Positions 1 to 64,000 of a DNA stretch of 64,000 nt are shown here, in pieces. Source of the DNA: a virus; IMG/VR virus record IMGVR_UViG_3300010413_000021, positions 1-64,000 of that record; one strand, written 5' to 3'. The first letter of the stretch is position 1, and every line of letters starts with the position of its first letter. The position numbers and the translations under genes were made by a program. The notes under the pieces were generated by a model. It did not search any database. It had not been told where the DNA came from and saw only the letters and a program-made list of their open reading frames with translations.

Positions 1-1469
1 GCCTTGCCATAGTTGTCAATATCCATGGTAGTCAGATCAAGCATTGCAGCATTACTATTTGAAAGCACGGTTGCGGGATTATAAATATACATATTGCTCA
101 AGGACACCCGCCCGCTAGTAGCAGCAGCATCGTCAATAAAATTGACATGAGTCCCTCCACCATCCAACTCAGGCCACGCAACGCTCAACCCGGCAATATA
201 AAGATTATCCCGCAAACCAAGTTGAATAAACTTGTCATAGTTAGTTGCCGTATCAGTATCAATATGCCCACCGAGAACGTTAAACCTTGTGTTGCGGTAT
301 CCACCAGCAACCGAAGCCCCTCCTGCTGTGCTATGGATGGCTCGGCCAGCTACATTTTCAATTCCTTCCCAGAAACAACCAATTATGTTGCATGACCGGC
401 AATAATGGTTGGTATTTGCCCCATCAGCCCGCACAGATATACCAAGATCAAACGTATCAAGATGGACACCAGTTAAAGTCAAAGTGTTTTTCTGGTAAAC
501 CCGCACTCCGGTATAAGAACCTCCAGTGCTGCCCGGTGTGATATAAGATGAACGAAGATTAGCATCATCACCACTAGCAAAATAAATGCCGGTTTCACAG
601 GTATCAATATACATGTTTTCATAGATGCAGGCATATGTCTCGTCCTGAATCCCGATGTGAACATTACGAATAGTCACATCAGAAACCTTGCAACCCGGCC
701 CCTGTATTTTTATTGCTATCTCAGTTCCACCGGTTCCAGGCCCATACAGTTCAAATCCGCTCATCTGAAAACGGTTTGCATTTATGTCAATGATTGTTCC
801 GGCATTGGCTGTATAGGTAATTTTCGGGTAGTTAAACTTTCCAGGTCCAGTTAAAGACCCCCCATTAATCGTTATCTGAGTTAGGCTGGTAATGGTATAT
901 TCACCACCCGGCTTCAGCTTGGCATTGACTGATCCGCTGGAAAACAAGTCGTCGAAAGCATCCTGATCTGTGCCCCACCAATCAACATAAGCCTCTTGTC
1001 CATTTAGTGTAATTGTTCCGGTTGTGTTAGTGAAAATCAAACGGGGAGCCGCAATAATAGGCCCGTTCACAGTCAGGGTATATCCGTTTGTATCAATGTT
1101 CCCCTCACCGATAAACCACAATGACACATAAGATGGGACTGTAATATCAGTCTGCATGGTTACGGCATCATCAATAATTATCGTTGTGGTCTGATTCGGC
1201 CCAATGCTTGCCATGGTGGTGTGAAACTCATCATCATGGTCAGCCATATATACAACATTCTGATAATCTTTGATCAATGCCCGAATAGCTTGGAGCAGTT
1301 GGGCATCATTGGTTGCGTCAAGTGCTATCTGCTGACTGGAAATCACATTGCAGATTTCCTCCTGCACAGTATTGCACCAGTCAGCAGTTATCTGAGTGCC
1401 CTGCGGAGTATCGGTGAAAGACTTTTTACCGTCTATGTAAACCCAATTCCTGCCGTTAATCCTTTGCAC
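1..1469 (-). CDS. Tailspike/tail fibre with right-handed beta-helix (partial, C-terminus off the left edge)
   Basis: A minus-strand frame stays open from a GTG at 1469 to the window edge (about 489 codons). The start is supported by AGGAGG at 1479-1484, nine bases upstream. The N-terminus (MQRINGRNWVYIDGKK) is followed by a short helical part. A long Gly/Asn/Thr/Ile-rich region then has the look of a pectate-lyase-like beta-solenoid (for example ITSLTQITINGGSLTGPGKF, VTIRNVHIGIQDETYACIYE). Such proteins bind or cleave host surface glycans from the tail tip. It is the last gene of the tail operon in the window, which fits a receptor-binding role. The catalytic site, if any, and the trimerisation end lie outside the window. 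Confidence 0.8.
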   Translation of the reverse strand, partial: MQRINGRNWVYIDGKKSFTDTPQGTQITADWCNTVQEEICNVISSQQIALDATNDAQLLQAIRALIKDYQNVVYMADHDDEFHTTMASIGPNQTTTIIIDDAVTMQTDITVPSYVSLWFIGEGNIDTNGYTLTVNGPIIAAPRLIFTNTTGTITLNGQEAYVDWWGTDQDAFDDLFSSGSVNAKLKPGGEYTITSLTQITINGGSLTGPGKFNYPKITYTANAGTIIDINANRFQMSGFELYGPGTGGTEIAIKIQGPGCKVSDVTIRNVHIGIQDETYACIYENMYIDTCETGIYFASGDDANLRSSYITPGSTGGSYTGVRVYQKNTLTLTGVHLDTFDLGISVRADGANTNHYCRSCNIIGCFWEGIENVAGRAIHSTAGGASVAGGYRNTRFNVLGGHIDTDTATNYDKFIQLGLRDNLYIAGLSVAWPELDGGGTHVNFIDDAAATSGRVSLSNMYIYNPATVLSNSNAAMLDLTTMDIDNYGK

Positions 1470-1483
1470 TTTCTTTCACCTCC

Positions 1484-2113
1484 TCACAATACATTGTAAA
1501 TTCCCCATTGTGGATCAAACCGCCACTTGCCCCAACCATAATCACTGCAAGATGTGATAACACTAACTCCTGTATCCGTGCTTATTCGCGGCACGGCGGG
1601 CATTTCCACGTAACCAAGTATCATGGATATGGAATCTCCACCGCTGGTAATGCTCCATGTTCCCGCATTGGTAAGCAGGAAAACAGGCCGGTGGAAATTT
1701 CCATACATATTGTTACTCCAGTTAGTAGCATAGATAATGCCTTTTCGCAGGATGACCGCCACTGAATTTCCTGCGGAATAACTGTTAGTTGCCAGCCCCA
1801 TGCAGCGGGCTTCGCTGTGGGCCGACGTTCCGGCCAGCGCCCATGTGCCACTGTTAGTCAAATACAGAGCATGCCCAAACACGCAATCAGACTCTATCCG
1901 CTGACTGTAAACCGCCCAGCCGCGCCAATCTCCATGCTGTATCATAACCGGGTCAGGTTCAGCCCAATAGTCGGACGGGTTCTGAAATTCCATCGGCATC
2001 AGGGTGACAATCAAATCCCTCAACTCCTGATCTGATATGTCGCCGGAAATGTTCGGGGCAAACTTCTGCAACAGGTCAGACCGGCCCCGTGGTGTGTTTG
2101 GGATGTTAGGCAT
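1484..2113 (-). CDS. Accessory tail protein, paralogue 3 of 3
   Basis: A 209-residue protein of a small phage family. The first 60 residues hold a conserved head (FAPNISGDISDQELRDLIVT, then EFQNPSDYW). The middle is variable and the end is a short conserved tail (FDPQWGIYNVL). It is the most diverged of three tandem paralogues between the gp48-like gene and the tailspike. Its place suggests a baseplate-attached fibre, adaptor or chaperone. The family layout suggests the head docks to the virion and the middle varies, but no function is established. The stop lies just upstream of the tailspike ribosome site. Confidence 0.65.
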   Translation of the reverse strand: MPNIPNTPRGRSDLLQKFAPNISGDISDQELRDLIVTLMPMEFQNPSDYWAEPDPVMIQHGDWRGWAVYSQRIESDCVFGHALYLTNSGTWALAGTSAHSEARCMGLATNSYSAGNSVAVILRKGIIYATNWSNNMYGNFHRPVFLLTNAGTWSITSGGDSISMILGYVEMPAVPRISTDTGVSVITSCSDYGWGKWRFDPQWGIYNVL

Positions 2114-2116
2114 TTA

Positions 2117-2734
2117 TTACAGCATCCCCCACGTTGGATTAAACTGAATACAATACGAAGTTGCACTTGCTCCGGTATCCAACACCACCCCACCGTCACT
2201 GGGAGCAACATGACCAATCAGAACATTTGCACTACCAAGATTGACCGGGTTACACAAAAAACTGCCCATACTATCAAGATACAAACCTCTGCCCAACATT
2301 TCAACAAAAGCACCGCCTGACACTAATAAAGCGGAAAACCCGGTATACATAACAATTCCACGCCTGAAAATAATCATGTCAGAATCGCCGTCCGCTCCGG
2401 CATTTAATGCCATTCCGACAAGGCGAGAAGCGTTCATCATTGTTGCAACCGCCCATGTTCCGTTGGAAGTCATCATCATAAGTTGGCCGATGCTAAAATT
2501 TGCTGAAGCTATCTGAGAAGTCCAAACATAACCACGGTAATCAAGCCCATCACCATCATCGTCGGTAAGAAACTCAGAAGAAGCCTCACACCAGAAGTCG
2601 CCGGGATTCTCAAACTCCGCAGGCATCCAGGTGACAACGCCGTCCCTCAAGTCCTGCGGGCTGATCTGACCAGTTACATTGTCCGGAAAGTAAGTCGAAA
2701 GTAAAGTTGATCTTGTCCTTGCTGTGTCTGCCAT
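2117..2734 (-). CDS. Accessory tail protein, paralogue 2 of 3
   Basis: A 205-residue paralogue of the neighbouring genes. Its first 24 residues (starting MADTARTRSTLLSTYFPDNV) are identical to those of the upstream paralogue, and it shares the later EFENP and DFW residues and the end FNPTWGML. The middle, about residues 55-190, is clearly different. At DNA level 18 of the first 24 codons differ from the upstream copy although the protein is the same, so this is an old duplication under strong selection on the N-terminus. Probably a structural tail protein. Confidence 0.65.
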   Translation of the reverse strand: MADTARTRSTLLSTYFPDNVTGQISPQDLRDGVVTWMPAEFENPGDFWCEASSEFLTDDDGDGLDYRGYVWTSQIASANFSIGQLMMMTSNGTWAVATMMNASRLVGMALNAGADGDSDMIIFRRGIVMYTGFSALLVSGGAFVEMLGRGLYLDSMGSFLCNPVNLGSANVLIGHVAPSDGGVVLDTGASATSYCIQFNPTWGML

Positions 2735-2746
2735 CCTTCGTTCTCC

Positions 2747-3397
2747 TTATTCAGCTAATACGCCCCACTGCGGATCAAAATACATGGTATAGAAATCACA
2801 ACTTGTGCCATCATACACTTGCCGAATCCATGCGCTTGTTTCCACATAGCCAACTACCATTGATCCCGCAACATTTGGAGGGGAACCAGAAACATTAACC
2901 TCACCGGCAGAAGTCACACTACAAACCCAAAGAGGTTTCCCCTGCAAAGGATCAGCTCCAGATTGGAACCAAGTTCCAGCGGCATTACTAAACCCTGTAT
3001 TACGTATCAACCCCCGACGCAGAATCTTTGCTTGCGATTCACCAACAGCATACTCACTACAAGCCAGCCCCCAAACCCTGCAACTGTTGACATAAGTATG
3101 ATCCCCTAAATGCCACGTCATTGAGTTAGTCCGCACCACCAGTGCCCCAAAGGAAACAACCTGAGACATTACCTGAGAGTAATCAACCCAACCCCGGTAA
3201 TCCTGATCATCTGAAATCACAGAACCATCAAGCTGTCCATAATCCGGTTCCTTCCAGAAGTCCATCGGGTTTTCAAACTCAACCGGCATCCAAGTTACCA
3301 ACCCATCCCGCAAATCCTGAGCATCAATTTGCCCGGTGACATTATCGGGGAAATAGGTGCTTAAAAGTGTTGATCTAGTTCTCGCTGTATCTGCCAT
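2747..3397 (-). CDS. Accessory tail protein, paralogue 1 of 3
   Basis: A 216-residue protein and the first of three tandem paralogues. The N-terminal block (DNVTGQIDAQDLRDGLVTWM, then EFENPMDFW) resembles short phage proteins often found next to tail-fibre genes. The end is FDPQWGVLAE. The central region is Gly/Ser/Val-rich and looks like beta structure. An AGGAG-type ribosome site lies just upstream of ATG 3397. No enzyme motif is visible. A tail-fibre or receptor-binding accessory role is inferred from position only. Confidence 0.65.
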   Translation of the reverse strand: MADTARTRSTLLSTYFPDNVTGQIDAQDLRDGLVTWMPVEFENPMDFWKEPDYGQLDGSVISDDQDYRGWVDYSQVMSQVVSFGALVVRTNSMTWHLGDHTYVNSCRVWGLACSEYAVGESQAKILRRGLIRNTGFSNAAGTWFQSGADPLQGKPLWVCSVTSAGEVNVSGSPPNVAGSMVVGYVETSAWIRQVYDGTSCDFYTMYFDPQWGVLAE

Positions 3398-3411
3398 TTT
3401 TTCTCCTCCAA

Positions 3412-4329
3412 CTAAGGAATACTGAAACCATCCGCGAACGCATCCCGTTCAAACCCGCCATGCATATCCCACTTCGGCGTTAATATACGAGAGAAGCCCT
3501 CAGTGTATCCCCCATCATAGCCCCCGCCTTTCTGGGTTTTGAAGGCTTCTGAAAAATGATAGCCGTTGAAAGGCCCATCAAGTTCTATGTCATACCCGGC
3601 ATCAAACCCCCGATTGTATCCACCCTGCCGGGCAAAGGATAGGCTGTCTCCCAAATCAACATATAAATCCCAGCGGTTGAAAGCAGGGGAAAAAGCAGAA
3701 CTGTATTCCGGCCCTCCAGGGTATATCCTGATCATCGCCCGCGTGTGTCCTGGCTTCCACTTGTCAAGGAACTTTTCGAGCCGGTTGGCAAACGGAATAC
3801 GAACGAGCGGATCACCACACCTCACTTGCCCTGCCCTAGCATAAATAATGTTAGTTTTTTCATGGAACCGCAGCACCACTTGCCAATCAAATATATTGTA
3901 ATACTCCTGACCTGGTGCCCGATAATCAAACCAGTGCTGAGCATCGTATTCATTTATTTCCTTGATCTCAAAACCATATTGTGCCGCCCGCTCGATCCAG
4001 TAACTTTTATGAAGCTCACCCAGCAGAACGTGCTTGTTATGTGCCCACGTTTGCCGTTGTGATTCAAGGTTGGTGGCAATCATGTCCATTTCTGGCAGGT
4101 CAAGGTCATCTTCATGTTCACTGAGCAATTCATCTTCGGTGGCAGTAGACGGATCACGCTGCACTAACAGATCAAAGCCCCTTGCATCAATCCTTGCCAG
4201 TTCCTGAGACAAAGAATCCAGCACATCAGTCAAGGTGGCAGTTGGGCTTCTCGTCCATGCAATGCCAGGCGGCAATAGTGCCTGGAGCATCTGTTTGTAT
4301 TCGTCTGCTGTCCAGCCGTTACGAGCCAT
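3412..4329 (-). CDS. Mu gp48-like tail/baseplate protein (DUF2313)
   Basis: A 305-residue protein. The first 190 residues match the Mu gp48/YmfQ family, which follows the gp47 baseplate gene in Mu-like phages (MLQALLPPGIAWTRSP near the start). The remaining C-terminal part is Gly/Tyr/Phe-rich (GGYNRGFDAGYDIEL, GGGYDGGYTEGF), so this copy is longer than the usual family member of about 190-200 residues. The extra part may hold fibres at the baseplate edge. Its ATG overlaps the stop of the gp47-like gene. Confidence 0.8.
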   Translation of the reverse strand: MARNGWTADEYKQMLQALLPPGIAWTRSPTATLTDVLDSLSQELARIDARGFDLLVQRDPSTATEDELLSEHEDDLDLPEMDMIATNLESQRQTWAHNKHVLLGELHKSYWIERAAQYGFEIKEINEYDAQHWFDYRAPGQEYYNIFDWQVVLRFHEKTNIIYARAGQVRCGDPLVRIPFANRLEKFLDKWKPGHTRAMIRIYPGGPEYSSAFSPAFNRWDLYVDLGDSLSFARQGGYNRGFDAGYDIELDGPFNGYHFSEAFKTQKGGGYDGGYTEGFSRILTPKWDMHGGFERDAFADGFSIP

Positions 4330-5492
4330 TAATACGTTCCCCAGTTAATTCCGGCCAGCCGGTGAATCTCATCCGGCCTTGCCAGTATCCCGCCTGCATT
4401 TTCATCCACTGAACCGTCATCCACATCTACCGTTGACATGTGTGCTATCCGGTGTCGCTCCTCACCGTATGCCGCGCTGATTGCCTCGCTCATGCGGGAC
4501 GGCACAAGCAACTGCCCCGGACCGCCTTCCCTGAAAATAATATCTTCAATTTCAGCCTCAACAGCATCCCTAACTGCATCAGTATTGGGGTAAATGTCGA
4601 TATTCATGTATATGTCAAGAAAACTTAGATCAACCACCTGAAAACCGGGATAAGCTGTTACAGGCAAGCCCACAGTTAAATTCGTTGCTGTATTAGTATG
4701 CTCATGAATATACTCACGCATTTCTTCGCGTTGTGCTGATGTTGGTAATATGCTTGTAACTTCCTCATCCCGCACAAAGGCCAGCGCCCCGGTGCCCGGC
4801 CCCTGATATAACGGGTAATACCACGCCCGCGTAACGCCCGGCACCTCCAGCGCCCAAGCCACGTAATCAAACTGACTGCCACCATGAGGCGGGTATTTCT
4901 TGCGGAATATAACCCGCGCCCGCAGAGCATCATCAGACTCGATATCACTGCCCTCTATCAGCCCGGCAGTAGTAATCAATGAAGCACTTTCCACATTAAC
5001 AATCGGGGAAACCAGGAACAGTTCACCACCGGCATCTTCATTTCCATCAGCCCCAGCCACAACCGCTTCAATGGCTATGCTTGCATAGTATTTGCCACCA
5101 TCATTGAGTATTGTGCTTAACGTTCCCGCCGCCGTTGTAACATAACGCCTGTCATCCGACTCACGGTAAACCTCAGTTCCAACCGGAATAGCAGTAGCAG
5201 CAACAGAACCGAAAAACTGAGTATAGCCGTGGGCCTTCTGTGCTGCTTTCCTTGTAATACCATATTCACCGGCAATGGTATCCAGTTCATCAGTATCAGC
5301 AGACGAAGCAAAGATATTCAGGCTGATCCAATCAAGGAAGCCATAAAGCAGATTGACCGCTCCCGCCATGACATAAGCAATAACCGGGATCACCGCCCGG
5401 CGCAGGAAAGGCCCGGCGTTAGTCATGCGGGATTCAAAATCAGATAATATTCTGTCCTTGATCTCTTGTAAATTCGGGCGGTCGAAAGCCAT
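4329..5492 (-). CDS. Baseplate J-like protein (Mu gp47 family)
   Basis: A 387-residue baseplate wedge protein. The N-terminus (LQEIKDRILSDFESRM), the hydrophobic helix near residues 55-75 and the core (ARVIFRKKYPPHGGSQFDYV) are typical of the baseplate J / Mu gp47 / T4 gp6 group. These proteins form the wedge ring that joins the central hub to fibres and triggers sheath contraction. Length and order (gp46, gp47, gp48) match Mu. It overlaps its neighbours by a base or so on each side, so it is probably translationally coupled. Confidence 0.9.
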   Translation of the reverse strand: MAFDRPNLQEIKDRILSDFESRMTNAGPFLRRAVIPVIAYVMAGAVNLLYGFLDWISLNIFASSADTDELDTIAGEYGITRKAAQKAHGYTQFFGSVAATAIPVGTEVYRESDDRRYVTTAAGTLSTILNDGGKYYASIAIEAVVAGADGNEDAGGELFLVSPIVNVESASLITTAGLIEGSDIESDDALRARVIFRKKYPPHGGSQFDYVAWALEVPGVTRAWYYPLYQGPGTGALAFVRDEEVTSILPTSAQREEMREYIHEHTNTATNLTVGLPVTAYPGFQVVDLSFLDIYMNIDIYPNTDAVRDAVEAEIEDIIFREGGPGQLLVPSRMSEAISAAYGEERHRIAHMSTVDVDDGSVDENAGGILARPDEIHRLAGINWGTY

Positions 5493-5998
5493 TATCCTGC
5501 TCCATAATATCCATAATCTGTGTTAAAAGTTTCATACCATTCTGATTCAAATCTCAGGTTGACAACTTCGCCATCAGTTTTGTGTATCTTTGCCAGTATT
5601 GCCAACACATCATTGCCCACCGGCCCCTGCCGGTAAGCCTCTGCATCTACTTTTGCAGCAACACCATCCTCAGTCATCCATTTCAGTGCTTCTCTGGTAT
5701 AGTCCTCAGCCCGCCTCAAAACTTCATTCTCTGTTTTCTCTCTGCTGAGCAACCAGAGCCTTGACCCAATTTTATCCCCATGATTATCCAAGTCCAGCAG
5801 AGTATCACCCCACCACCCCCGCCGGGAGCCGTCCGGGTCAGGCAAGGTGTCATCCGCACGCGCCCGCCTGTCCGTGAACAGTGAAACAAAAACAGCAGAC
5901 ACCAGCCCATGATCCATCAACAGATCATTCTCCTGAAAGAGCATATCACACTCCCAGAGCGTGTCGTTATAGTAAATTCTGATGTCCCCCTCTGCCAT
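5492..5998 (-). CDS. Mu gp46-like baseplate protein (gpW/gp25 type)
   Basis: A 168-residue protein starting at ATG 5998 (MAEGDIRIYYND), right after the stop of the gp45-like gene. An upstream in-frame ATG at 6073 would lie inside that gene and is less likely. The region with DTLPDPDGSRRGWWGDTLLD, then GSRLWLLSREK, is the Mu gp46 signature. This family is equivalent to T4 gp25, an inner baseplate piece that starts sheath assembly. Order gp45-gp46-gp47 is conserved. Confidence 0.87.
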   Translation of the reverse strand: MAEGDIRIYYNDTLWECDMLFQENDLLMDHGLVSAVFVSLFTDRRARADDTLPDPDGSRRGWWGDTLLDLDNHGDKIGSRLWLLSREKTENEVLRRAEDYTREALKWMTEDGVAAKVDAEAYRQGPVGNDVLAILAKIHKTDGEVVNLRFESEWYETFNTDYGYYGAG

Positions 5999-5999
5999 G

Positions 6000-7160
6000 T
6001 TATCCTCCAGACCCAAACCCGGTATCAGGTGGATCAATCCAATCTTCAGGCGGCCATGGACTCGGTGCCCCACCGCTGCACGGGAAATTCGGGCTGGCCG
6101 GCGGGAACGCGGGCGGCCATGATTCTGCCGTCCATTCCTCAGGCGGGAAACCTTCGGGCGGCCAGCTTGGTATTGTCACCGACGGCATACCCAGAGGCAC
6201 CGGCGTCTTAGGCCATGTCGTTGTTGGCGGCCACGGCATCGGTATTGGTATCTCTGCGCCCACTCCAAGGTCAATCTCCGGTATGCCCGGCTTCGGTGGC
6301 ACAGGGAACTTGTCAAAAAACGATCCGGCAAGCTCGGACGGGTCAGGCAACTCACCCGGCCAGTCCGGCCAGTCAAAGCTCGGCTCACAGCCTGTCCCCG
6401 CTCCGCTGCCACCGGAACCACCCCCCGCTGACTGATTCACCTGCGGAGTTAGTGTCGGCAGGCTGGGTGGGAAGGCCATCTTGAACGGAGACTGAACAGG
6501 GATTACATGCTGATGCACATCAAACTTTTTCCGGTCATACTCCATACTGTTCTGATAGTCGGCAACCTGATTTGCCGCCGCATCTATCCGGCCAGCAGTG
6601 GCAAGGATATTGCCGGGGGTGCTTACATCCCCATGACCGGGATTCACTGTCAGATTACCATTGATAATAAAGTCTCCGTTGTGGACAGTAACAGGGGTTT
6701 CAATCAATCTGTCATGCTCTGCCCTGATATACTCCCGCTCCCTGCACCACCGCTTCTCATTTTTGCAGTCGGTCTGTATTGTTTCGTTGTCCTGCATCCA
6801 TATTCTGTGACCCTTGCCCGGCGTTGAATCGTTGTTATCATTCTGCCGGGTGTATAGCATAGTGTCTCCCTCACCTAAATTGAGCGGGCGGTATCGCCGG
6901 TCATGTATGCAAAGGGCAATGCCGTGGCTTCTGTCCCCACCAAGGAAAGCAACAGCAGCTTGTGATTCGGATTCAGGATAAGTTTCAAAGCCGTATTCCT
7001 GAAACCGCTCCACGTTATCTTCGCTCTCATCGTCAAGAATATCTATCTGCAATTTCTGAGTCATTCCGCTATTGTAAACAGCTTTCAAGATTGCCCGGCC
7101 AAACAGCAGCATGATCCTGTCTTTCAACGGCTGAACAAATCTGTTTAGTTGACTAATCAT
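6000..7160 (-). CDS. Mu gp45-like baseplate spike protein with Pro/Trp-rich tail
   Basis: A 386-residue protein. Residues 1-220 match Mu gp45 (gpV-like baseplate assembly/spike): FVQPLKDRIMLLFGRAIL at the start, then FLGGDRSHGIALCIHDRRYR. The last 130 residues are unusual, a low-complexity segment rich in Pro, Trp and Gly (PSFDWPDWPGELPDP, PIPMPWPPTTTWPKT). Mu gp45 ends as a needle-like membrane-piercing spike, and here that end is extended or replaced. The start overlaps the end of the gp44-like gene by four bases. Confidence 0.85.
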   Translation of the reverse strand: MISQLNRFVQPLKDRIMLLFGRAILKAVYNSGMTQKLQIDILDDESEDNVERFQEYGFETYPESESQAAVAFLGGDRSHGIALCIHDRRYRPLNLGEGDTMLYTRQNDNNDSTPGKGHRIWMQDNETIQTDCKNEKRWCREREYIRAEHDRLIETPVTVHNGDFIINGNLTVNPGHGDVSTPGNILATAGRIDAAANQVADYQNSMEYDRKKFDVHQHVIPVQSPFKMAFPPSLPTLTPQVNQSAGGGSGGSGAGTGCEPSFDWPDWPGELPDPSELAGSFFDKFPVPPKPGIPEIDLGVGAEIPIPMPWPPTTTWPKTPVPLGMPSVTIPSWPPEGFPPEEWTAESWPPAFPPASPNFPCSGGAPSPWPPEDWIDPPDTGFGSGG

Positions 7161-8311
7161 GAGTCAAATTCCGTTTTCACATTGCCCACCGGCATATCAT
7201 CATCTAGCACCGCATACTTTGCCGGGTGACTAAGTGTTATCCGGGTAATAGTGCCGGTGTCATCCCCAACCTGAAACGATAAACCGCTGATCACAAACTC
7301 CTCATTGATGCCCAGAAACGAATCCTCAACTAATATCATGCTGTTCAACTGCCAGGGGGAGCCGTCTGTCTGCAACCAGCCCTGCACCGTATAAGTCAGT
7401 TCCCTTGACTTGCCCGCGCTGACTCTGGCCTCCCACTCTGCCCGCTCATTGCATATTTCCTCAGTGGCCTTGCCCTCAGTCAGTATCACGCGCGGGCGGT
7501 AGCGGGTGAAAATAGGATCATCAAAGTGACCCACAACCCGCGTTGTCTTTTCCAGTTCATTGTCATCCTCTGCCGGGCGCTGACCCTTGACAATATATTT
7601 GCTGTATCGGTCACGGTTGCTCTGTTCAAGTTGCCCTGCTTTAATGTTCAACCCCAGTTTCAGGTTGTCATGGGAAAGAGTCGGGCCGATCTTGGTAATA
7701 GTTAGTTTGCCATCACCGTAACAGACGGGGAAAACTCCAACCTGCTTACACAGGTTCTTTATTGGCTCATAAACATATTCGCCTTCCTTGACCTTGTATG
7801 TTCCCTGCACCGTCCTGTAAACCGGCTCATGTGCCGAACTGTCAATATAGGCTGTAATCCCAAACGGGCGGCACAGATCCCCTATTATTGCAACCATCTT
7901 TTGATCTTTCCACTCATTTTTTCCACCATCCCGCAAGGTGTATGAGCAGTCAACTATATCAGCCACTTTGTCCCGGCCTGAAAGCCAGAGATTATGTGAC
8001 TTGTCATCGTAGTGAATCGGAAAGTAATCAATATATCCCTGCATTATGGATTGCCCGTCAACGGTAATCACCGCCTCTGCCCCCATCATACCTTTGAAAG
8101 CAGTCGAATTAATAGACGCAAAATGAGTATCAAACTTTTCTGCTTTACCGCCCGCATACTCAGTTGCAACCTCAAAATCGCTTTCTTTACCGTAAACATA
8201 AGCCGCCTCAAAGTTGAACGTGCCCGCTATCCGATCAAGAGACTGATCCACCCTGATGCTAGTCCACCCGCTGAACTGTTTTCTATTTGCTGTTAAAAGT
8301 ATCTCACTCAT
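7157..8311 (-). CDS. Mu gp44-like baseplate hub protein (gpD/gp27 type)
   Basis: A 384-residue hub protein. The N-terminal domain (NRKQFSGWTSIRVDQSLDRI, then GTFNFEA) and the later part (AEWEARVSAGKSRELTYTVQ, GWLQTDGSPWQLN) follow the Mu gp44 / P2 gpD / T4 gp27 family. In such tails the hub trimer holds the spike and seats the tube. It sits between the gp43-like and gp45-like genes as in Mu, apart from one extra small gene (8344-8589) inserted upstream. Confidence 0.88.
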   Translation of the reverse strand: MSEILLTANRKQFSGWTSIRVDQSLDRIAGTFNFEAAYVYGKESDFEVATEYAGGKAEKFDTHFASINSTAFKGMMGAEAVITVDGQSIMQGYIDYFPIHYDDKSHNLWLSGRDKVADIVDCSYTLRDGGKNEWKDQKMVAIIGDLCRPFGITAYIDSSAHEPVYRTVQGTYKVKEGEYVYEPIKNLCKQVGVFPVCYGDGKLTITKIGPTLSHDNLKLGLNIKAGQLEQSNRDRYSKYIVKGQRPAEDDNELEKTTRVVGHFDDPIFTRYRPRVILTEGKATEEICNERAEWEARVSAGKSRELTYTVQGWLQTDGSPWQLNSMILVEDSFLGINEEFVISGLSFQVGDDTGTITRITLSHPAKYAVLDDDMPVGNVKTEFDS

Positions 8312-8320
8312 GTCATCTCA

Positions 8321-8628
8321 AATAGGCTTGCTGCAAATTTTAATTACCAGACTTTCCGGTCTATTGTTTTGCCTTGACTATTCATGTAGATCAACTCAAG
8401 AGGAAGATCAGTTCCTAGTTCATTGGTTCGTTCATCCTGCTCTCCTACATCAGTGACCAAAAGCAAACGATCTTTCATCAATTCGCCTGTCTCTGGATCA
8501 GGATGAGGATGTATAGATGCCCTTTTACAATCAAATATTGTTTCGTGCCATTCACCATTTGCGTCTTTTCGTCTAATCTTTACAAACATTTTCTGCCTTC
8601 CTTTCTGTCTAATTACAGCAAGCCTATT
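8321..8628. repeat. 13-bp perfect inverted repeat around the small gene 8344-8589
   Basis: AATAGGCTTGCTG at 8321-8333 and its exact reverse complement CAGCAAGCCTATT at 8616-8628 bracket the 81-residue gene. The right arm overlaps the stop of the gp43-like gene. In the message the arms could pair into a 13-bp stem that loops out the whole extra gene. The repeat may mark an inserted cargo gene, or may be an RNA-processing structure. Confidence 0.7.
8344..8589 (-). CDS. Hypothetical protein inserted in the baseplate operon
   Basis: An 81-residue acidic protein (starts MFVKIRRKDANGEWHETIFD) that I do not recognise. It has no signal peptide, membrane segment or metal motif. It lies between the gp43-like and gp44-like genes, which are adjacent in Mu, so it is an extra gene in this operon. 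A perfect 13-bp inverted repeat flanks it. An AGGAAGGCAG-type ribosome site precedes ATG 8589. The context suggests a late insertion (a moron) rather than a core tail gene. Confidence 0.6.
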   Translation of the reverse strand: MFVKIRRKDANGEWHETIFDCKRASIHPHPDPETGELMKDRLLLVTDVGEQDERTNELGTDLPLELIYMNSQGKTIDRKVW

Positions 8629-9976
8629 AACTAATCAATATCTCAAGTTCAGCTCCCCCGGGTGGGAAACCGGGATGCTTCACCAGCGGGCGGTTGCGTT
8701 GCAATATGCTGTCTACCCGATTTACATCCTCATACCTGTCATAAGCAATCACCATCAAAGGATGCGGCCCACCAGCAGGAACGGTATAAGTCGTCAGAAC
8801 TGGTGATAAAGTAGCCCCCATTTTTCGCATCGCAACTGTCACAATGGGCCGCATTGCCTCCAACGCCAAGTAAAGTTTATCATCAAAGAACTCCGGCATA
8901 TTTGCACTAAGTATGTAACCGGGATCATCGGGGTCACTGCCCGCAGCTTTCAGCAGTTGGTAATTGAGAGTGGTAGTAATCAACTTGCCTACTTCGATTG
9001 CCTGATCCGCACTGTCATACCCGCCTACCTTCACCGCCGCCTGTGATGCCTTTGCTATCGCTGCACCCCGCACATAGTCAATCATCACGTTTCTGTTTTT
9101 CTTCTGCACCGTCCGGCTGTAAGCAGTGGAGTCCGGTATCTCCGGCAGACCGCCTACATAGGATGGGGTATCCGTATAACTCCAGCTCGGAGTCGGGGCA
9201 CCAAACTGCACCATGCCCAACGCCGATTCAACGATTGACTTTGCAGAACCGGGGGAACCGTCCGCGCCGTCTATCACCTTATCCCAGGCATCGAAAGCAG
9301 TTTTGAAAATAGTTGTGGCTCCACCCGCTGTGTAAATCCCCTCTGCCATGTCTGCCACTGCCCCGTCTATTATTTCAAATGCCTCTGTCATAAAATGTGA
9401 CGCAGTGCCGTTTATTCCACCGATTAATGACTTCATCATCATGAAAGATTGATAAGCATCAAAGAAAGCCGAGTCCATTATGAAGTTAATGCCATAGTTA
9501 AAATAAGTGCTATACATATCGGCCAGCCAGTCAAAGATATTGTCTGCTGCATCATCTACTGCTGATTCCCAGTCCTCTGTTGACTCAGGCTGCTCACCCG
9601 CTTCAACAAAAGTCATGGTGAACCGGCAGATACCACCCTCACGGTCAAAGGATTCGGATACCCGCACCTTGCCGCTGACATTAGCAGTAATCTCACCCAG
9701 GGACGGATGTATTAACGTGCCCCCGCCCGGTTGCTGCAATGCTGCAATCAGGGCTTGTTTCTCCGGCAGGTAATTGTGAGAGTTTGCAACTGTCTGTATA
9801 ACGTGCCCCGCTATGGTGTGAATGTTGGAGTCCAGCCCCAAATCCTCAACGTAAGCGGTATCTTTGAACGGATACTGATGGACTATATTACGCCGCCCTA
9901 TTTCCGTAGTGGTGCCCAGCACCTTGAACGGCACCCCTCTGAAACTTGCTGGTCTTAGTAAGTCTCTCCAGCTCAT
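8627..9976 (-). CDS. Mu gp43-like tail protein (DNA circularisation N family)
   Basis: A 449-residue protein. The N-terminus (LRPASFRGVPFKVLGTTTEI, then GRRNIVHQYPFKDTAYVEDLG) is the DNA_circ_N / Mu gp43 domain, related to LysM-like tail proteins that link tape measure and baseplate hub. The family name is historical: in Mu this is a tail/baseplate protein. The C-terminal half is helical with Ala-rich segments. Order after the tape measure gene is as in Mu. The start overlaps the end of the tape measure gene by four bases. Confidence 0.87.
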   Translation of the reverse strand: MSWRDLLRPASFRGVPFKVLGTTTEIGRRNIVHQYPFKDTAYVEDLGLDSNIHTIAGHVIQTVANSHNYLPEKQALIAALQQPGGGTLIHPSLGEITANVSGKVRVSESFDREGGICRFTMTFVEAGEQPESTEDWESAVDDAADNIFDWLADMYSTYFNYGINFIMDSAFFDAYQSFMMMKSLIGGINGTASHFMTEAFEIIDGAVADMAEGIYTAGGATTIFKTAFDAWDKVIDGADGSPGSAKSIVESALGMVQFGAPTPSWSYTDTPSYVGGLPEIPDSTAYSRTVQKKNRNVMIDYVRGAAIAKASQAAVKVGGYDSADQAIEVGKLITTTLNYQLLKAAGSDPDDPGYILSANMPEFFDDKLYLALEAMRPIVTVAMRKMGATLSPVLTTYTVPAGGPHPLMVIAYDRYEDVNRVDSILQRNRPLVKHPGFPPGGAELEILIS

Positions 9977-11940
9977 TGTGCTACCACCGGCCCTGTATGC
10001 ATCTGGTCAATAAGTAAATTTATATTGCCTGTCAATGTTGGCACCCTTGCTTTCAAATCATCGGCCAACTCAATTATGATCCGCGCTTCCCGTTCCTGAT
10101 TAAATATTGCCTGAGCCTTTGCCCGTTCCACTGTCGGCGGGCCGGTTTCCGCTCCGGCCAAGTCCCGCAACTCCAGCAATCGTTTTCCATAATCAGGCTG
10201 GGCTTTTATTGTATGAACTAACTCCGAAATAGATGCCGTCAACTCTGTAAAATCCTCACTTATCATGTTCTTTTGAGCATCTGAAAACTTATCTGCTGTT
10301 TCATTCAGAACATCTTGCAACCCTTCAACCTGAAATTCCAAATCCGTTTTTGCTTCGGGATGCAATCCAATTTTACGCTTAAGGTTAACTATTGATGTCA
10401 GCGTTTTTCCTGCCATAATCAAAGGAATAAGAATTAAACCCCTGATAGATTCTCCTATCTCAACAATTAAAGGATCCCATTTTTTCCATACCAAAACTGC
10501 CGCTGCTATTGCTGCTAAAAATATCACAGCCTCAGCCGATATGAGAGACATGGCAATCAAAACTTGACTAAGAGCCAATAAAGCAGGAGGGCCAATAATA
10601 CCGGCAAGGCCGATCATCAGGGCAGACTTTTTCACGTTTGCCGGAGCCTGTTCCAATGTTTGAAACAAACGATCCAAGTATCCCAACACCTTCTCCATCT
10701 GCGGAGAAAATGAATCACCTATCCGCTGACTAAATACCTGTATGCGTGTTTTCAATACATCCCACATGAAACCGGCTTTATTTATTCCTTCTGTCTGTTC
10801 CTTGAAAGCCTCAACCATCGAGCCATTTACTTTCAGCATTGCCTCTGACTTCTTTGCCCACGTATCAGCCTGTGCCCCAGTTAAAGCAAGAGCAGCAATA
10901 ACGCCTTCCTTCCGGCCAAGGTAAGTCATCGCCAGTTCTTCATTGCCTTTTGTCAATTCCATAACAGCACGAAGCACAGCAGAAAGACCACGCGCCTCGA
11001 TTAACTTTCTTGCGTTGGCATGAGCTATGCCCCATTTTTTTCCAAGAGAGTCAAACACAGCAGAAAGCTCATCACCGGGAGTCATCAAACCAGTCAAAGC
11101 AGAAGATAATTGAGTGCTGACTTCAGAAGCATTGCCGGTAACACCCGTCAACGTTGCAAAAACAGAAAACAACTCCTCTTGAGATACACCAAGCTGACGC
11201 CCAATAGAAACCACCCGGCCCATGCTTGCCGCTAACTCAGGAAAAGTTGTCTGCCCTAACTTCACAGTCATGAAAGCAAGATCAGAAACTTTCATCATTG
11301 CTTCTGCTGATGTATCACCATAGCCTTTCGTAACAGCAGAAATCAAATTCAAAGCCTCTTCAGTAGAGGCAACCCCGGCAGTAGCGGCCATTGCCGTGAT
11401 TTTCAACCGTTCCATCGTTTCGCTGGAATCACCAAAAGCTGAAATGACCTGATACAAACCACCGGCAATGTCTCCAGTGCTTTTGCCCATTGCAAGAGCA
11501 ACATCCTGAGTGCCTTTTTTCAAATCTTTCAAACGGTCAACATTGCCGGGGATCAGGGTGGCAACGTTAGCCATTGCCTTGTTGAAGTCCATTGACATCT
11601 TAAAAGCAGCCACACCTGCCCCAAACAATGGCAGAGTAATTCGCTTGAAAGCCTTTCGGCCTATCCGCTCCATTCCAACGCCAAACTCTTTGACCTTAGC
11701 ACGAGCATTATCTAGCCGTTTCTTAATCTCCCTGCCCATTACTGCAAAGGCCATAGACATTCTTCTCGTTTGGCGTTTTATGTTCTCCCATGATGGATTG
11801 TTGGAAAGGGATTTTAAAGCCCGGTCAACAGAAATGATTGGCTTTTCAAATCCCTTGAATGATCCGGCAATTTTACGCAATGGCCCAGTAGCCTTATCAA
11901 CCGCTCTGAAAACCATGCTTAGATTGTAGGTCTGAGCCAT
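9973..11940 (-). CDS. Tail tape measure protein
   Basis: A 655-residue tape measure. Residues about 110-330 hold the TP901-type core (MSMDFNKAMANVATLIPGNV, then DRLKDLKKGTQ). A hydrophobic pair of helices around residues 440-490 (LLALSQVLIAMSLISAEA) is typical of the membrane-active part ejected with DNA. The common rule of about 1.5 angstrom of tail per residue would give a tail near 100 nm, which is an inference. ATG 11940 lies inside the 3' end of the frameshifted chaperone frame, the usual layout of tail operons. Confidence 0.92.
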   Translation of the reverse strand: MAQTYNLSMVFRAVDKATGPLRKIAGSFKGFEKPIISVDRALKSLSNNPSWENIKRQTRRMSMAFAVMGREIKKRLDNARAKVKEFGVGMERIGRKAFKRITLPLFGAGVAAFKMSMDFNKAMANVATLIPGNVDRLKDLKKGTQDVALAMGKSTGDIAGGLYQVISAFGDSSETMERLKITAMAATAGVASTEEALNLISAVTKGYGDTSAEAMMKVSDLAFMTVKLGQTTFPELAASMGRVVSIGRQLGVSQEELFSVFATLTGVTGNASEVSTQLSSALTGLMTPGDELSAVFDSLGKKWGIAHANARKLIEARGLSAVLRAVMELTKGNEELAMTYLGRKEGVIAALALTGAQADTWAKKSEAMLKVNGSMVEAFKEQTEGINKAGFMWDVLKTRIQVFSQRIGDSFSPQMEKVLGYLDRLFQTLEQAPANVKKSALMIGLAGIIGPPALLALSQVLIAMSLISAEAVIFLAAIAAAVLVWKKWDPLIVEIGESIRGLILIPLIMAGKTLTSIVNLKRKIGLHPEAKTDLEFQVEGLQDVLNETADKFSDAQKNMISEDFTELTASISELVHTIKAQPDYGKRLLELRDLAGAETGPPTVERAKAQAIFNQEREARIIIELADDLKARVPTLTGNINLLIDQMHTGPVVAQ

Positions 11941-12385
11941 TTCATTACCTTGTCAATGTCAGTCATCCAAAACAGAAGTTCATCCACTTCCATTTCCCAA
12001 ACATCTCTCGGCGAAAAGCCGTAAACAGCGGCAACCGTTTTTATGGTGCGGTTCCATTCACTGCTGCCAGCGGGCTTTCCACCTTCGGGCCGAAAAAACT
12101 GTTCAACGCCTCAGCAATCCTCGGCAGATCATCCGTTGCATCAATCTCGTCAACAGTCTCCTCAGGCAAGCCGGTCAACGCCCCGATAAACAGGATCATG
12201 TCTTTTGGTGAAACATTCTTGCCATCCGATTCAAACAGCGAATCAGGCATTGACTTCAAATGCTTCACCTGTAAACGGGGCGGGAAACGGAGTTCATTTG
12301 TCATTACCGTTCCCCCGCCCTCTCTCTTTACCGGGATAGGATGTTCCAGCTTTACAGTGTGTCCTTCGTTTTCAATGGTAGCCAT
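11919..12385 (-). CDS. Tail assembly chaperone, -1 frameshift fusion product (gp41' type)
   Basis: A second frame follows the chaperone gene and has no start codon of its own. It is entered by a -1 shift at T TTT TTC (12098-12092, read on the minus strand). The product joins codons 12385-12092 to codons 12092-11919, giving about 155 residues and ending in KWLRPTI with TAA at 11921-11919, inside the tape measure gene. The added part (KTVAAVYGFSPRDVWEMEVD, then ELLFWM) looks like the GpE / gp41' C-terminal domain. Such fusions bind the tape measure and guide tube polymerisation. Confidence 0.78.
12041..12385 (-). CDS. Tail assembly chaperone (Mu gp41 / P2 E family), unshifted product
   Basis: A 114-residue protein (VKLEHPIPVKREGGGTVMTN; later ALTGLPEETVDEIDATDD) between the tail tube and tape measure genes. 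Family, length and position match the short tail assembly chaperone of Mu and P2-like phages. It ends at TAA 12043-12041 after ...VNGTAP. The slippery site lies at codons 97-98, about 50 bases before this stop, so a fraction of ribosomes should make the longer fusion. Not part of the finished virion in known relatives. Confidence 0.85.
   Translation of the reverse strand: MATIENEGHTVKLEHPIPVKREGGGTVMTNELRFPPRLQVKHLKSMPDSLFESDGKNVSPKDMILFIGALTGLPEETVDEIDATDDLPRIAEALNSFFGPKVESPLAAVNGTAP
12092..12098 (-). other. Slippery heptamer T TTT TTC for -1 frameshift
   Basis: On the minus strand the chaperone frame reads AGT TTT TTC GGC. The seven bases T-TTT-TTC fit the X-XXY-YYZ rule for simultaneous tRNA slippage by -1. 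The new frame stays open for 57 codons and encodes the expected C-terminal chaperone domain. Confidence 0.75.
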
Positions 12386-12398
12386 ACTTTACTCCTTG

Positions 12399-12788
12399 TT
12401 ATATTTCAGTTGTCTCCACCCACTTTTCAGCTTTAAACCTAAGTGGTGCTTCTCCCTCTCCGGCTGTCACACTAGTATTTCCAGTAGACCAAGCCTCTGG
12501 CATAATGTAAGCTTTGCCTCCTCCTCTTGCTCTAAAAATCACAGTAGCCTCTCCTTTCGCACTCAGCAAAGGAGAAAGCATAATGTCAGACCTGTCAGTA
12601 ACAGTTACTTCACACTCTGCCATCAATACTTCTTCAGTCATACCATGAAAACCACTGTCCCCCATAACTTCGGTCCGCTCTACAGGAGGACCATCTGCCG
12701 GACCTATGTTATGTGCAATCGCCCCTGCTTTGTTTAACAGCATAACACCATTAAACAGAACATCTGCTCTCCCAGTAATACTTGCCAT
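12399..12788 (-). CDS. Tail tube protein (Mu gpM type)
   Basis: A 129-residue protein, the usual length for a Mu-type tail tube. The N-terminus (GRADVLFNGVMLLNKAGAIA) and later ECEVTVTDRSDIMLS are typical of the family. Hexameric rings stack inside the sheath to form the DNA channel. It follows the sheath gene at once (sheath, tube, chaperone, tape measure), the standard order. A purine-rich ribosome site lies just upstream of ATG 12788. Confidence 0.88.
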   Translation of the reverse strand: MASITGRADVLFNGVMLLNKAGAIAHNIGPADGPPVERTEVMGDSGFHGMTEEVLMAECEVTVTDRSDIMLSPLLSAKGEATVIFRARGGGKAYIMPEAWSTGNTSVTAGEGEAPLRFKAEKWVETTEI

Positions 12789-12805
12789 CCTATTTCACCT
12801 CCCGC

Positions 12806-14368
12806 CTACAGAATAAACTGATGTTTCTCAGCCAGAATCCTGAACTGGTTAATCAGATCGAACGGCAGCAAAGCATTAACACGGTTCACGTCCGTTGCAT
12901 CCCGCTCCACCTGAATGTTATCAATGAAGTCATCAAGGTTTTCAATCCAACCCTTGTCCCGTAACTCAGTAAACAGGGCAATATATTCCTCCTTGATGTC
13001 CTTCGGCCTTACCACATAACCGCCCGCCCACACCGGCTGGTCATCGTCGGCCAGCTTGAAACGCGGGTTCATGTAGCGGTTGCTCATGCGTGTTTTCGTC
13101 TGGTAACGAATCTCCCCGATAGTGGCAAGGGTCTGGATGTCAAGGTAGCTCCAGTCCGGCAACCCGAGCGCATTGGCTTGATAGGTTGTGATACTGCGTT
13201 CAATCTGCACATAACCGCCGCTGTTCACCGTCCAGGTTGCAATACCATCATAAAGCAGGGTATCCCGCTCCGCTCTGGTGAACTCATTGACTTTCGGGGG
13301 AGGCAAAATGCCGTCCAGTTTGATTGTATGCAAAGGCCTTGCCGGATCAATATTCAGATAGTAAGCTGCCTTTGCTCCCCACGCTGCTGCCCACTCTGCC
13401 GGACTTGTTGGAGAATCATACACCCCAATAATTGTATTGTGTGGGCTGTTCCTGCTGTTTCCCTTTGTGGTGCAGTCAGCCTGTGTTGCTCCATAAGCAG
13501 TAAAACCATGCCCCTGCTTATCATTTAACGGTTCAAACCTGTCCTCTAGCTCATCCTCAATTTCAGTCAGGTTTGCCGCCTCTACATAAGGCTGAATGAC
13601 ATAATGGAATTGCTCATTTTCAATTAGTGTCCAGCAATTTCCAAGATCAGGGTCACTTCCTCCAACAGCAACACTTCCCATTGATTTGATTGATGGTGTT
13701 GCGATAGAACCGGAACCAAACCCAGTAGGATAAGACTGGCCGGTGTAATAATTCTCTCTAATATTGAGATAATTTCCGGGCGTCCCACCAGTTACAGCAC
13801 TAATATAAAGATTTGAAACACTAGCATCTCCAAAGGCAGTTGATCCCATGCTATTACTTGCCGTTACACCAAGCAAGGCAGAATATTGTGAGCCATTAAT
13901 CTTAGTCAAAGTTGCAGAGGCAATATCAGTAGCACTCCAACCTGAAGTAACAGTAACTTCTAGTTCTACACCATTAATCATAAGGAAATAATTTCCGTTG
14001 GTGGTGGACAACTCAGACAAAGCCCCGGTTACTGCCGAAAAGTAAATTGCTCCAATAGCACCAGCAGTGCTGACAACATCACTAGTCCGCAAAGCATAAA
14101 GTTCTGTATTCGGATTATTCTCCTTGAACTTATTAACCATACGTGCGAGGTCACTGCCCGCTCCATAATAACCGTCAGCAAGGTTGTCTCTTGTGATAGC
14201 AGTCAATGTCAATTCACTAACTGTTCCTACCCCTTCCAAACCAGTGCCTATAATCAACGCCTTGTGCGGGTTCTGCGCAAGCCCGGTCAGCGCTCGGCTG
14301 TTGTCAATCTCGCCATAAACGCCGTAAGTCCTAACCGTAGCCGGTATATTGTTAAAAGTGATTGTCAT
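12806..14368 (-). CDS. Contractile tail sheath protein (Mu gpL type)
   Basis: A 520-residue sheath protein. The N-terminus (TFNNIPATVRTYGVYGEIDN), the central domain (PHNTIIGVYDSPTSPAEWAA) and the C-terminal block (IQVERDATDVNRVNALLPFD) are characteristic of Mu gpL-like sheaths. The conserved C-terminus interlocks subunits and packs on the tube. This gene shows the phage is a myovirus with a contractile tail. Its stop and the tube start are separated by only 17 bases. Confidence 0.93.
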   Translation of the reverse strand: MTITFNNIPATVRTYGVYGEIDNSRALTGLAQNPHKALIIGTGLEGVGTVSELTLTAITRDNLADGYYGAGSDLARMVNKFKENNPNTELYALRTSDVVSTAGAIGAIYFSAVTGALSELSTTNGNYFLMINGVELEVTVTSGWSATDIASATLTKINGSQYSALLGVTASNSMGSTAFGDASVSNLYISAVTGGTPGNYLNIRENYYTGQSYPTGFGSGSIATPSIKSMGSVAVGGSDPDLGNCWTLIENEQFHYVIQPYVEAANLTEIEDELEDRFEPLNDKQGHGFTAYGATQADCTTKGNSRNSPHNTIIGVYDSPTSPAEWAAAWGAKAAYYLNIDPARPLHTIKLDGILPPPKVNEFTRAERDTLLYDGIATWTVNSGGYVQIERSITTYQANALGLPDWSYLDIQTLATIGEIRYQTKTRMSNRYMNPRFKLADDDQPVWAGGYVVRPKDIKEEYIALFTELRDKGWIENLDDFIDNIQVERDATDVNRVNALLPFDLINQFRILAEKHQFIL

Positions 14369-14625
14369 TAGTCGTCCCTCCCTTTCCCTCTACCTCTGCG
14401 TGTCTCTGCTTCCTCGGTAGGTTGAACGATTTTTTCCACTGCGGGCGGTTTGCCGATAACACAACTGCCATCCTTCACCCGCCTGCGCCAGTAACGGCCA
14501 ATCGGGCCAACCCAATCAACCCAAGCTCCGGCTTCCGGCAATCTGATCTCCTGCTTGTTAGGCAAAATCAAATGCACCAGCAGACCCGGTTTCGGTATCA
14601 AGTATTTTGTATGTTCCTTTGCCAT
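14368..14625 (-). CDS. Mu gp38-like small tail protein (DUF2635)
   Basis: An 85-residue basic protein. YLIPKPGLLVHLILPNKQEI, then GRYWRRRVKDGSC, matches the DUF2635 family found just upstream of the sheath gene in Mu-like phages (Mu gp38). Its exact role is unknown; a part in tail completion or sheath assembly is assumed from location. The C-terminus is Arg/Gly-rich (TRRGRGKGRDD). The stop overlaps the sheath start codon. Confidence 0.8.
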   Translation of the reverse strand: MAKEHTKYLIPKPGLLVHLILPNKQEIRLPEAGAWVDWVGPIGRYWRRRVKDGSCVIGKPPAVEKIVQPTEEAETRRGRGKGRDD

Positions 14626-14628
14626 CCC

Positions 14629-15912
14629 TCACTCCTCTGGTATTAAACTGATTACTCCACCGCCAATGTTTTCATCAATCGGATTATCCACCGTCCCGGT
14701 GCTGTCCTCTGGAATCAAACTGATTATCCCTTGTCCTATCTCCTCATCCGCTGGCTTATCCACATCGCTTCCCGCAACGGGCATCGGATATATTGAAATG
14801 TCAGCCACATTATGAAAATCAAAACCAGCATTTATGTCATACCAATTACCGTCCTCAATTCCGTCTTGCTGACTGGATATTTTCAGCCCCAATGAAGTTA
14901 CTCTCTTTACTGAAATGCTATCCACAAAATGTTGACTATTAACAACACTTTCAAGATAGTATCTGACTATATAATTAAATAATGGCAGATTAGCATCGTA
15001 ATACTTGGTTGCCTTTGTTCTGTTGGCATAAACGGGTGTTCTCTGGTAAGTCATATCCTGACTATTCAATGCCACACTGCTTACTTCCTGTCCAGCAAGA
15101 TAAAATTTAGCAGAACCTAAAAGTGAAATGGGCAAACTGCGCTTATACCAAGCCTCACCATAATATCTAGCTCCATCAATCAGACTGGAATTAAGTTGCC
15201 GCAGCCCAAAACTAGTGCCATCATTTACAGTAGCATCTAACCGCAAAGCTGAACTGCCACTATAAACAAAAGGAGTAGTAACACGAGTAAAATCACGCTG
15301 TCCCGCCGCCTTGTTTATTTCTTGCCAATAAAGCAAGTCATCGGGTAAAACCCAACTCTCCAAGTCTCCGTCAGTTGTTTCCTCTGATCCCAAACCACCG
15401 CCAGTATTAGGATCAAAAGCAGTTAGCGGGCAACGCAGAAACGCCCGTGCCTTCCTGCCGTTGTCATCCGTCCACTCAACAGCATAATGTGACCGATTAC
15501 ATTCCCCCTGATAATCAGCAAGGAAAACATCACTGAGCAGCCACACCCAACCATTCCCGGCCTGACCTGAAAAATCAGCATAGTAATCTTCATTCGACGG
15601 GCTGCTTACAGTCCATACCGGTGCAGGCAAATTCTGCCAGTTAAATGTCCCATACTGCACTTCTGTTTGAACTTCTGTTATCAAACTAATATTGCCTTGT
15701 GCTATCACAGTATTGAAAGTAACAGGCGCAGTTGTGCTGGTTGGAATCAGGCTAATAACCCCGCCGCCCAACTCCTCGTCAACCGGATTATCAACAGCTT
15801 CCGTTTCAGTTGATATCAGGCTGATGGACTGCTCTGCAAGCTGCTCATCAGTCGGATCATCAACCGCTGTTGCTTCCTCATCCGGTATTAAACTGATTAC
15901 CTGTCCGCTCAT
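14629..15912 (-). CDS. Extra tail-region protein with terminal ISLIP repeats around a CBM-like domain
   Basis: A 427-residue protein with an uncommon layout. Four copies of a short motif around ISLI(P/S/T) with acidic spacers (VDNPVDEELGGG) lie in the first 85 residues, and two more in the last 45 (ISLIPED, ISLIPEE). Between them, about residues 175-330, is a jelly-roll-like domain resembling carbohydrate-binding CBM4/9 modules (SGSSALRLDATVNDGTSFGL, then YYGEAWYK). It lies between the gp37-like and gp38-like genes, adjacent in Mu, so it is an insertion. It may be a glycan-binding decoration or fibre. The repeats may be docking peptides. Confidence 0.6.
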   Translation of the reverse strand: MSGQVISLIPDEEATAVDDPTDEQLAEQSISLISTETEAVDNPVDEELGGGVISLIPTSTTAPVTFNTVIAQGNISLITEVQTEVQYGTFNWQNLPAPVWTVSSPSNEDYYADFSGQAGNGWVWLLSDVFLADYQGECNRSHYAVEWTDDNGRKARAFLRCPLTAFDPNTGGGLGSEETTDGDLESWVLPDDLLYWQEINKAAGQRDFTRVTTPFVYSGSSALRLDATVNDGTSFGLRQLNSSLIDGARYYGEAWYKRSLPISLLGSAKFYLAGQEVSSVALNSQDMTYQRTPVYANRTKATKYYDANLPLFNYIVRYYLESVVNSQHFVDSISVKRVTSLGLKISSQQDGIEDGNWYDINAGFDFHNVADISIYPMPVAGSDVDKPADEEIGQGIISLIPEDSTGTVDNPIDENIGGGVISLIPEE

Positions 15913-16421
15913 GTCACATAAGTTTCATAAATAGTGTTGAAGTTATCCACTACATCCTTGTCAACGCCATGGAACTCGGTCAACCGGCTTGCTACCTCAA
16001 ACATCACTAACCATTTCAACCAAGCCCTGTCCATGTCAAACAACCGCTCTCCGGCATAGTAAACAATGGACTCTGCTGCCGGGTCTGTCTGGTCTGACCT
16101 TGGTATTTCCAGACCTAACACAGCCTTGAATATTTCTGCCCGCGCTTCGTGAACCGTGTCGTATACTTTCAATCCCAGCTTGTCTGATTGTGCTGTGTCA
16201 TTCCGCAGAACCATCAGCACCCCAAACCGTTCAATGACTTCCTGGTTAATCGTCGGGTCATACTGATTTGCCCGAGCAGTAGCAGCAAGAGGCACAACGA
16301 AAGCGGTTTCTTTATTAATACCCACTTCGTCGGTTGCCATCAAGTCAGCGGCACCTGCAACGTCATTGCCGAAACGAGTATCACACGCTCTGATCTGCAA
16401 AGCTATTGGACCCAGTTTCAT
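15909..16421 (-). CDS. Tail terminator / Mu gp37-like protein
   Basis: A 170-residue protein (MKLGPIALQIRACDTRFGND; later QEVIERFGVLMVLRNDTAQS). Sequence style, length and place just after the gp10-like gene fit the gp37/DUF1834 tail terminator family, which caps the tail tube and joins it to the head. The ATG overlaps the stop of the previous gene. The exact family assignment is tentative. Confidence 0.7.
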   Translation of the reverse strand: MKLGPIALQIRACDTRFGNDVAGAADLMATDEVGINKETAFVVPLAATARANQYDPTINQEVIERFGVLMVLRNDTAQSDKLGLKVYDTVHEARAEIFKAVLGLEIPRSDQTDPAAESIVYYAGERLFDMDRAWLKWLVMFEVASRLTEFHGVDKDVVDNFNTIYETYVT

Positions 16422-16921
16422 CTCAGCCCCTTCAACGGTTCGGTTATAAGTTCAATTCCAACCTGTCTCAACTTGTCAACCATCTTCGGCACATGCTCAT
16501 CTACTGCCGGTTTCAGGAACGGCCTATCTAATACATTCTCATCCTCAAGCAAGTCTGCATAATTCTTTGCCCCGGCAGTAACGCCTACCTCTAAAACCAT
16601 GTCTCCACCGGACTGACTAATATCATAAGCAATGCGGCTGACAAGTTCTCCAGTATCTATTGCGGGTGGGCTTCCCTTCTGTGATGGATGATGCCGCTTG
16701 CCCCCGCGTGGGTAGCTGTGACTTGCTCGTGTTGTATTCCGCATTGACATTATCATGTCGTTTCGCATGTCATTTGCAGTATCAAGGAAAATCTCACCAA
16801 CCTCATCATCAAATTTCATAGCAGCCTTGACCAGTTTTTGCCCAACACGGTTAAGTTCACCACGGACAGACTTACCACCCGCCGTCTTAACCGTTACGTT
16901 CAATCCGGTAAAGCCCGCCAC
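16418..16921 (-). CDS. HK97 gp10-like head-tail joining/tail completion protein
   Basis: A 167-residue protein. The segment SYPRGGKRHHPSQKGSPPAI followed by DTGELVSRIAYD and GVTAGAKNYADLLED is typical of the HK97 gp10 family, which completes the connector between head and tail. It lies in the usual order between head closure and tail terminator genes and overlaps both neighbours slightly. Confidence 0.85.
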   Translation of the reverse strand: MAGFTGLNVTVKTAGGKSVRGELNRVGQKLVKAAMKFDDEVGEIFLDTANDMRNDMIMSMRNTTRASHSYPRGGKRHHPSQKGSPPAIDTGELVSRIAYDISQSGGDMVLEVGVTAGAKNYADLLEDENVLDRPFLKPAVDEHVPKMVDKLRQVGIELITEPLKGLR

Positions 16922-17430
16922 TATTCCGGCCCCCCTGTCCCCCGCTCTTCCACTTCCTCAATATAGATGTCCAGCTTTTCCCGGCGTTCATTCGGGTCCA
17001 TCACACCCAATATCTTGAACAGCCTGATATAGTCTCCGCCGTTTCGCTCCAGCATCAACCGGTATTCGTCGGCTTTAATAGGCGCTAAGTCCGGCACAGT
17101 GTCAAACGAACTGGAAAAATCATCGCTGAATATCCGGCCCAGATCGCTTTGCCTGCCAAGTGCCGGGCCGAACGCCATACCAAACGCCGTGCCCGCGTGC
17201 CCATCCGTGACCGATGACCGGCGAATAGTAAAAATGTGAGTGGCACTTTGCTTGATCTGCTGTGACCTTACATTTTGCAGATAGGTATTGTGCCAAGCAA
17301 TCGGCTTCATAGCTCCCCACATGTGGAGCAAAGTGGCATACGTGGTCGTAAACCCGCCCTCATCATTCGGGTCATTAATCGGATACACTAACTGCACCCG
17401 CTCTCTCAGCTTGTCTGCCATCCATGTCAA
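16921..17430 (-). CDS. Head closure / head-tail adaptor (SPP1 gp16-like)
   Basis: A 169-residue protein. MADKLRERVQLVYPINDPND near the start and the later HIFTIRRSS strand match head-tail adaptor proteins. These form a ring beneath the connector that keeps DNA in the filled head. A second in-frame ATG at 17421 is an equally likely start. It follows the gp6-like connector gene with a four-base overlap at 17427-17430. Confidence 0.78.
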   Translation of the reverse strand: MTWMADKLRERVQLVYPINDPNDEGGFTTTYATLLHMWGAMKPIAWHNTYLQNVRSQQIKQSATHIFTIRRSSVTDGHAGTAFGMAFGPALGRQSDLGRIFSDDFSSSFDTVPDLAPIKADEYRLMLERNGGDYIRLFKILGVMDPNERREKLDIYIEEVEERGTGGPE

Positions 17431-18029
17431 AGCTGCATCACCCTAAATGGATAAAGTAACCGCTGCACCTCAACCGGTGGGGCTGTCAAATCCAACGCCC
17501 GGTTCTCCCACAGCAAGGCCACAAACAAATTGATGCCGTCCCGTATGCCCTGCGGGACATCCGTTGCCGCTGTGCCATAACCGCCAACATAGATAATCTT
17601 GAACCCTCCATAATCCCGGTCATAGTTAGTCGGTGCGGTCACGTTCTTTTTTATTACCAGCTCACCCGGCTCTTTCGCCGTCTGGAGATAGTAATAATCA
17701 CTTGAATATTCTGTGTCCGTATCATCCTCGTCCGTTGTGTAAACACCAGTGACGGAGATAAGCGGCGGCAACGGAAGCTGTATAACCGTGCCCGGCCAGA
17801 AGTCCATCCTCATTGTGATGGTTTGTCGCAAGAGCGACCGCCAGAGCCATTTAGATGATATGTCCGTTGCCGCCGTGATGAATTGTTCAATCAAAGTATC
17901 CTCAGCATCCGTATCAATCCTGCCGTAGTTCTTTACATCATCGACAGACACAGGATATACCGTTGCCGGGGTTGTAATTGAATAACTCCGGTTTCCATGC
18001 CGATCTAATTCTTTAGCAATCAGCACCAT
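17427..18029 (-). CDS. Head-tail connector (gp6-like)
   Basis: A 200-residue protein with the gp6/phiE125 gp8 pattern: VDDVKNYGRIDTDAEDTLIE, then AATDISSKWLWR near the N-terminus and IIYVGGYGTAATDVPQGIRD in the second half, followed by a helix and a basic end. This family forms the ring attached to the portal. It follows the capsid genes and precedes head closure, as expected. Confidence 0.87.
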   Translation of the reverse strand: MVLIAKELDRHGNRSYSITTPATVYPVSVDDVKNYGRIDTDAEDTLIEQFITAATDISSKWLWRSLLRQTITMRMDFWPGTVIQLPLPPLISVTGVYTTDEDDTDTEYSSDYYYLQTAKEPGELVIKKNVTAPTNYDRDYGGFKIIYVGGYGTAATDVPQGIRDGINLFVALLWENRALDLTAPPVEVQRLLYPFRVMQL

Positions 18030-18337
18030 TACCGTCTCCGTCCTCTACGCTTTGCTTTTGGTTTTTCCTCTTTTGGTTCCGGCTCTGGTGTTGGTTCAGG
18101 CTCAGGAGCATTGACCACCGGCAAAGTTACCGCTTTGTTCATCGGCGCTGCCCCCGCGTCCTTTTCGGCCACCATCGGAACCGGATCAGGAGACAGATAC
18201 ACAGCACAGCCAATCTTGTTGACAAATATCTTGGCAAGGGTTTCACCTAAAATGTATTCCTTGCCAGCTTCATACTTGACAACATGCAGGCCGTCATCCG
18301 CCCCCTTCTCGGTTTTAATCATTTTTACTCGTGGCAT
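18029..18337 (-). CDS. Hypothetical head-region protein with Pro/Glu tail
   Basis: A 102-residue protein. Residues 1-55 form a small domain (HVVKYEAGKEYILGETLAKI). The rest is a low-complexity linker (EPEPTPEPEPKEEKPKAK) with an Arg-rich end (RRGRRR). Small proteins of this layout often sit between capsid and connector genes in HK97-type phages. The function is unknown. The stop overlaps the connector start. Confidence 0.65.
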   Translation of the reverse strand: MPRVKMIKTEKGADDGLHVVKYEAGKEYILGETLAKIFVNKIGCAVYLSPDPVPMVAEKDAGAAPMNKAVTLPVVNAPEPEPTPEPEPKEEKPKAKRRGRRR

Positions 18338-18345
18338 ATTTACTC

Positions 18346-18966
18346 CTATGTCTCTACCAAGGTAACATTGTCACTATACTCAACCACAGTCCAGATACCC
18401 GCCGTCATACAGACCATCTTGAGATATGGAATTTCTGTTGAAGCAGAACCACGAGCCATATCAATTCTGGAAATCTGACTGAAGCCGGAATCTATCTGTG
18501 CATAGATAGAACACTCTGTCGTCACATCACTCATGGAAATCTGCAAGCTGGCCGACAGTCCCCAGTTAGCACCACAGATAACAAGAAAATCACCAAGGTT
18601 TGCTGATTGAATGTCACATGAAGTGTTGCTTGCATTGGTGGACAAGGCAATATCATGATAACCATAAGGAGGCGTCAACGTCGGCAAGTTGCCCGACGTT
18701 CCTGCACCGGAGAGTGCAGCCGTTGCCGCTGATGTGCTCGTCCTTGTGATTGCATAATTCGACCGCAGAAAGTTTTTGATCTGATCCGCAGTATAATTAG
18801 TTCCAAAGAAACCAAAGATACCGCCGGTTGCCATGCTAAAAGTCCCGCCCGCCTGAATGTCAATGTCTCCGCCAGGCTCAACAGCAAGCAAACCACTATC
18901 AGCAATAATAAGCTCCTCGGCTCCCTGCTTGCGGTAGACCTTCGGTTGATAAGTTCCATCTGCCAT
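18346..18966 (-). CDS. Hypothetical structural protein (possible decoration protein)
   Basis: A 206-residue Ser/Thr/Ala/Gly-rich protein that I do not recognise (starts MADGTYQPKVYRKQGAEELI). The composition and beta-prone segments suggest a virion protein. The N-terminal part (GLLAVEPGGDIDIQAGGTFS) is seen in other phage structural proteins. It lies two genes after the capsid, so a head decoration or fibre role is possible. The ribosome site GAGGAGAAAG lies just upstream. Confidence 0.6.
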   Translation of the reverse strand: MADGTYQPKVYRKQGAEELIIADSGLLAVEPGGDIDIQAGGTFSMATGGIFGFFGTNYTADQIKNFLRSNYAITRTSTSAATAALSGAGTSGNLPTLTPPYGYHDIALSTNASNTSCDIQSANLGDFLVICGANWGLSASLQISMSDVTTECSIYAQIDSGFSQISRIDMARGSASTEIPYLKMVCMTAGIWTVVEYSDNVTLVET

Positions 18967-18993
18967 TTTCTTTCTCCTCTATCCCCTTTCAAT

Positions 18994-19037
18994 CGGGGCT
19001 GGGCCGGTAATCCTCTCGGCCCTGGTGCCCAGCCCCG
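18994..19037. repeat. 11-bp GC-rich inverted repeat between head genes
   Basis: CGGGGCTGGGC (18994-19004) and GCCCAGCCCCG (19027-19037) are perfect complements with a 22-base loop that can pair further. There is no U-run on the minus-strand transcript, so it is not a classic terminator. It may stabilise or process the head-gene message below the decoration-like gene. Confidence 0.6.
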
Positions 19038-19070
19038 CAGCTTGACACGCTAACAGTTACAAGTTACCCC

Positions 19071-19625
19071 TTAGTCCTGCGGTGTATCCACCGGCCACAA
19101 GTGAGAACGGCCACGAATAGCCACAACGGCCGCTTCTATCAAAGAGCAATCAGCATTGACTGAGTTTGAAAGAAGACAGCGAACATAACGCCGACCGTGG
19201 AATTTATATCCCACCTTGAAAACCAGCGACCAGGCATCTGCTTGACTTGTATTACTAATACAAAGCGAAAGGAAACGACCGTCATCACCCCCGTCCAGTC
19301 CCATAAACTGACTGTAATCTCCGCAGGCTGTTGAAATGGTGTCTGCTCCTGCACTCTGCATCACAATGTAAGCATCTGAAACTGCTGACCATGTAGCAGC
19401 AGGACCAGAACAGAAACCAACACTCACCGAACCATCCGTTTCTTGTAAATAGAAGTAATATCCAGAAGCAGAACCAAGTGCAGAACCTTCACCAACATGG
19501 ACAAGGAAAGTTACTCCTTCATATCCCTGACAATCTACTGCCGCACCAGTTGCTGCATCAGTATATGCATTAGGCTCAAGGCAATTGAAAAACCCAAAAT
19601 CTCCAATTTGTTCGTGTCTCGGCAT
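19071..19625 (-). CDS. Hypothetical protein next to the capsid gene (possible head decoration)
   Basis: A 184-residue protein (QIGDFGFFNCLEPNAYTDAA; later KVGYKFHGRRYVRCLLSNSV). It lies directly downstream of the major capsid gene. The pattern of a middle that resolves to KFHGRRYVR with a beta-rich body resembles small proteins found beside capsid genes in other phages. No catalytic motif is seen. Head decoration or stabilisation is an inference from position. Confidence 0.6.
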   Translation of the reverse strand: MPRHEQIGDFGFFNCLEPNAYTDAATGAAVDCQGYEGVTFLVHVGEGSALGSASGYYFYLQETDGSVSVGFCSGPAATWSAVSDAYIVMQSAGADTISTACGDYSQFMGLDGGDDGRFLSLCISNTSQADAWSLVFKVGYKFHGRRYVRCLLSNSVNADCSLIEAAVVAIRGRSHLWPVDTPQD

Positions 19626-19653
19626 TACTCAACCCTCCTTTCCATAACTATCA

Positions 19654-21036
19654 TTACGGAGCAATGACACCAATTTTCCCACTTTGGAAGTTCTTGATAT
19701 CTCCACCATATCTTGCTCTTGACCAGTATTCGATCTCGGGCTTCTGAGTATACGGGTCTCTCTGCAAAGTGATCCCGCGCCGGTCAACCACCATATAGAA
19801 CTGGCTCCAATCAGCAAGCACATAGGCCAAAGCACCAGCACCCACCTGTGGCATAGACGTTGCCATACGTGTGGGAAGCCCCAACAGAATTGACGGAGTG
19901 CCAGCGGAGATCCCCTCGCGCCAGATGTAACGCCCGTCACCATCCTTGAGCAGCATGGTTTCCATCACGGTCAAACGGTTCATCACCCAGGTTGCCCGCG
20001 CCATATAGCCTTCAAGCAAACTGAATTTCAGACGAATCAGACCATCGGTTGTGGGCAATGTAGCATGAAGCAGATTAGTCCGCTCAACATCCCCCCATGC
20101 TGTCGTCCCGTTAGGATAAGTCAGGAAACCACGAGGCCGATCCGTGCCGTTGCCTTCAACATAGGCATTGCCCGTTGCCCGACTGAAACGGTCTGCAATC
20201 TTTCCTGCAACCCAACCTTCAAGGTCACGAGAAGCATCTTCCATCACCTGCTGAGTAGCATGGATACGAGCATCAAGTGTATGAACAGGGATCAGACGCT
20301 TTCTCCATTTCGGAGTGGTCGTTTCCGATGTAATGGTAAGCTCAGAAGCCCATCCATACGTCACATCATCCATATCAGCAAGGAACTCAACCGAATCCGT
20401 GTTAGTAGTTTCAACCGCCGCCAGTTCACGAATAGGATCAGTTTCACGAAGGAAACCCACAACAGTATTCAGCATACGTGGAGTAACAAAGATTCCGCCG
20501 TCTGCTTCAACCCCCACACTCAGCATTTTTTGCTGTTCAGGAGTCATGATACTGCCAGGATCACCCATCTGCCCGCGCCGCAAGTAAATCTGAAAAGCCT
20601 CATTGAAGTTTTTAAACTCTTCAACATTCACATCAGCATCAGAAAGACCGGCAACAGGCAACTGATTTTTCCTTGCCAGCAATTCAGTTTTCCATGCTTT
20701 GGCTTCCTTGAACACAGGATCTTCCCTGTCTACTTTACCGTCAGTAGGAACCGACTGAATTGCTGTTTCGAGTGAGTCCATCCGCTCAGTCAGTTTTGTG
20801 TTCAGATTGTCAAGTGCTTCCTGCTTTGCAGCGATGGAAGTTTTCAACTGCTGCACCTGCTGAACCACGGCGGCGTCTGTCTCTGACTTCAGCCCGTCAA
20901 CCAGCTTCCGCAGGGTTTCACCCTCTTTCCGCAGTTCCTCATGCAGTGCTTTCGTGTTGTCTCCCAGCGCAGCAACTTCCTTCTGCACCTCTTTAAATAC
21001 TTCAGGCTCCTCGCCCTTTTTCCAAATGCCTTCCAT
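19654..21036 (-). CDS. Major capsid protein (HK97 fold)
   Basis: A 460-residue HK97-type capsid protein. The first 110 residues are a charged coiled-coil scaffold (delta) domain (KGEEPEVFKEVQKEVAALGD, then a Lys/Glu/Leu heptad pattern). The body starts around GVEADGGIFVTPRMLNTVVG and ends with YGGDIKNFQSGKIGVIAP. The delta domain is normally cut off by the protease encoded next door. It follows the protease gene by one base, the usual order. Confidence 0.92.
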   Translation of the reverse strand: MEGIWKKGEEPEVFKEVQKEVAALGDNTKALHEELRKEGETLRKLVDGLKSETDAAVVQQVQQLKTSIAAKQEALDNLNTKLTERMDSLETAIQSVPTDGKVDREDPVFKEAKAWKTELLARKNQLPVAGLSDADVNVEEFKNFNEAFQIYLRRGQMGDPGSIMTPEQQKMLSVGVEADGGIFVTPRMLNTVVGFLRETDPIRELAAVETTNTDSVEFLADMDDVTYGWASELTITSETTTPKWRKRLIPVHTLDARIHATQQVMEDASRDLEGWVAGKIADRFSRATGNAYVEGNGTDRPRGFLTYPNGTTAWGDVERTNLLHATLPTTDGLIRLKFSLLEGYMARATWVMNRLTVMETMLLKDGDGRYIWREGISAGTPSILLGLPTRMATSMPQVGAGALAYVLADWSQFYMVVDRRGITLQRDPYTQKPEIEYWSRARYGGDIKNFQSGKIGVIAP

Positions 21037-21037
21037 T

Positions 21038-21784
21038 TTAATATGCCTCCTCTCCTCTCATTTTCGCATTGGCTTGGCGTAGGCTCTCAAGTAGTGCCTG
21101 TGCCCAGCCGTCCTCATCCTTCCTCACTTCCCGTAAGGACGGTCGCATCAACGATACTAAATATTGCGCTTCCTTTTTGGAGTGGCCCGCTTCCCGCAGC
21201 GCCCGCTCCATCTCCCTCGGCGTCTCTGCCTCAAGAAAACTTTTAACCGCTGTCACTGTCGCCCGCGTGTTAGCGGGGAAAGTAACAAGCGAAATCTCCC
21301 ACAACTGAACTTGTTTAATGTGCCGAATTTTCTTTTTTTCATCTATTTCATAACTGCCCTCTTCTACTTTTCCTTCTTTGTCTCGATAAAAATCAAAACC
21401 AATAGACATGCCTCTAATTGCAGGCGGGTCCATTTTAAGTAATTCATACACATCTGCACCTGTAGAAGTTTTTACCGCAATCTTCCCATTAACTTTCAAA
21501 CCTTTCTCATTTGTTGAAAGTCCGGTCCACACTCCGACAGGAATTTGTGGCAAATGCTGGTAAAGCATTGCAATGCCCGTTCCATTTCTGCCCCCTTCCG
21601 CAAGTGTCCGATCAAACGCCCGCCGTTCAATAATATCTCCTCGTATGCGAAGATTCTTCTCCCAATCAAAAGTAACGCTTGTATCCGGCGGCCCCCCAAA
21701 CGTGGAGGCGTAACCAGTGAATGTCCCGTCACCCGCCTCCGCTGCTTTAATCTCACACGGGAAATCCAAGTGTTTCATTTCCAT
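21038..21784 (-). CDS. Prohead protease (HK97 family)
   Basis: A 248-residue serine protease of the HK97 prohead family. It has the conserved His in AMLYQHLPQIPVG and Ser in AIRGMSIGFDFY, with the strand VQLWEISLVTFPANTRATVT. It trims the capsid scaffold domain during head maturation. ATG 21784 is preferred because GGGAGG lies eight bases upstream. An in-frame TTG at 21790 also exists. It follows the gpF-like gene with a short overlap. Confidence 0.9.
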   Translation of the reverse strand: MEMKHLDFPCEIKAAEAGDGTFTGYASTFGGPPDTSVTFDWEKNLRIRGDIIERRAFDRTLAEGGRNGTGIAMLYQHLPQIPVGVWTGLSTNEKGLKVNGKIAVKTSTGADVYELLKMDPPAIRGMSIGFDFYRDKEGKVEEGSYEIDEKKKIRHIKQVQLWEISLVTFPANTRATVTAVKSFLEAETPREMERALREAGHSKKEAQYLVSLMRPSLREVRKDEDGWAQALLESLRQANAKMRGEEAY

Positions 21785-21786
21785 TG

Positions 21787-22575
21787 TCAACGCCTCCCTG
21801 CTCTGTCATACAATTCAACACATCTGCAATTTACAATTTCCTTTGCCGGCGCCCCGTAACTGCCGTCACCCGGATACATCATGGGAAAGCCACTGCCCTC
21901 ACCTACTAAGTAAGTAGTATCAATATCAATCGGGTTTCTGTTATATCGCTGATGTGCTTCCAAGTGTGAAGTTCTGGTTCTTTTATCCATCGCAGACACC
22001 CACCGCTTTTTCATTTTCACCCCAGTTGACTTCACTCCCTCGCGCATGGAATTAACCGCTGCGTTGTGCGTTTCAGTCCTAGCAATAGTCCGTGCCCGGC
22101 TGGGGTTTGCAATTTTAGCTTTCTCTCTAATCTTTCGAGCAATCTCTTTATGTGAAATTCCCGCTTCCATCCCCTGCTTTACTATTGCTGCTATTTTCAG
22201 TTTGGTTGCTTCTGAAACCAGTGTAACCTTTGCGGCGGTTTCCAGCTTTATCCACTCCAGTATTGCTTTCCAGAACGCTTGCAGCGGTGTCAGTGCTTCG
22301 GCTTTCTTTTCCGCTTCGGTTATCATTGGTGGGCCATATAACTCAGCCACCCGCGTATAATGCCTTGTCAATTCCTGTTTCAGTCTCGGCTTTACACTGT
22401 TTATGGCAGGGCCGGGTTTTCCCCCAGAAGCAACCGCAGCGGCAGCGTTGGTGTATTGTATATTAAGAACTGTCCTTATTTTAGGTTCAAAGTTCCGCTC
22501 TAATACAACCATCTGCCGGAGCAATGCGTTTCTTGCTCTCTGCCTTGCCTGCTCTGTCCTGCCAACGTTAATCAC
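21787..22575 (-). CDS. Head morphogenesis protein (Mu gpF / SPP1 gp7 family)
   Basis: A 262-residue minor head protein. The C-terminal half has the family signature: RARTIARTETHNAAVNSMRE, then RWVSAMDKRTRTSHLEAHQR and the terminal Cys pair region (IVNCRCVELYD). A few copies are packed near the portal and may be ejected with DNA. It lies between portal and protease genes as in many HK97- and Mu-like phages. Confidence 0.9.
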   Translation of the reverse strand: MINVGRTEQARQRARNALLRQMVVLERNFEPKIRTVLNIQYTNAAAAVASGGKPGPAINSVKPRLKQELTRHYTRVAELYGPPMITEAEKKAEALTPLQAFWKAILEWIKLETAAKVTLVSEATKLKIAAIVKQGMEAGISHKEIARKIREKAKIANPSRARTIARTETHNAAVNSMREGVKSTGVKMKKRWVSAMDKRTRTSHLEAHQRYNRNPIDIDTTYLVGEGSGFPMMYPGDGSYGAPAKEIVNCRCVELYDRAGRR

Positions 22576-22819
22576 GAGTCATTTTCCACTTGTTTTTTCG
22601 TTTCTCTTGCAACAGGTAAACATTTCCTGCCCGCCTTGCCGCTGCCGTTTTCCTGTTGTCCCTTGTTAATTCCATGCTGATCACTTTGTTCTCTACATCA
22701 GAAATTGCTACTTTTATTCGATGCACTAAGCCGCAGTCACAACATTGCAGACACCACTCCTCTCCTGATATTCTGATAAATGGTGTGTTGTCTCTGACTG
22801 TTTCATATTCGCTCGGCAT
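22568..22819 (-). CDS. Small protein with CxxCxxC motif
   Basis: An 83-residue protein with EEWCLQCCDCGLVHRIKV, a possible zinc-binding knuckle, and a basic C-terminus (KRKNKWKMTRD). It lies between portal and gpF-like genes and overlaps the latter by eight bases. I do not recognise a family. Small Cys-rich proteins are frequent on both arms of this genome. Confidence 0.65.
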   Translation of the reverse strand: MPSEYETVRDNTPFIRISGEEWCLQCCDCGLVHRIKVAISDVENKVISMELTRDNRKTAAARRAGNVYLLQEKRKNKWKMTRD

Positions 22820-22840
22820 TTCTTTCTTTCCCGCTTCTTT

Positions 22841-24109
22841 CTAAGTTCCCGCCGCCTCTTCCGTAAACGTTTCTTCATTCATTTCCTCTGCTGTTGGTTC
22901 TGCTCCAAGTTCAATCAGGTTTGCTGGGATATATATCGCGTCACCGTTCGGATCATCCGGCAATCCTGCCAGCCGCCGCTTCTCGTTTATGGTCATGAAG
23001 GAGGCGGTTTCCAGCCGGGTGAAAAGCTGATCCCGCCTATGTTCCATTGCCGGAACGTCATCAAGCAAAAACTCAAGCTGTGTCCCCGGTTCCCGCTTGA
23101 ATAGCCAGTTATTCAACTCCCCCTTGAACAGTTCAAGCCAGTGCTGAACAGTAGTCTCGTAAAATGCCAGCCACGCATCACGATAAGTCACGCCCGCCGT
23201 AGAGTCCGGCACACCCACCACCAGCGGGGGCACACCATACGCCCCGCAGATGTATCGAGCCATGACAAGCATTGCCTCAGACCAGTCCATGTCTTTCGGG
23301 CTTAACTGATACGGTTCCGCGCCTGTGCCTTGCTCACCGCCGATCACCACGTTACGCCCGGCGTTGTCCGCTCCGGCATACTTGTCATTGATCCGCTTTT
23401 CAAATTCCTCACGCTCATGGTCACCAATCAAACCGATCATCTTGAAAACCATGCCGGGCTTTGCATCGTTCTCCAGCATCTTTTTATTCCACTGGATTGC
23501 CTCGTTCAGGGTGTCAGTTTCCCTTGCTGCCGGTTCCACTGCACTAAGTCCATACCAGTCATCAAGCGGGTGAACTGTTTTGATCTGGAGAATATTTGAT
23601 TCCCCCGTTTTCGGGTCAGCAGGCCAGGTAACAGACTGCCCCTGGTATTCATATTTATAGCTCCCCGGTGTGCCTGTGGATTTATTCAGTTCAATCTTCA
23701 TCCGGTCAGGCCGGTGGCAATACAACTCTCTCGGCCTGCCGTTGTTCGGCCCAGTCTGTGCCCCGCGCTTCTCTAGCCAGCCGTTGCCCTGGAGCAGGAT
23801 GTAAGTAACAATTTTCTCAGCAAAGAACGGCCAACTCTCCCACGGATTCGGACGGGTAAACAACGGAACCGCCCAATGGTTCGGATTGTCCTCTCCGTTC
23901 GTTGTGACTTTCCATTTCACACTTCCCACCGCCCGGCCCACTTTGTTCATGCAGCGGTAGCACAAAGCGTTTTTCAGATAAGATTCCTTTGCCAGATTTT
24001 CAAAGGTCAACTGCGTCCATGTGGCCGGTGAACTCTGGCCGGTGCGGGTGAGCAATGGAGATGCCCGGCTGACTTTCTGTTCAAGCTGTTTGCGTTTGAA
24101 CGGCCACAT
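22841..24109 (-). CDS. Portal protein (HK97 family)
   Basis: A 422-residue portal protein. Typical parts are YLKNALCYRCMNKVGRAVGS near the start, then YILLQGNGWLEKRG and ARYICGAYGVPPLVVGVPDS. The dodecamer forms the vertex through which DNA is packaged and leaves. It is downstream of the terminase genes with several small genes in between. The C-terminus is acidic (EEMNEETFTEEAAGT). ATG overlaps the upstream stop (ATGA). Confidence 0.93.
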   Translation of the reverse strand: MWPFKRKQLEQKVSRASPLLTRTGQSSPATWTQLTFENLAKESYLKNALCYRCMNKVGRAVGSVKWKVTTNGEDNPNHWAVPLFTRPNPWESWPFFAEKIVTYILLQGNGWLEKRGAQTGPNNGRPRELYCHRPDRMKIELNKSTGTPGSYKYEYQGQSVTWPADPKTGESNILQIKTVHPLDDWYGLSAVEPAARETDTLNEAIQWNKKMLENDAKPGMVFKMIGLIGDHEREEFEKRINDKYAGADNAGRNVVIGGEQGTGAEPYQLSPKDMDWSEAMLVMARYICGAYGVPPLVVGVPDSTAGVTYRDAWLAFYETTVQHWLELFKGELNNWLFKREPGTQLEFLLDDVPAMEHRRDQLFTRLETASFMTINEKRRLAGLPDDPNGDAIYIPANLIELGAEPTAEEMNEETFTEEAAGT

Positions 24110-24558
24110 CAGGCAGTTACCTCGTGATACAATAGCCGAACTCGACTGTTAGCATTTGCCACACTGCAAACCAAACGAGCAGAAATCCTAGATCCCCCAG
24201 CGATCTTTCTTGTTCTAACCGGACTTACAATCATGTCTAGATTAAGCCCCCGCGTCCAACCGGTTCTGGCAATCTCAACTTCACTTCCGGCGGCACCACT
24301 GTAAAGAACCAGCTCATAAAAACCATTATCAGAAGTGAGATTCATTACCGCCCAATCAATGCGAAATGGGTTTGTTGGTGCATCCCCACCAGACATTAAT
24401 TCAGAAGGCAAAGCCGCAGCATAACTCCAAGCTGTAGCCGTGGAAGTGGAAAAACGCACTCCAGCATTTGTTGCCTGAGCAGGATAAATTAATTGTGGAG
24501 CAAACTCATTTTCTGATAATTGTCTAGCATAAAATTGATCTACTATGTTACCCGGCAT
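24109..24558 (-). CDS. Hypothetical beta-rich protein upstream of portal
   Basis: A 149-residue protein starting at ATG 24558 (MPGNIVDQFYARQ), chosen because GAGGGGGG lies seven bases upstream; a start further up is less likely. Its beta-prone sequence (RFSTSTATAWSYAAALPSEL, ISARLVCSVANANSRVRLLY) suggests a jelly-roll-like virion protein. Function unknown. Confidence 0.6.
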   Translation of the reverse strand: MPGNIVDQFYARQLSENEFAPQLIYPAQATNAGVRFSTSTATAWSYAAALPSELMSGGDAPTNPFRIDWAVMNLTSDNGFYELVLYSGAAGSEVEIARTGWTRGLNLDMIVSPVRTRKIAGGSRISARLVCSVANANSRVRLLYHEVTA

Positions 24559-24871
24559 AATTAATCCCCCCTCCAGTTTTCCGCTGGCCCTCAAGCACTT
24601 TGCCAATTAATTGATTGTTCTCATGTATGCTGGTTTTCACATCATTCAACCGTTCGTTGCTTATTTCCTGTTTGGCATTCAGCTTTACTAACTCATCCTT
24701 GATCCCATCCAACTTGCCAAGCTGTGACCTGAAATTACCGTTGCTCTCAAATGGACAACTAACTTTCCCGTTGCCGTTGCGGTTCTTCAACCAGTCCCAG
24801 ACAATCTTGGCTATCAAACCGCTGCCTGCCCCACCACTAATCAACGTTGTTAGTAACTGCCCCTCTGTCAT
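24548..24871 (-). CDS. Membrane-anchored coiled-coil protein
   Basis: A 107-residue protein. Residues 5-27 (QLLTTLISGGAGSGLIAKIV) form one hydrophobic segment. Residues 45-100 are charged and heptad-like (LDGIKDELVKLNAKQEISNE). This layout resembles small holin/XhlA-type or membrane-anchor phage proteins, but it is away from the endolysin gene and no family signature is certain. It overlaps both neighbours by a few bases. Confidence 0.55.
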   Translation of the reverse strand: MTEGQLLTTLISGGAGSGLIAKIVWDWLKNRNGNGKVSCPFESNGNFRSQLGKLDGIKDELVKLNAKQEISNERLNDVKTSIHENNQLIGKVLEGQRKTGGGINYAG

Positions 24872-25284
24872 GATGTGCCCAGCCTCACATAACAGGAATC
24901 ATTGGCAACCCCCAAACCATAATTGTCTCCCTCCTTGAAACCAAGCCGGTAAAAACAATTCTCAGGCTCGGGGCTGGCAGTAATATTCTCGCTTGAACCA
25001 CCATAACCATCCGCCGCAGTTATGCTCCAGTTACTAACATCACGCCAACCAACATCCCCCACATCCAATGCATCACCTGTCGCATCAGCACTGAATGTGT
25101 CCCCCATCAATTTCCGCTGCAAAGTTAGTATGCCGGACAAAGTGGAATTAACCGGGGTGGAAACAAAATCCAAACTGTTAGCAAGTAATATGCAAACATT
25201 TACATGATGCCCCGCCTGCACAGGTAACACGCTTGTCCATTGCGGGCTGGAATTTAGTTTTGTGTTAATGGTGTATTTATTCAT
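24868..25284 (-). CDS. Hypothetical virion-like protein
   Basis: A 138-residue protein (LNSSPQWTSVLPVQAGHHVN; ends CFYRLGFKEGDNYGLGVAND, then SCYVRLGTS). The pattern of a small beta sandwich ending in YRLG...VRLG is common in phage proteins that describe repeated structural subunits near portal genes. No enzymatic motif. Overlaps the next gene by four bases. Confidence 0.6.
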   Translation of the reverse strand: MNKYTINTKLNSSPQWTSVLPVQAGHHVNVCILLANSLDFVSTPVNSTLSGILTLQRKLMGDTFSADATGDALDVGDVGWRDVSNWSITAADGYGGSSENITASPEPENCFYRLGFKEGDNYGLGVANDSCYVRLGTS

Positions 25285-25305
25285 GTGCCACTCCTCTGCT
25301 GTTAG

Positions 25306-25551
25306 TTACTTAGTAATTGCCTTATCAAACGAAATATCCTTTATTCCCTTTTTCCTTGCCCACTCTTCCAAAACATGTGGCTTAAATGTCAACTTAATGT
25401 CTAAAACAGTTAGTGGGGCAGCAACGTAAGGGTCAACCAATACGCTTATGTTCTCTTTTGTATGCAACAGGTGGGCAGGGAATAAATGCTCCCCCACTTG
25501 TTTTTCTATTTCAGCCTTGAGCAAGTCGGCTATGTCTGTTTCCCTGAGCAT
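25306..25551 (-). CDS. Hypothetical protein
   Basis: An 81-residue protein starting at ATG 25551 (MLRETDIADLLKAEIEKQVG), with AAAGGACAG just upstream. An in-frame start at 25611 is possible but would add a low-quality sequence. It has a helical N-terminus followed by strands (VLDIKLTFKPHVLEEWARKK). Not recognised. The place between terminase and portal genes suggests a head-related role. Confidence 0.6.
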   Translation of the reverse strand: MLRETDIADLLKAEIEKQVGEHLFPAHLLHTKENISVLVDPYVAAPLTVLDIKLTFKPHVLEEWARKKGIKDISFDKAITK

Positions 25552-25952
25552 ACTATCTGTCCTTTCGTCCAATAAAGTTGTAGGCGGGTATGATTCCACC
25601 CCACCCCCCACTCCAACCGCAAATCAATCCCCCCGTATCAGCTTGTTTCTTTGCTCTGGATAGGCTCTGTAACGCTCCAGGCTGGTCTGTATTCAACGTT
25701 CTCCGGTTGGGTAATGGTTGGGTATAGGTAGTTAGGTAATAGCCACTAACTTCCAGTGTCATTACATTGACTAACTCTGTTTTGTGTAATTTTACTGTGT
25801 TTTGTATCTGCTTCATTTTCTTATGCTTACAAAAACTTAGTCCGATAAGATGCATTATGTAAACTATTAGTGCTAGTTAAACCCTTTGTTTTCAATACGT
25901 GCCTTATTTTATTAGGCATTTAGCTGTTTATCCTACTGTCAATACCATGACA
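25552..25952. other. About 400-bp stretch with no certain gene
   Basis: Between the terminase large subunit and the next clear gene. One weak minus-strand frame (25816 to 25553, 87 residues, starting MKQIQNTVKLHKTE) is open, but it lacks a good ribosome site and has a Gly/Trp-rich end (GGLICGWSGGWGGIIPAY), so it is not called. A small inverted repeat TGCCT/AGGCA (25900-25904 and 25914-25918) lies just after the terminase stop, without a U-run. Confidence 0.5.
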
Positions 25953-27350
25953 CTACGCCCTACTAATAAATGGTCTGGCACCACTCAGCTTGCTGTATGC
26001 GCCACTGCTGGCGTCCACCTGATCATCGTGCTCTGAGTCGGGGAACATCTCATGTTCGTCAACGTAATCACGATTCCATTCTGCCCTCAGCAAGTAAACC
26101 CTGCCTGCGTTCTGCACCTGGCTCCAAGGCACAGCTCTAGTGCGTTTGCTGCCAGTAGGCTTGTCACCACGAAAGGGGAAACCGGGCAGCACATGGTTGA
26201 GGTAGTGGTATATAACCTGCTTGCCGCTTGCACCTGGTTCCTGCTCTCCATAGATATGAGGATTGTATTTGTCTTTGTAATCTTTTTCTGCTGTTTCCCT
26301 TACTCTTTCCTCTGTTCGGCCTGGGTTAAGCCTAAATCTTTCCTGGTGTGCTACGTAGTATTCACCTGTTCTTGTGTAGCCTATCAATGCACCTACCGTC
26401 CAGTCCGGCTCTGTATCCTCTTTTGTTTTTTCTGTTGCTGCGAAGTCCCAATACCTTACCCAATGTCTCCAATAGTTAGTATTAGACTGGTGTTCCGGCA
26501 GTTTGTTAGTATATCGCCATTTGTCTTTTTCAAACATGCCGCCGTCAACCGCTATTTCCCAATCACCTTCGAGTAACTGCTGCACAACGATTGCCGAGTC
26601 CATCTGCATTAAGCTGTCCCGGTATTGCTTCTGGTCTGTGTATGGGTTATCAACTAACTTTGCGGAGATGAACACGGTTCCTTTTCTACGGGTTCTTTCG
26701 TCAATATACCGTTTCTTTACCCATGCTCCTCTGGCCCTTTGCTCCGGGGCAGGTGGGTTGCTTGTGCATCTGAATCTGAGCGGTATTTGGCTTAGTATAT
26801 TTTTTTCGCTTTTCTGTGATGGTTTGGTTAGTCGGCTGAACAGATAGAGGGCTTGGTCTTTTCTGATCTGCACCGCTTCATCAATTCCAACAAACTGATA
26901 CTCTGCTCCCTGATGGTGGAAATGGTCATCTGGGCCGTCAAGGTATGCAAAACTAAGTTGAGCCTTTGATGGGAAAGTAAATCGCTTGTCTGTCTCTGAC
27001 CAATGCACATCTTTGTGACAAAATAACCATTCTTTTGCCCTTGGTATTAGTCCTTCAGGCTGGGAAAGGTCTTTGTATGTCCGTCTTACTATCACAGCAG
27101 AGTAACCAGGCACATCAACATACTGCAAAGCAGCCATGAGCAGAGCGTCCGACTTGCCTCCACGGGCAGCGCCGCCGTAAAACGCATCCTTGCATCGCAG
27201 AGTCAAAAATATCTGCTGCTTCGGTGTTGGTTGGTGCGGAATATACTTAGTCAGCCTCGGAGTTACTAATTTCCTCAAATTCGGCTTCGATTGCACCAGA
27301 TTCAAGTAATACTCTAAGGGCTTCCGCTGTGTGTTCGTCTGAAGTGTCAA
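25953..27350 (-). CDS. Terminase large subunit
   Basis: A 465-residue packaging motor. The ATPase domain shows Walker A GGAARGGKS (residues 59-67) and Walker B FVGIDEA (about 153-159). The nuclease domain starts near YWDFAATE (about 300-307) with the acidic metal site. It pumps DNA through the portal and cuts concatemers. It overlaps the small subunit gene by 104 bases; no later ATG lies before Walker A, but a TTG or other later start cannot be ruled out. Confidence 0.93.
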   Translation of the reverse strand: MTLQTNTQRKPLEYYLNLVQSKPNLRKLVTPRLTKYIPHQPTPKQQIFLTLRCKDAFYGGAARGGKSDALLMAALQYVDVPGYSAVIVRRTYKDLSQPEGLIPRAKEWLFCHKDVHWSETDKRFTFPSKAQLSFAYLDGPDDHFHHQGAEYQFVGIDEAVQIRKDQALYLFSRLTKPSQKSEKNILSQIPLRFRCTSNPPAPEQRARGAWVKKRYIDERTRRKGTVFISAKLVDNPYTDQKQYRDSLMQMDSAIVVQQLLEGDWEIAVDGGMFEKDKWRYTNKLPEHQSNTNYWRHWVRYWDFAATEKTKEDTEPDWTVGALIGYTRTGEYYVAHQERFRLNPGRTEERVRETAEKDYKDKYNPHIYGEQEPGASGKQVIYHYLNHVLPGFPFRGDKPTGSKRTRAVPWSQVQNAGRVYLLRAEWNRDYVDEHEMFPDSEHDDQVDASSGAYSKLSGARPFISRA

Positions 27351-27816
27351 TTTTTACCTCTCCATGCACTTCGTGATAATTGTAGTTCGTTGATTCATGT
27401 CTTGCGTCCGTCCAGCCTGCCAGGTTCCGCATCAGTATTGCATAAACGGCGGGCTTTCCTTCCTTTGCCCACATCAGTTTTTCACCTTTTTCAATCCACT
27501 TGGTAATTGCCGCCGCCTGTCCTATTTCCATTGCCTTCGCAAATTCAGGATATTTCTTTTTCCAATTAATAAGTGTATATTCGCTGATGCCCAATTCAGC
27601 AGCTATCTGCACCTGAAACTTGCCTTCTGCCATAAGCGGAATAATCTCTTCACACAATTCAGGGCGGTATTTAGTCAACCCACCATTAGGACTTGGGTAA
27701 CCAAGAAGTTTTCCTGTTCGCGTGCTTCTGATTGGCCTGCCGTTAGCCGCTTTTATTAATGCCTGGCTACTTCGTTCGTTCCTGGCTGTATTTCGTTTTT
27801 TATTACTCATCGGCAT
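27247..27816 (-). CDS. Terminase small subunit
   Basis: A 189-residue DNA-recognition subunit. The helix-turn-helix (GKFQVQIAAELGISEYTLIN, then WKKKYPEF) and the following helix (IGQAAAITKWIEKGEKLMWA) are typical of phage small terminases. It recognises the packaging site and regulates the large subunit. The start at 27816 is supported by AAGGG seven bases upstream. It sits directly before the large subunit and overlaps the small gene upstream by 14 bases. Confidence 0.87.
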   Translation of the reverse strand: MPMSNKKRNTARNERSSQALIKAANGRPIRSTRTGKLLGYPSPNGGLTKYRPELCEEIIPLMAEGKFQVQIAAELGISEYTLINWKKKYPEFAKAMEIGQAAAITKWIEKGEKLMWAKEGKPAVYAILMRNLAGWTDARHESTNYNYHEVHGEVKIDTSDEHTAEALRVLLESGAIEAEFEEISNSEAD

Positions 27817-27961
27817 CGTTCATCCCTTCAAGTAACAACTGCTCTTGCTCATCCACAACCCAAAACAACCAATCTTTCGGCTGCATATCAAGTATCATTG
27901 CACCGTGGAAATCGAAATGATCTTCGGCTTCAATCGTTGTTATTGGTAGTATTACTTGCAT
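27803..27961 (-). CDS. Small acidic protein before the terminase genes
   Basis: A 52-residue frame starting at ATG 27961 (MQVILPITTIEAEDHFDFHG) and ending DADE at TAA 27805-27803. It overlaps the upstream gene by 32 bases and the small terminase start by 14. The codon pattern and lack of gaps fit a real gene of this compact genome. Not recognised. Confidence 0.55.
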   Translation of the reverse strand: MQVILPITTIEAEDHFDFHGAMILDMQPKDWLFWVVDEQEQLLLEGMNDADE

Positions 27962-28427
27962 CGCTCTGTCTCAGTGATACTGCGGCTTCCGTTGACTTAG
28001 TTAGTTGCCTGAAATATTCTCCGTCCCTGCTCCACCTGATCCGCAATGTCTCCGGCTCTGCACCAGGAGTTAGTCTGATCCATTGTGACCATGCCGGACC
28101 ACTGACATTTTCAGCTTCATCGTAAGCCCACATGACAGCACAAAAGTCAGTCGGCTCCGCAATACTAACTCTCCCTGTCGCCTGCCGTGCCTCTGGATCT
28201 GTGATTAGTTTTATCCCAGTCAGGTCATACGGTGGGTGCCCATCTGTGTCTTTTGCTCCACGCACAGCAAAACCAGCTACATCCTCACCGCTATGCTCCC
28301 ATGTAACTTGCAATGTAATTATTTCTGCTTTGGCTGATTGTCCACAATAAAACATAGTAACAAATAGCACAGTAATAAAACTGAAAATAAAAATCAGTCT
28401 GCGTGTTAAATTGGGATCTTCAATCAT
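27930..28427 (-). CDS. Membrane-anchored or exported protein with Fn3-like domain
   Basis: A 165-residue protein starting at ATG 28427, supported by GGAG nine bases upstream; an ATG at 28457 is an alternative. Residues 10-28 are hydrophobic (LIFIFSFITVLFVTMFYCG), followed by SAKAE, so it has a signal peptide or anchor. The rest (TLQVTWEHSGEDVAGFAVRG; later DFCAVMWAYDEAENVSGPAW) resembles a fibronectin-type or bacterial Ig-like fold. Its place between lysis and packaging genes suggests an envelope role, perhaps linked to lysis. Confidence 0.65.
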   Translation of the reverse strand: MIEDPNLTRRLIFIFSFITVLFVTMFYCGQSAKAEIITLQVTWEHSGEDVAGFAVRGAKDTDGHPPYDLTGIKLITDPEARQATGRVSIAEPTDFCAVMWAYDEAENVSGPAWSQWIRLTPGAEPETLRIRWSRDGEYFRQLTKSTEAAVSLRQSDASNTTNNND

Positions 28428-28692
28428 TGTCAAATACTCCGTTTGCCGGATCTTCATCCCACTCTATCGCATCAATACTATGACCAGGATCAATCCAATC
28501 TAAAAATCTATCAACAATATAAGGAAAAGGCCGGATATACCATTTAATTTTGCCGCCGTGTTTCAATTTTATCCGGCCTAACCTGCTGGAATAGGTTTCA
28601 TCACAACCACCACCTAGCAGGGAATTAAATAATTGATCTACGGCTAGCAAAAGGTTGACAATATATCTTTTTACTTTTTGATTTTTGCCCAT
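28420..28692 (-). CDS. Conserved phage protein of the lysis region
   Basis: A 90-residue protein (KRYIVNLLLAVDQLFNSLLG; later DRFLDWIDPGHSIDAIEWDE). Proteins with this pattern (a helix with AVDQL, then DET.SSR and a DWIDPGH end) occur next to lysis genes of several phages and prophages. The function is not known. The N-terminal helix is amphipathic or mildly hydrophobic. It overlaps the next gene by eight bases. Confidence 0.7.
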   Translation of the reverse strand: MGKNQKVKRYIVNLLLAVDQLFNSLLGGGCDETYSSRLGRIKLKHGGKIKWYIRPFPYIVDRFLDWIDPGHSIDAIEWDEDPANGVFDND

Positions 28693-28775
28693 ATCTCAAC
28701 CAGCAATTCCACCCACTTTAGCCACTTATATCGCTTCCACCACTTCTCTTTTTTCTGCTTTGGTGCATCAGACAA
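28671..28775 (-). CDS. Possible tiny basic, Trp-rich protein (TTG start)
   Basis: A 34-residue frame that starts at TTG 28775, seven bases after GGGAG, and overlaps the end of the endolysin gene and the start of the next. The product (SDAPKQKKEKWWKRYKWLKW, then VELLVEIWAKIKK) is a cationic amphipathic helix. It could be a membrane-active lysis accessory. Evidence is only the ribosome site, the overlaps and the sequence character. Confidence 0.35.
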   Translation of the reverse strand: MSDAPKQKKEKWWKRYKWLKWVELLVEIWAKIKK

Positions 28776-29346
28776 TTTTCAACTCCCTCTCCAGATCATT
28801 AATTCTGTTAGTCCAGCCATTAATAAATTTCTCTGCCCATTCATGCTCATTTGCCAGCATGTAATAATGCAGCCTACGTCTATCGAGCAGTGCATTGCAG
28901 ATTAGTTTTTCAGTGGGCAACCGACGCCAGCCCACCTCCGCTCCGGCCTGCAATGTCTTTGGGCCTACATATCCATCTCGCTTTGCTGATACTAATCTTT
29001 GCAGCCATTTTGCCGTTCTGCTCCGGCCCACGTTCACAGCAGTATCAAATAAAGTGATAGCAAGCCGGTCAGGAATCAGGTCGCACATCAGACGCCGCCA
29101 AAAATAACGCTCGTATAGGGAGCGTGCTTTTGTCAATGTCAAGTCCTTAATGTCTTTCCAGTTAATCACGCCGTCAGCATTTATATCAGCGTCACGGAAT
29201 GGTAAATTCTTTAGGAATCTATAACTTATGCCGTAGCGGGTAGAACCGCCAGGGTCATCGGGATCATTGGACAGGGCTGCATTGCCTTCCCACTTGAGGG
29301 TAAAATCTAAAGCCCTGTCAAAGCTATTTCTGTCATTCATATGCAC
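28768..29346 (-). CDS. Endolysin, GH108 muramidase with EF-hand-like loop
   Basis: A 192-residue N-acetylmuramidase-type lysin. The catalytic motif WEGNAALSNDPDDPGGSTRY holds the expected Glu at residue 20. The helical core (RYFWRRLMCDLIPDRLAITL, then FDTAVNVGRS) and a small C-terminal peptidoglycan-binding part (DGYVGPKTLQ) follow the GH108 family. An insert at residues 54-65 (DINADGVINWKD) is a canonical EF-hand calcium loop. It cuts the host wall at the end of infection. No signal peptide is seen, so a holin is needed. First gene of the left arm. Confidence 0.9.
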   Translation of the reverse strand: MHMNDRNSFDRALDFTLKWEGNAALSNDPDDPGGSTRYGISYRFLKNLPFRDADINADGVINWKDIKDLTLTKARSLYERYFWRRLMCDLIPDRLAITLFDTAVNVGRSRTAKWLQRLVSAKRDGYVGPKTLQAGAEVGWRRLPTEKLICNALLDRRRLHYYMLANEHEWAEKFINGWTNRINDLERELKIV

Positions 29347-29554
29347 TTATCCCCATACTCTCGGGGGCTGGTGTAAATTTATGCGAAAAATCTGGCAAAA
29401 ACAAGCCCTGAAAATGGCTAAAATCAGCATTTATTCTGCTAACTGCTTTTATTTTGTTATAGTTAATATATAGTAACTTTATTTTATTTTTTATTCTTTT
29501 TTTCTTGACTTTTGTTAGTGTTATTCCGTATTATATATGCAGGAGGACGGAGAA
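29347..29554. other. Divergent intergenic region between the two arms
   Basis: About 200 AT-rich bases between the endolysin (minus) and the first right-arm gene (plus). The plus-strand promoter at 29505-29534 lies here. No convincing minus-strand sigma70 promoter is seen; TATAAC (29461-29456 on minus) has no good -35 partner. ATTTTATTTTTTA at 29481-29493 recurs in the two copies of the 29-bp element at 43296 and 48878. A direct-repeat or origin-like array is not evident. Confidence 0.6.
29505..29534 (+). promoter_or_regulatory. Sigma70-like early promoter
   Basis: TTGACT at 29505-29510 and TATTAT at 29529-29534 with an 18-base spacer, preceded by a T/A-rich tract. It lies 20 bases upstream of the ATG of the first right-arm gene and probably drives early transcription. 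Confidence 0.65.
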
Positions 29555-29815
29555 ATGGAAAACACAAACCAAACAGGAGAAAGCAAGATGAACCAAGTAA
29601 AAATTGACGGGATTACTTACAACCTCATTAACAGAGAAACACCTGAAACACACCGCCAAAACGGACGGCACAATACTGCAAAAGTATTTGAAGAAAACAG
29701 AATTGCCGCACAGCTTTACCTCCGCCGCCCTCGTGGACGAGTTCTTTACTGTGTCAACGAATACAATGAATACAACAGCACTTTTTACGGCAGCGTTTTT
29801 TCACTTGGTAGATAA
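29555..29815 (+). CDS. Hypothetical early protein
   Basis: An 86-residue protein starting at ATG 29555 (MENTNQTGESKMNQVKIDG), supported by GGAGG 12 bases upstream; an in-frame ATG at 29537 is before the ribosome site. The middle (EENRIAAQLYLRRPRGRVLY, then CVNEYNEYN) looks like a small folded domain. Not recognised. As first gene behind the early promoter, it may act on the host. Confidence 0.6.
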   Translation: MENTNQTGESKMNQVKIDGITYNLINRETPETHRQNGRHNTAKVFEENRIAAQLYLRRPRGRVLYCVNEYNEYNSTFYGSVFSLGR

Positions 29816-29829
29816 CACCAACACACCAG

Positions 29830-29849
29830 CCCCTTGCTACGGCAGGGGG
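29830..29849 (+). other. RNA hairpin with UACG tetraloop
   Basis: CCCCTTGC (29830-29837) pairs with GCAGGGGG (29842-29849), one wobble pair, around the loop TACG. A C(UACG)G loop is very stable. There is no U-run after it, so it more likely protects or processes the early message than ends it. Confidence 0.55.
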
Positions 29850-29871
29850 TTAGAGGGAAGCGAAAAGCAAA

Positions 29872-30156
29872 ATGGATAGACTAACTTTTGAACCACATGA
29901 CTTGTATTTTAAAATAAGTTTAGAAGAGGCTTGCCTACCAGCCCCGACGCCCTGCCCCTACCGCTCGGCGGTGTTCACTCATGCTATTTCCAAACTCAGC
30001 CCGGCAGCAGAGTCAATGGTGCAGTTACTTATCAATGGGCAGATGGACAACAAAACTGCCGCTGAAAAATACTTAGTGCGGCAGGGCATCAGTTGGGGCG
30101 TGGTGCTGAAAGCCGAAGAGGAAATAATCAAAATGCTAAGGGGGATTGAGGGATGA
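29872..30156 (+). CDS. Hypothetical early protein
   Basis: A 94-residue protein (MDRLTFEPHDLYFKISLEEA; later MVQLLINGQMDNKTAAEKYL). Mainly helical after a short N-terminal part. Not recognised; no membrane segment. Its stop overlaps the start of the next gene (ATGA). Confidence 0.6.
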   Translation: MDRLTFEPHDLYFKISLEEACLPAPTPCPYRSAVFTHAISKLSPAAESMVQLLINGQMDNKTAAEKYLVRQGISWGVVLKAEEEIIKMLRGIEG

Positions 30157-30341
30157 AAAGCTGGCAAATCATGAGCAAAAACAGTGGCATTACTTATGGT
30201 ATTTTTCGTGCCATAACCGCCAAAGAAGCACTTGAGACATTTGCAAAAGCAAGAAATTATGAAACCTGGAAACTGTTCTGCTCTGCTCTGAATCTGTCTA
30301 CCACATATTATACTGATGGATTCAAAATCTTTATTGACTAA
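30153..30341 (+). CDS. Hypothetical small protein
   Basis: A 62-residue protein (MKSWQIMSKNSGITYGIFRA, then ITAKEALETFAKAR). The pattern of a strand followed by AKEALE suggests a small alpha/beta domain as in many phage proteins of unknown role. It starts at the ATGA overlap with the previous gene. Confidence 0.6.
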   Translation: MKSWQIMSKNSGITYGIFRAITAKEALETFAKARNYETWKLFCSALNLSTTYYTDGFKIFID

Positions 30342-30453
30342 GGAACAAAAAATGAAAAAACAATATAGCAAGCCCACTATAAAAACGGATTATATATGAA
30401 ACTCTACCTAACAAAAAATTCAACTATCTTAAAAATGGAAAGGGGACAAAAAG

Positions 30454-30657
30454 ATGAGACTGCACAGACGCTGGAAATGGAGAGCAAAAGATGCTAATGG
30501 TCAATGGTTTGTATATATGGACAAACCTGAAATTGATGAAGAGGATAATAGCTGGTTTGGAGAGCCTTATGAATGCTTAGATGATTTGTTTGAAGGCTTG
30601 CCTAAAGTTAATTGGAGAGACTCTTTAGAAGAAATACAAGCATGGCAGAGGAAATGA
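30454..30657 (+). CDS. Hypothetical small protein
   Basis: A 67-residue protein rich in Trp and acidic residues (WKWRAKDANGQWFVYMDKPE; later [20 protein letters not shown]). Ribosome site AAAGGGGAC precedes the ATG. It overlaps the helicase gene at its 3' end. The 112 bases before it hold only very short open frames. Not recognised. Confidence 0.6.
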   Translation: MRLHRRWKWRAKDANGQWFVYMDKPEIDEEDNSWFGEPYECLDDLFEGLPKVNWRDSLEEIQAWQRK

Positions 30658-31976
30658 AACTCTACCCATTCCAGATTGACGGGGTTAAATTCCTTGAGCA
30701 ACGAAGGGGCCGAGGATTGATAGCAGATGAACCCGGCCTCGGCAAGACTGTTCAAGCATTGGAACTGTTGCGCCGGCACTCATTCACTTTCCCCGCTGTA
30801 GTGGTATGCCCGGCTAGTGTCAAAGTTCACTGGCAACGGCACGCTGAAAATATGCTGAACGGAGCAAAGGTGCAGATGATCTCAGGGCGTTCTCCGGTTA
30901 AAATAACTGGAGACATTATTTTAGTTAATTGGGACATTCTAAAATATCACTTATCAGCATTGCAGATCAGGGGGCATAAAACAGGGATATTTGACGAATC
31001 TCACGTCTGCCGGAATGTTTACAGCCAAAGGTCAAAGGCAATGAAAGCACTGTGCCTGCCGTTGCCTTATGTTGTCTGTCTGTCCGGCACACCCATTGTA
31101 AACCGGCCTATCGAGTTTTGGAGGACGATCAGAGCAATAGACAGAAAACTGTTTACTTGGGAACAATATACAAACAGATATTGTGATAATGGTTACAGAT
31201 ATGTGCCCGGTCAAGGATATAAAAGAGACTTGAACGGAGCAAAAAACAAACTGGAACTGCACAAAATACTAACTGACACCATCATGATCCGCAGAACCAA
31301 AGAGGAAGTTTTACCTCAACTCCCAAACAAAACCAGAGCCTTAGTGCCGATGGAAATTGACAGAACAAAATATGAGCAGGCAAAACAGGAGTTTCTTGAT
31401 TGGTTGCGAGAACAGGACAAAGACAGAGACATAGCTGTTTTGGGCAAGCTGGAAAAACTCAGGCAACAGGCCATTGAAAGCAAAATGGAGCAGGTTATTG
31501 AGTGGGTTGGTGATTACAGCGGCAAGCTGGTTGTTTTTGCAACACATACTAAGACGCTGGATATTTTACAGGAAAAGTTCAAGAATACTTGCGTGAGGAT
31601 AGATGGTAAAACGCCCCAGAACAAACGGCAGGCAATAGTTGATCAGTTTCAGACTAAGGAAAGGATAAAGTTGTTTTTAGGCAACGTGCAGGCTGCCGGG
31701 GTGGGAATCACCTTGACAGCGGCATCAGCAGCAGCTTTTGTTGAGTTGCCCTGGAGCAGCACAGAACTGGATCAGGCTGAGGATCGGATTCACCGCATAG
31801 GCCAAAAAGATGCCTGCATGATTTATTATCTGTTAGCTGCCGGAACCATAGAGGAGGAAATTGCAGAACTGCTAGACAGAAAACGGAGAACAGTCATGGC
31901 AATATTGGATGGCAAGGACGTGGAAACGGAAATCCTGCTCAGTGAACTGTTGAGCAAATATGAGGAGAAGGAATGA
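30642..31976 (+). CDS. SNF2/DEAD-like superfamily 2 helicase
   Basis: A 444-residue SF2 ATPase. Motif I is DEPGLGKT (about residues 29-36), motif II DESH (118-121), motif III LSGTPI, and motif [14 protein letters not shown] near the C-terminus. The QxxxRxHRxGQ form is typical of SNF2-like enzymes, which move on double-stranded DNA. Phage members help replication, recombination or removal of bound proteins. Start 30642 ([10 protein letters not shown]) overlaps the previous gene; ATG 30654 in an ATGA overlap is the alternative. Confidence 0.9.
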
Positions 31977-32602
31977 TGATTACATTAAAAAGAATTGCTG
32001 GTGAAACAATAGTTGCATCTGAAGGACACCTAATCTCAATCGTAGTTGAAAATAAAGCCAATCTCAGGGGAGCCGATCTCTGGGGAGCCAATCTCTGGGG
32101 AGCCGATCTCTGGGGAGCCGATCTCAGGGGAGCCGATCTCTGTGGAGCCAATCTCTGGGGAGCCAATCTCTGTGAAGCCGATCTCAGGGGAGCCAATCTC
32201 TGTGAAGCCAATCTCAGGAGAGCTAATCTCTGTGAAGCCAATCTCAGGGGAGCCGATCTCTGGGGAGCCAATCTCAGGGGAGCCAATCTCAGGAGAGCTA
32301 ATCTCTGTGGGACAGGGTTAGGAAATCCCACTGGAATACTGGAAGCCCAATGGGGTAGTTTGTCCAACAATACAACAGTTGCATTGATGCGCCTAGATGC
32401 TTCTGCACACCCAGATGGTAATCAGGCATTCCAAGCATGGGCTGATGGTGGTGCTTGTCCATATACTAATTGTCGGTTTTCTCGCGTCGCAAACTTCACT
32501 GAAAGTCGGGAATTGTGGTCGCCCGGGGCACCACCAACAATCATGGAAGCGGTAAAGATGATCCTTGATGAAAAATGCCCAGGCTGGGATAAGGAAAACT
32601 AA
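31973..32602 (+). CDS. Pentapeptide-repeat protein
   Basis: A 209-residue protein. Residues 30-114 are 17 tandem pentapeptides of the form (N/D)L(R/W/C)(G/E/R)A, which fold into a right-handed quadrilateral beta-helix. In other systems these mimic DNA and can block gyrase (Qnr, MfpA). Here the target is unknown. The C-terminal 95 residues ([20 protein letters not shown], later [20 protein letters not shown]) form a separate domain seen with other phage pentapeptide proteins. It starts in an ATGA overlap with the helicase gene. Confidence 0.85.
32060..32314 (+). repeat. 17 tandem 15-bp repeats coding pentapeptides
   Basis: Unit of the form AATCTCWGGGGAGCC with few variants, repeated 17 times without gaps (255 bp). 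Because the unit is a multiple of three and lacks stops in several frames, long false frames appear on both strands. Near-identity at DNA level allows slippage or unequal recombination that would change repeat number in frame. Confidence 0.9.
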
Positions 32603-32604
32603 CA

Positions 32605-32850
32605 ATGCCCCGTAACCGCTTCCCGCAACGCAAACAGGAGCAGGAAAAAGACAGCAGGCCCAAACTCGGCGGGTATGCCTACAACCCACCTGATTCCTGC
32701 CCCTACAAAGAGAACTGGGCCGGTCACATGTTTGTCAATCAAACCTTGTGTGCTTTTTACTGCCAGGACATCAACTGTAAACTGTATGTTGCCCCTACCA
32801 TTTCAGCTAGTGGCCGGGGCAAAGTAACCAAGAGGATGAAAGTGAGATGA
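32605..32850 (+). CDS. Small Cys-containing protein
   Basis: An 81-residue basic protein (RNRFPQRKQEQEKDSRPKLG) with four Cys in the order C-x(17)-C-x(3)-C-x(4)-C (DSCPYKENWAG, then CAFYCQDINCKLY). This could bind a metal. It is not a known family to me. Three genes before the primase. Confidence 0.6.
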   Translation: MPRNRFPQRKQEQEKDSRPKLGGYAYNPPDSCPYKENWAGHMFVNQTLCAFYCQDINCKLYVAPTISASGRGKVTKRMKVR

Positions 32851-33017
32851 AAGGTATTCCCTATTCTCTTTATGAAGCGCGCAAAGCTTCTAATCAACTT
32901 AAAGATGAATACCACAAAGAATTAATGCTCTGGCTTTGCGATAGAGTAGAACTACTTGAACAAGTGATAATAGAAAACAACATAAAAGAAGCATACAGGA
33001 GCAAACAAAATGACTAA
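32847..33017 (+). CDS. Small helical protein
   Basis: A 56-residue frame in an ATGA overlap with the upstream gene, ending at TAA 33015-33017 inside the next gene. The product (MKGIPYSLYEARKASNQLKD; then ELMLWLCDRVELLEQVIIEN) is helical with a heptad-like part. The overlaps at both ends support it. Not recognised. Confidence 0.55.
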   Translation: MKGIPYSLYEARKASNQLKDEYHKELMLWLCDRVELLEQVIIENNIKEAYRSKQND

Positions 33018-33270
33018 AAGAAAACCAACAGAACCAATCGCCCCTATCCCGCTTCAAGTCTGTGCCTGGTGTAAACAGAAATACAAGGGCATTACCGGGG
33101 AGTGGTTTGATGGGCCGGAACTGGTAGCCAAGGCTGAGAAGTTGGGGCAGGCAAGTCATGGGATGTGTAATGTGTGCTATGAAAAACAAAAGAACAACCC
33201 AAAAGCCCGTCCTGACTATTGGCTAGAAAGGATAAAAAATGATATTCGACGCGGAAAGGTTTCTGACTGA
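33010..33270 (+). CDS. Small zinc-finger-like protein
   Basis: An 86-residue protein with two Cys pairs (VCAWCKQKY and GMCNVCYEKQ) about 35 residues apart, a probable zinc ribbon. The end is basic (WLERIKNDIRRGKVSD). It overlaps the primase start by 32 bases and may help DNA or RNA binding near the replication proteins. Confidence 0.65.
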   Translation: MTKRKPTEPIAPIPLQVCAWCKQKYKGITGEWFDGPELVAKAEKLGQASHGMCNVCYEKQKNNPKARPDYWLERIKNDIRRGKVSD

Positions 33271-34156
33271 TTACAACTTGCCAATAGGCCGGGCAGGGGA
33301 AGCCCCAAACGTAGGGGAAGGGTGGGTAGGCACTCACTGCCCGTTTTGCCGGGATAACAATTTCCATTTGGGTTTCTGTATCACTGAGAATAGACCACCT
33401 AAATGCTGGAGGTGTGGTGTGCATGATAGAGAAGCAACAATATTTGCCTTGCTCCCTCCCTGCGGAGTAGTAGAAGCAGGTCAAATACAGAGAAAGTATC
33501 TAACAGGACAAAAAACCCGCACACAGCCCCGCAGACCACGTTACAAGGGGCACCGGGCAGGGGAGCTGAAACCACCTAGCGGGATTCAGAATCTAACTAT
33601 GCCACACTTTGAATACCTACACAAGCGGGGATTCATGGCAGGAATGATTGAATATAATTGGAACATCAAATCCACCGGGCACATCGGCCCGTATGCTCAC
33701 CGCATCTATATCCCTGTTCACCATAACGGGCAGCTAGTTAGTTACCAGTGCCGGACGATTGCCAACCTGCCCCACGTGCCCCGATACAAATCCTGTAAAA
33801 GCACAGACGAACTCAGGCCACTCAAGCATTGTCTTTATGGGCTGGACAAGGTAGAGGGGGAAAGTTGCGTTGTGGTAGAAGGGCCGATGGATGTATGGCG
33901 GCTGGGGCCGGGGGCAGTGGGCACGTTCGGCACCGGGGTAAGTGCAACACAACTGATCCTGCTGCGGCGGTTCAGGCAGGTGACTTTTATCCCTGACAAT
34001 GATGAACACGGAGCAGGGTTGCAATCCGCTGTTGATGCCGCTAACGTCTTGGCCTTGAGCGGAGTGGAAACTTACATTGAGGAGATTGATGCTGCTGACC
34101 CGGCCGAGATGGAGCAGGGGGAAGCTAACGAGTTGATGAGGAGGATATTGGGGTGA
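33239..34156 (+). CDS. DNA primase (zinc-binding and Toprim domains)
   Basis: A 305-residue primase. The N-terminal zinc site is CPFC...CWRC (residues 34-37 and 56-59). A core region follows, then a Toprim domain with the invariant Glu in CVVVEGPMDVWRLG and an acidic motif in VTFIPDNDEHGAGLQ. It makes RNA primers on the lagging strand. It is shorter than bacterial DnaG and lacks a helicase-binding end; a separate DnaB-like helicase is encoded at 41610. Start ATG 33239. Confidence 0.88.
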   Translation: MIFDAERFLTDYNLPIGRAGEAPNVGEGWVGTHCPFCRDNNFHLGFCITENRPPKCWRCGVHDREATIFALLPPCGVVEAGQIQRKYLTGQKTRTQPRRPRYKGHRAGELKPPSGIQNLTMPHFEYLHKRGFMAGMIEYNWNIKSTGHIGPYAHRIYIPVHHNGQLVSYQCRTIANLPHVPRYKSCKSTDELRPLKHCLYGLDKVEGESCVVVEGPMDVWRLGPGAVGTFGTGVSATQLILLRRFRQVTFIPDNDEHGAGLQSAVDAANVLALSGVETYIEEIDAADPAEMEQGEANELMRRILG

Positions 34157-34371
34157 AAATATGTCAATATTGTAATTCTCAAATTTTAACCGTCAAATAT
34201 AAAAACCAACTCATACAAGAACCCCGTTGTATCATATGTCATCAGCATATACTATACTATGGAGGAAAACAAAGTCTAGCTCATAAAATAGCTGAACAAA
34301 CCATAGAGCAGCAGAAAGAGACTGAAAAAATAGTATCCAAATTACTGGAAAGAACAGGACTGAAAAAATAA
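34153..34371 (+). CDS. Small zinc-finger protein (GTG start)
   Basis: A 72-residue protein starting at GTG 34153 in a GTGA overlap with the primase. MKICQYCNSQ and EPRCIICHQHI form two CxxC knuckles, a zinc ribbon. The C-terminal half is a charged helix (IAEQTIEQQKETEKIVSKLL). The gene is the last before the promoter at 34385. Role unknown. Confidence 0.65.
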   Translation: MKICQYCNSQILTVKYKNQLIQEPRCIICHQHILYYGGKQSLAHKIAEQTIEQQKETEKIVSKLLERTGLKK

Positions 34372-34384
34372 TTGAAAAAAACGC

Positions 34385-34412
34385 TTGACTTTATTTTGAA
34401 AATGCCTATACT
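34385..34412 (+). promoter_or_regulatory. Sigma70-like promoter
   Basis: TTGACT at 34385-34390 and TATACT at 34407-34412, spacer 16. It follows the end of the primase operon and leads into a structured leader before the replication-protein gene at 34549. Confidence 0.72.
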
Positions 34413-34548
34413 TATTCTTGGAGGCTGAAACATTGCCTTTTAGGGACTGCTTATGGCGCGTGAGCAGAAGCCGGATGGCCCGAAGGCGGGTGCCTTTTCC
34501 ACCCGCACTTCCCTCTTTCTTTTAACCTGAAAAGGAGGTTGTCATGCC
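34413..34548 (+). ncRNA. Structured leader or small RNA with attenuator-like hairpin
   Basis: About 135 non-coding bases between promoter and gene. Hairpin one pairs CTGCTTA (34447-34453) with TGAGCAG (34461-34467). Hairpin two pairs GCGGGTG (34486-34492) with CACCCGC (34500-34506), loop CCTTTTC, and is followed by a T-rich tract (34507-34522). This looks like an intrinsic terminator inside a leader, so the region may give a short RNA and control read-through to the gene. AAGGAGG at 34532-34538 is the ribosome site. ATGCCGTGA just before the gene is a three-codon frame. Confidence 0.5.
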
Positions 34549-35856
34549 GTGAAAGACTCAGAAGCAAAACCAATATTAAAAACATTCCTGCAAAAGAATA
34601 ACTATTTCCTGATTCATCGGCCAATGGTTGAGGAGTTTGGTTGGTTAGGTGCTGTATTGCTCACTGACCTGATCTATAAAGAGAGTTACTGGGAGAAAAA
34701 AGACAAACTAACTAACGGCTGGTTTTTTGCCACCCAGCAGGACATCGAAAAAACCACCTACCTCAGCCCCTACCAGCAACGCAGATTAATCAAAGAACTA
34801 ACAGAGAAAAAAGTAATCCGGCACAAGAGAAAAGGAGTGCACCAAAAACAGCATTTCAGGCTGAGACATGCCACTATATATGAGAAAATCAAATGTGAAG
34901 AACCTTCACAATTAATTGTTGAGAACCTTAACAATAAAATGTTAAGAAACTCAACAATACATATAAGAAGTAATAATAAAGAAGAAACAAATAAGAACTG
35001 TTCTAAAGAACAGAACGTTTCTGCCGAAACGTCTGTAGTTAATAAATCATCTCCTGCAAAGGAAAGTAAGAATAGGATTGGTCAGACAAAACTAACACAG
35101 GTTGATCCTGCTACTAAGGAAATAATAGACCTGTGGAACAAACAACCAAACCTGACTGCTCATACCAAACCTACAACTAAGGTTTACAAAGAATCCATTG
35201 CACTGATAAAACAGCTTCGGTGTAAAGGTTCATTGGAAAGAAAGCACATCAGCGAAAAGTTTTTAACTAAGTTTGGTGTTCCTACTCACATTGTCAGCAC
35301 ACCCTGGAGAGACAACCAGATTAAACTGGCAATAAAAAATTACAATACCATGCTTGATCCTGAATACTGGCCCGCAAAAAAGAAAGCCATGCCCAAATCT
35401 TTCCCTGCTTTTGTCTGTAACCCACACTCGCCTCATTGGGGGATTAACTCCTGGTATCTGGTGGCAGTGATGAAAAAGCCCATCACCTTGCAGGATCACT
35501 TTGCACAAAAAGCCGAAGCAGCAATACCAGAAAAAGAGAAGGAACTGACAGAATGGCTTTGTGACTCCATGTGCACTGCCCGGTATAGTGATCCTGAGCC
35601 TACTGACAGGATGAAACTCAGAAAATCCGTTTTGATCCCCTTGCTGAACTGGCATGACAAGCTGCCGGAGAAATACCGGATCAGGGGATATACAGACACA
35701 GCAAAACAGACTGTGATTGAATATTGCCGATATATCAGAGGGGTGGAGCAGGGCAACGAAGGGCTGCAACCTAACTACCTCAAGCCTGGTGGTAAAATCT
35801 GGAGGGGGTTTATCAAGGCGGTGAATGAACAGACAGAAGGGAGCATACCGATATGA
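34549..35856 (+). CDS. Replication-initiator-like protein with winged-helix domain
   Basis: A 435-residue protein with GTG start at 34549 and GGAGG ten bases before it. The N-terminal 110 residues (MVEEFGWLGAVLLTDLIYKE, then QDIEKTTYLSPYQQRRLIKE, LTEKKVIRHKRKG) resemble a winged helix-turn-helix as in phage replication O/DnaD-type proteins. The middle is polar and the C-terminal 200 residues are an unrecognised domain. It may load the helicase at the origin. This is inferred from the domain and from the replication genes around it. Confidence 0.65.
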   Translation: MKDSEAKPILKTFLQKNNYFLIHRPMVEEFGWLGAVLLTDLIYKESYWEKKDKLTNGWFFATQQDIEKTTYLSPYQQRRLIKELTEKKVIRHKRKGVHQKQHFRLRHATIYEKIKCEEPSQLIVENLNNKMLRNSTIHIRSNNKEETNKNCSKEQNVSAETSVVNKSSPAKESKNRIGQTKLTQVDPATKEIIDLWNKQPNLTAHTKPTTKVYKESIALIKQLRCKGSLERKHISEKFLTKFGVPTHIVSTPWRDNQIKLAIKNYNTMLDPEYWPAKKKAMPKSFPAFVCNPHSPHWGINSWYLVAVMKKPITLQDHFAQKAEAAIPEKEKELTEWLCDSMCTARYSDPEPTDRMKLRKSVLIPLLNWHDKLPEKYRIRGYTDTAKQTVIEYCRYIRGVEQGNEGLQPNYLKPGGKIWRGFIKAVNEQTEGSIPI

Positions 35857-36776
35857 CTAACGCGGACATCGGGATCATACTTGCTGAGATCAGAGAGCGG
35901 TTGGACAGGTTGGAGGAGTTAGTGAAAGGGGGTGATGCCTCGTGCCAAGAAAAGTCGAAATCGACCCTTGGAAACACTATGAGTGAACCGGGCCGGGAGT
36001 GTGTGGTGTGTGATGGAAGTGGTTGGATTGCTGTAAAGGAAAAAGGTATGATGATTGGTTCAGGAGTTTGTGATACCTGCCACGGCACCGGCTCCCGGCC
36101 TGATGATATTCCGACGATTGATAGTTGGGATTGCTATAACCCAAAGTATAAAGAAGGAACACTTGTGGAATACCGTGGGCTACTCCATGTTGTTATTGAC
36201 GCAAGGGAAAAAAATCAGGGTTTCAGGTTAGCCCACGTTGTTACACCTAACGACACCCAACCCGCCCTCGACCTTGAGCGGAAGGTGCGCCGCTTGCTTG
36301 TCAACATTGGAACCGCGATTAAATGCCCGCACTGTTTTGAGATTTTTCGCACAAAAGATATGGATGTAGGTATCATTGACGAAATTGTGGGAAAACTCCG
36401 CCCCCTGTTCCCCGCCCTACAGCAACAGCCTATTATTCACCACGATTCTTATGCTGTTTTTGGGACTTGCCCGCGACACGGCAAGGTGAAATGTATTTCA
36501 GGCTCCACTTCTGTTGAACATCATGGTGCGGTAGATCCTTATGATTTACGGTGCGGAGAATGTGGAGAGCCGATTGAAGAGAAGCCTGAACAGCAACAGC
36601 CCCAGGCTGATGTTCCAACGCACGATGATTTAATAGACATTGCATGTGCAGAAAAATACAACAGTTCTTTCATTGCCGGAGTGTCCTGGACATATCGCGA
36701 ACTCAAACCACACCTCCAGCCCCGCCGGGAGTGGCCGGGGAAAGGCTCAGAGAAAAAGAAAAATGATGAAAGCTAA
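35853..36776 (+). CDS. Multi-zinc-knuckle protein of unknown role
   Basis: A 307-residue protein. A DnaJ-like Cys region lies near residues 50-80 (CVVCDGSGWI and CDTCHGTGS). Later CPHCFEIF and CGECGEPI give two more zinc knuckles. There is no J domain, so it is not a complete co-chaperone. The C-terminus is basic (PRREWPGKGSEKKKNDES). It may be a structural adaptor or nucleic-acid protein. It overlaps its neighbours by four and fourteen bases. Confidence 0.6.
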   Translation: MTNADIGIILAEIRERLDRLEELVKGGDASCQEKSKSTLGNTMSEPGRECVVCDGSGWIAVKEKGMMIGSGVCDTCHGTGSRPDDIPTIDSWDCYNPKYKEGTLVEYRGLLHVVIDAREKNQGFRLAHVVTPNDTQPALDLERKVRRLLVNIGTAIKCPHCFEIFRTKDMDVGIIDEIVGKLRPLFPALQQQPIIHHDSYAVFGTCPRHGKVKCISGSTSVEHHGAVDPYDLRCGECGEPIEEKPEQQQPQADVPTHDDLIDIACAEKYNSSFIAGVSWTYRELKPHLQPRREWPGKGSEKKKNDES

Positions 36777-37251
36777 AAAATACGTTTACGAAACAACCCA
36801 AAATGGATGTATTGAAATAACATCCCATCGAGCCAACACCTATGGATATCAATCTCTGTGGCGTGACGGCAGACAGCAGAGGGCAAGCCGATGGATGTGG
36901 GAACAATGCTTTGGAGAAATCCCTGATGGAATGCTAGTTTGTCATAAGTGTGACAATAGGCAATGTGTAAATCCAGAGCATTTGTTTTTGGGCACTAATA
37001 GACAGAACATGCTCGATGCCTGTGGCAAGCATAGGATTGCTTTTGGTAAACGTAATGGCAGCACCAAGCTTACCGAAGAACAGGTTACTGAAATTCGAGA
37101 AAGCAACTTGAATCAATACGCCCTTGCCGAAAAATATGGGGTAGGCCAATCTACCATCAGAGACATTAAATTGGGAATGACTTGGAATCTACCCCCAAAA
37201 ACAAACCGCTGGCAGAGGGAAAAGGTGGAGGGGAGTGACAATGAATCCTGA
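36763..37251 (+). CDS. HNH homing-type endonuclease
   Basis: A 162-residue endonuclease. The HNH motif lies in LVCHKCDNRQCVNPEHLFLG with H61, N70 and H73 and Cys for zinc. The C-terminal region (KLTEEQVTEIRESNLNQYAL, then AEKYGVGQSTIRDIKLG) is a helix-turn-helix of the type found in free-standing phage homing enzymes. Such genes spread between related phages by cutting the empty site. The start at ATG 36763 is inside the previous gene's end. Confidence 0.87.
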   Translation: MMKAKKYVYETTQNGCIEITSHRANTYGYQSLWRDGRQQRASRWMWEQCFGEIPDGMLVCHKCDNRQCVNPEHLFLGTNRQNMLDACGKHRIAFGKRNGSTKLTEEQVTEIRESNLNQYALAEKYGVGQSTIRDIKLGMTWNLPPKTNRWQREKVEGSDNES

Positions 37252-37429
37252 AACATACGAATTTGAACCCGTAACGGACGAAACGCCGGATGATTGGGTA
37301 AGGTTTAGCATAGGCGAAGAAGTGACCATTAACGGCGTCCAGTGCCGGATACGTAAGATCACGAAGAAGGACATCATTGTCCGGCCTATCAAGGGAAGGC
37401 TGATTCCGGGGAAGGTGGAGGGACAATGA
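37241..37429 (+). CDS. Hypothetical small beta protein
   Basis: A 62-residue protein from ATG 37241 (MNPETYEFEPVTDE), with GAGGGGAG upstream. The end (FSIGEEVTINGVQCRIRKIT, then KKDIIVRP) looks like a small SH3/KOW-like barrel. Function unknown. It overlaps the HNH gene by eleven bases. Confidence 0.6.
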   Translation: MNPETYEFEPVTDETPDDWVRFSIGEEVTINGVQCRIRKITKKDIIVRPIKGRLIPGKVEGQ

Positions 37430-37494
37430 AACTAAGTAAGTGTTTACCAGCCAGAACAAAGATGGTCGAATTTAATTAGTGCAAAAAAGACTTC

Positions 37495-37689
37495 ATGAAA
37501 ATGTCTCCCCAATATAGAAATATCAGAGCCAAGTGCAGGACAAAAATGGACACCTGTTTTTGGTGCAATCATCAATTCTATGATGGAGAAATGATGGCTT
37601 TGGCTCAACCAAAGACCGGAATGAACAAAGTGTTGTGTGCTGACTGTGCTGACACAATACTCAAGCAAAAGGTGGAGGGGAGCGAATGA
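37495..37689 (+). CDS. Small zinc-finger protein
   Basis: A 64-residue protein with DTCFWCNHQF and VLCADCADTI, a pair of CxxC knuckles. Its sequence between them (YDGEMMALAQPKTGMNK) fits a treble-clef or ribbon fold. The unassigned 65 bases before it contain a very short frame. Probably part of the string of small zinc proteins on this arm. Confidence 0.6.
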   Translation: MKMSPQYRNIRAKCRTKMDTCFWCNHQFYDGEMMALAQPKTGMNKVLCADCADTILKQKVEGSE

Positions 37690-37889
37690 GCGGAAACGAT
37701 TTTATAAAACGGGCTTCTGGCATACATCAAAAAATAGTAAACGATGTGCCCCAATTAAAGTATGGAAAAGTGTGGTGTCGAACATGCGGGAAAATGCTTT
37801 TGGTTAACTCTGCAAAATGCCTGAGTAGCGGGTGGCCAAAATGCTGTGGTTACACCATGACCATTGATGAGCCAGAGGAAGAGCCATGA
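37686..37889 (+). CDS. Small zinc-ribbon protein
   Basis: A 67-residue protein with VWCRTCGKML and GWPKCCGYTM, a four-Cys zinc ribbon. The end is acidic (TIDEPEEEP). It starts four bases inside the previous gene and ends four bases inside the next. Unknown role. Confidence 0.62.
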   Translation: MSGNDFIKRASGIHQKIVNDVPQLKYGKVWCRTCGKMLLVNSAKCLSSGWPKCCGYTMTIDEPEEEP

Positions 37890-38065
37890 CTCAAACCGAA
37901 CTTAACGAACTGAAACAGGCGGTGGAGCGGGTGGAGAACATTCTTGATGATCCACACAATTATGATATTTTGTGTAGATTTAGTAGTCGTATATTCATTC
38001 GTAAAATAATTGACGGGGTGAAGGAACTGATGGAGGAAAATGAAATGTGGAAGAGCAAAAAATGA
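37886..38065 (+). CDS. Small helical protein
   Basis: A 59-residue frame from ATG 37886 (MTQTELNELKQAVERVENIL) to TGA 38063-38065. The first half is a coiled-coil-like helix. Overlaps of four bases at both ends place it between two real genes and support it. Not recognised. Confidence 0.6.
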   Translation: MTQTELNELKQAVERVENILDDPHNYDILCRFSSRIFIRKIIDGVKELMEENEMWKSKK

Positions 38066-38907
38066 GAGTGCTGAGAAACCTGGTGGTAATCTCTGACCTG
38101 CACTGCGGGTGCTGGATGGGGCTGCTGCCGAAAAACGGGATAAAGCTGGACAGGGGGCCGAGAATAAAACCGTCGGCAATGCAACGCAAGGTTATCCGTT
38201 GGTGGGAGGAGTTCTGGTTGCATTGGGTTCCGGAAGTAACTCACGGAGAGCCTTACGGGATTTGTGTTAATGGCGACTTGATGGACGGCCGAAAACATGG
38301 AGTAACACAGATCAGCAGAAACCTGGCAGACCAACTTCGCATTGCCTATGAAGTGCTGGCCCCGATGCGTGATCATCCTAACTGTGTGGCTTTTTTCATT
38401 GTGCGGGGGACTGAAGCGCACTCTGGAGAATCCAGCGAAGCAGAAGAAATGCTGGCCGAACGGCTTGATGCCATGCCGGATGAGGTGGGCAACCGCTCCC
38501 GTTATGTGCTGTGGATAAGGATAGGTGAGGGGCTGGTCAATGCCATGCACCACATAGGCACCACGTCAAGCGCAGCATACGAGACAAGCGCAATCAATGC
38601 GGAACTGGCCTCCACTTATACCGATGCAGGCCGGTGGAAGAATGAACCGCCGGACATTGTAATCAGGAGCCACCGCCACCGCTCTGCCGGAATCTGGTTG
38701 CCGTCGGAAAAGGGAATGGCACAGTCGATGGTCACGGCAGGCTGGCAGTTGAAAACCCCGTTTGCATATCGCATTGCCGGGGGCCGGGTGGTTACTCCGC
38801 AGATAGGCGGGCACATAGTCCGGCACGGTGATGAGGAGTTGCACTTACGACATAAAGTCTGGCCGGTTGGCAGACCTAAAGAGGAGGTGGTGCATGTCAA
38901 AGGATAA
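38062..38907 (+). CDS. Calcineurin-like metallophosphoesterase
   Basis: A 281-residue phosphoesterase starting at ATG 38062 in an ATGA overlap; a GTG at 38047 in frame is less likely. The motif VVISDLHCG (D12, H14) starts the metal site, CVNGDLMDG supplies the second Asp, and VIRSHRHR gives later metal His. The substrate is unknown: nucleotides, RNA ends or phosphoproteins are possible. It is separate from the SbcD-like nuclease at 55811 and lacks its helicase partner. Confidence 0.8.
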   Translation: MRVLRNLVVISDLHCGCWMGLLPKNGIKLDRGPRIKPSAMQRKVIRWWEEFWLHWVPEVTHGEPYGICVNGDLMDGRKHGVTQISRNLADQLRIAYEVLAPMRDHPNCVAFFIVRGTEAHSGESSEAEEMLAERLDAMPDEVGNRSRYVLWIRIGEGLVNAMHHIGTTSSAAYETSAINAELASTYTDAGRWKNEPPDIVIRSHRHRSAGIWLPSEKGMAQSMVTAGWQLKTPFAYRIAGGRVVTPQIGGHIVRHGDEELHLRHKVWPVGRPKEEVVHVKG

Positions 38908-39160
38908 CAGAATAACAACCGATGAATGGCTGTCTGAGATTGCCCGGCTGGAGAAGGAAGCCGGTGAGGACAGCGAGGGCTGGTTTGGTTTGTATGATAT
39001 TGCAGAGCGGTGGGGTTGCCATGAGAATGTTGCCCGGAAAAGACTCAGGACGATGGTAAAAGAAGGCCGGGTTGAGTGTGGGCGGGCCAAACGAAAAAAC
39101 ATTGTCGGGGAATGGGCCAATGTGATTAGTTACCGAATAAAACACAGAGAGAAAAAATGA
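38894..39160 (+). CDS. Winged helix-turn-helix DNA-binding protein
   Basis: An 88-residue protein from ATG 38894 (MSKDNRITTDEWLSEIARLE). FGLYDIAERWGCHENVARKR, then LRTMVKEGRVECG is a helix-turn-helix with a following wing. It could regulate phage genes. It overlaps its neighbours by fourteen and four bases. Confidence 0.7.
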   Translation: MSKDNRITTDEWLSEIARLEKEAGEDSEGWFGLYDIAERWGCHENVARKRLRTMVKEGRVECGRAKRKNIVGEWANVISYRIKHREKK

Positions 39161-39642
39161 CTACTATCAATCCGCAGTTTATTATTCATCAGCACGGCGG
39201 GAATTTACAGGCCAAACAGGAAATAAAAGTATTGGAGTTGAATGACCTGGGCCTGCGTGATGTGCTGCGGACGGCTCTGCACTTAGCACAAGGCCAACCA
39301 AATGTATTGCATCAGATCAATCGAATGTTGTTTAATGTTGCCGCCGAAGAATATGGAGATGAGAGACAAGCTGCTATTGCTTTGGGAATAGATACCAAGT
39401 GGGACGTGTATGACCTGCGGGGTTTGCTGCGGTGTTTGCTTGATATGATGCGTGGTGAGGATAAGGTGATGGACAAAATCACCAGAGCAATTAAAGAACT
39501 GGCACTAACAGAATACGGGAGTCAGGCAATGGCAGCACAGGCGCTGGGGATCAGTCCCCGTATGATGAGCTATCACAAAACCAAATTGCTGAAAGGGGAG
39601 AGCAATGAATCACGAAATACTGATGCGGTTGCAGGAGCTTGA
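39157..39642 (+). CDS. Fis-type helix-turn-helix protein
   Basis: A 161-residue protein. The C-terminal half ends in ALTEYGSQAMAAQALGISPR, then MMSYHKTKLL, a Fis/NtrC-like DNA-binding helix-turn-helix. A similar, weaker copy lies earlier (AAEEYGDERQAAIALGIDTK). The duplication inside one chain suggests a pseudo-dimer. A regulatory role is likely. It overlaps the next gene at its 3' end. Confidence 0.7.
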   Translation: MTTINPQFIIHQHGGNLQAKQEIKVLELNDLGLRDVLRTALHLAQGQPNVLHQINRMLFNVAAEEYGDERQAAIALGIDTKWDVYDLRGLLRCLLDMMRGEDKVMDKITRAIKELALTEYGSQAMAAQALGISPRMMSYHKTKLLKGESNESRNTDAVAGA

Positions 39643-39772
39643 GGAGCGGGTAAAGCGGCTGGAGGAGGAGAAAGCATTTGAGAAGCGGGCATGGGAAAAA
39701 TATCATACCCCACCCTATGAATCCCCGTTTGAGTGTTTGGCAGGGAAGATGCCCCGTGCTGAGGAGGGTTAG
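39605..39772 (+). CDS. Small coiled-coil protein
   Basis: A 55-residue frame from ATG 39605 (MNHEILMRLQELEERVKRLE) ending GKMPRAEEG at TAG 39770-39772, with GAAAGGGGAG upstream. The N-terminal half is a strong heptad helix, the rest is Pro-rich. It overlaps the Fis-type gene. Not recognised. Confidence 0.55.
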   Translation: MNHEILMRLQELEERVKRLEEEKAFEKRAWEKYHTPPYESPFECLAGKMPRAEEG

Positions 39773-39915
39773 ATAGTGCCTAGAACGTCATATATGGCTC
39801 CAGAATCAACTTTTTTGCTTTTACCCATACCTAACCCCTCTTTTTCAATAAAAATTGATTCTAGCGTCAAAAACCCCCACTCAGAATACCTTTTTGAGCA
39901 AAGGAGAGTCAGTCA
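39773..39915. other. Intergenic region before the esterase gene
   Basis: About 140 bases without a gene. AGAATCAA (39801-39808) and TTGATTCT (39856-39863) form an inverted repeat with a long loop. CTAGAACGTCA and CTAGCGTCA are similar flanking words. These could be an operator or a weak terminator. AAAGGAGAG precedes the next ATG. No clear promoter is seen. Confidence 0.4.
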
Positions 39916-40797
39916 ATGCCTATAACTTGGAATCCGAAATCACAATTTGCCCCGCTTGAACTTTTACATGACGGGTTGAATCGGACGGCACTGCTTTACC
40001 GACCTACTCAATCCAGCCTGACAGCCCGCCCGCTGATATTCGGTTTGCATGGCCGGACGGGATCAGCAACAGCAATATCAGGCAATATGTCTTTGCACCT
40101 GATTGCCCCGGAGTGCTACGTCTGCTATCCGCAGGGCTGGGGGCCGGATCTGTATCTTGAGTATGGCCGGGGCACGTGGAACGCGGGCAGGAAGTGGAAA
40201 AACCTGATTGACCCCGGCACCGGTGAGGACTGGGTTGATGAATACAACATTGATGACCTTGGTTTTTTGTCTGCTTTGCTGACCATGATTCAGGATGATT
40301 ATCTGATTGATTCAAATCAGATTTATGTCTGCGGGCAGAGCCGGGGTGGTATGATGGCCTATTACATGGCGCTGCACAATGAAGAATCATTTAACGGCAG
40401 GTTGAAAGCTATTTGTCCATCCTCTGCAACTATGTGCGAGACTGTGCCTGACCCGCCGCTGGCAATGCCGGTGCTGCACATACATGGGACTGATGATACA
40501 TCTGTCCCGTTCGATGGTGGTGATGGGCACGCCCGGCCTGTCCCGTATGTGCTGGCAAGATGGGCAGACTGGAACGGCAGAAACACTCAGGAGGTTGAGC
40601 ATTATAAAAGCGTGGGCACAGCTAATTATTATCAGTATGCAGCAGGTGAGGGAGTTAGTAATGCCTATGTCAGATTGATATTGCTCAACGGTGCCGGTCA
40701 TGGCTGGTTCCGGCCTGGTGAGCTGGGGCATGGCAATCTGTTTGATGCAAGCCGGGAGGCATGGCAGTTCTTTCAGGAGGTGAGGAAAAATCAGTGA
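39916..40797 (+). CDS. Alpha/beta-hydrolase esterase (PHB depolymerase/feruloyl-esterase-like)
   Basis: A 293-residue hydrolase of the Esterase_PHB/LpqC type. The nucleophile elbow is CGQSRGG with Ser 142. The acid lies in HIHGTDDTSVPFDGG and the His in NGAGHGWFRPG. There is no signal peptide, so it acts in the cytoplasm or in the virion. Relatives remove acyl or aryl esters from polysaccharides. Such an enzyme is unusual in a replication arm. The stop overlaps the proposed AUC start of the next gene. Confidence 0.8.
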   Translation: MPITWNPKSQFAPLELLHDGLNRTALLYRPTQSSLTARPLIFGLHGRTGSATAISGNMSLHLIAPECYVCYPQGWGPDLYLEYGRGTWNAGRKWKNLIDPGTGEDWVDEYNIDDLGFLSALLTMIQDDYLIDSNQIYVCGQSRGGMMAYYMALHNEESFNGRLKAICPSSATMCETVPDPPLAMPVLHIHGTDDTSVPFDGGDGHARPVPYVLARWADWNGRNTQEVEHYKSVGTANYYQYAAGEGVSNAYVRLILLNGAGHGWFRPGELGHGNLFDASREAWQFFQEVRKNQ

Positions 40798-41626
40798 GCA
40801 AAAAGTTATCCGTGTTTTTCCAAGGAAAACACGGGCTACGCCTTGTGATGAATTATCTATCATAAACCGACTGCCGGGAATGTTTGATGAAGCTGACGAA
40901 GTTCATATCAGCGTTGTCTTTACTTACGATATGGAACGAGCGGAACAGTTGGCAAAATGGTGGAAGTGGGTTGCCCCCGTAAAAATAGGGGGGCCAGCAA
41001 CAGGGGAACCAAGCGGAGATTTTACACCGGGATTATATTTGAAAACAGGTTACACGATCACTTCAAGAGGTTGTCCTAATAAATGTTGGTTTTGTTCTGT
41101 CTGGAAACGAGAGGGTGATGTTCGTGAATTAGAAATCAAAGAGGGCTGGAATATTTTAGATGACAACTTATTAGCCTGCTCTGACAAACATATCAAAGCT
41201 GTTTTTGATATGCTAAAAAGACAAAAGACAAAAGCGGAATTTACAGGAGGATTAGAAGCGGGGCGATTAAAACAATGGCAAGCAGAAGCACTGTTTGAGT
41301 TAAAACCAAAACAGATATTTTTTGCTTATGATAACCCTGAAAAGTTTGAGGCATTGCAATGTGCAATGAGCATGTTGAAAAAAGCAGGATTTAAGACAAA
41401 CACAAGCCATGCTTTACGGTGCTTTGTCCTTTGTGGTTTTCCAAATGATACCTTTGAATTAGCAGAAAAACGGTTGTGGGATGTAATAAAAATTGGTTAC
41501 TTCCCAATGGCAATGTTGTATAGAAACAATAGTGGAAAAGCAGAACAAAGATGGAAAAAGTTTCAAAGAGAGTGGGCACGCCCCCATATCATTGCAAGGA
41601 AAATAAAGGATGAGGCGAAAAGTTGA
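40790..41626 (+). CDS. Radical SAM protein with apparent AUC start
   Basis: A 278-residue radical SAM enzyme. CPNKCWFC (C95, C99, C102) is the CX3CX2C cluster motif. Coding sequence continues in frame upstream of the first ATG (40880). The stretch VIRVFPRKTRATPCDE resembles the N-terminus of related phage and metagenome proteins as I recall them. The upstream frame has no ATG, GTG or TTG, but ATC at 40790 lies nine bases after AGGAGG (40775-40780), and the product would start SEQKVIRVFP. Substrate unknown. Phage members are thought to modify nucleic acid or protein. Confidence 0.75.
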   Translation: MSEQKVIRVFPRKTRATPCDELSIINRLPGMFDEADEVHISVVFTYDMERAEQLAKWWKWVAPVKIGGPATGEPSGDFTPGLYLKTGYTITSRGCPNKCWFCSVWKREGDVRELEIKEGWNILDDNLLACSDKHIKAVFDMLKRQKTKAEFTGGLEAGRLKQWQAEALFELKPKQIFFAYDNPEKFEALQCAMSMLKKAGFKTNTSHALRCFVLCGFPNDTFELAEKRLWDVIKIGYFPMAMLYRNNSGKAEQRWKKFQREWARPHIIARKIKDEAKS

Positions 41627-43136
41627 TGCCTCAGCAGAGCGGCTGATAATCACCGGCATGGTAGTTAGTGATAAGGTGCTGAAGGAACTGAGGCCACTAC
41701 ACAACAGCCTATTGTATAAGACTAATTATGCCCGCATGGTTGCCGGGTGGTGCTGTGACTATTACGACAAATATGAGAAGGCACCGGGCCAGCAGATCGA
41801 AGCAATTTACAACCGGGAAGCAGAAACCACACTAGACCCTGACACAGCAGAAATGATTGGTGCTTTCCTTGGTTCAATCTCCGACAGCTATGCAAACAGA
41901 AACGGCTTCAACGCGGATTACTGTATTGACACCGGGGAAAAGCATTTCAAAAGTCAATCCCTGCTTAATCTGGCCGCAGGGATAAAGTTAGTTGCCGAGG
42001 ATGATCCAACAGAGGGGGAAAAGTTACTTGCTGATTATGTGCGGGTGGAACGGCCAAGGGGTGATGGCATCAACCCTTTCAGCGATGAGCAGGCATGGGA
42101 GAATGCCTTTGACCTGGAACGTAACGAGCTTTTCCGGTTGCCGGGTGCAATCGGTGAAATGATCCGTATAGAGCGGGATAGCTTCATAGCGTTTCTTGGA
42201 TCAACCGGGAGGGGCAAGTCATGGATACTGATGGAGATTGCTTTGAGGGCGTTCAGGGCCAGGTTGTCTGTTGCGTATTTTATTACCGGGGATATGAGCC
42301 AGAATCAGGTATTGAGAAGATTAGGCGTTCGACTTACGTCAAAACATTACCTGACAAGATACCAGGGCGAGTATCTTCATCCCGTTTACGACTGCGAACG
42401 GAATCAATCCGGCACGTGCCAGCTACGGCAACGGCGGGGCACCGGGCTTATCTCAGAAGCAGTGGGCAGTAAACCAAAGGACTTAGTTAAAGCTAATCCT
42501 GAGTGGATGCCATGTAATTACTGCCGGAGGAGAAAGCCGGAGGAATACAGTGGAGCGGTGTGGTGGGAGAAAAAAGTGGAAAAGGAACTGACTGCGGTTG
42601 ATGCTTACTTAGTAGCAAGCCAATGGTTGAAGCGGGCGCGGAGCGGGAAATTCAGAATGGCTTGTTACCCGGCAAAGTCAGCAACGGTGAACACACTGGA
42701 AAAACAGATTGACCTGTGGGAAGAGTTTGAAGATGTTACCCCTGATTTAATAATAGTTGACTATGCCGACATTATGAGTGCCGGGAAAACCAAGTATGAT
42801 GCGTTCCGGCACGGTGAGGATGAGAAGTGGGCGCGGTTGCGGGGGCTGGCAGAGAAGCGACATTGCTGCGTGATTACTGCCACCCAGGCCGATGCAAAAA
42901 GCTATGAGAGCAAAAAACTAACTTTAGGCAATTTCAGTGAGGACAGGAGGAAGCATGACCATGTTACTGCTGAGTTTGCGCTGAACCAAACCTGGGAGGA
43001 AAAGGAAAAGGGCTTACTGCGGATAGGGGAATTGAAAGTAAGGGATGAGGAGTTTTCAATCAATCGGCAGGTTACGGTGATGCAGTCGTTCAGGACAGGT
43101 GAATCTATGGTAGGCAGTTGGATGGAGGGTAAATGA
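41610..43136 (+). CDS. DnaB-like replicative helicase
   Basis: A 508-residue RecA-fold helicase. An N-terminal DnaB-like helical domain (residues 15-150) is followed by Walker A GSTGRGKS (197-204) and Walker B LIIVDYADIM. A Cys-rich insert (CERNQSGTC...CNYCRRRK, around residues 250-300) may bind zinc and is not typical of bacterial DnaB. The hexamer unwinds the fork ahead of the polymerase and works with the primase at 33239. It overlaps the radical SAM gene by 17 bases. Confidence 0.87.
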   Translation: MRRKVDASAERLIITGMVVSDKVLKELRPLHNSLLYKTNYARMVAGWCCDYYDKYEKAPGQQIEAIYNREAETTLDPDTAEMIGAFLGSISDSYANRNGFNADYCIDTGEKHFKSQSLLNLAAGIKLVAEDDPTEGEKLLADYVRVERPRGDGINPFSDEQAWENAFDLERNELFRLPGAIGEMIRIERDSFIAFLGSTGRGKSWILMEIALRAFRARLSVAYFITGDMSQNQVLRRLGVRLTSKHYLTRYQGEYLHPVYDCERNQSGTCQLRQRRGTGLISEAVGSKPKDLVKANPEWMPCNYCRRRKPEEYSGAVWWEKKVEKELTAVDAYLVASQWLKRARSGKFRMACYPAKSATVNTLEKQIDLWEEFEDVTPDLIIVDYADIMSAGKTKYDAFRHGEDEKWARLRGLAEKRHCCVITATQADAKSYESKKLTLGNFSEDRRKHDHVTAEFALNQTWEEKEKGLLRIGELKVRDEEFSINRQVTVMQSFRTGESMVGSWMEGK

Positions 43137-43312
43137 TAAATTCAGATTCAAAACGTATTCAGTTAATTAGGCAGAGAATACAACAAGTTATTGACTACAA
43201 GCCACGTGAAGTTGTTTTGAATGAGTTTGCTTATCGCCGGATGGTAAACGCTTATCGGGATTGGTTAAAGGAAATATTAGAACAGGACACAGAAGAAAAT
43301 AAATCAAAATAA
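43133..43312 (+). CDS. Small basic helical protein
   Basis: A 59-residue frame in an ATGA overlap with the helicase gene (MINSDSKRIQLIRQRIQQVI; ends EENKSK at TAA 43310-43312). Charged and helical, no cysteine. Its 3' end runs into the 29-bp promoter element. Not recognised. Confidence 0.6.
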   Translation: MINSDSKRIQLIRQRIQQVIDYKPREVVLNEFAYRRMVNAYRDWLKEILEQDTEENKSK

Positions 43313-43344
43313 TTTTATTTTTTATGGTCTGAATGTAGTATAAT
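43296..43344 (+). promoter_or_regulatory. Promoter element, copy 1 (29-bp repeat plus TATAAT)
   Basis: A 29-bp AT-rich word (43296-43324) is identical to the one at 48878-48906. Fourteen bases later comes TATAAT (43339-43344), preceded by TGTAG. There is no good TTGACA box at the usual distance. It precedes the clamp/polymerase operon. It may be a middle promoter that needs an activator or UP-element contact. Confidence 0.7.
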
Positions 43345-43372
43345 AATAATGAAACCTGAAACGGAGGACACA

Positions 43373-43948
43373 ATGAGAAACAAAGACAAGTTATTCGCCT
43401 TGGATGCGTTGATTGCCGCTGCCGATGATATGAATGAGGCATTGCAGTTGGATGACGATGATTTTATTGACACCAGCCTAACGGACAAGGAAATAGCAGA
43501 TCAGATCAAAGCTGCTGCAAAGCTGATCTACTGGACGGACGAGCAGGCGCAGGAGAACGGAGACAATAAAGCTGATGACCGTGGGCTGCTAGAAGTTGAT
43601 ACCTGGAACGTCCTGAAACAGCTTGGAGTTTATCAGTGGGAGGAGGATAAGCAGGAAGCAGAGCCGGAACCGGAACCTGCACCACAAACTAAACCCGAGA
43701 AGCAAACTAAGCCCAAACCCGCGCCCGCCAAGGACAAACCGAAAAAGAAGCCCGCCAAGTCACAAACTAAAACCAGACCTGAATCAGCAATCAATACAAT
43801 CTGCTCAATGGTCTGTGCTGACCCTACCGTGACGAAAGAACAAGTAGAGAAAGAACTGAAAAGCAGGAATCAGAAAGCCAGTGAGTTTTATCTGAACATT
43901 GTATATCAGATTGCAAAACGAGTTGTAAAAATGGAGCGGGACAAGTAA
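43373..43948 (+). CDS. Hypothetical protein with Pro/Lys linker, start of clamp operon
   Basis: A 191-residue protein from ATG 43373, with CGGAGGA seven bases upstream. The acidic N-terminal half (DEQAQENGDNKADDRGLLEV) is joined by a linker of Lys/Pro repeats (EPEPEPAPQTKPEKQTKPKP) to a helical C-terminal domain (EQVEKELKSRNQKASEFYLN). The last domain may bind DNA. Not recognised. It overlaps the clamp gene by one base. Confidence 0.6.
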   Translation: MRNKDKLFALDALIAAADDMNEALQLDDDDFIDTSLTDKEIADQIKAAAKLIYWTDEQAQENGDNKADDRGLLEVDTWNVLKQLGVYQWEEDKQEAEPEPEPAPQTKPEKQTKPKPAPAKDKPKKKPAKSQTKTRPESAINTICSMVCADPTVTKEQVEKELKSRNQKASEFYLNIVYQIAKRVVKMERDK

Positions 43949-45063
43949 TGAAATTCACAACAAAAAAAGAGGATTTACAAGCAGAGTTAGAATTTATTCA
44001 CCGTATTACTCCTAGTGGAAAAACCAGCTTAGCCATTTTGGGCAATGTATATCTTTCGGCAGAAGAGGATGGGCTGCACTTGCTTTCCACCGATCTTGAG
44101 ACAAGTTTATTTAGTGTCTGTTCCTGCAATGTGAAGGAAACAGGAAAGACAACTGTGCCCGCAAAAAAGTTTTATGAGATAGTTAAAACCGCCCCGCCTG
44201 ATGCAGAGATAGCATGTGAACTGAAGGACAACCATTTAAAAATTAACACAGGACGAAGCCATTTTTCTATCCTTTCCCTTTCTGTTGATGATTATCCATC
44301 TGTCCTAAACTTTGATGAAGAAAAGGCAATAAAACTTCCTGCTGATATTTTCCACAAATGTTTGCCTTTGATACTTCCGGCGATAACAGACGACGAAGCC
44401 CGATACACGGTAAGTGGGGCACAACTTTTGTTTGAAAAGGACAAGATACGGATTGTATCAACAGACGGGCACCGGCTTTCATTGACGTTTTATCCGCATG
44501 AAATAAAAAGACTGGAAGAAAGCCTTGAGCTTATTGTGCCTAAAGTTTCTTTGTTGGAACTGAGTCGGTTAGTGAACAAAAACAAAGAGGAAACAATTTT
44601 ATTCAGAAGAAAGGAAAACCACATTTCTTTTCAATGTGCTAACCGAAAAATAGTTACTATTTTATTGGAAGGCCCGTTCCCAAACTATCAGAAAGTGGTT
44701 CCAGAAAACAATCAAATAACAGTTACATTTAATCGAGAAGAGCTGTTATCTGCAATAACACGGATTGCATTGGTTTCCTCGCGTTCGGGCGTGGTTCAGT
44801 TAGATATGGAATCAGATGCCTTGACTATCAGTGCTGAAAACCCGGAGATTGGGGAAGGGCAGGAGCAGCTTGAAATAGAATATCAATATGAACCATTAAC
44901 AATGTGTTTTAACTCTGATTACCTGATTGATTTTTTGAAAATGGCAAAGGAACAGGAGAAAGTAACAGCACAGATCAAAGATGGGGCTTCTCCTGCTTTG
45001 TTTCTTTTTGGTGATGAAGTCGAGTATGAATTTAAACACGTTATTATGCCGATGAGAAAATGA
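43948..45063 (+). CDS. dnaN: DNA polymerase sliding clamp (beta clamp)
   Basis: A 371-residue three-domain beta clamp. Parts include FIHRITPSGKTSLAILGNVY, then VDDYPSVLNFDEEKAIKLPA and IRIVSTDGHRLSLTFYPHEI, the normal DnaN spacing. The end (FKHVIMPMRK) is close to the bacterial clamp C-terminus. It tethers the polymerase to DNA and is loaded by the phage clamp loader at 47977. A bacterial-type beta clamp in a phage is not usual, as many encode a trimeric one. Start at TAATG overlap. Confidence 0.93.
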   Translation: MKFTTKKEDLQAELEFIHRITPSGKTSLAILGNVYLSAEEDGLHLLSTDLETSLFSVCSCNVKETGKTTVPAKKFYEIVKTAPPDAEIACELKDNHLKINTGRSHFSILSLSVDDYPSVLNFDEEKAIKLPADIFHKCLPLILPAITDDEARYTVSGAQLLFEKDKIRIVSTDGHRLSLTFYPHEIKRLEESLELIVPKVSLLELSRLVNKNKEETILFRRKENHISFQCANRKIVTILLEGPFPNYQKVVPENNQITVTFNREELLSAITRIALVSSRSGVVQLDMESDALTISAENPEIGEGQEQLEIEYQYEPLTMCFNSDYLIDFLKMAKEQEKVTAQIKDGASPALFLFGDEVEYEFKHVIMPMRK

Positions 45064-46334
45064 ATAAACCTTTTTTTCAACAGCAACTATTTACTAACAC
45101 TGAATTGCCTGTAAAGAAGCGGGAAGGCTGTAAGCACTGCCGTCTTTATCTTACTTGCAAAACACCGAAGATGCAACCGCACGGCTTGGGCAAAAGGGGA
45201 ATACTGTTCATTGCCGAGGCCCCCGGCGGGGATGAGGACAAGCTTGGTTATCAGTTAGTGGGTCAAGCTGGCAAGCTGCTCAGGAACCGCTGCAAGCAGT
45301 TTGACATAGACATTGACCGGGACGCGGTGAAAGTGAACGCCGTAAATTGCAGGCCGATAGACGCCAAGGGAAACAACCGCAAGCCCACCACAAAGGAAAT
45401 TGATTATTGCAGGCCGATGGTGTGGAAAGCAATCAAGGAGATGAAACCGAAGCTGATAATCCTGCTGGGCGGGGTGGCGGTTGAATCGTTCCTGGGGCAC
45501 AGGTGGAAGCACGGGCCGCTGGGCGGGATCAACCGCTGGCGGGGGTGGACGATACCTGACCGGGACGCGGGGGCGTGGGTGTGCCCGACTTTCCATCCTT
45601 CGTTTGTTAGCCGGTCAGTCAATGTTGAAGGGGTGCGGGGGCATGATGAATACACCAAACGGCAACCTGTGGTGGATGTGATTTTCCGGCAGGATTTGGA
45701 GCGGGCGTTTGATTTGTTGGATATTGCATTTCCCTATTTGCCTATATATGACTTAGCACATGAAAAACAAAAGGTATGGCTATTTACTAAAAAACAGGAT
45801 GTTATATATGAGTTGAAAAAAATATTAGATAGTGAACTGGAATTGATAGCTTTTGACTTTGAAACTACGGGACTCAAGCCCCACCGAGAGGGGCATGAAA
45901 TAGTTTGTGCCTCAATAGCTACAAGAGGAGAATCAGCGGTTTCCTTTATGATGCAGGATGAAAAAGTAAAAGAACAGTTCGCTAAAATCCTCATGTCAAA
46001 CCGCATCGGCAAAATAGCCCACAACCTGCAATTCGAGGACGCATGGAGCAGGCATTTCGGTATGCCGGTAAGAAACTGGAAATGGGATAGCATGATAGCC
46101 GCTCATGTGCTGGACAACAGGCCGGGGATCACCGGGTTGAAGTTTCAGGTGTATGTAAACTTTGGCGTGGTGGATTATGATTCCCATCTTGCTCCATATC
46201 TCAGGGGCAATAAAGATGCAAACAGCTTCAACCGGATCAGGGAAGCCCCGCAGGATGAGTTGCTGACTTACTGCGGGCTGGACGCACTTTTTGAATATCG
46301 ACTTGCTGAGAAGCAGATGGAGGTGATGGGATGA
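45060..46334 (+). CDS. Uracil-DNA glycosylase fused to 3'-5' exonuclease
   Basis: A 424-residue fusion. Residues 20-200 are a family 4/5-type UDG: Cys 24, 27, 97 and 117 for an Fe-S cluster, the AEAPGGDED motif (52-60) and the HPS motif (179-181). Residues 260-420 are a DEDDy 3'-5' exonuclease: Exo I DFE (266-268), Exo II HNLQFED (321-327), Exo III YxxxD (404-408). It looks like the proofreading half of a PolA enzyme joined to a uracil repair domain. The polymerase half is in the next large gene. Confidence 0.86.
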   Translation: MNKPFFQQQLFTNTELPVKKREGCKHCRLYLTCKTPKMQPHGLGKRGILFIAEAPGGDEDKLGYQLVGQAGKLLRNRCKQFDIDIDRDAVKVNAVNCRPIDAKGNNRKPTTKEIDYCRPMVWKAIKEMKPKLIILLGGVAVESFLGHRWKHGPLGGINRWRGWTIPDRDAGAWVCPTFHPSFVSRSVNVEGVRGHDEYTKRQPVVDVIFRQDLERAFDLLDIAFPYLPIYDLAHEKQKVWLFTKKQDVIYELKKILDSELELIAFDFETTGLKPHREGHEIVCASIATRGESAVSFMMQDEKVKEQFAKILMSNRIGKIAHNLQFEDAWSRHFGMPVRNWKWDSMIAAHVLDNRPGITGLKFQVYVNFGVVDYDSHLAPYLRGNKDANSFNRIREAPQDELLTYCGLDALFEYRLAEKQMEVMG

Positions 46335-46489
46335 AGGAATGGGTAAAAATGAGTTTAGTGTATAACTTTTGGTTAGTGCTGTTGGCAATAGCGATGGGGG
46401 TTGCTTATGCTAGATTGTCCTCTACCATAATTGCTATCATTGTGTATTTGCTTGGTCAAATTATTATAAATATTAGATGCATGGACTAA
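46331..46489 (+). CDS. Small membrane protein between the polymerase halves
   Basis: A 52-residue frame in an ATGA overlap (MKEWVKMSLVYNFWLVLLAI; then AMGVAYARLSSTIIAIIVYL), ending at TAA 46487-46489. It has two hydrophobic segments, so it is an integral membrane peptide. It sits between the exonuclease and polymerase genes and its stop overlaps the polymerase start. Confidence 0.6.
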   Translation: MKEWVKMSLVYNFWLVLLAIAMGVAYARLSSTIIAIIVYLLGQIIINIRCMD

Positions 46490-47793
46490 TGACTAACAAC
46501 CCCTACCAACTGTTCCACGAAGGCGCTCAGGCGCTGGCGCGGGCAACTGCTTACGGTCTGCGGGTGGATACTAACTATTGCAGGCGGGCAGAGCGGAAGA
46601 TCACCCGGCAGATAAAGCTGTTGGAGGAGCAGTTCAGCGAGACAGACATTGCACGGGCATGGAAGAAAAAGAAAAAACCAAACTATGACAGCAACCCGCA
46701 ACTGGCAGAAATACTGTTCAAGGATTTAGGTTACAAGTCAACCAAGGAAACCAGCAAGGGCAATAAGGCGGTTGATGAGGAAGCACTGAAAGCCTTGAAC
46801 ATTCCAGAGGTTGATATACTGCTGAGAATCCGCAAGCTGAAAAAGCTGAAAAGCACTTACCTAGGGGCGTTCATTCGGGAGACTGTTGACGGGTTTATCC
46901 ATGCTAATTACCCATTGAACTTAGTTAGTAGTTTCAGGGGCAGCAGTGACCGGCCAAACCTGACCAACGTGCCCACAAGAGACAAGGAGGCATTGAAAAT
47001 ATGCAGACAGGCAATCGTCCCCCGCCCCCGCCGGAGACTGGTTGTAATTGATTACAGCGCAATGGAAGTGAAGATTATTGGTTGTGTATCCAAGGATAAG
47101 AACCTGATTAAGTATATTAAAACGCCAGGCTCTGATCCGCACCGGGACATTGCCGCTGAAATATTCAAGACTGAGGACGTAACTAAAGAGTTGCGGTATG
47201 CGGGGAAAAATGGCTTTAACTTCCCAACATTCTACGGAGACTTTTACAAGCACACGGCAGAGATGCTATGGAAAACGGCACAGATTGAAAAGGTGAAAAT
47301 ACCGGGGATAAAGACTTACAACCAGTTTGAACGGCACATTGAGCAGGTGGAATACAGGTTTAAAAACGAGAAGTTCCCCGGTCATACCAAGTGGGCAAAA
47401 GCACATATAGCAAAGTATGAGCAGACCGGGCACATTGATTTGATTACCGGGTTTCGCTGTTCCGGTGTAATGACAAAGAATCAACTGCTCAACCTGCCCA
47501 TACAAGGCCCGGCTTTCCACTGCCTGCTTTGGAGCCTGATACAGCTAGACAAGTGGCTCCGGCGCAAGCGCATGAAAACGGTTATCTGCGGGCATATTCA
47601 TGATGCAATAATCTTTGACATGGATCAGGGAGAGTTGTGGGCTGTGGTGGAAAAGACCAAGCAGGTAATGTGTCAGGACATACGGGAGCATTGGCCTTGG
47701 ATCATAGTTCCGCTTGCGGTTGAGGGGGAATGGTCAGCGGTAGACGGGAACTGGGCAGAGATGGAAACCATGCCAGAGGAGGCGGCGTTTTGA
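46489..47793 (+). CDS. polA: Family A DNA polymerase, polymerase domain only
   Basis: A 434-residue polymerase from ATG 46489 (TAATG overlap). Motif A is DYSAMEV (residues 188-194, usual form DYSQIEL). Motif B is RYAGKNGFNFPTFYG (236-250). Motif C is HDAIIFD (371-377). No exonuclease or 5'-nuclease domain is present; proofreading is on the separate UDG-exonuclease gene. It is the likely replicative polymerase, used with clamp and loader. The motif A Gln-Ile to Ala-Met change is unusual. Confidence 0.92.
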   Translation: MTNNPYQLFHEGAQALARATAYGLRVDTNYCRRAERKITRQIKLLEEQFSETDIARAWKKKKKPNYDSNPQLAEILFKDLGYKSTKETSKGNKAVDEEALKALNIPEVDILLRIRKLKKLKSTYLGAFIRETVDGFIHANYPLNLVSSFRGSSDRPNLTNVPTRDKEALKICRQAIVPRPRRRLVVIDYSAMEVKIIGCVSKDKNLIKYIKTPGSDPHRDIAAEIFKTEDVTKELRYAGKNGFNFPTFYGDFYKHTAEMLWKTAQIEKVKIPGIKTYNQFERHIEQVEYRFKNEKFPGHTKWAKAHIAKYEQTGHIDLITGFRCSGVMTKNQLLNLPIQGPAFHCLLWSLIQLDKWLRRKRMKTVICGHIHDAIIFDMDQGELWAVVEKTKQVMCQDIREHWPWIIVPLAVEGEWSAVDGNWAEMETMPEEAAF

Positions 47794-47966
47794 GTATCAA
47801 GAAAGATTATGATGGATACTTTACAGGCGTTTGTGATGAATGTGGGGTAGAGGAAGAAACTGGATGTGATGATTTTATGGACGCTGTTCACGAATTAAAA
47901 GCAGCGATGAACTGGAGATCAGAATTATATAAAGACAAATGGTATAACTACTGCCCAAACTGTTAA
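47790..47966 (+). CDS. Small zinc-knuckle protein (TTG start)
   Basis: A 58-residue protein from TTG 47790 in a TTGA overlap with the polymerase, with GAGGAGG seven bases upstream. GVCDECGVEEETGCD and a terminal CPNC give a four-Cys zinc site. The middle is helical (DAVHELKAAMNWRSELYKDK). The gene leads into the clamp loader. Role unknown. Confidence 0.65.
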   Translation: MSIKKDYDGYFTGVCDECGVEEETGCDDFMDAVHELKAAMNWRSELYKDKWYNYCPNC

Positions 47967-47976
47967 AGGTGAAAAT

Positions 47977-48879
47977 ATGCCACTCCACATTGACTATCGC
48001 CCGAAAACGCTGGATGAGTTCATCGGCAACACCCAAACTGTCAATGCTCTCAAATCCTGCATGGAGCGGGATGACAAACCCCATGCCCTGCTGATGACCG
48101 GCCCCAGCGGGTGTGGCAAAACTACGCTGGCCCGCATAGTCAAGGACATGATCGGCTGTTCTGACCATGATTACATTGAAATGGACAGTGCAAGTTTCAG
48201 AGGTATTGATACAATTCGTCAAGTTCGGCGGCAAATGTGGCTTGCTCCATTTCAAGGAAAAAGCCGAATGTGGCTGCTGGATGAGTGCCACCAAGTAAGC
48301 AAGGATGGCCAGCACGCCATGCTTAAAATGCTTGAGGATGCCCCACAACACGTTTTTTTCTGTTTGGCGACAACTGACCCTCAGAAGCTACTGAAAACGA
48401 TTAGAAGCCGCTGCACTACGTTTGAAGTAGGGCCGTTATCCGATAAGCAGATGACAGAACTAATAACCAATGTTCTAAAAGAAGAAAGTATAAATATCAA
48501 CCAAGGTGCACTAAAACTAATTATTGAACACGCGGACGGCTCACCTCGTGAAGCGTTAAAAACGTTAGATAAGATTATTGACTTGCCAGCAGAGGAAATG
48601 GCTGAGGCGATAGAGCAGTCTCAGCAGCAGGAGCGGGAAACCATTGAACTGTGCCGGGCGCTGCTGAAGGGGGCAAAATGGGGTGATGTAACAGCTATTT
48701 TGAAAGGGCTGACCCAGGAGCCGGAGGCGGTGCGGTATGCGGTGCGGGGGTATATGAACGCGGTGCTGTTGAACAAGCCGGACAACCGGGCGGCATTGGT
48801 TATTGACTGCTTCAGGGAACTGTTTATTGACAGGGCAAGTTTGACTGCGGCTTGCTATGATGTTGTAAACCCGAAGTAA
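47977..48879 (+). CDS. Clamp loader ATPase (DnaX/RfcS-like)
   Basis: A 300-residue AAA+ ATPase. Walker A is GPSGCGKT (42-49), Walker B LLDECH (100-105) and the SRC arginine-finger motif is at 144-146. The lid and C-terminal collar follow (HADGSPREALKTLDKII). It opens the sliding clamp on primer ends. A single gene suffices if it forms a homo-oligomer; a delta-like partner is not seen in the window. Followed by the second 29-bp promoter element. Confidence 0.9.
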   Translation: MPLHIDYRPKTLDEFIGNTQTVNALKSCMERDDKPHALLMTGPSGCGKTTLARIVKDMIGCSDHDYIEMDSASFRGIDTIRQVRRQMWLAPFQGKSRMWLLDECHQVSKDGQHAMLKMLEDAPQHVFFCLATTDPQKLLKTIRSRCTTFEVGPLSDKQMTELITNVLKEESININQGALKLIIEHADGSPREALKTLDKIIDLPAEEMAEAIEQSQQQERETIELCRALLKGAKWGDVTAILKGLTQEPEAVRYAVRGYMNAVLLNKPDNRAALVIDCFRELFIDRASLTAACYDVVNPK

Positions 48880-48926
48880 AATAAATCAAAATAATTTTAT
48901 TTTTTAGGGGTCAAATGCAGTATAAT
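48878..48926 (+). promoter_or_regulatory. Promoter element, copy 2 (29-bp repeat plus TATAAT)
   Basis: The 29-bp AT-rich word at 48878-48906 is identical to 43296-43324, with the same 14-base gap to TATAAT (48921-48926), preceded by TGCAG. The gap differs in sequence but keeps ATG(T/C)AG. It overlaps the end of the clamp-loader gene and starts the recombination operon. Confidence 0.7.
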
Positions 48927-48938
48927 ATAAATAGAAGT

Positions 48939-49001
48939 CCAGCGGGCGGTTCAAATCTTTCTTCTGTTTTCCAACAACTACATGCAACCGCCGCCCGCTG
49001 G
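48939..49001 (+). other. Leader stem in the 5' UTR of the recombination operon
   Basis: CCAGCGGGCGGTT (48939-48951) can pair with AACCGCCGCCCGCTGG (48986-49001), leaving a three-base bulge, around a loop of about 34 bases. It lies between promoter copy 2 and the ribosome site GGAGG before TTG 49027. Possible control of translation or message stability. Confidence 0.5.
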
Positions 49002-49026
49002 CAACTAACTTTAACGGAGGATAGCA

Positions 49027-49524
49027 TTGAGCGAATTTAAAGAGGAAATGGAAATTGACCTTGACAATCTGCATGTTGATTTTGCAGACCATCCCCTACT
49101 GCATTTGAAGTATGCTGAAAAGGCGGCTTATGCAAGCAAAGCAGCAAAACGGGCAGCGGAGAAAAAGAAAATTATCCGTAGTGAATTGATCATGAAGGTA
49201 AACAAGAACCCCGGTCTGTTAGGCGAAGCAAAACTTAACATGCAAACAAGTGAGGCATACTATCGTTCACAACCGGAATATCAGGAAGCGGTAGAGGAAT
49301 TGATTGAAGCAGAATATTTAGATGAAACATTCAAAAGCCTGATGTTTATACTGAATGATCGTAAAGTTAGCCTTGAAAATGAAGTAAAGCTATGGTTAGG
49401 TCAGTATTATGCCGGCCCAAGGGAGCCGAAGGACACTAACATTAAACAGCTAGGCAAAGAGGAACGAAGAGACAGAATCGGAGAACGCAAAGCCAGACGG
49501 CGCAGCAAAAGGAGCGAACAGTAA
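49027..49524 (+). CDS. Coiled-coil protein of the recombination module
   Basis: A 165-residue protein with TTG start at 49027, six bases after GGAGG. MEIDLDNLHVDFADHPLLHL, then KYAEKAAYASKAAKRAAEKK and DRKVSLENEVKLWLGQYYAG form a pattern that recurs in phage proteins encoded just before an SSB-like gene. It is mostly helical, with a basic end (RIGERKARRRSKRSEQ). It may be a recombination mediator, but that is only suggested by location. Confidence 0.7.
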   Translation: MSEFKEEMEIDLDNLHVDFADHPLLHLKYAEKAAYASKAAKRAAEKKKIIRSELIMKVNKNPGLLGEAKLNMQTSEAYYRSQPEYQEAVEELIEAEYLDETFKSLMFILNDRKVSLENEVKLWLGQYYAGPREPKDTNIKQLGKEERRDRIGERKARRRSKRSEQ

Positions 49525-50523
49525 ATGGGAAAGAGAGACAAAGCACGGGAACGAAGGATGCAACGCAGGCGGGAAGCGCGGGAGAGCGGCAGGCGGGCAC
49601 AGCGGGAGCGGGGCGGCAGTTCATATTTCCGGTTGCCTGCCGGGGTGGAAGTAGCGAAGTTTGAAAAGGGCCGGACTGAGATTGACGCCATTATGTATCC
49701 GGTTACATCAGAGCATAACCTGGGTGATAAGCGGGTGCCTGTCGGTGAGATGTGTGATTACATTCTGGTGGATGTTCACCGCAACATTGGGCAGGAGCAG
49801 AAGCGGGTTGTTTGCCTGAAAAACTTTAACAAGCCCTGCCCTATCTGTGAGGAGCGGGTGGCAAGCCGGGATGATGAGGACAAATGGAAAGCACTTGGAG
49901 TCAGTCGCAGATTCTTGATGAACATAGTAGTTGACGGCAAGGTGCAGGTGATGGAGTTCTCCGATTACAACTTCGGTCAACTGCTGGAAAAGGAAATTGA
50001 TGACGGAGAGGATGACTGGATTGCATTTGCAGAGAGCGAAGGTGGTTATACCTTGCGGGTGCGGTTTGGTGAGGACTCAATGGGTGGCAATATTACATTC
50101 CTGGTTGCCGAGCGAATCGACTTCAAGCGGCGGGAGGACATTGACGAGTCTCTGCTTGAGCAGGCGGTTGACTTGGATAAGGCTCTGATTGTTTACGACT
50201 ATGACAAGTTGAAAGCAATTTTTTACGGGGAGGACATTGAAGAAGAAGAGGACAACCCATTTACCAGCGAAAAGGAACCGGAAACCGAAGATGATCCTGA
50301 TCCGGAACCAGAACCGGAGCCGGAATCCGAGGACATAGACTCCTGCCCTTATGATCATAATTGGGGCAAGGACTGTGATGAAACCGACGACTGCGAAGAT
50401 TGCAAAGATGACAACCCTGACCATTACGACGCCTGTGCAGACGAGTTTGAACGGCTGGAAAAGGAAAAGGCCAAAGCAAAGGAAAAGAACAAAACCGGGC
50501 GGGGCAGCAGGCGCAGGAAGTAG
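49525..50523 (+). CDS. Single-stranded DNA-binding protein (gp32-like)
   Basis: A 332-residue protein with the layout of phage gp32-like SSBs. It has a basic N-terminus (ERRMQRRREARESGRRAQRE), a core with a zinc knuckle (KNFNKPCPICEERVASRDDE), and an acidic tail (DPDPEPEPEPESE, then DCEDCKDDN). The acidic end usually recruits replication proteins; here it has extra Cys residues that may bind metal. The gene lies next to the recombinase gene. Confidence 0.8.
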   Translation: MGKRDKARERRMQRRREARESGRRAQRERGGSSYFRLPAGVEVAKFEKGRTEIDAIMYPVTSEHNLGDKRVPVGEMCDYILVDVHRNIGQEQKRVVCLKNFNKPCPICEERVASRDDEDKWKALGVSRRFLMNIVVDGKVQVMEFSDYNFGQLLEKEIDDGEDDWIAFAESEGGYTLRVRFGEDSMGGNITFLVAERIDFKRREDIDESLLEQAVDLDKALIVYDYDKLKAIFYGEDIEEEEDNPFTSEKEPETEDDPDPEPEPEPESEDIDSCPYDHNWGKDCDETDDCEDCKDDNPDHYDACADEFERLEKEKAKAKEKNKTGRGSRRRK

Positions 50524-50532
50524 GTGATTTAT

Positions 50533-50754
50533 ATGCCCAAAAGAACACAACTAATAACGCCAAAACAGGCGGCACAGATAGCACAGGAGCAGGGCATCAA
50601 TATCAGCGTGATGACTGTTTACAAATGGATCAAAGATTATGATCTTGGTTATCAAATAGGCGGTTCCGGCAAGTGGTTCATTTACGTTGACAAGTATCTG
50701 AAGTTCCTGGCCGGTGAGGGGGTTGGAAGTGCCAAGAGGAAAAGCAAAAACTAA
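50533..50754 (+). CDS. Helix-turn-helix protein
   Basis: A 73-residue protein from ATG 50533 (MPKRTQLITPKQAAQIAQEQ, then GINISVMTVYKWIKD). This is an excisionase/MerR-type small DNA-binding fold. The end is Lys-rich. It overlaps the recombinase gene by 26 bases. It may regulate the operon or join the recombination complex. Confidence 0.68.
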   Translation: MPKRTQLITPKQAAQIAQEQGINISVMTVYKWIKDYDLGYQIGGSGKWFIYVDKYLKFLAGEGVGSAKRKSKN

Positions 50755-51817
50755 ACTAAGTGAGACAGCGGAGCAGGTTCGCTCTCACGCCAGGAGTCCG
50801 GTGGAGAGGTCTGTTGATCCCCCTGACAAATACCTTTCCACCGGCTCTACCCTCCTCAACCTTGCCCTGTCTGACAATATTTATGGTGGCTTCGGCGTCG
50901 GCAGGATAGTGAACATTATTGGGGACAGCAGCGCGGGGAAAACATTTCTTGCGTTGACTGTGTTAGCTGAGATTGTAAACAAAAACAGTGGAGGTGCTAC
51001 AAACCCTGAAAAACTGGATAATGACACTCGTGTTGAATACGTTTTGAGATATGATGACGCCGAAGCCGCCGCCCACTTTGATTTCAGCAAGCTGTTTGGA
51101 ACTAACTTTGTTGAACAGGTGGAAGGAATTGATGAGCAGGATGAACCACATAAAACCGTTGAGGGCATGGAAAAGGAAATACTCAGGCTGATTAAGGATG
51201 GCTTTGCTTTTGCTTATGTTGAAGATTCACTCGACGCTCTTGATACTGAAATGGAAAAGGGTGGTTACACAGGGGCCGCTCGTGCTGCTGCTTTGAGTAA
51301 TGCCTTGCGGAGGATAAACAAGGGGATTAAACAAACTTCATCCCTGTTAATCGTCGTATCGCAAACCCGCGATAACATCAACCCCCTGACCTTCACAAAG
51401 AAACGCAGAGCAGGCGGGCGGTCCCTGGAATTTTATTCCAGCCATGTGCTTTGGCTTGCGGTTGAAAAGAAGCTGAAAAAGTCTGATCGGATAATCGGTG
51501 TGCAAGTCAAAGTCAAAGTAAGTAAAAACAAGCTCACCGGCAAGGTGCGGGAAATATCGTTCCCCATCTATTACGATTATGGCATTGATGACATCGGCAG
51601 TTGTGTTGATTGGCTGGTGACTGAGAAAGCATGGAAGCAGGGCAAGCTGAAAATAGAATCAACCGGCCTGAGACTTGAACCGATGACCCGCAGCAAGCTG
51701 ATAAACGCCATTGAGGAAAGGGAGCTGGAAACTAAGCTGCGAGAGATTGTGGGCCGGGAGTGGAAACGGATTGAGGACAGCTTGAAACTTAACAGGAAGG
51801 GGAAATATCATGGTTGA
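50729..51817 (+). CDS. RecA/UvsX-like recombinase
   Basis: A 362-residue recombinase starting at GTG 50729 with GAGGGGG eight bases upstream. Walker A is GDSSAGKT (65-72). Walker B lies in FAYVEDSLDALD. VVSQTRDNINPL is the L1/L2-like switch region. It pairs homologous strands during repair and recombination-dependent replication. It is encoded with SSB, a PD-(D/E)XK nuclease and the split Rad50/SbcD, a complete recombination set. Confidence 0.85.
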   Translation: MPRGKAKTKLSETAEQVRSHARSPVERSVDPPDKYLSTGSTLLNLALSDNIYGGFGVGRIVNIIGDSSAGKTFLALTVLAEIVNKNSGGATNPEKLDNDTRVEYVLRYDDAEAAAHFDFSKLFGTNFVEQVEGIDEQDEPHKTVEGMEKEILRLIKDGFAFAYVEDSLDALDTEMEKGGYTGAARAAALSNALRRINKGIKQTSSLLIVVSQTRDNINPLTFTKKRRAGGRSLEFYSSHVLWLAVEKKLKKSDRIIGVQVKVKVSKNKLTGKVREISFPIYYDYGIDDIGSCVDWLVTEKAWKQGKLKIESTGLRLEPMTRSKLINAIEERELETKLREIVGREWKRIEDSLKLNRKGKYHG

Positions 51818-52112
51818 GGAACTGAAAATATTAGTAGAGTTTTTGCAAGGGATAGGAGCAGAAACAAAGCAGGTTATTTACTGGTATTTTGCTCTCAAAG
51901 TATTTTACTTTGTTGGTGGCTGGGGGGTTGGTTTTCTCTTTGCTCATTATATTGTTCGCCAAGTAATAAACTATTCTATGACGTTCACTTTTTACGGCAG
52001 TTTAGCTGATATGATGGGAACATGGGCACCCCTTGACTCGTCTGAAAAACGCAGAATGAAGAAACTGTTAGCTTTAGGGTTGAAAGCAGAAAAAGAAGAA
52101 AAGCAAATATGA
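51810..52112 (+). CDS. Membrane protein
   Basis: A 100-residue protein with two hydrophobic segments (IYWYFALKVFYFVGGWGVGF, then LFAHYIV) and a basic C-terminus (KRRMKKLLALGLKAEKEEKQ). It overlaps the recombinase stop by eight bases. Not recognised. It is the first of a group of membrane genes up to 53061. Confidence 0.62.
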   Translation: MVEELKILVEFLQGIGAETKQVIYWYFALKVFYFVGGWGVGFLFAHYIVRQVINYSMTFTFYGSLADMMGTWAPLDSSEKRRMKKLLALGLKAEKEEKQI

Positions 52113-52465
52113 AAACCGCTAGTTGCAAAGCCAAGGCCCGCAAACTTCAGCAGCACGTCTGCCAGAAGATTGCAGACCTGCTCAACATGAAATGGGGCAA
52201 GGATGAAATGATTGCCAGCCGGGAGATGGGGCAGAGCGGAGTTGATGTGCGGCTGGTAGGCAAGGCGAGAGAACTGTTCCCATATGCGGTAGAGTGCAAG
52301 TGGCAGGAGAAGATAAATATCTGGGCAGCAATCAAACAGGCAAAGGAAAACTGTGATGAGGACTTGCCGGACTGGTTATTATTTATCAAGCGGAACAGGG
52401 AGGAGCCATACGTGATTTTGGACATGGAGTTGTTTTTCACTTTATTGAGAGAGGGGATGAAATGA
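52109..52465 (+). CDS. PD-(D/E)XK-type endonuclease
   Basis: A 118-residue nuclease. REMGQSGVDVRLVGKARELF, then PYAVECKWQE supplies the catalytic D...ExK motif, with IWAAIKQAKENC after it. It resembles small phage Holliday-junction-resolvase or structure-specific nucleases. It lies after the recombinase, which supports a role in resolving branched DNA. Overlaps neighbours by four bases. Confidence 0.72.
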   Translation: MKTASCKAKARKLQQHVCQKIADLLNMKWGKDEMIASREMGQSGVDVRLVGKARELFPYAVECKWQEKINIWAAIKQAKENCDEDLPDWLLFIKRNREEPYVILDMELFFTLLREGMK

Positions 52466-52719
52466 CAGAAAAAACAAAAGAGAAAATAGGCATGTGTTTG
52501 GTTTTTTTGGTGCCCGTAGCTCTTCTTTCCTCTCTAACTACAATTTTACCATTGCTGTCGATAGCCCAACACCAAGGAACAGACTCAACCTCTTTTTTAA
52601 CTGCTATAAAAGTTTATGGAAGCCTATATTCTATTTTGGCTTTTGTCTACGCCGGGTTTGTATTACATCATATCACGGATGGCCGCTGCTGGCCTATAAG
52701 GAGAAAGAACAATGTCTGA
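52462..52719 (+). CDS. Membrane protein
   Basis: An 85-residue protein with two hydrophobic segments (MCLVFLVPVALLSSLTTILP, and VYGSLYSILAFVYAGFVLHH) and a basic end (WPIRRKNNV). Positive-inside rule suggests the C-terminus is cytoplasmic. Not recognised. Confidence 0.6.
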   Translation: MTEKTKEKIGMCLVFLVPVALLSSLTTILPLLSIAQHQGTDSTSFLTAIKVYGSLYSILAFVYAGFVLHHITDGRCWPIRRKNNV

Positions 52720-52921
52720 AAAGTCAAATTTCCTGATAGCTACTGAGCAGTTTGTTTCGATGGTTAAAGATTTGGGTGGTGAAGCAAAGTGGGTTGTGGT
52801 AGTTTGGTTGATTCTTCAAATGTTGCAAAGCATTTTGCCTCCGTTGTTCGGAGCAATCGCTGTTCCAATTTGCTTCTATTACTTAGTCAAAGCCATCTCT
52901 GTTATATGTGGAGTAGGATAA
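52712..52921 (+). CDS. Membrane protein
   Basis: A 69-residue protein: a polar N-terminus (MSEKSNFLIATEQFVSMVKD) followed by two close hydrophobic segments (WVVVVWLILQMLQSILPPLF and GAIAVPICFYYLVKAISVI). It is hairpin-like in the membrane, a layout seen in holins, but far from the endolysin. It ends at the start of the next gene. Confidence 0.6.
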   Translation: MSEKSNFLIATEQFVSMVKDLGGEAKWVVVVWLILQMLQSILPPLFGAIAVPICFYYLVKAISVICGVG

Positions 52922-53061
52922 TGGATAAAAAACTAACATCAGCTATTGTGGGGCTTGCTGCTCTTGGTATCTTGATATACACAAAAGGGGACAAAATTAA
53001 AGACACCATCAAGAAAACAATCAAAGATTTAACACAAAAAGAGGAGGGAATAAAAGAATGA
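52921..53061 (+). CDS. Small single-pass membrane protein
   Basis: A 46-residue frame from ATG 52921 (TAATG overlap): one N-terminal membrane segment (SAIVGLAALGILIYTKG) and a Lys-rich helix (IKDTIKKTIKDLTQKEEGIK). It resembles small phage anchor peptides. It ends four bases into the lipoprotein gene. Confidence 0.6.
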   Translation: MDKKLTSAIVGLAALGILIYTKGDKIKDTIKKTIKDLTQKEEGIKE

Positions 53062-54503
53062 AACTTTTGAGAAACGGGACTTTTCTATTGTTAGTATTCT
53101 TTACTGTTATGCTTTATGTTTTGCTTGCTGCTGCCGGGTGCAGTCTGTTTGACAAGGAACCGGCACCACCACCGGCAAATCCAGAGAGCATTATCAGCGG
53201 CAGAGTAATTGTCAAAATGCAGGGGCAAACTACGCAATTGCGGGGTGTAACTGTCAAGTATCAAGGGTATGAAACACAAACCAATGCTGAGGGCCGGTTT
53301 GCTTTAACTGTTATTTTTAACATGAATCATAAATACATCCGGCTGATTAAGGACGGATACAAAAATAGAACGGTTGATCTGCCGGGGGATTGGACAGGCG
53401 GCAATGTTGAACTGAATAAGATAGAAATGCAAGTAGTTGACTCAGGAGAGTTGCCGGACCCGCCGGACGAGCCTGACCCACCGGACGATCCGGAAGATCC
53501 GGACCCGCCGCCGCCGAACGACTTTGATTTTGATTCGTGCGTGTTGCGCGGGTTCTCTGATAGTTACTCGTTTTGGTTCAGCGAAGATAAATTCCGTGGC
53601 ATGTGCCAGGAAGTCCGTGCAACCGGGGCGAATTGCATAGCTCCGTTGCCCGACGCTTCCTGGGGTTACTCCAGCGCCCGAAAGGGCTGTGGCGGTTGGG
53701 TGTCGGACCAGGAGTGGTGGCAGTATATGCACAACACCTGGGACGACGGCGGCGGCCCGTTTCAGCCATACAACAGTCAATTCGCCATCTACGAACCGAT
53801 TTATACGGACGGCGGGTTAAACCAAGCATGGGTTAACCTGATTTCCGCCCGGGTGCGAATCGCGGAAGAGGAAGGTCTGTATGTTGTCCTTACGCTTTGG
53901 AATGCCAACGATACCAAGCGGCACGGACTCCAGCACTGGGTTCCGCTTAATTGTGGGGAGTCGCCTTTCCTTGGTTCTGCGGCCTGGAGCAAACAGCAAC
54001 AGGCCATGGCCGCACTTCTGCCAATGTTGAAGGATCGAAAGAATGTAATTCTGTCCGACAACTGGGAATCACTCCAGAACCGATATGGTGGGTCGAGTAT
54101 TGACCTAGAGTGGAAAAAGCTGGTGTATGCCGAGGCTAGAAAACACCTGCCAGATGTGCCGTATTACGTTTACATCGACAATTACACAAGCGGTGACGTT
54201 ACCGGCTGGATCAACTCTACGCCGGGCATTGCCGGGGCGCATTTCCACTATTCCGACATCATGGCCTTTCCTATTGCCAGTAATAAGCGGGTTCTGCTCA
54301 CGGAAAAGAGCAATCTCAGTATGGGTGTGATCGTTCCCACTTTTGAGGAGGGTGATCATAACGGTTGGGATGTTTGTATCTTGGTCATGGGGTATAGGCA
54401 CTTTATGAGATATGATGACGCCCCGCCCTGGCCGAAAGATATTCAAAAGGACGAGCGGGAAGCTGCTTACCCGAAGATTCAGGAATATTTTGGATTAAAC
54501 TGA
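53058..54503 (+). CDS. Lipoprotein with glycoside-hydrolase-like domain
   Basis: A 481-residue exported lipoprotein. A signal with lipobox LLAAAGC (Cys about 28) comes first. Then a carboxypeptidase-regulatory-like beta domain (ISGRVIVKMQGQTTQLRGVT) and a Pro/Asp linker (PPDEPDPPDDPEDPDPPPPN). The large C-terminal domain (about residues 160-480) looks like a TIM-barrel glycosidase of clan GH-A: VILSDNWES and RVLLTEKSN are candidate catalytic Glu strands. It would sit in the host envelope and could change surface glycans during infection. Family and substrate are not certain. Confidence 0.72.
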   Translation: MKLLRNGTFLLLVFFTVMLYVLLAAAGCSLFDKEPAPPPANPESIISGRVIVKMQGQTTQLRGVTVKYQGYETQTNAEGRFALTVIFNMNHKYIRLIKDGYKNRTVDLPGDWTGGNVELNKIEMQVVDSGELPDPPDEPDPPDDPEDPDPPPPNDFDFDSCVLRGFSDSYSFWFSEDKFRGMCQEVRATGANCIAPLPDASWGYSSARKGCGGWVSDQEWWQYMHNTWDDGGGPFQPYNSQFAIYEPIYTDGGLNQAWVNLISARVRIAEEEGLYVVLTLWNANDTKRHGLQHWVPLNCGESPFLGSAAWSKQQQAMAALLPMLKDRKNVILSDNWESLQNRYGGSSIDLEWKKLVYAEARKHLPDVPYYVYIDNYTSGDVTGWINSTPGIAGAHFHYSDIMAFPIASNKRVLLTEKSNLSMGVIVPTFEEGDHNGWDVCILVMGYRHFMRYDDAPPWPKDIQKDEREAAYPKIQEYFGLN

Positions 54504-54724
54504 TGAAAGCCAAACTTACATTTGATCTGCCGGAAGAGCAATCAGAATTTAACTTGACCATCAAAGCCAGAGAGTGGTTTTGTGTTTTGTTTGATGTGGA
54601 CCAGAAATTGCGTAGCTACCTGAAACACGGCCACCACTTTACTGAGGTTGATGAAGCCTTGCAGGAGGTGCGGGATTATCTTTATCAACAAATGGCAGAT
54701 TATGGAATAAACTTTGATGATTAA
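54503..54724 (+). CDS. Conserved small phage protein
   Basis: A 73-residue protein (LTFDLPEEQSEFNLTIKARE; then HFTEVDEALQEVRDYLYQQM, MADYGINFDD). The pattern of a strand followed by a long helix is common among small phage proteins in replication operons. Its stop is just inside the Rad50-like gene. Role unknown. Confidence 0.65.
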   Translation: MKAKLTFDLPEEQSEFNLTIKAREWFCVLFDVDQKLRSYLKHGHHFTEVDEALQEVRDYLYQQMADYGINFDD

Positions 54725-55628
54725 ATCCCTGTCCATTTCCAATTTTCAGAGCCACAAAAAAACCACACTTGACTTCCATGAAGGTGTGAATGTAATAGTT
54801 GGCCCCAGCGACTGCGGCAAAACCGCTATCTTGCGGGCGTTGAATTGGCTGGTGAACAACCGCCCGGCAGGGGATGAGTTTAAAAGTAGGTGGGGTGGTG
54901 AGACTGCTATTGGGTTGTGGTGTGATAAAATAGGAATAACAAGAATAAAGGACAAGAAAAATCTTTATTATGTCACCAATGAAAAGGAACAGACCACCAG
55001 TTTTACTGCCTTCGGCCAGGACGTCCCACAGGAAATATCCGAAGCCCTGAACATGGACGAGATTAATTTACAAAAGCAGCATGACGCCCCGTTCCTGCTG
55101 AGTGAATCACCGGCAGAAGTAGCGCGGAAGCTGAACAAGGTTGCCAGTCTGGAATCCATTGACACGGCAAACAAAAACATAGCTGGCATCATACGCAAAC
55201 TGCAACAGGATGAAAAAGCGGAGTCGGCCCGCCTAGCTAACCTGAAGCTGGACATGGAAGGGTATGCCCATATCGAGCAGATGGAGCAGGACGTCATGGG
55301 CTTGGAGCGTCTGCAAAGCAAAGCAGACAGGCTCCGCATTGATGAAAGTAAGTTATCAGGGTTGATAAGTAAATACAATGAAATTGAGCAGCAGCTTGAG
55401 GAGACAAAGGACACAGCAGACCTGGAGCAGCGGGCTGATGAGTTGCTTGGTTTGATTGAGCAGAGGAAAGGTGTAGAAAAAGAATTGATAAGATTGCAAC
55501 AATTCCTTGTCTGCATCAACGATATTGAAATAAAAGTAAATGATTATACTAGAGAAGCCAATAGGAAACAAAAACAGTTTGATGAATTGATGCCGGAGGT
55601 TTGCCCTCTGTGCGGGAGAGGAGATTAA
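54717..55628 (+). CDS. Rad50/SbcC N-terminal half ending at a zinc hook
   Basis: A 303-residue protein from ATG 54717. It has the N-terminal ATPase half of SbcC/Rad50: Walker A GPSDCGKT (29-36), Q-loop region, then a coiled coil (about residues 150-290). It stops right after CPLC (296-299), the zinc hook. The second coil and Walker B half are missing here and are encoded at 57442. With SbcD at 55811 it should form a Mre11-Rad50-type nuclease complex for DNA ends. Confidence 0.87.
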   Translation: MIKSLSISNFQSHKKTTLDFHEGVNVIVGPSDCGKTAILRALNWLVNNRPAGDEFKSRWGGETAIGLWCDKIGITRIKDKKNLYYVTNEKEQTTSFTAFGQDVPQEISEALNMDEINLQKQHDAPFLLSESPAEVARKLNKVASLESIDTANKNIAGIIRKLQQDEKAESARLANLKLDMEGYAHIEQMEQDVMGLERLQSKADRLRIDESKLSGLISKYNEIEQQLEETKDTADLEQRADELLGLIEQRKGVEKELIRLQQFLVCINDIEIKVNDYTREANRKQKQFDELMPEVCPLCGRGD

Positions 55629-55631
55629 AAA

Positions 55632-55814
55632 ATGAATATTTGGCCCTGTTTTGTATATTTGCTTTTAGTCTGTTTTGGTTTAGGCCTATCAATAGCGGAT
55701 CATGGTGAACCCCATAGAAAACAAAAGCAATCTTGTTGGTCAGGAATTATAGGACAGATAATAGTATTGTCTATTCTCTATTGGGGCGGGTTTTTTAATC
55801 CGTTATTCCAATGA
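55632..55814 (+). CDS. Small membrane protein between Rad50 half and SbcD
   Basis: A 60-residue protein with two hydrophobic segments (IWPCFVYLLLVCFGLGLSIA and GIIGQIIVLSILYWGGFF). It starts three bases after the Rad50 half and overlaps SbcD by four bases. No family recognised. One of several membrane peptides inside replication operons. Confidence 0.6.
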   Translation: MNIWPCFVYLLLVCFGLGLSIADHGEPHRKQKQSCWSGIIGQIIVLSILYWGGFFNPLFQ

Positions 55815-56686
55815 CTAAAGTAGATGCAATCCTCACCGCAGACTGGCATCTCAGGGAGGATGTGCCGGTCTGCCGGACTGATGATTATTGGGTAGCACAG
55901 GAAAAGAAAGTTGATTTTATTTTTGACTTGGCAGCAGAGCATGGTTGCCCTGTCTGGATTGCTGGTGATATGTTCAACCGCGCCAAACCTCCATTAAAGC
56001 TGGTTAATTTCTTTGTTCGCAAGCTGGGTGACTCAGGAGTTGATATAGTAATAGTTCCCGGCCAACATGATCTGCCACAACACAACATGAGTCTGATTAA
56101 TCACTCCGCACTGGGCACCCTGCATGAAGCTAGGATTATCAACACGACAGGACATGAAATAATATCAATGTTTGCATGGGGTGAGGAACTAAGACCAAAC
56201 GAAGCAAAAGTAGCCCTTGCCCATACCCTCTGTTACAAGGGCCGACCGCCCTGGCCCGGCGCACCGGCAAGCGGCAACGCCTCAGCCATAATGGAAAAGC
56301 TGCAAGGGTATGACTTAGTAGTAACAGGGGACAATCATAAGCCGTTTACTTACCGTCACCATGACGGGAGGTTGCTAGTCAACCCCGGCAGCATAATGAG
56401 GATGACAATAGCACAGGAAAAGCACCGGCCACGGGTTTACTTGTGGAACGCTGAGGAAAACGAAGTTGAAGCTGTCTTTTTGCCTATAGAAAAGGATGTG
56501 ATTACCAAGGAACACATTGAGAGCAAGGAACAGCGAGACGAGCGGATGGAAGCATTTATTGAAAGGATAGACACGGAATACACCAAGGGGCTTTCATTCG
56601 AGGACAACCTGGAGCAATACTTTGCAACTAACAATACCCGCAAGGGGGTGGAGGAAATGGTATGGAAAGCGATGGAAACAAAATAA
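55811..56686 (+). CDS. SbcD/Mre11-like DNA exonuclease
   Basis: A 291-residue metallophosphoesterase nuclease. Metal motifs are DWH (11-13), AGDMFNR (51-57), GQHD (84-87; more often GNHD), TGDNH and the later NPGSIMRM. The helical C-terminal segment binds Rad50 in relatives. It lies between the two halves of the split Rad50. It would trim DNA ends or hairpins for replication and recombination. Confidence 0.86.
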   Translation: MTKVDAILTADWHLREDVPVCRTDDYWVAQEKKVDFIFDLAAEHGCPVWIAGDMFNRAKPPLKLVNFFVRKLGDSGVDIVIVPGQHDLPQHNMSLINHSALGTLHEARIINTTGHEIISMFAWGEELRPNEAKVALAHTLCYKGRPPWPGAPASGNASAIMEKLQGYDLVVTGDNHKPFTYRHHDGRLLVNPGSIMRMTIAQEKHRPRVYLWNAEENEVEAVFLPIEKDVITKEHIESKEQRDERMEAFIERIDTEYTKGLSFEDNLEQYFATNNTRKGVEEMVWKAMETK

Positions 56687-56943
56687 TTGATAAAATAGCA
56701 CATGCTTCTATCTGGTTTGTATTGGGGCTTTCCCTGTCTCTTGTTGTGTTTTTAAATCATAATGAAAAGCTAGAAGCACAAATTCAAGATAGACAATATT
56801 TGACCCAAAACCTGCTCAACCAAAACAACCGCCTACGCTGGCAACTTGAACGGGATATAGAAATCATTATGGACACAGAGGAAAAACGAGAAATGATCCG
56901 GCAGAAGTTTATCAAGCTGGTGGAGGGGAGGACTTATCCGTGA
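56662..56943 (+). CDS. Membrane-anchored coiled-coil protein
   Basis: A 93-residue protein with one membrane segment (IAHASIWFVLGLSLSLVVFL) and a long charged helix (EKLEAQIQDRQYLTQNLLNQ). It looks like spanin-like or LapA/Rz-like anchored coils, but no endolysin is near and the arm is early, so a lysis role is doubtful. It overlaps SbcD by 25 bases. Confidence 0.6.
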   Translation: MESDGNKIIDKIAHASIWFVLGLSLSLVVFLNHNEKLEAQIQDRQYLTQNLLNQNNRLRWQLERDIEIIMDTEEKREMIRQKFIKLVEGRTYP

Positions 56944-57182
56944 GTTTAGAACAAAAACTACTGAACCTGAAACGAGAGATAGCTGAGGACAAGGAAGCGG
57001 CCCAGCGGTTGCAGGGGCAGCTAGATCAAATCCATCAGCAGATCAAAACAGAGTTTAAGTGCGGGACGGTGAAGGCAGCACAGACCCATTTGGAACTGTT
57101 GAATATGCAACTTAAAGAGGCTGAGTGGGAAATTGAGCGCAAGAAAGCAAAACTGGATGAGGAGTATGAGTGGGAGGGATAG
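56940..57182 (+). CDS. Coiled-coil protein (GTG start)
   Basis: An 80-residue charged helical protein from GTG 56940 in a GTGA overlap (MSLEQKLLNLKREIAEDKEA; then HLELLNMQLKEAEWEIERKK). It could pair with the coiled coil of the split Rad50 or with the membrane coil before it. Not recognised. Confidence 0.6.
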   Translation: MSLEQKLLNLKREIAEDKEAAQRLQGQLDQIHQQIKTEFKCGTVKAAQTHLELLNMQLKEAEWEIERKKAKLDEEYEWEG

Positions 57183-57184
57183 AA

Positions 57185-57442
57185 ATGAGTTTATTTTGGG
57201 AAGACCCATACCAGTTTGAAATTGTAACTTTGCCAAATACTAAAATTTATCGAATACGTTATAGACAAAAGAACAAATTACTTGGGTTTACAGAAGAAAA
57301 CTATCTTATTAAACATAATCCGAATGAGCTTTGCAAACTTACTAGACGAACATCTTCCTGCAATTTTGCTGCTGAATTTAGTTCAAAAGAAGAAGCACAA
57401 AAAGCTCTTGATGATTTTAAAAGCGGGTGGGTCAGGGCATAA
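57185..57442 (+). CDS. Hypothetical protein
   Basis: An 85-residue protein from ATG 57185, ribosome site GGAGGGAT seven bases upstream. YQFEIVTLPNTKIYRIRYRQ, then KNKLLGFTEENYLI is beta-rich, and the end is a helix (SSKEEAQKALDDFKSGWVRA). Not recognised. Its stop overlaps the next ATG. Confidence 0.6.
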   Translation: MSLFWEDPYQFEIVTLPNTKIYRIRYRQKNKLLGFTEENYLIKHNPNELCKLTRRTSSCNFAAEFSSKEEAQKALDDFKSGWVRA

Positions 57443-58044
57443 TGACTAACTACCGCCACAAACTTGAGCAGCTAAAAGGCCAGCGGGCACGGCTGGAGCA
57501 GGACATTGACTCCACTGAGAAAAAGCTGAAGCAGATAGGCATAGAGCGGAAGGATGCAGACCAGGCACAACTAATCATTCAAACCGTAGCGCAACAGACA
57601 CAGGAGCAGCTTGAATATCATGTCTCTGAAATTGTATCGCTCGCCCTCAGTGCGGTGTTTGACACTCCTTACCAGTTCTGTCTGGAATTTAACACCCGGA
57701 GAGGTAAAACAGAAGCAGACCTTTTATTTAAGAAGCGGGATAAAATGTCAAGCCCAATGGATTCTGCGGGGGGAGGGGCAGTGGACATTGCAGCATTTTC
57801 ACTCCGCGTGGCCTTATGGTCTTTACGACAACCAAATCGCAGAAATGTCCTTTGTTTAGATGAACCGTTTTCTTTCCTCAGTCGTGACTTACAACCCCGA
57901 GCAAGCGCAATGCTCAAGGAGGTGAGCGAAAAGCTGAAACTACAAATAATAATGGTGAGTCATTCTGAGGACTTGATTGAATCGGCAGACAGGACTTTTC
58001 AGGTAAAAATGAGGAAAGGGATCAGTGAGGTGAAGAGGGTATGA
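57442..58044 (+). CDS. Rad50/SbcC C-terminal half (Walker B, signature motif)
   Basis: A 200-residue protein from ATG 57442 (TAATG overlap). Residues 1-60 are the returning coiled coil. The ABC-type signature lies near DSAGGGAVDIAAFSLRVALW (about 107-126), Walker B at VLCLDEPF (136-143) and the H-loop at VSHSED (H174). This is the missing half of the protein at 54717. The two would assemble in trans with SbcD into one complex. The coil is much shorter than that of cellular SbcC. Confidence 0.85.
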   Translation: MTNYRHKLEQLKGQRARLEQDIDSTEKKLKQIGIERKDADQAQLIIQTVAQQTQEQLEYHVSEIVSLALSAVFDTPYQFCLEFNTRRGKTEADLLFKKRDKMSSPMDSAGGGAVDIAAFSLRVALWSLRQPNRRNVLCLDEPFSFLSRDLQPRASAMLKEVSEKLKLQIIMVSHSEDLIESADRTFQVKMRKGISEVKRV

Positions 58045-58199
58045 TTGATTCACTTATTAATTCATTTGAAAAAGCAGATCCAATAATAATTGTAATTTGT
58101 TCAATCCCGGTTGGGATAGCATTGGGATTGCTTTTAATAAATTTAGTAAAGTTGATCTTTTGTCTATTTGTTATTTTATTTGAAAGGATAACAGGATGA
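58041..58199 (+). CDS. Small membrane protein
   Basis: A 52-residue frame in ATGA overlaps at both ends. The middle is one long or two short hydrophobic segments (PIIIVICSIPVGIALGLLLI, then NLVKLIFCLFVILF). Lies between the Rad50 half and the sugar cassette. Not recognised. Confidence 0.6.
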   Translation: MIDSLINSFEKADPIIIVICSIPVGIALGLLLINLVKLIFCLFVILFERITG

Positions 58200-58981
58200 A
58201 AACAGTAGCAATCATTCTCTGTCGTATGGCCTCAAGCCGATTGCCGGGCAAGGCACTTTTGCCGTTAGCAGGCAAGCCAAGTTTGCAATGGTGCTATGAG
58301 CGGGTGTCAGCGGCAAAGGAAGTGGATGAGGTTGTCATTGCCACAACATTGAATGAATCTAATAACGCCCTTCGCATGGTTTGTGAGGAGAATCAATGGA
58401 CATGCTTTAACTACCCGCAGGATGAAAATGATTGTTTGGGCCGGGTGTATAACTGTGCTGTTACCTGTCAAGCAGACATAATAGTTGACATCACCGCCGA
58501 CTGCCCGCTGGTCGATCCCCGGCATATTGACCATCTGGTTAAACTGCTCAAGGATACCGGCTATGATTATGTCAGTAATGATATAATCAGCAGGTCATGG
58601 TGTGACGGTGCCGATTTACAAATTTACACCATGAATGCTTTGAATCGAATCTGTGCTGCTCCATATTCAATGATTAATAAAGAGCATACCGGCTGGAATA
58701 TTGCAGCACACGGACATGAATTTGCACCAGCCATGAAAATATATCACTTAGTAGCACCAGAGACAATGAACTGGCCGGAATTGTCCCTTTCGTTAGACTG
58801 TGCAGAAGATTGGAAATTCCTTGAAAAGCTGATGCTGGATGCTGGTGTAGACAGAGACAAAAGACACAATATTGATACTACACTTGAAGATATAATTCAA
58901 TTTCTAAAACACAGATTGATAGATGAACCCGGCTATATTACTAATCAGGGTATTCACCGAAAATGGAGAGATGCAAAATGA
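58196..58981 (+). CDS. Cytidylyltransferase (SpsF/NeuA-like)
   Basis: A 261-residue nucleotidyltransferase. IILCRMASSRLPGKALLPLA near the N-terminus is the nucleotide-binding signature of the SpsF/CMP-sugar synthetase group. ADIIVDITADCPLVDPRHID holds the acidic metal residues. It should transfer CMP to a nonulosonic or similar acid sugar made by the following genes. First gene of the sugar cassette. Start in ATGA overlap. The family also has members of unknown substrate. Confidence 0.82.
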   Translation: MKTVAIILCRMASSRLPGKALLPLAGKPSLQWCYERVSAAKEVDEVVIATTLNESNNALRMVCEENQWTCFNYPQDENDCLGRVYNCAVTCQADIIVDITADCPLVDPRHIDHLVKLLKDTGYDYVSNDIISRSWCDGADLQIYTMNALNRICAAPYSMINKEHTGWNIAAHGHEFAPAMKIYHLVAPETMNWPELSLSLDCAEDWKFLEKLMLDAGVDRDKRHNIDTTLEDIIQFLKHRLIDEPGYITNQGIHRKWRDAK

Positions 58982-59583
58982 AATTGATAAGGAAAACAGT
59001 AGTGAAAGTTAGTTCTACAGGAAAGAGCAAATCTAGCTATGGGTTGTTCTACTGTGATTATTGCAAACAAGAGGTTGAAAGAAAACTGAATCATGGAAAA
59101 GAAAATAAATCTTGTGGTTGTATGAGAACCAAACACAACATCAAACATGGACTAACACCAAAACACCAAAAACAAGCCCCTATATATCAGATATGGGCAG
59201 GAATGAAAGCCCGCTGCCGAGATAAAAATCATAGCGGTTATCATAGTTATGGTGGTCGTGGTATTAAAGTTTGCAAAGAATGGGATGAGGATTTCTGCTC
59301 CTTTTGGGAGTGGTCAAAGAAAAATGGTTATAGAAAAGGGCTAACCATTGACCGAATTGACAATGATGGAAATTATGAACCTGATAATTGCAGATTTGTT
59401 ACTCATCGAGAAAACTACTGTAATTGTAGTCGTGTCAAACTTAGTTTTGAGAAAGCAGAAAAAATAAGAAAACTATATGTTACTGGCAACTTTCGACAAA
59501 AAGACTTAGCCAAAAAATATAACGTTCCACAAACATCTATTAGCAGAGTTGTCCTAAATAAAGTATGGAGTCAGCCATTATGA
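58978..59583 (+). CDS. Homing-type endonuclease inserted in the sugar cassette
   Basis: A 201-residue protein from ATG 58978. The core (YQIWAGMKARCRDKNHSGYH, YGGRGIKVCKEW, then LTIDRIDNDGNYEPDNCRFV) is the typical phage endonuclease of the HNH/AP2-associated type. A CDYC...CGC cluster at the N-terminus may bind zinc, and the C-terminus has a helix-turn-helix (FRQKDLAKKYNVPQTSISRV). It interrupts the sugar genes, with overlapped ends, so it is likely a selfish insertion. Confidence 0.82.
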   Translation: MKLIRKTVVKVSSTGKSKSSYGLFYCDYCKQEVERKLNHGKENKSCGCMRTKHNIKHGLTPKHQKQAPIYQIWAGMKARCRDKNHSGYHSYGGRGIKVCKEWDEDFCSFWEWSKKNGYRKGLTIDRIDNDGNYEPDNCRFVTHRENYCNCSRVKLSFEKAEKIRKLYVTGNFRQKDLAKKYNVPQTSISRVVLNKVWSQPL

Positions 59584-60164
59584 TCCAAGGTGAAAAAGTA
59601 TATCTGTCAGCGGTTGAGCCTGAGAACTGGGAAACTTTACGGGCTTGGAGAAACCTGCCGGAGCTGCGGGCAAACTTCAGGGAATATCGTGAACTGACAA
59701 AGGGGATGCAGGAGCAGTATTGGCGGGCGGTGGAGCAGGACAGGACGCAGGTTCATTTTGAGGTTCATACTGAAAAAGCACACAGGCAATCAGTTATAGA
59801 CGATAAAACAGGCAAAATAATAAAACCAAGTCACATTGCTTATAACGAACTAATCGGCTACTGTGGCTTGACTCACATCTCATGGACTAACAGGAGCGGA
59901 GAGTTTGGCTTGTATATTGCGCCGGAGTTCCAGGGCAACGGCTACGGCTGGGATGCCTTGACTACGCTTGTCAAGTATGGGTTTGAGGAATTGAACCTGC
60001 ATCGGATCTGGTGTGAATGTTACAGCAACAATGATCATGCAGTAGGGATGTATGCCACGATGGGTTTCCGGTCTGAGGGGATATTGAAGCAGCATTATTA
60101 TCATGCCGGACAGTATTGGGATTCAGTTATTATGGGGTTGCTGAAAGAGGAGTGGGAGGGATAG
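59580..60164 (+). CDS. GNAT-family N-acetyltransferase of the sugar cassette
   Basis: A 194-residue GNAT enzyme from ATG 59580. VYLSAVEPENWETLRAWRNL at the start, then the CoA-binding strand GEFGLYIAPEFQGNGYGWDA and the end GFRSEGILKQHYYHAGQYWD are typical of RimJ/SpsD/PseH-like N-acetyltransferases. In this setting it would acetylate an amino sugar made by the DegT enzyme. A segment near residues 60-90 is an insert of Lys/Asp-rich residues. Ends next to the oxidoreductase start. Confidence 0.82.
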   Translation: MIQGEKVYLSAVEPENWETLRAWRNLPELRANFREYRELTKGMQEQYWRAVEQDRTQVHFEVHTEKAHRQSVIDDKTGKIIKPSHIAYNELIGYCGLTHISWTNRSGEFGLYIAPEFQGNGYGWDALTTLVKYGFEELNLHRIWCECYSNNDHAVGMYATMGFRSEGILKQHYYHAGQYWDSVIMGLLKEEWEG

Positions 60165-61187
60165 ATGACTAAAAAACTACGTGCTGTAATTATTGGATCA
60201 GGGAACATTGGAGCAAATAAACCAGATCATATAGACAGGCCAGATGGACCAAACATCCTAACACATGCTCATGGATATCAAGCAAATCCCCAAACTGAGT
60301 TAGTAGGATTTGTTGACATTGATTTTGATAAACTGTCGATGGCTACTTATAAATGGGGTAGAAACATTCCAATACTTCATGGCAAAAACATGAATCAGGT
60401 TTTAGACAAAATGAAACCTGATATTATTACTATTTCTGCTTGCACTAGTGTCCAGCTTCAGGTTATTGAAGAATTGCTTAAAGGCAAAGGCCCACGTCCT
60501 AAAGTAATTCTGCATGAAAAACCAATGGGCATGAATACTACAGAAGCAAAAAAGATTGCCACTATCTGCAAAAAAGAGAATATCATTATTACTGTAAATT
60601 ATACCCGCCGCTATGATCCTGACCATCGAAATATAGCACAGAAATTGAAGGGAAAACAAATCTACCATAGCAGACTGGTATATGGTCGAGGACTTCGGCG
60701 TGATGGTTGCCATGCTGTTGATCTTGCTCATTGGTTATTTGGCAAACGATTAAACACAAAAGCAACTGATCCATTGAAAGCAGAGCATCATGGGGAAGTA
60801 ACGCCCTGTATTTCTCAGACATTAGCATTTGAGCATTGCCCCCGTGTTTCCTTTGAATGGATAGATTCAAACCATTTCAGCATATTTGAATATGATCTAT
60901 TCTATGAAGGTGGGCATATTCGTTTTTACAGAAATGGTATGATGTATGAAGAGGGGGAAGTAAAAGCAGAAGATGAACTCGGAAAATATAAAGCTCTTTA
61001 TCCTGATCCTGAAGCACCACGAAATACAAGCCTAGTTCCATTTCTGATTGCTCGTCCGATAGAACATGCAATTAGACTTGCCCAAGGAAAAGAAACAAAG
61101 CCTTATTGCTCTGCTGAAGATGCAGTCCGTGTTCATGAAACAATGGAATTTATGTTAGGGGATAAAGGAGAATTTAACTATGCCTAA
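60165..61187 (+). CDS. Gfo/Idh/MocA-family oxidoreductase
   Basis: A 340-residue NAD(P)-dependent dehydrogenase. GSGNIG (11-16) binds the dinucleotide and HEKPMG (117-122) is the family EKP motif with catalytic Lys. The later YGRGLRRDGCHAVDLAHWLF contains the conserved Asp and His. It would oxidise a sugar carbon to a ketone before transamination by the next enzyme. Eight bases of overlap with the aminotransferase gene suggest coupled production. Confidence 0.87.
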   Translation: MTKKLRAVIIGSGNIGANKPDHIDRPDGPNILTHAHGYQANPQTELVGFVDIDFDKLSMATYKWGRNIPILHGKNMNQVLDKMKPDIITISACTSVQLQVIEELLKGKGPRPKVILHEKPMGMNTTEAKKIATICKKENIIITVNYTRRYDPDHRNIAQKLKGKQIYHSRLVYGRGLRRDGCHAVDLAHWLFGKRLNTKATDPLKAEHHGEVTPCISQTLAFEHCPRVSFEWIDSNHFSIFEYDLFYEGGHIRFYRNGMMYEEGEVKAEDELGKYKALYPDPEAPRNTSLVPFLIARPIEHAIRLAQGKETKPYCSAEDAVRVHETMEFMLGDKGEFNYA

Positions 61188-62607
61188 ACTAGCAATCAAC
61201 GGCGGCCCCAAAGTCAGAACCAGCTTACTCCCCAATCAACAGACGTGGGGATGGGATGAGGCTTCTGCTGCTTTTCAAGTTATTCGTAAAGGCCCACTCA
61301 CCGGCTACCAAGGTAACTGGAGCGAGGCATTTTATGGCGGGCCGGAGATTCGTGCGCTGGAAAAGGAGTGGTGTGAGAAGTTCGGCAGCCGCCATGCAAT
61401 CTGTGTCAACTCCTGCACGTCCGGGCTGTTTGTGGCGTTGGGCGCGGTGTTGGGGCCATTGAAGGAAGTTGTGGGCTTGCCTTCACCAGGAGACCCTATT
61501 GATCAATGGTGGGCTAATGGTGAAGTCATAGTCTCACCCTACTCCATGACCTGCTCTGCCTCACTTCCTTTAGCATGGGGGGCAAGGCCGGTGTTCGCTG
61601 ACATTGAACGGGATCACTTTTGCATTGACCCGGTTGACGTTGAAAGGAAAATTACTGACAGAACCAAAGCTATACTTGCTGTCAGTTTGTTTGGGCAGCC
61701 GTATGATCCAAAGCTGAATGAGATTGCCGAGAAACACGGCATACCGATTATTGAGGATGCGGCGCAGGCGTTGGGATCAAGAATTACAATTCCACATAGT
61801 GACCCTTATATTGATCCATCAGCAGAAAGCACAGTTCATTTTGCCGGGACGCTCGGCACAATCGGTGTCTATTCATTCAACCAAGGCAAGCATATCACCT
61901 GCGGGGAAGGCGGGATGATTGTTACTGATGACGATGAATTGGCTCACCGTTGCAGATTATTAATGAACCACAGCGAGTCAGTTGTCCATGATTGGATTCA
62001 AGCCTGTAAACACCCTGAATCAGATCGTATTGGGGATTATGAAAAAAGAGTATTTGACAATACCGCAAATATGTATGGATTTAACTTGCGTCTCGGAGAA
62101 ATGGCCGCTAGTGTGTTGCGCGTCCAACTAAGTAAGCTGGATGAAATGCTGAAATTGCGGTTGCAGAACGTTGAATATTTGCAGCAGGAGATCCCCAAAG
62201 TCTGCCCGGCGCTTGAGGCGTTAGGGCCGAGGGCGGGGGCAAGCCATACTTACTATGTGTTGCCGTTTCGATATGATACAAGTCGGCGCACCCATATGAA
62301 TGAAGATGAAACAACATACTATACTGCCCCTAACCGTAACCGCTTTATTGAAGCCGTCTGTGCAGAACTAAGCCCCTGCGAAGGGCGTGAGCATGAAGGT
62401 GTGCCGATACGGGGCGGGTATATCACGCCTATCTACCGTATGCCTTTGTTTGATCTGCCGGAAGGAACCTGCCCGATGTGTGAGCAGGTGCAGAATGAGG
62501 AGCTGGTTTTGGTTCACAGATTGATCGGGCCGAACGCTGACCGGGAAAGTCTTGAGGATGTAGTTCGGGCGTTTGGGAAGGTGTGGGAGAATAGGGGAGA
62601 ATTGTAA
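61180..62607 (+). CDS. DegT/DnrJ/EryC1/StrS-family sugar aminotransferase
   Basis: A 475-residue PLP enzyme. IIEDAAQALG (Asp 193) and YSFNQGKHITCGEGGMIVTD (Lys 237) are the cofactor-binding motifs. VNSCTSGLFVALGAVLGP lies at the phosphate site. It puts an amino group on a keto sugar. It is longer than the usual 370-400 residues, with extra sequence around 375-440 (TTYYTAPNRNRFIEAV, then CPMCEQVQ). The oxidoreductase is the preceding gene, a known functional pair. Confidence 0.88.
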   Translation: MPKLAINGGPKVRTSLLPNQQTWGWDEASAAFQVIRKGPLTGYQGNWSEAFYGGPEIRALEKEWCEKFGSRHAICVNSCTSGLFVALGAVLGPLKEVVGLPSPGDPIDQWWANGEVIVSPYSMTCSASLPLAWGARPVFADIERDHFCIDPVDVERKITDRTKAILAVSLFGQPYDPKLNEIAEKHGIPIIEDAAQALGSRITIPHSDPYIDPSAESTVHFAGTLGTIGVYSFNQGKHITCGEGGMIVTDDDELAHRCRLLMNHSESVVHDWIQACKHPESDRIGDYEKRVFDNTANMYGFNLRLGEMAASVLRVQLSKLDEMLKLRLQNVEYLQQEIPKVCPALEALGPRAGASHTYYVLPFRYDTSRRTHMNEDETTYYTAPNRNRFIEAVCAELSPCEGREHEGVPIRGGYITPIYRMPLFDLPEGTCPMCEQVQNEELVLVHRLIGPNADRESLEDVVRAFGKVWENRGEL

Positions 62608-62608
62608 A

Positions 62609-62899
62609 ATGAATTGGTTGCCATATCCACAAAATGAACCAGCAGATGAAGAGTGGGTTTTAACAGCAAAAGTAATCCGATATGGAAATGCACCCTGGAA
62701 GTGGCATATTAACTACGCCCAATATCGAAATCGAAATCGAAATGGAGGATTTTTTTGTTCAGACAGTCTAGGATGGGGACGGATAGATGAGCCAGACTTT
62801 TTTGCTTCTGTTGATCTTCCAAAATTTATAATAAAACCAGTTCATCAAAAAGAGCAAAAAACATGCAAAATTGGATGCAGTTTTGGTGCTGACTTATAA
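62609..62899 (+). CDS. Hypothetical protein in the sugar cassette
   Basis: A 96-residue protein from ATG 62609 (MNWLPYPQNEPADEEWVLTA; later GFFCSDSLGWGRIDEPDFFA). The Trp/Pro pattern recalls small phage DUF551-like proteins. Not an enzyme I recognise. It lies between the aminotransferase and synthase genes and may be a later addition. Confidence 0.6.
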   Translation: MNWLPYPQNEPADEEWVLTAKVIRYGNAPWKWHINYAQYRNRNRNGGFFCSDSLGWGRIDEPDFFASVDLPKFIIKPVHQKEQKTCKIGCSFGADL

Positions 62900-62912
62900 A
62901 AAGGAAAACAAA

Positions 62913-63764
62913 ATGCCAACTAAATTTATATGTGACATCGGCGCGAATCACAACGCCGACTTTAACCGTCTCACCCGCCTGGTAAAGACCGCCAAGCGCA
63001 TCGGCTGTGACGGGGTGAAGGGGCAGTTGTTCAATGAAAACCTATACGCCCCGCAGTTCAAACAGCAGCGGGACATGATGGCAAAGCGGGCAATGCCTGA
63101 AGGTTTTATTATCGAACTGCACAAGCTATGCAAGGATGAGGGGCTGGAGTTTCACATGACACCCTTTTCCCTTGAAGCAGTAGACAAGCTGGCAAATTGG
63201 GTGGACGGGCTGAAAATCGGCAGCTATGAAATATTGTGGCTGGACTTGATACGGAAATGTTTAGAAACCGATCTCCCTGTTGGTATAAGCACAGGAAATT
63301 GCAATGAAAAAGACTTGTGGAACGTATCTGACATGATGGATGATCTTGAACTGTTACATCCTGATGATCCACCGCACACTTTATATCATTGTATTGGGCA
63401 CTATCCAGCAAACCCTGATACTAGCAATTTGAAAAACATCAAAGAGTTGAATAGAATTTTTTGTTTTGATTTTAAGATTGGCTACTCCGATCACACCCGC
63501 TCCCCTGGTGTGATATACCGGGCGATAATGGTGGGGGCTGAGGCAATAGAATTTCACCTTGACCTGGACGGAGAGGGCTGGGAGTTTGAGCATGGACACT
63601 GCTGGTTGCCTGCTGAGATACAGGAAGTAATCAGCAATGTCAGGATAGGCGAACTGGCAGTCAGTGGTGAGCGGTCTGATGACAGTGAAATCAGGAAGTG
63701 GAGAACTGACCCTGTTGACGGTATGCGGCCTCTTGCACAATACCGTGAGGAGCTAAGTAAATGA
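62913..63764 (+). CDS. NeuB-like nonulosonic acid synthase
   Basis: A 283-residue (beta/alpha)8 synthase from ATG 62913, ribosome site AAGGAAA. CDIGANHNADFNRLTRLVKT, then GCDGVKGQLF follows the NeuB/SpsE N-terminal pattern. KIGSYEI, GYSDHTRSPG and EFHLDLDG supply the later active-site strands. It would condense phosphoenolpyruvate with an amino-hexose to a nine-carbon acid. The antifreeze-like (SAF) C-terminal domain of normal NeuB is absent, so the enzyme is short. Residue Phe/Leu of the K-F/L-Q motif is Gly here (KGQ). Confidence 0.85.
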   Translation: MPTKFICDIGANHNADFNRLTRLVKTAKRIGCDGVKGQLFNENLYAPQFKQQRDMMAKRAMPEGFIIELHKLCKDEGLEFHMTPFSLEAVDKLANWVDGLKIGSYEILWLDLIRKCLETDLPVGISTGNCNEKDLWNVSDMMDDLELLHPDDPPHTLYHCIGHYPANPDTSNLKNIKELNRIFCFDFKIGYSDHTRSPGVIYRAIMVGAEAIEFHLDLDGEGWEFEHGHCWLPAEIQEVISNVRIGELAVSGERSDDSEIRKWRTDPVDGMRPLAQYREELSK

Positions 63765-63841
63765 GTATAATATTTTGTCTATTGCCTGCACTTGTTATCG
63801 GTGGTTTTTTAATCTTACTTGCTAAAATGGATGAGAATTAA
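63761..63841 (+). CDS. Tiny membrane peptide
   Basis: A 26-residue frame in an ATGA overlap with the synthase gene (MSIIFCLLPALVIGGFLILL), ending MDEN at TAA 63839-63841. One hydrophobic segment. Support is the tight overlap and the similar tiny membrane frames elsewhere in this arm. Confidence 0.45.
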   Translation: MSIIFCLLPALVIGGFLILLAKMDEN

Positions 63842-64000
63842 ATGTCTAATTGGCCCACAAGCAGAAAAGTCTCAGTAGCACTATTGTATTTACTATTCTT
63901 TCCCCTTTGGCCTATATGGTTATTGATACTAGGAGTAACAGCATTGATTTACTACGCACAGCCACCGGATGAACGCGGTAAGTTTTCCGATTGGATTCCT
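63842..64000 (+). CDS. Membrane protein (partial, C-terminus off the right edge)
   Basis: A frame open from ATG 63842, one base after the previous stop, to the window end (53 codons). MSNWPTSRKVSVALLYLLFF, then PLWPIWLLILGVTALIYY shows one or two hydrophobic segments, followed by a polar part (AQPPDERGKFSDWIP). Not recognised. Confidence 0.55.
   Translation, partial: MSNWPTSRKVSVALLYLLFFPLWPIWLLILGVTALIYYAQPPDERGKFSDWIP

What the first reader, a model, noticed from the sequence alone, without database searches (positions are those of the whole stretch)
58196..63764. Phage-borne nonulosonic (sialic-acid-like) sugar cassette
Five enzymes lie in one operon: SpsF/NeuA-like cytidylyltransferase, GNAT, Gfo/Idh/MocA oxidoreductase, DegT aminotransferase and a NeuB-like synthase. 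The motifs are all present (EKP, PLP Lys 237, GYSDHT). Known sps, leg and pse pathways use the same enzyme classes to make a CMP-activated nine-carbon acid sugar. A full set on a lytic-type phage suggests it reshapes host surface glycans to block rival phages, decorates its own DNA or virion, or evades host recognition. No NDP-sugar hydrolase, epimerase or glycosyltransferase is seen up to 64000; these may lie just right of the window or be supplied by the host.
Basis: partly seen in the sequence, partly recalled or inferred. Interest (0 to 1): 0.85.

Follow-up and report, generated by a model that had tools for sequence, protein, structure and literature searches.

The report
Phage-encoded nonulosonic-acid protein glycosylation cassette
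A whole lineage of never-cultured phages appears to carry its own kit for making a sialic-acid-like sugar and attaching it to a protein, a kit so far known only from bacteria that coat their flagella, and in most of these phages it ends right against the tail-fibre gene.

Summary
A 144-bp terminal repeat closes the genome. The next gene, overlapping Maf by 4 bp and convergent, is the tail fibre.

The cassette is not a misassembly. At least 36 IMG/VR phage records carry both Maf and NeuB. In a lineage defined by a tail gene, all ten records of at least 44 kb do, and in 15 of 20 loci Maf lies just past the tail fibre. Phage Mafs form two exclusively viral clades; the lineage here adds a C-terminal TPR domain absent from the cellular Mafs examined. 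No Maf relative was found among 50,697 GenBank phages.

Best reading: phage-encoded CMP-nonulosonate synthesis plus cytoplasmic protein O-glycosylation, probably of the phage's own virion (tail), less likely host flagellin. Not shown: the exact sugar, the acceptor, and a UDP-sugar hydrolase (absent from all 29 records tested).

The parts
58196..58981 (+). CMP-sugar (SpsF/KdsB/NeuA-like) cytidylyltransferase
   Evidence: Pfam CTP_transf_3 7.7e-26; PDB 6oew cytidylyltransferase 1.4e-19, then KdsB and CMP-Neu5Ac synthetase; no curated equivalog cut-off reached
58963..59583 (+). HNH endonuclease, probably a homing gene that invaded the cassette
   Evidence: PHROG HNH 1.1e-47; missing from the syntenic cassette of L092
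59565..60164 (+). GNAT N-acetyltransferase 1 (PseH-like)
   Evidence: NCBIfam PseH 72.7 bits, cut-off 93.1
60165..61187 (+). Gfo/Idh/MocA-type NAD(P)-dependent sugar oxidoreductase
   Evidence: Pfam 5.1e-9; conserved next to DegT in the phage cassettes; relatives in 31 viral but only 6 of 80 cellular NeuB loci
61180..62607 (+). DegT/PseC-like PLP sugar aminotransferase
   Evidence: Pfam 5e-66; NCBIfam PseC 150.7 bits, cut-off 423.5
62573..62899 (+). small ORF of unknown function
   Evidence: no family
62913..63764 (+). SAF-less NeuB/PseI-type nonulosonic acid synthase
   Evidence: Pfam NeuB 2.5e-41; PDB 6ncs 2.1e-17, SpsE 1vli, PseI 8h2c; K/Q/K/Y/SDH/E/H positions conserved
63765..64000 (+). 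The cassette continues past the right edge of the window, in the same record (record coordinates): 64219-65253 PseB/FlaA1-type UDP-GlcNAc 4,6-dehydratase; 65621-66223 GNAT 2; 66195-67211 radical-SAM protein; 67325-70156 Maf/PseD-type protein O-glycosyltransferase with C-terminal TPR domain; 70153-70504 (minus strand) 3' part of the tail-fibre gene
   Evidence: L002 = record 57001-70648; PseB 9.5e-107 and FlaA1 5e-75; GNAT 8.1e-20, radical SAM 4e-8, MptE-like 3.1e-43; Maf to 5mu5 6.9e-23 and 2.5e-15; tail fibre across the junction
1..1469 (-). 5' part of the tail-fibre gene (606 aa in all, continuing across the circle junction to record position 70153, where it meets Maf); putative acceptor
   Evidence: PHROG tail fiber 6.3e-11; joined frame; 144-bp terminal repeat
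1484..3397 (-). three paralogous small tail-module proteins (1484-2113, 2117-2734, 2747-3397) that mark the phage lineage; alternative acceptors
   Evidence: alignment A8; viral scan

Best explanation
The locus is a phage-encoded cytoplasmic protein O-glycosylation system. PseB-type dehydratase, DegT aminotransferase, GNAT acetyltransferase(s) and the Gfo/Idh oxidoreductase build a modified amino-sugar from UDP-GlcNAc. The SAF-less NeuB condenses it with phosphoenolpyruvate to a nonulosonic acid, the cytidylyltransferase activates it with CMP, and the Maf-type transferase attaches it to Ser/Thr of a protein that its C-terminal TPR domain selects. The most likely acceptor is a virion protein made at the same time, first of all the tail fibre or the small tail proteins next to it. 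The particle would then carry a nonulosonic-acid coat that alters adsorption, stability or recognition. Shown by sequence or structure: enzyme families, conserved catalytic segments of NeuB and PseB, Maf fold, synteny, closed genome. Inferred: the pathway order, the sugar, and the acceptor. Missing: a UDP-sugar hydrolase, presumably host-supplied or performed by an unrecognised enzyme. My confidence is about 0.85 for CMP-sugar synthesis plus protein glycosylation, and about 0.6 for a virion acceptor given that.
For: Enzyme assignments. The Maf model is confident (pLDDT 89.5, pTM 0.84) and its best PDB match is the Magnetospirillum Maf glycosyltransferase 5mu5 (E 2.5e-15); the next matches are TPR domains, including that of O-GlcNAc transferase. 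The same ordered cassette occurs in diverged phage contigs. Of 29 cassette records, NeuB is in 27 and Maf in 25. In a scan made with a tail gene only, 15 of 20 loci with at least 5 kb downstream have Maf convergent just past the tail fibre, and all ten records of at least 44 kb carry Maf and NeuB. In other phages the cassette lies between the small and large terminase subunits (L118), or Maf runs straight into terminase genes (L131), so in two settings it lies with virion genes. Mafs of this group have a TPR extension of about 320 aa that the cellular Mafs aligned here lack. In Caulobacter FlmG a TPR domain recruits the acceptor flagellin (PMC7591256). No phage record encodes a flagellin. A cellular homologue of the cassette (L028) sits beside its probable acceptor, flagellin. 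C. botulinum and G. kaustophilus Mafs do not modify non-cognate flagellins (PMC11339370), so a long-diverged viral Maf is likely specialised for another acceptor.
Against: No biochemical evidence. No PseG- or NeuC-type hydrolase in any of 29 records, although a cellular island appears to have one (L028, by eye). None of the pathway proteins reaches its curated equivalog cut-off, so the sugar may not be pseudaminic acid. Adjacency to the tail fibre may be shared ancestry and a usual place for accessory genes; in at least four phages the cassette lies far from it (records of L110, L176, L203, L211). Ser/Thr content does not single out the tail fibre (16.0%, against 16.0% for the sheath). Every characterised Maf known to me acts on flagellin.
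Confidence: 0.55

Rival explanations
1. The same cassette modifies host flagellin (or another host surface protein) during infection, altering motility or blocking flagellum-binding competitor phages.
For: Characterised Mafs act on flagellin (PMC11339370, PMC4065374). A cellular homologue of the cassette sits beside flagellin in L028. No flagellin gene is in the phage records, so an acceptor of that kind would have to be the host's.
Against: Phage Mafs form exclusively viral clades rather than nesting among the sampled cellular Mafs. The TPR extension is absent from those cellular Mafs. Mafs tested so far do not modify non-cognate flagellin (PMC11339370). The genes lie with tail or terminase genes.
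Confidence: 0.2
2. The cassette makes an activated acid sugar for host surface polysaccharide (LPS or capsule), changing the phage receptor.
For: CMP-nonulosonates are used in many O-antigens and capsules; phages that change host surface glycans are well known (general knowledge).
Against: No polysaccharide glycosyltransferase or flippase was recognised in the cassette; the conserved transferase is Maf-type in 25 of 29 records.
Confidence: 0.07
3. The product is not a nine-carbon nonulosonic acid but another CMP-activated 2-keto-3-deoxy acid sugar, because the phage combines PseB and DegT with a Gfo/Idh oxidoreductase and lacks a PseG; Maf would then transfer this other sugar.
For: Gfo/Idh with DegT is characteristic of the phage form (31 viral against 6 cellular loci); no PseG or NeuC; curated cut-offs not reached; C. 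botulinum Maf also accepts KDO (PMC11339370).
Against: NeuB catalytic positions are kept, and PseB is close to FlaA1 (E 5e-75).
Confidence: 0.15
4. Misassembled or accidental host locus without phage function.
For: The enzyme families are cellular in origin.
Against: Closed genome, synteny in dozens of contigs, all ten large records of the tail lineage carry it, viral Maf clades with 99-100% support.
Confidence: 0.02

Closest known systems
Maf/PseD-dependent flagellin glycosylation islands (Campylobacter, Aeromonas, Clostridium, Magnetospirillum)
   Same: Same logic and homologous enzymes: PseB, DegT aminotransferase, GNAT, NeuB-type synthase, cytidylyltransferase, Maf. The cellular island in L028 also has a SAF-less NeuB and a Maf beside flagellin.
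   Different: Carried by phages; no flagellin; tail-fibre or terminase genes as neighbours; Gfo/Idh oxidoreductase added; no recognised PseG; C-terminal TPR domain on Maf; Maf clades exclusively viral in the tree.
FlmG of Caulobacter (TPR plus glycosyltransferase, pseudaminic acid on flagellin; PMC7591256)
   Same: A TPR domain fused to a nonulosonic-acid protein glycosyltransferase; the TPR recruits the acceptor.
   Different: FlmG is described as a GT-B-type enzyme with an N-terminal TPR; the phage enzyme is a Maf with a C-terminal TPR. Functional parallel only.
Virion glycosylation in mycobacteriophages (Freeman et al. 2023, cited in PMC12619734; paper itself not held)
   Same: Phage-directed glycosylation of virion proteins, reported to shield from immune recognition.
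   Different: No nonulosonic-acid pathway or Maf is mentioned in the passage read.
Single pse/neu-type genes on marine phages (pseI appears in an abbreviation list in PMC6359870; AG-345-L05; L094-L101)
   Same: NeuB-family genes on phages.
   Different: No Maf-linked CMP-nonulosonate cassette was seen there; AG-345-L05 is 22% identical over part of NeuB only.
Viral MptE-like proteins in BFVD, named 6-hydroxymethylpterin diphosphokinase
   Same: Share the fold of the central Maf domain.
   Different: Named as a pterin kinase, mostly much shorter; linkage to nonulosonic-acid genes not examined.

Membership tests
Maf/PseD protein glycosyltransferase family | MptE-like (PF01973) central domain within a Maf architecture | tested here: met
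   148 bits, cut-off 34.6; NCBIfam PseD domain match over residues 8-610, 131.5 bits but below its cut-off of 670
Maf/PseD protein glycosyltransferase family | Maf three-dimensional fold | tested here: met
   AlphaFold pTM 0.84; best PDB match 5mu5 (Maf), TM 0.55 by target, E 2.5e-15
Maf/PseD protein glycosyltransferase family | Transfer of a nonulosonic acid to Ser/Thr of flagellin | not testable with these tools
   No flagellin in any of 29 phage records; needs co-expression and mass spectrometry
NeuB/PseI synthase family | NeuB domain with catalytic Lys, Gln, SDH and His positions | tested here: met
   142 bits, cut-off 22.1; K35, Q37, K100, Y163, S191-D192-H193, E212, H214 invariant in A9
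NeuB/PseI synthase family | C-terminal SAF domain, as in canonical NeuB and PseI | tested here: not met
   283 aa, alignment ends after the barrel; a SAF-less cellular subfamily exists (223 confirmed cellular matches)
Canonical pseudaminic acid pathway (PseB-C-H-G-I-F) | PseB inverting UDP-GlcNAc 4,6-dehydratase | tested here: inconclusive
   356.7 bits against cut-off 407.75; FlaA1 5e-75 with catalytic segment kept
Canonical pseudaminic acid pathway (PseB-C-H-G-I-F) | PseC, PseH and PseI above equivalog cut-offs | tested here: not met
   150.7 against 423.5, 72.7 against 93.1, 104.3 against 340.25 bits; so not filed as a pseudaminic acid pathway
Canonical pseudaminic acid pathway (PseB-C-H-G-I-F) | PseG UDP-sugar hydrolase | tested here: not met
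   TIGR03590 in 0 of 29 records; NeuC/WecB type PF02350 in 0 of 29
Phage virion-glycosylation systems | Glycosylated virion protein | not testable with these tools
   Only gene neighbourhood evidence

The most novel reading that the evidence does not exclude
A large, uncultivated lineage of contractile-tailed phages carries as a near-core trait a self-contained system that makes a CMP-activated nonulosonic acid and attaches it to the phage's own tail proteins by a viral Maf enzyme with a TPR acceptor-selecting domain: sialic-acid-like virions, which to my knowledge have no precedent.
Probability: 0.5. Interest if true: 0.88.

Novelty: new variant of a known kind. Interest (0 to 1): 0.78.

Why it matters
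Maf-dependent nonulosonic-acid glycosylation has been a bacterial flagellar trait. Finding it as a conserved module of phages, with viral-only Maf clades and a position against tail or packaging genes, means that phages can run their own protein-sialylation-like chemistry. It makes a testable prediction about glycosylated virions and could explain host-range, shielding or adhesion properties. It gives a natural set of diverged Mafs for the open question of how these enzymes choose acceptors. It also suggests that some viral proteins named pterin kinase (MptE) are glycosyltransferases.

Tried and rejected
Single-sequence scans of IMG/VR with NeuB and Maf found nothing; alignment-based queries were needed. 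tblastn of Maf in 50,697 GenBank phages found none; NeuB found one weak marine hit; the SbcC-like and tail-lineage proteins have almost no relatives among isolates, so host and cultured relatives remain unknown. Promoter and terminator scans were at chance level and not used. Ser/Thr content of virion proteins did not identify an acceptor. A search for flagellin in the phages was negative. PseG and NeuC searches were negative. A sample of 297 genomes from the phylum of a Desulfovibrio genome gave only distant Mafs (best 147 bits, residues 7-496), so no recent cellular donor was found there. Literature searches found no description of a phage Maf or a phage CMP-nonulosonate cassette, but the library holds open-licence papers only. 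DNA modification was considered and dropped for want of any supporting enzyme.
Full report
OBSERVATION. The NeuB start is best placed at the ATG at 62913. It is a SAF-less NeuB of 283 aa; its closest solved relatives are a short N-acetylneuraminate synthetase (6ncs), SpsE and PseI.

BEYOND THE WINDOW. The window is bases 1-64000 of a 70,648-bp virus record. The remaining sequence (L002) holds on the same strand, in record coordinates, a PseB/FlaA1-type UDP-GlcNAc 4,6-dehydratase at 64219-65253 (NCBIfam PseB 9.5e-107; FlaA1 structure 2gn4, E 5e-75, with the TDK...Y...K segment kept), a second GNAT at 65621-66223, a radical-SAM protein at 66195-67211, and at 67325-70156 a 943-aa protein with the MptE-like/Maf domain and a C-terminal TPR region. 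The first and last 144 bases of the record are identical, so the genome is a closed circle of 70,504 bp. Reading across the junction gives one 606-aa tail-fibre protein whose stop overlaps the Maf stop by four bases in convergent orientation.

MAF. A profile of 28 viral and cellular homologues matches the solved Magnetospirillum Maf (5mu5) with E 6.9e-23. The AlphaFold model from the same alignment is confident (pLDDT 89.5, pTM 0.84). Its best PDB match is 5mu5 (E 2.5e-15, TM 0.55 by target), followed by TPR domains including that of O-GlcNAc transferase. The region beyond residue 620 is covered in all ten full-length members of this phage group (0.80-1.0) but hardly at all in the cellular Mafs aligned or in the second phage group (0.07-0.22). 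A maximum-likelihood tree of 46 Mafs places the viral ones in two exclusively viral clades of 14 and 9, each with 99-100% support and a long stem. The cellular sample came from genomes with the same NeuB subfamily, so the tree cannot name the donor. In 297 genomes of one further phylum sample the best match was 147 bits over residues 7-496.

RELATED PHAGES. Alignment-based scans of IMG/VR returned about 27 further contigs with relatives of several cassette genes. Group 1 keeps the order SbcD, SbcC-like, cytidylyltransferase, Gfo/Idh, DegT, NeuB, PseB, GNAT2, Maf. Group 2 has cytidylyltransferase, Gfo/Idh, DegT, terminase small subunit, GNAT, formyltransferase, a compact NeuB of about 215 aa, PseB, Maf, terminase large subunit and portal. 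The compact NeuB keeps the invariant K, Q, K, Y, SDH, E and H positions. Of 29 records, 27 have NeuB, 25 Maf, none PseG, none a NeuC/WecB-type epimerase, none flagellin. None of the 50,697 GenBank phages has a recognisable Maf relative by tblastn.

INDEPENDENT TEST WITH A TAIL GENE. To avoid selecting for the cassette, I scanned IMG/VR with the small tail protein next to the tail fibre (A8): 53 loci. Of 20 with at least 5 kb beyond this gene, 15 have Maf convergent there. Four of the five exceptions carry Maf elsewhere in the same record; the fifth is a 31-kb fragment. All ten newly examined records of at least 44 kb carry both Maf and NeuB. The cassette is thus close to a core trait of this lineage. 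Counting both sets, 36 records hold Maf and NeuB together; a few are near-duplicates (for example L184 and L186). The query alignment came from cassette phages, so the claim is limited to their lineage.

MECHANISM. From established knowledge of these families, PseB converts UDP-GlcNAc to a 4-keto-6-deoxy sugar, DegT aminates it, GNAT acetylates it, NeuB condenses the free sugar with phosphoenolpyruvate, the cytidylyltransferase makes the CMP-sugar and Maf transfers it to Ser/Thr in the cytoplasm (PMC11339370, PMC4065374). The Gfo/Idh enzyme, present in 31 viral but only 6 of the 80 cellular NeuB loci, suggests a further oxidation or reduction and hence a variant sugar. The hydrolase that frees the sugar from UDP is not identified; the cellular island in L028 appears to contain a PseG-like gene (by motif only). 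The acceptor is inferred. For the virion: neighbourhood with tail or terminase genes in two unrelated settings, a lineage-specific TPR domain (in FlmG the TPR recruits the acceptor, PMC7591256), viral-only Maf clades, lack of flagellin genes, and the narrow acceptor range of tested Mafs (PMC11339370). Against: characterised Mafs act on flagellin, adjacency can be inherited, and some phages carry the cassette far from the tail genes.

VERDICT. Enzymes and logic are those of Maf-dependent flagellin glycosylation islands, but the phage form fails several curated equivalog cut-offs, lacks PseG and SAF, adds Gfo/Idh and a TPR domain, and has no flagellin. I therefore call it a new variant of a known kind and do not file it as a pseudaminic acid pathway.

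Noticed in passing
58963-59583; L106:13173-13868; L116:17876-20753: HNH endonuclease genes interrupt the cassette: between two enzymes in the window, and inside a split Maf gene in L106. Maf is also split in L116. Possible homing elements or introns aimed at conserved phage genes.
   Followed up: partly
L118:8985-9626, L121:13383-14033, L131:10976-11614, L110:11392-12045, L112 about 8938-9567: A compact NeuB-like protein of about 215 aa that keeps the catalytic positions, the smallest form of this synthase family seen here.
   Followed up: partly
L106:8177-9256, L116:14202-15296, L123:12474-13574: A gene between NeuB and PseB; the L106 copy matches the BNR_2 (sialidase-like) domain, 6.1e-17, and the other two begin alike.
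   Followed up: no
L118:1427-3428, L121:12736-13290, L124: Group-2 cassettes also contain a sugar formyltransferase, a B12-binding radical-SAM protein and a second GNAT-like protein, suggesting further decorated sugars.
   Followed up: no
L094-L101: Another set of viral contigs carries NeuB, PseB-like and, in three of them, GNAT genes (42-47% identical to GNAT1) without a detected Maf.
   Followed up: no
1484-3397: Three paralogous tail-module proteins in tandem, a family that marks this phage lineage; no PHROG match for the one tested (2750-3397).
   Followed up: partly
66195-67211 of the record (L002:9195-10211): A radical-SAM protein inside the cassette, without a relative in the other cassettes of this group.
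   Followed up: partly
53058-54503: A 481-aa predicted lipoprotein with a proline-rich linker and no Pfam match, upstream of the SbcC-like gene.
   Followed up: no
L048:7837-14265: A Desulfovibrionaceae genome with a PseB-NeuB-cytidylyltransferase-Gfo/Idh-DegT cluster, the cellular locus whose DegT is most like the phage's (35%, 260 bits).
   Followed up: partly
BFVD entries A0A6J5PG89, A0A0F7L3H2, A0A6J5PVH5 and others: Viral proteins named 6-hydroxymethylpterin diphosphokinase MptE-like resemble the Maf core by fold and may be glycosyltransferases.
   Followed up: no
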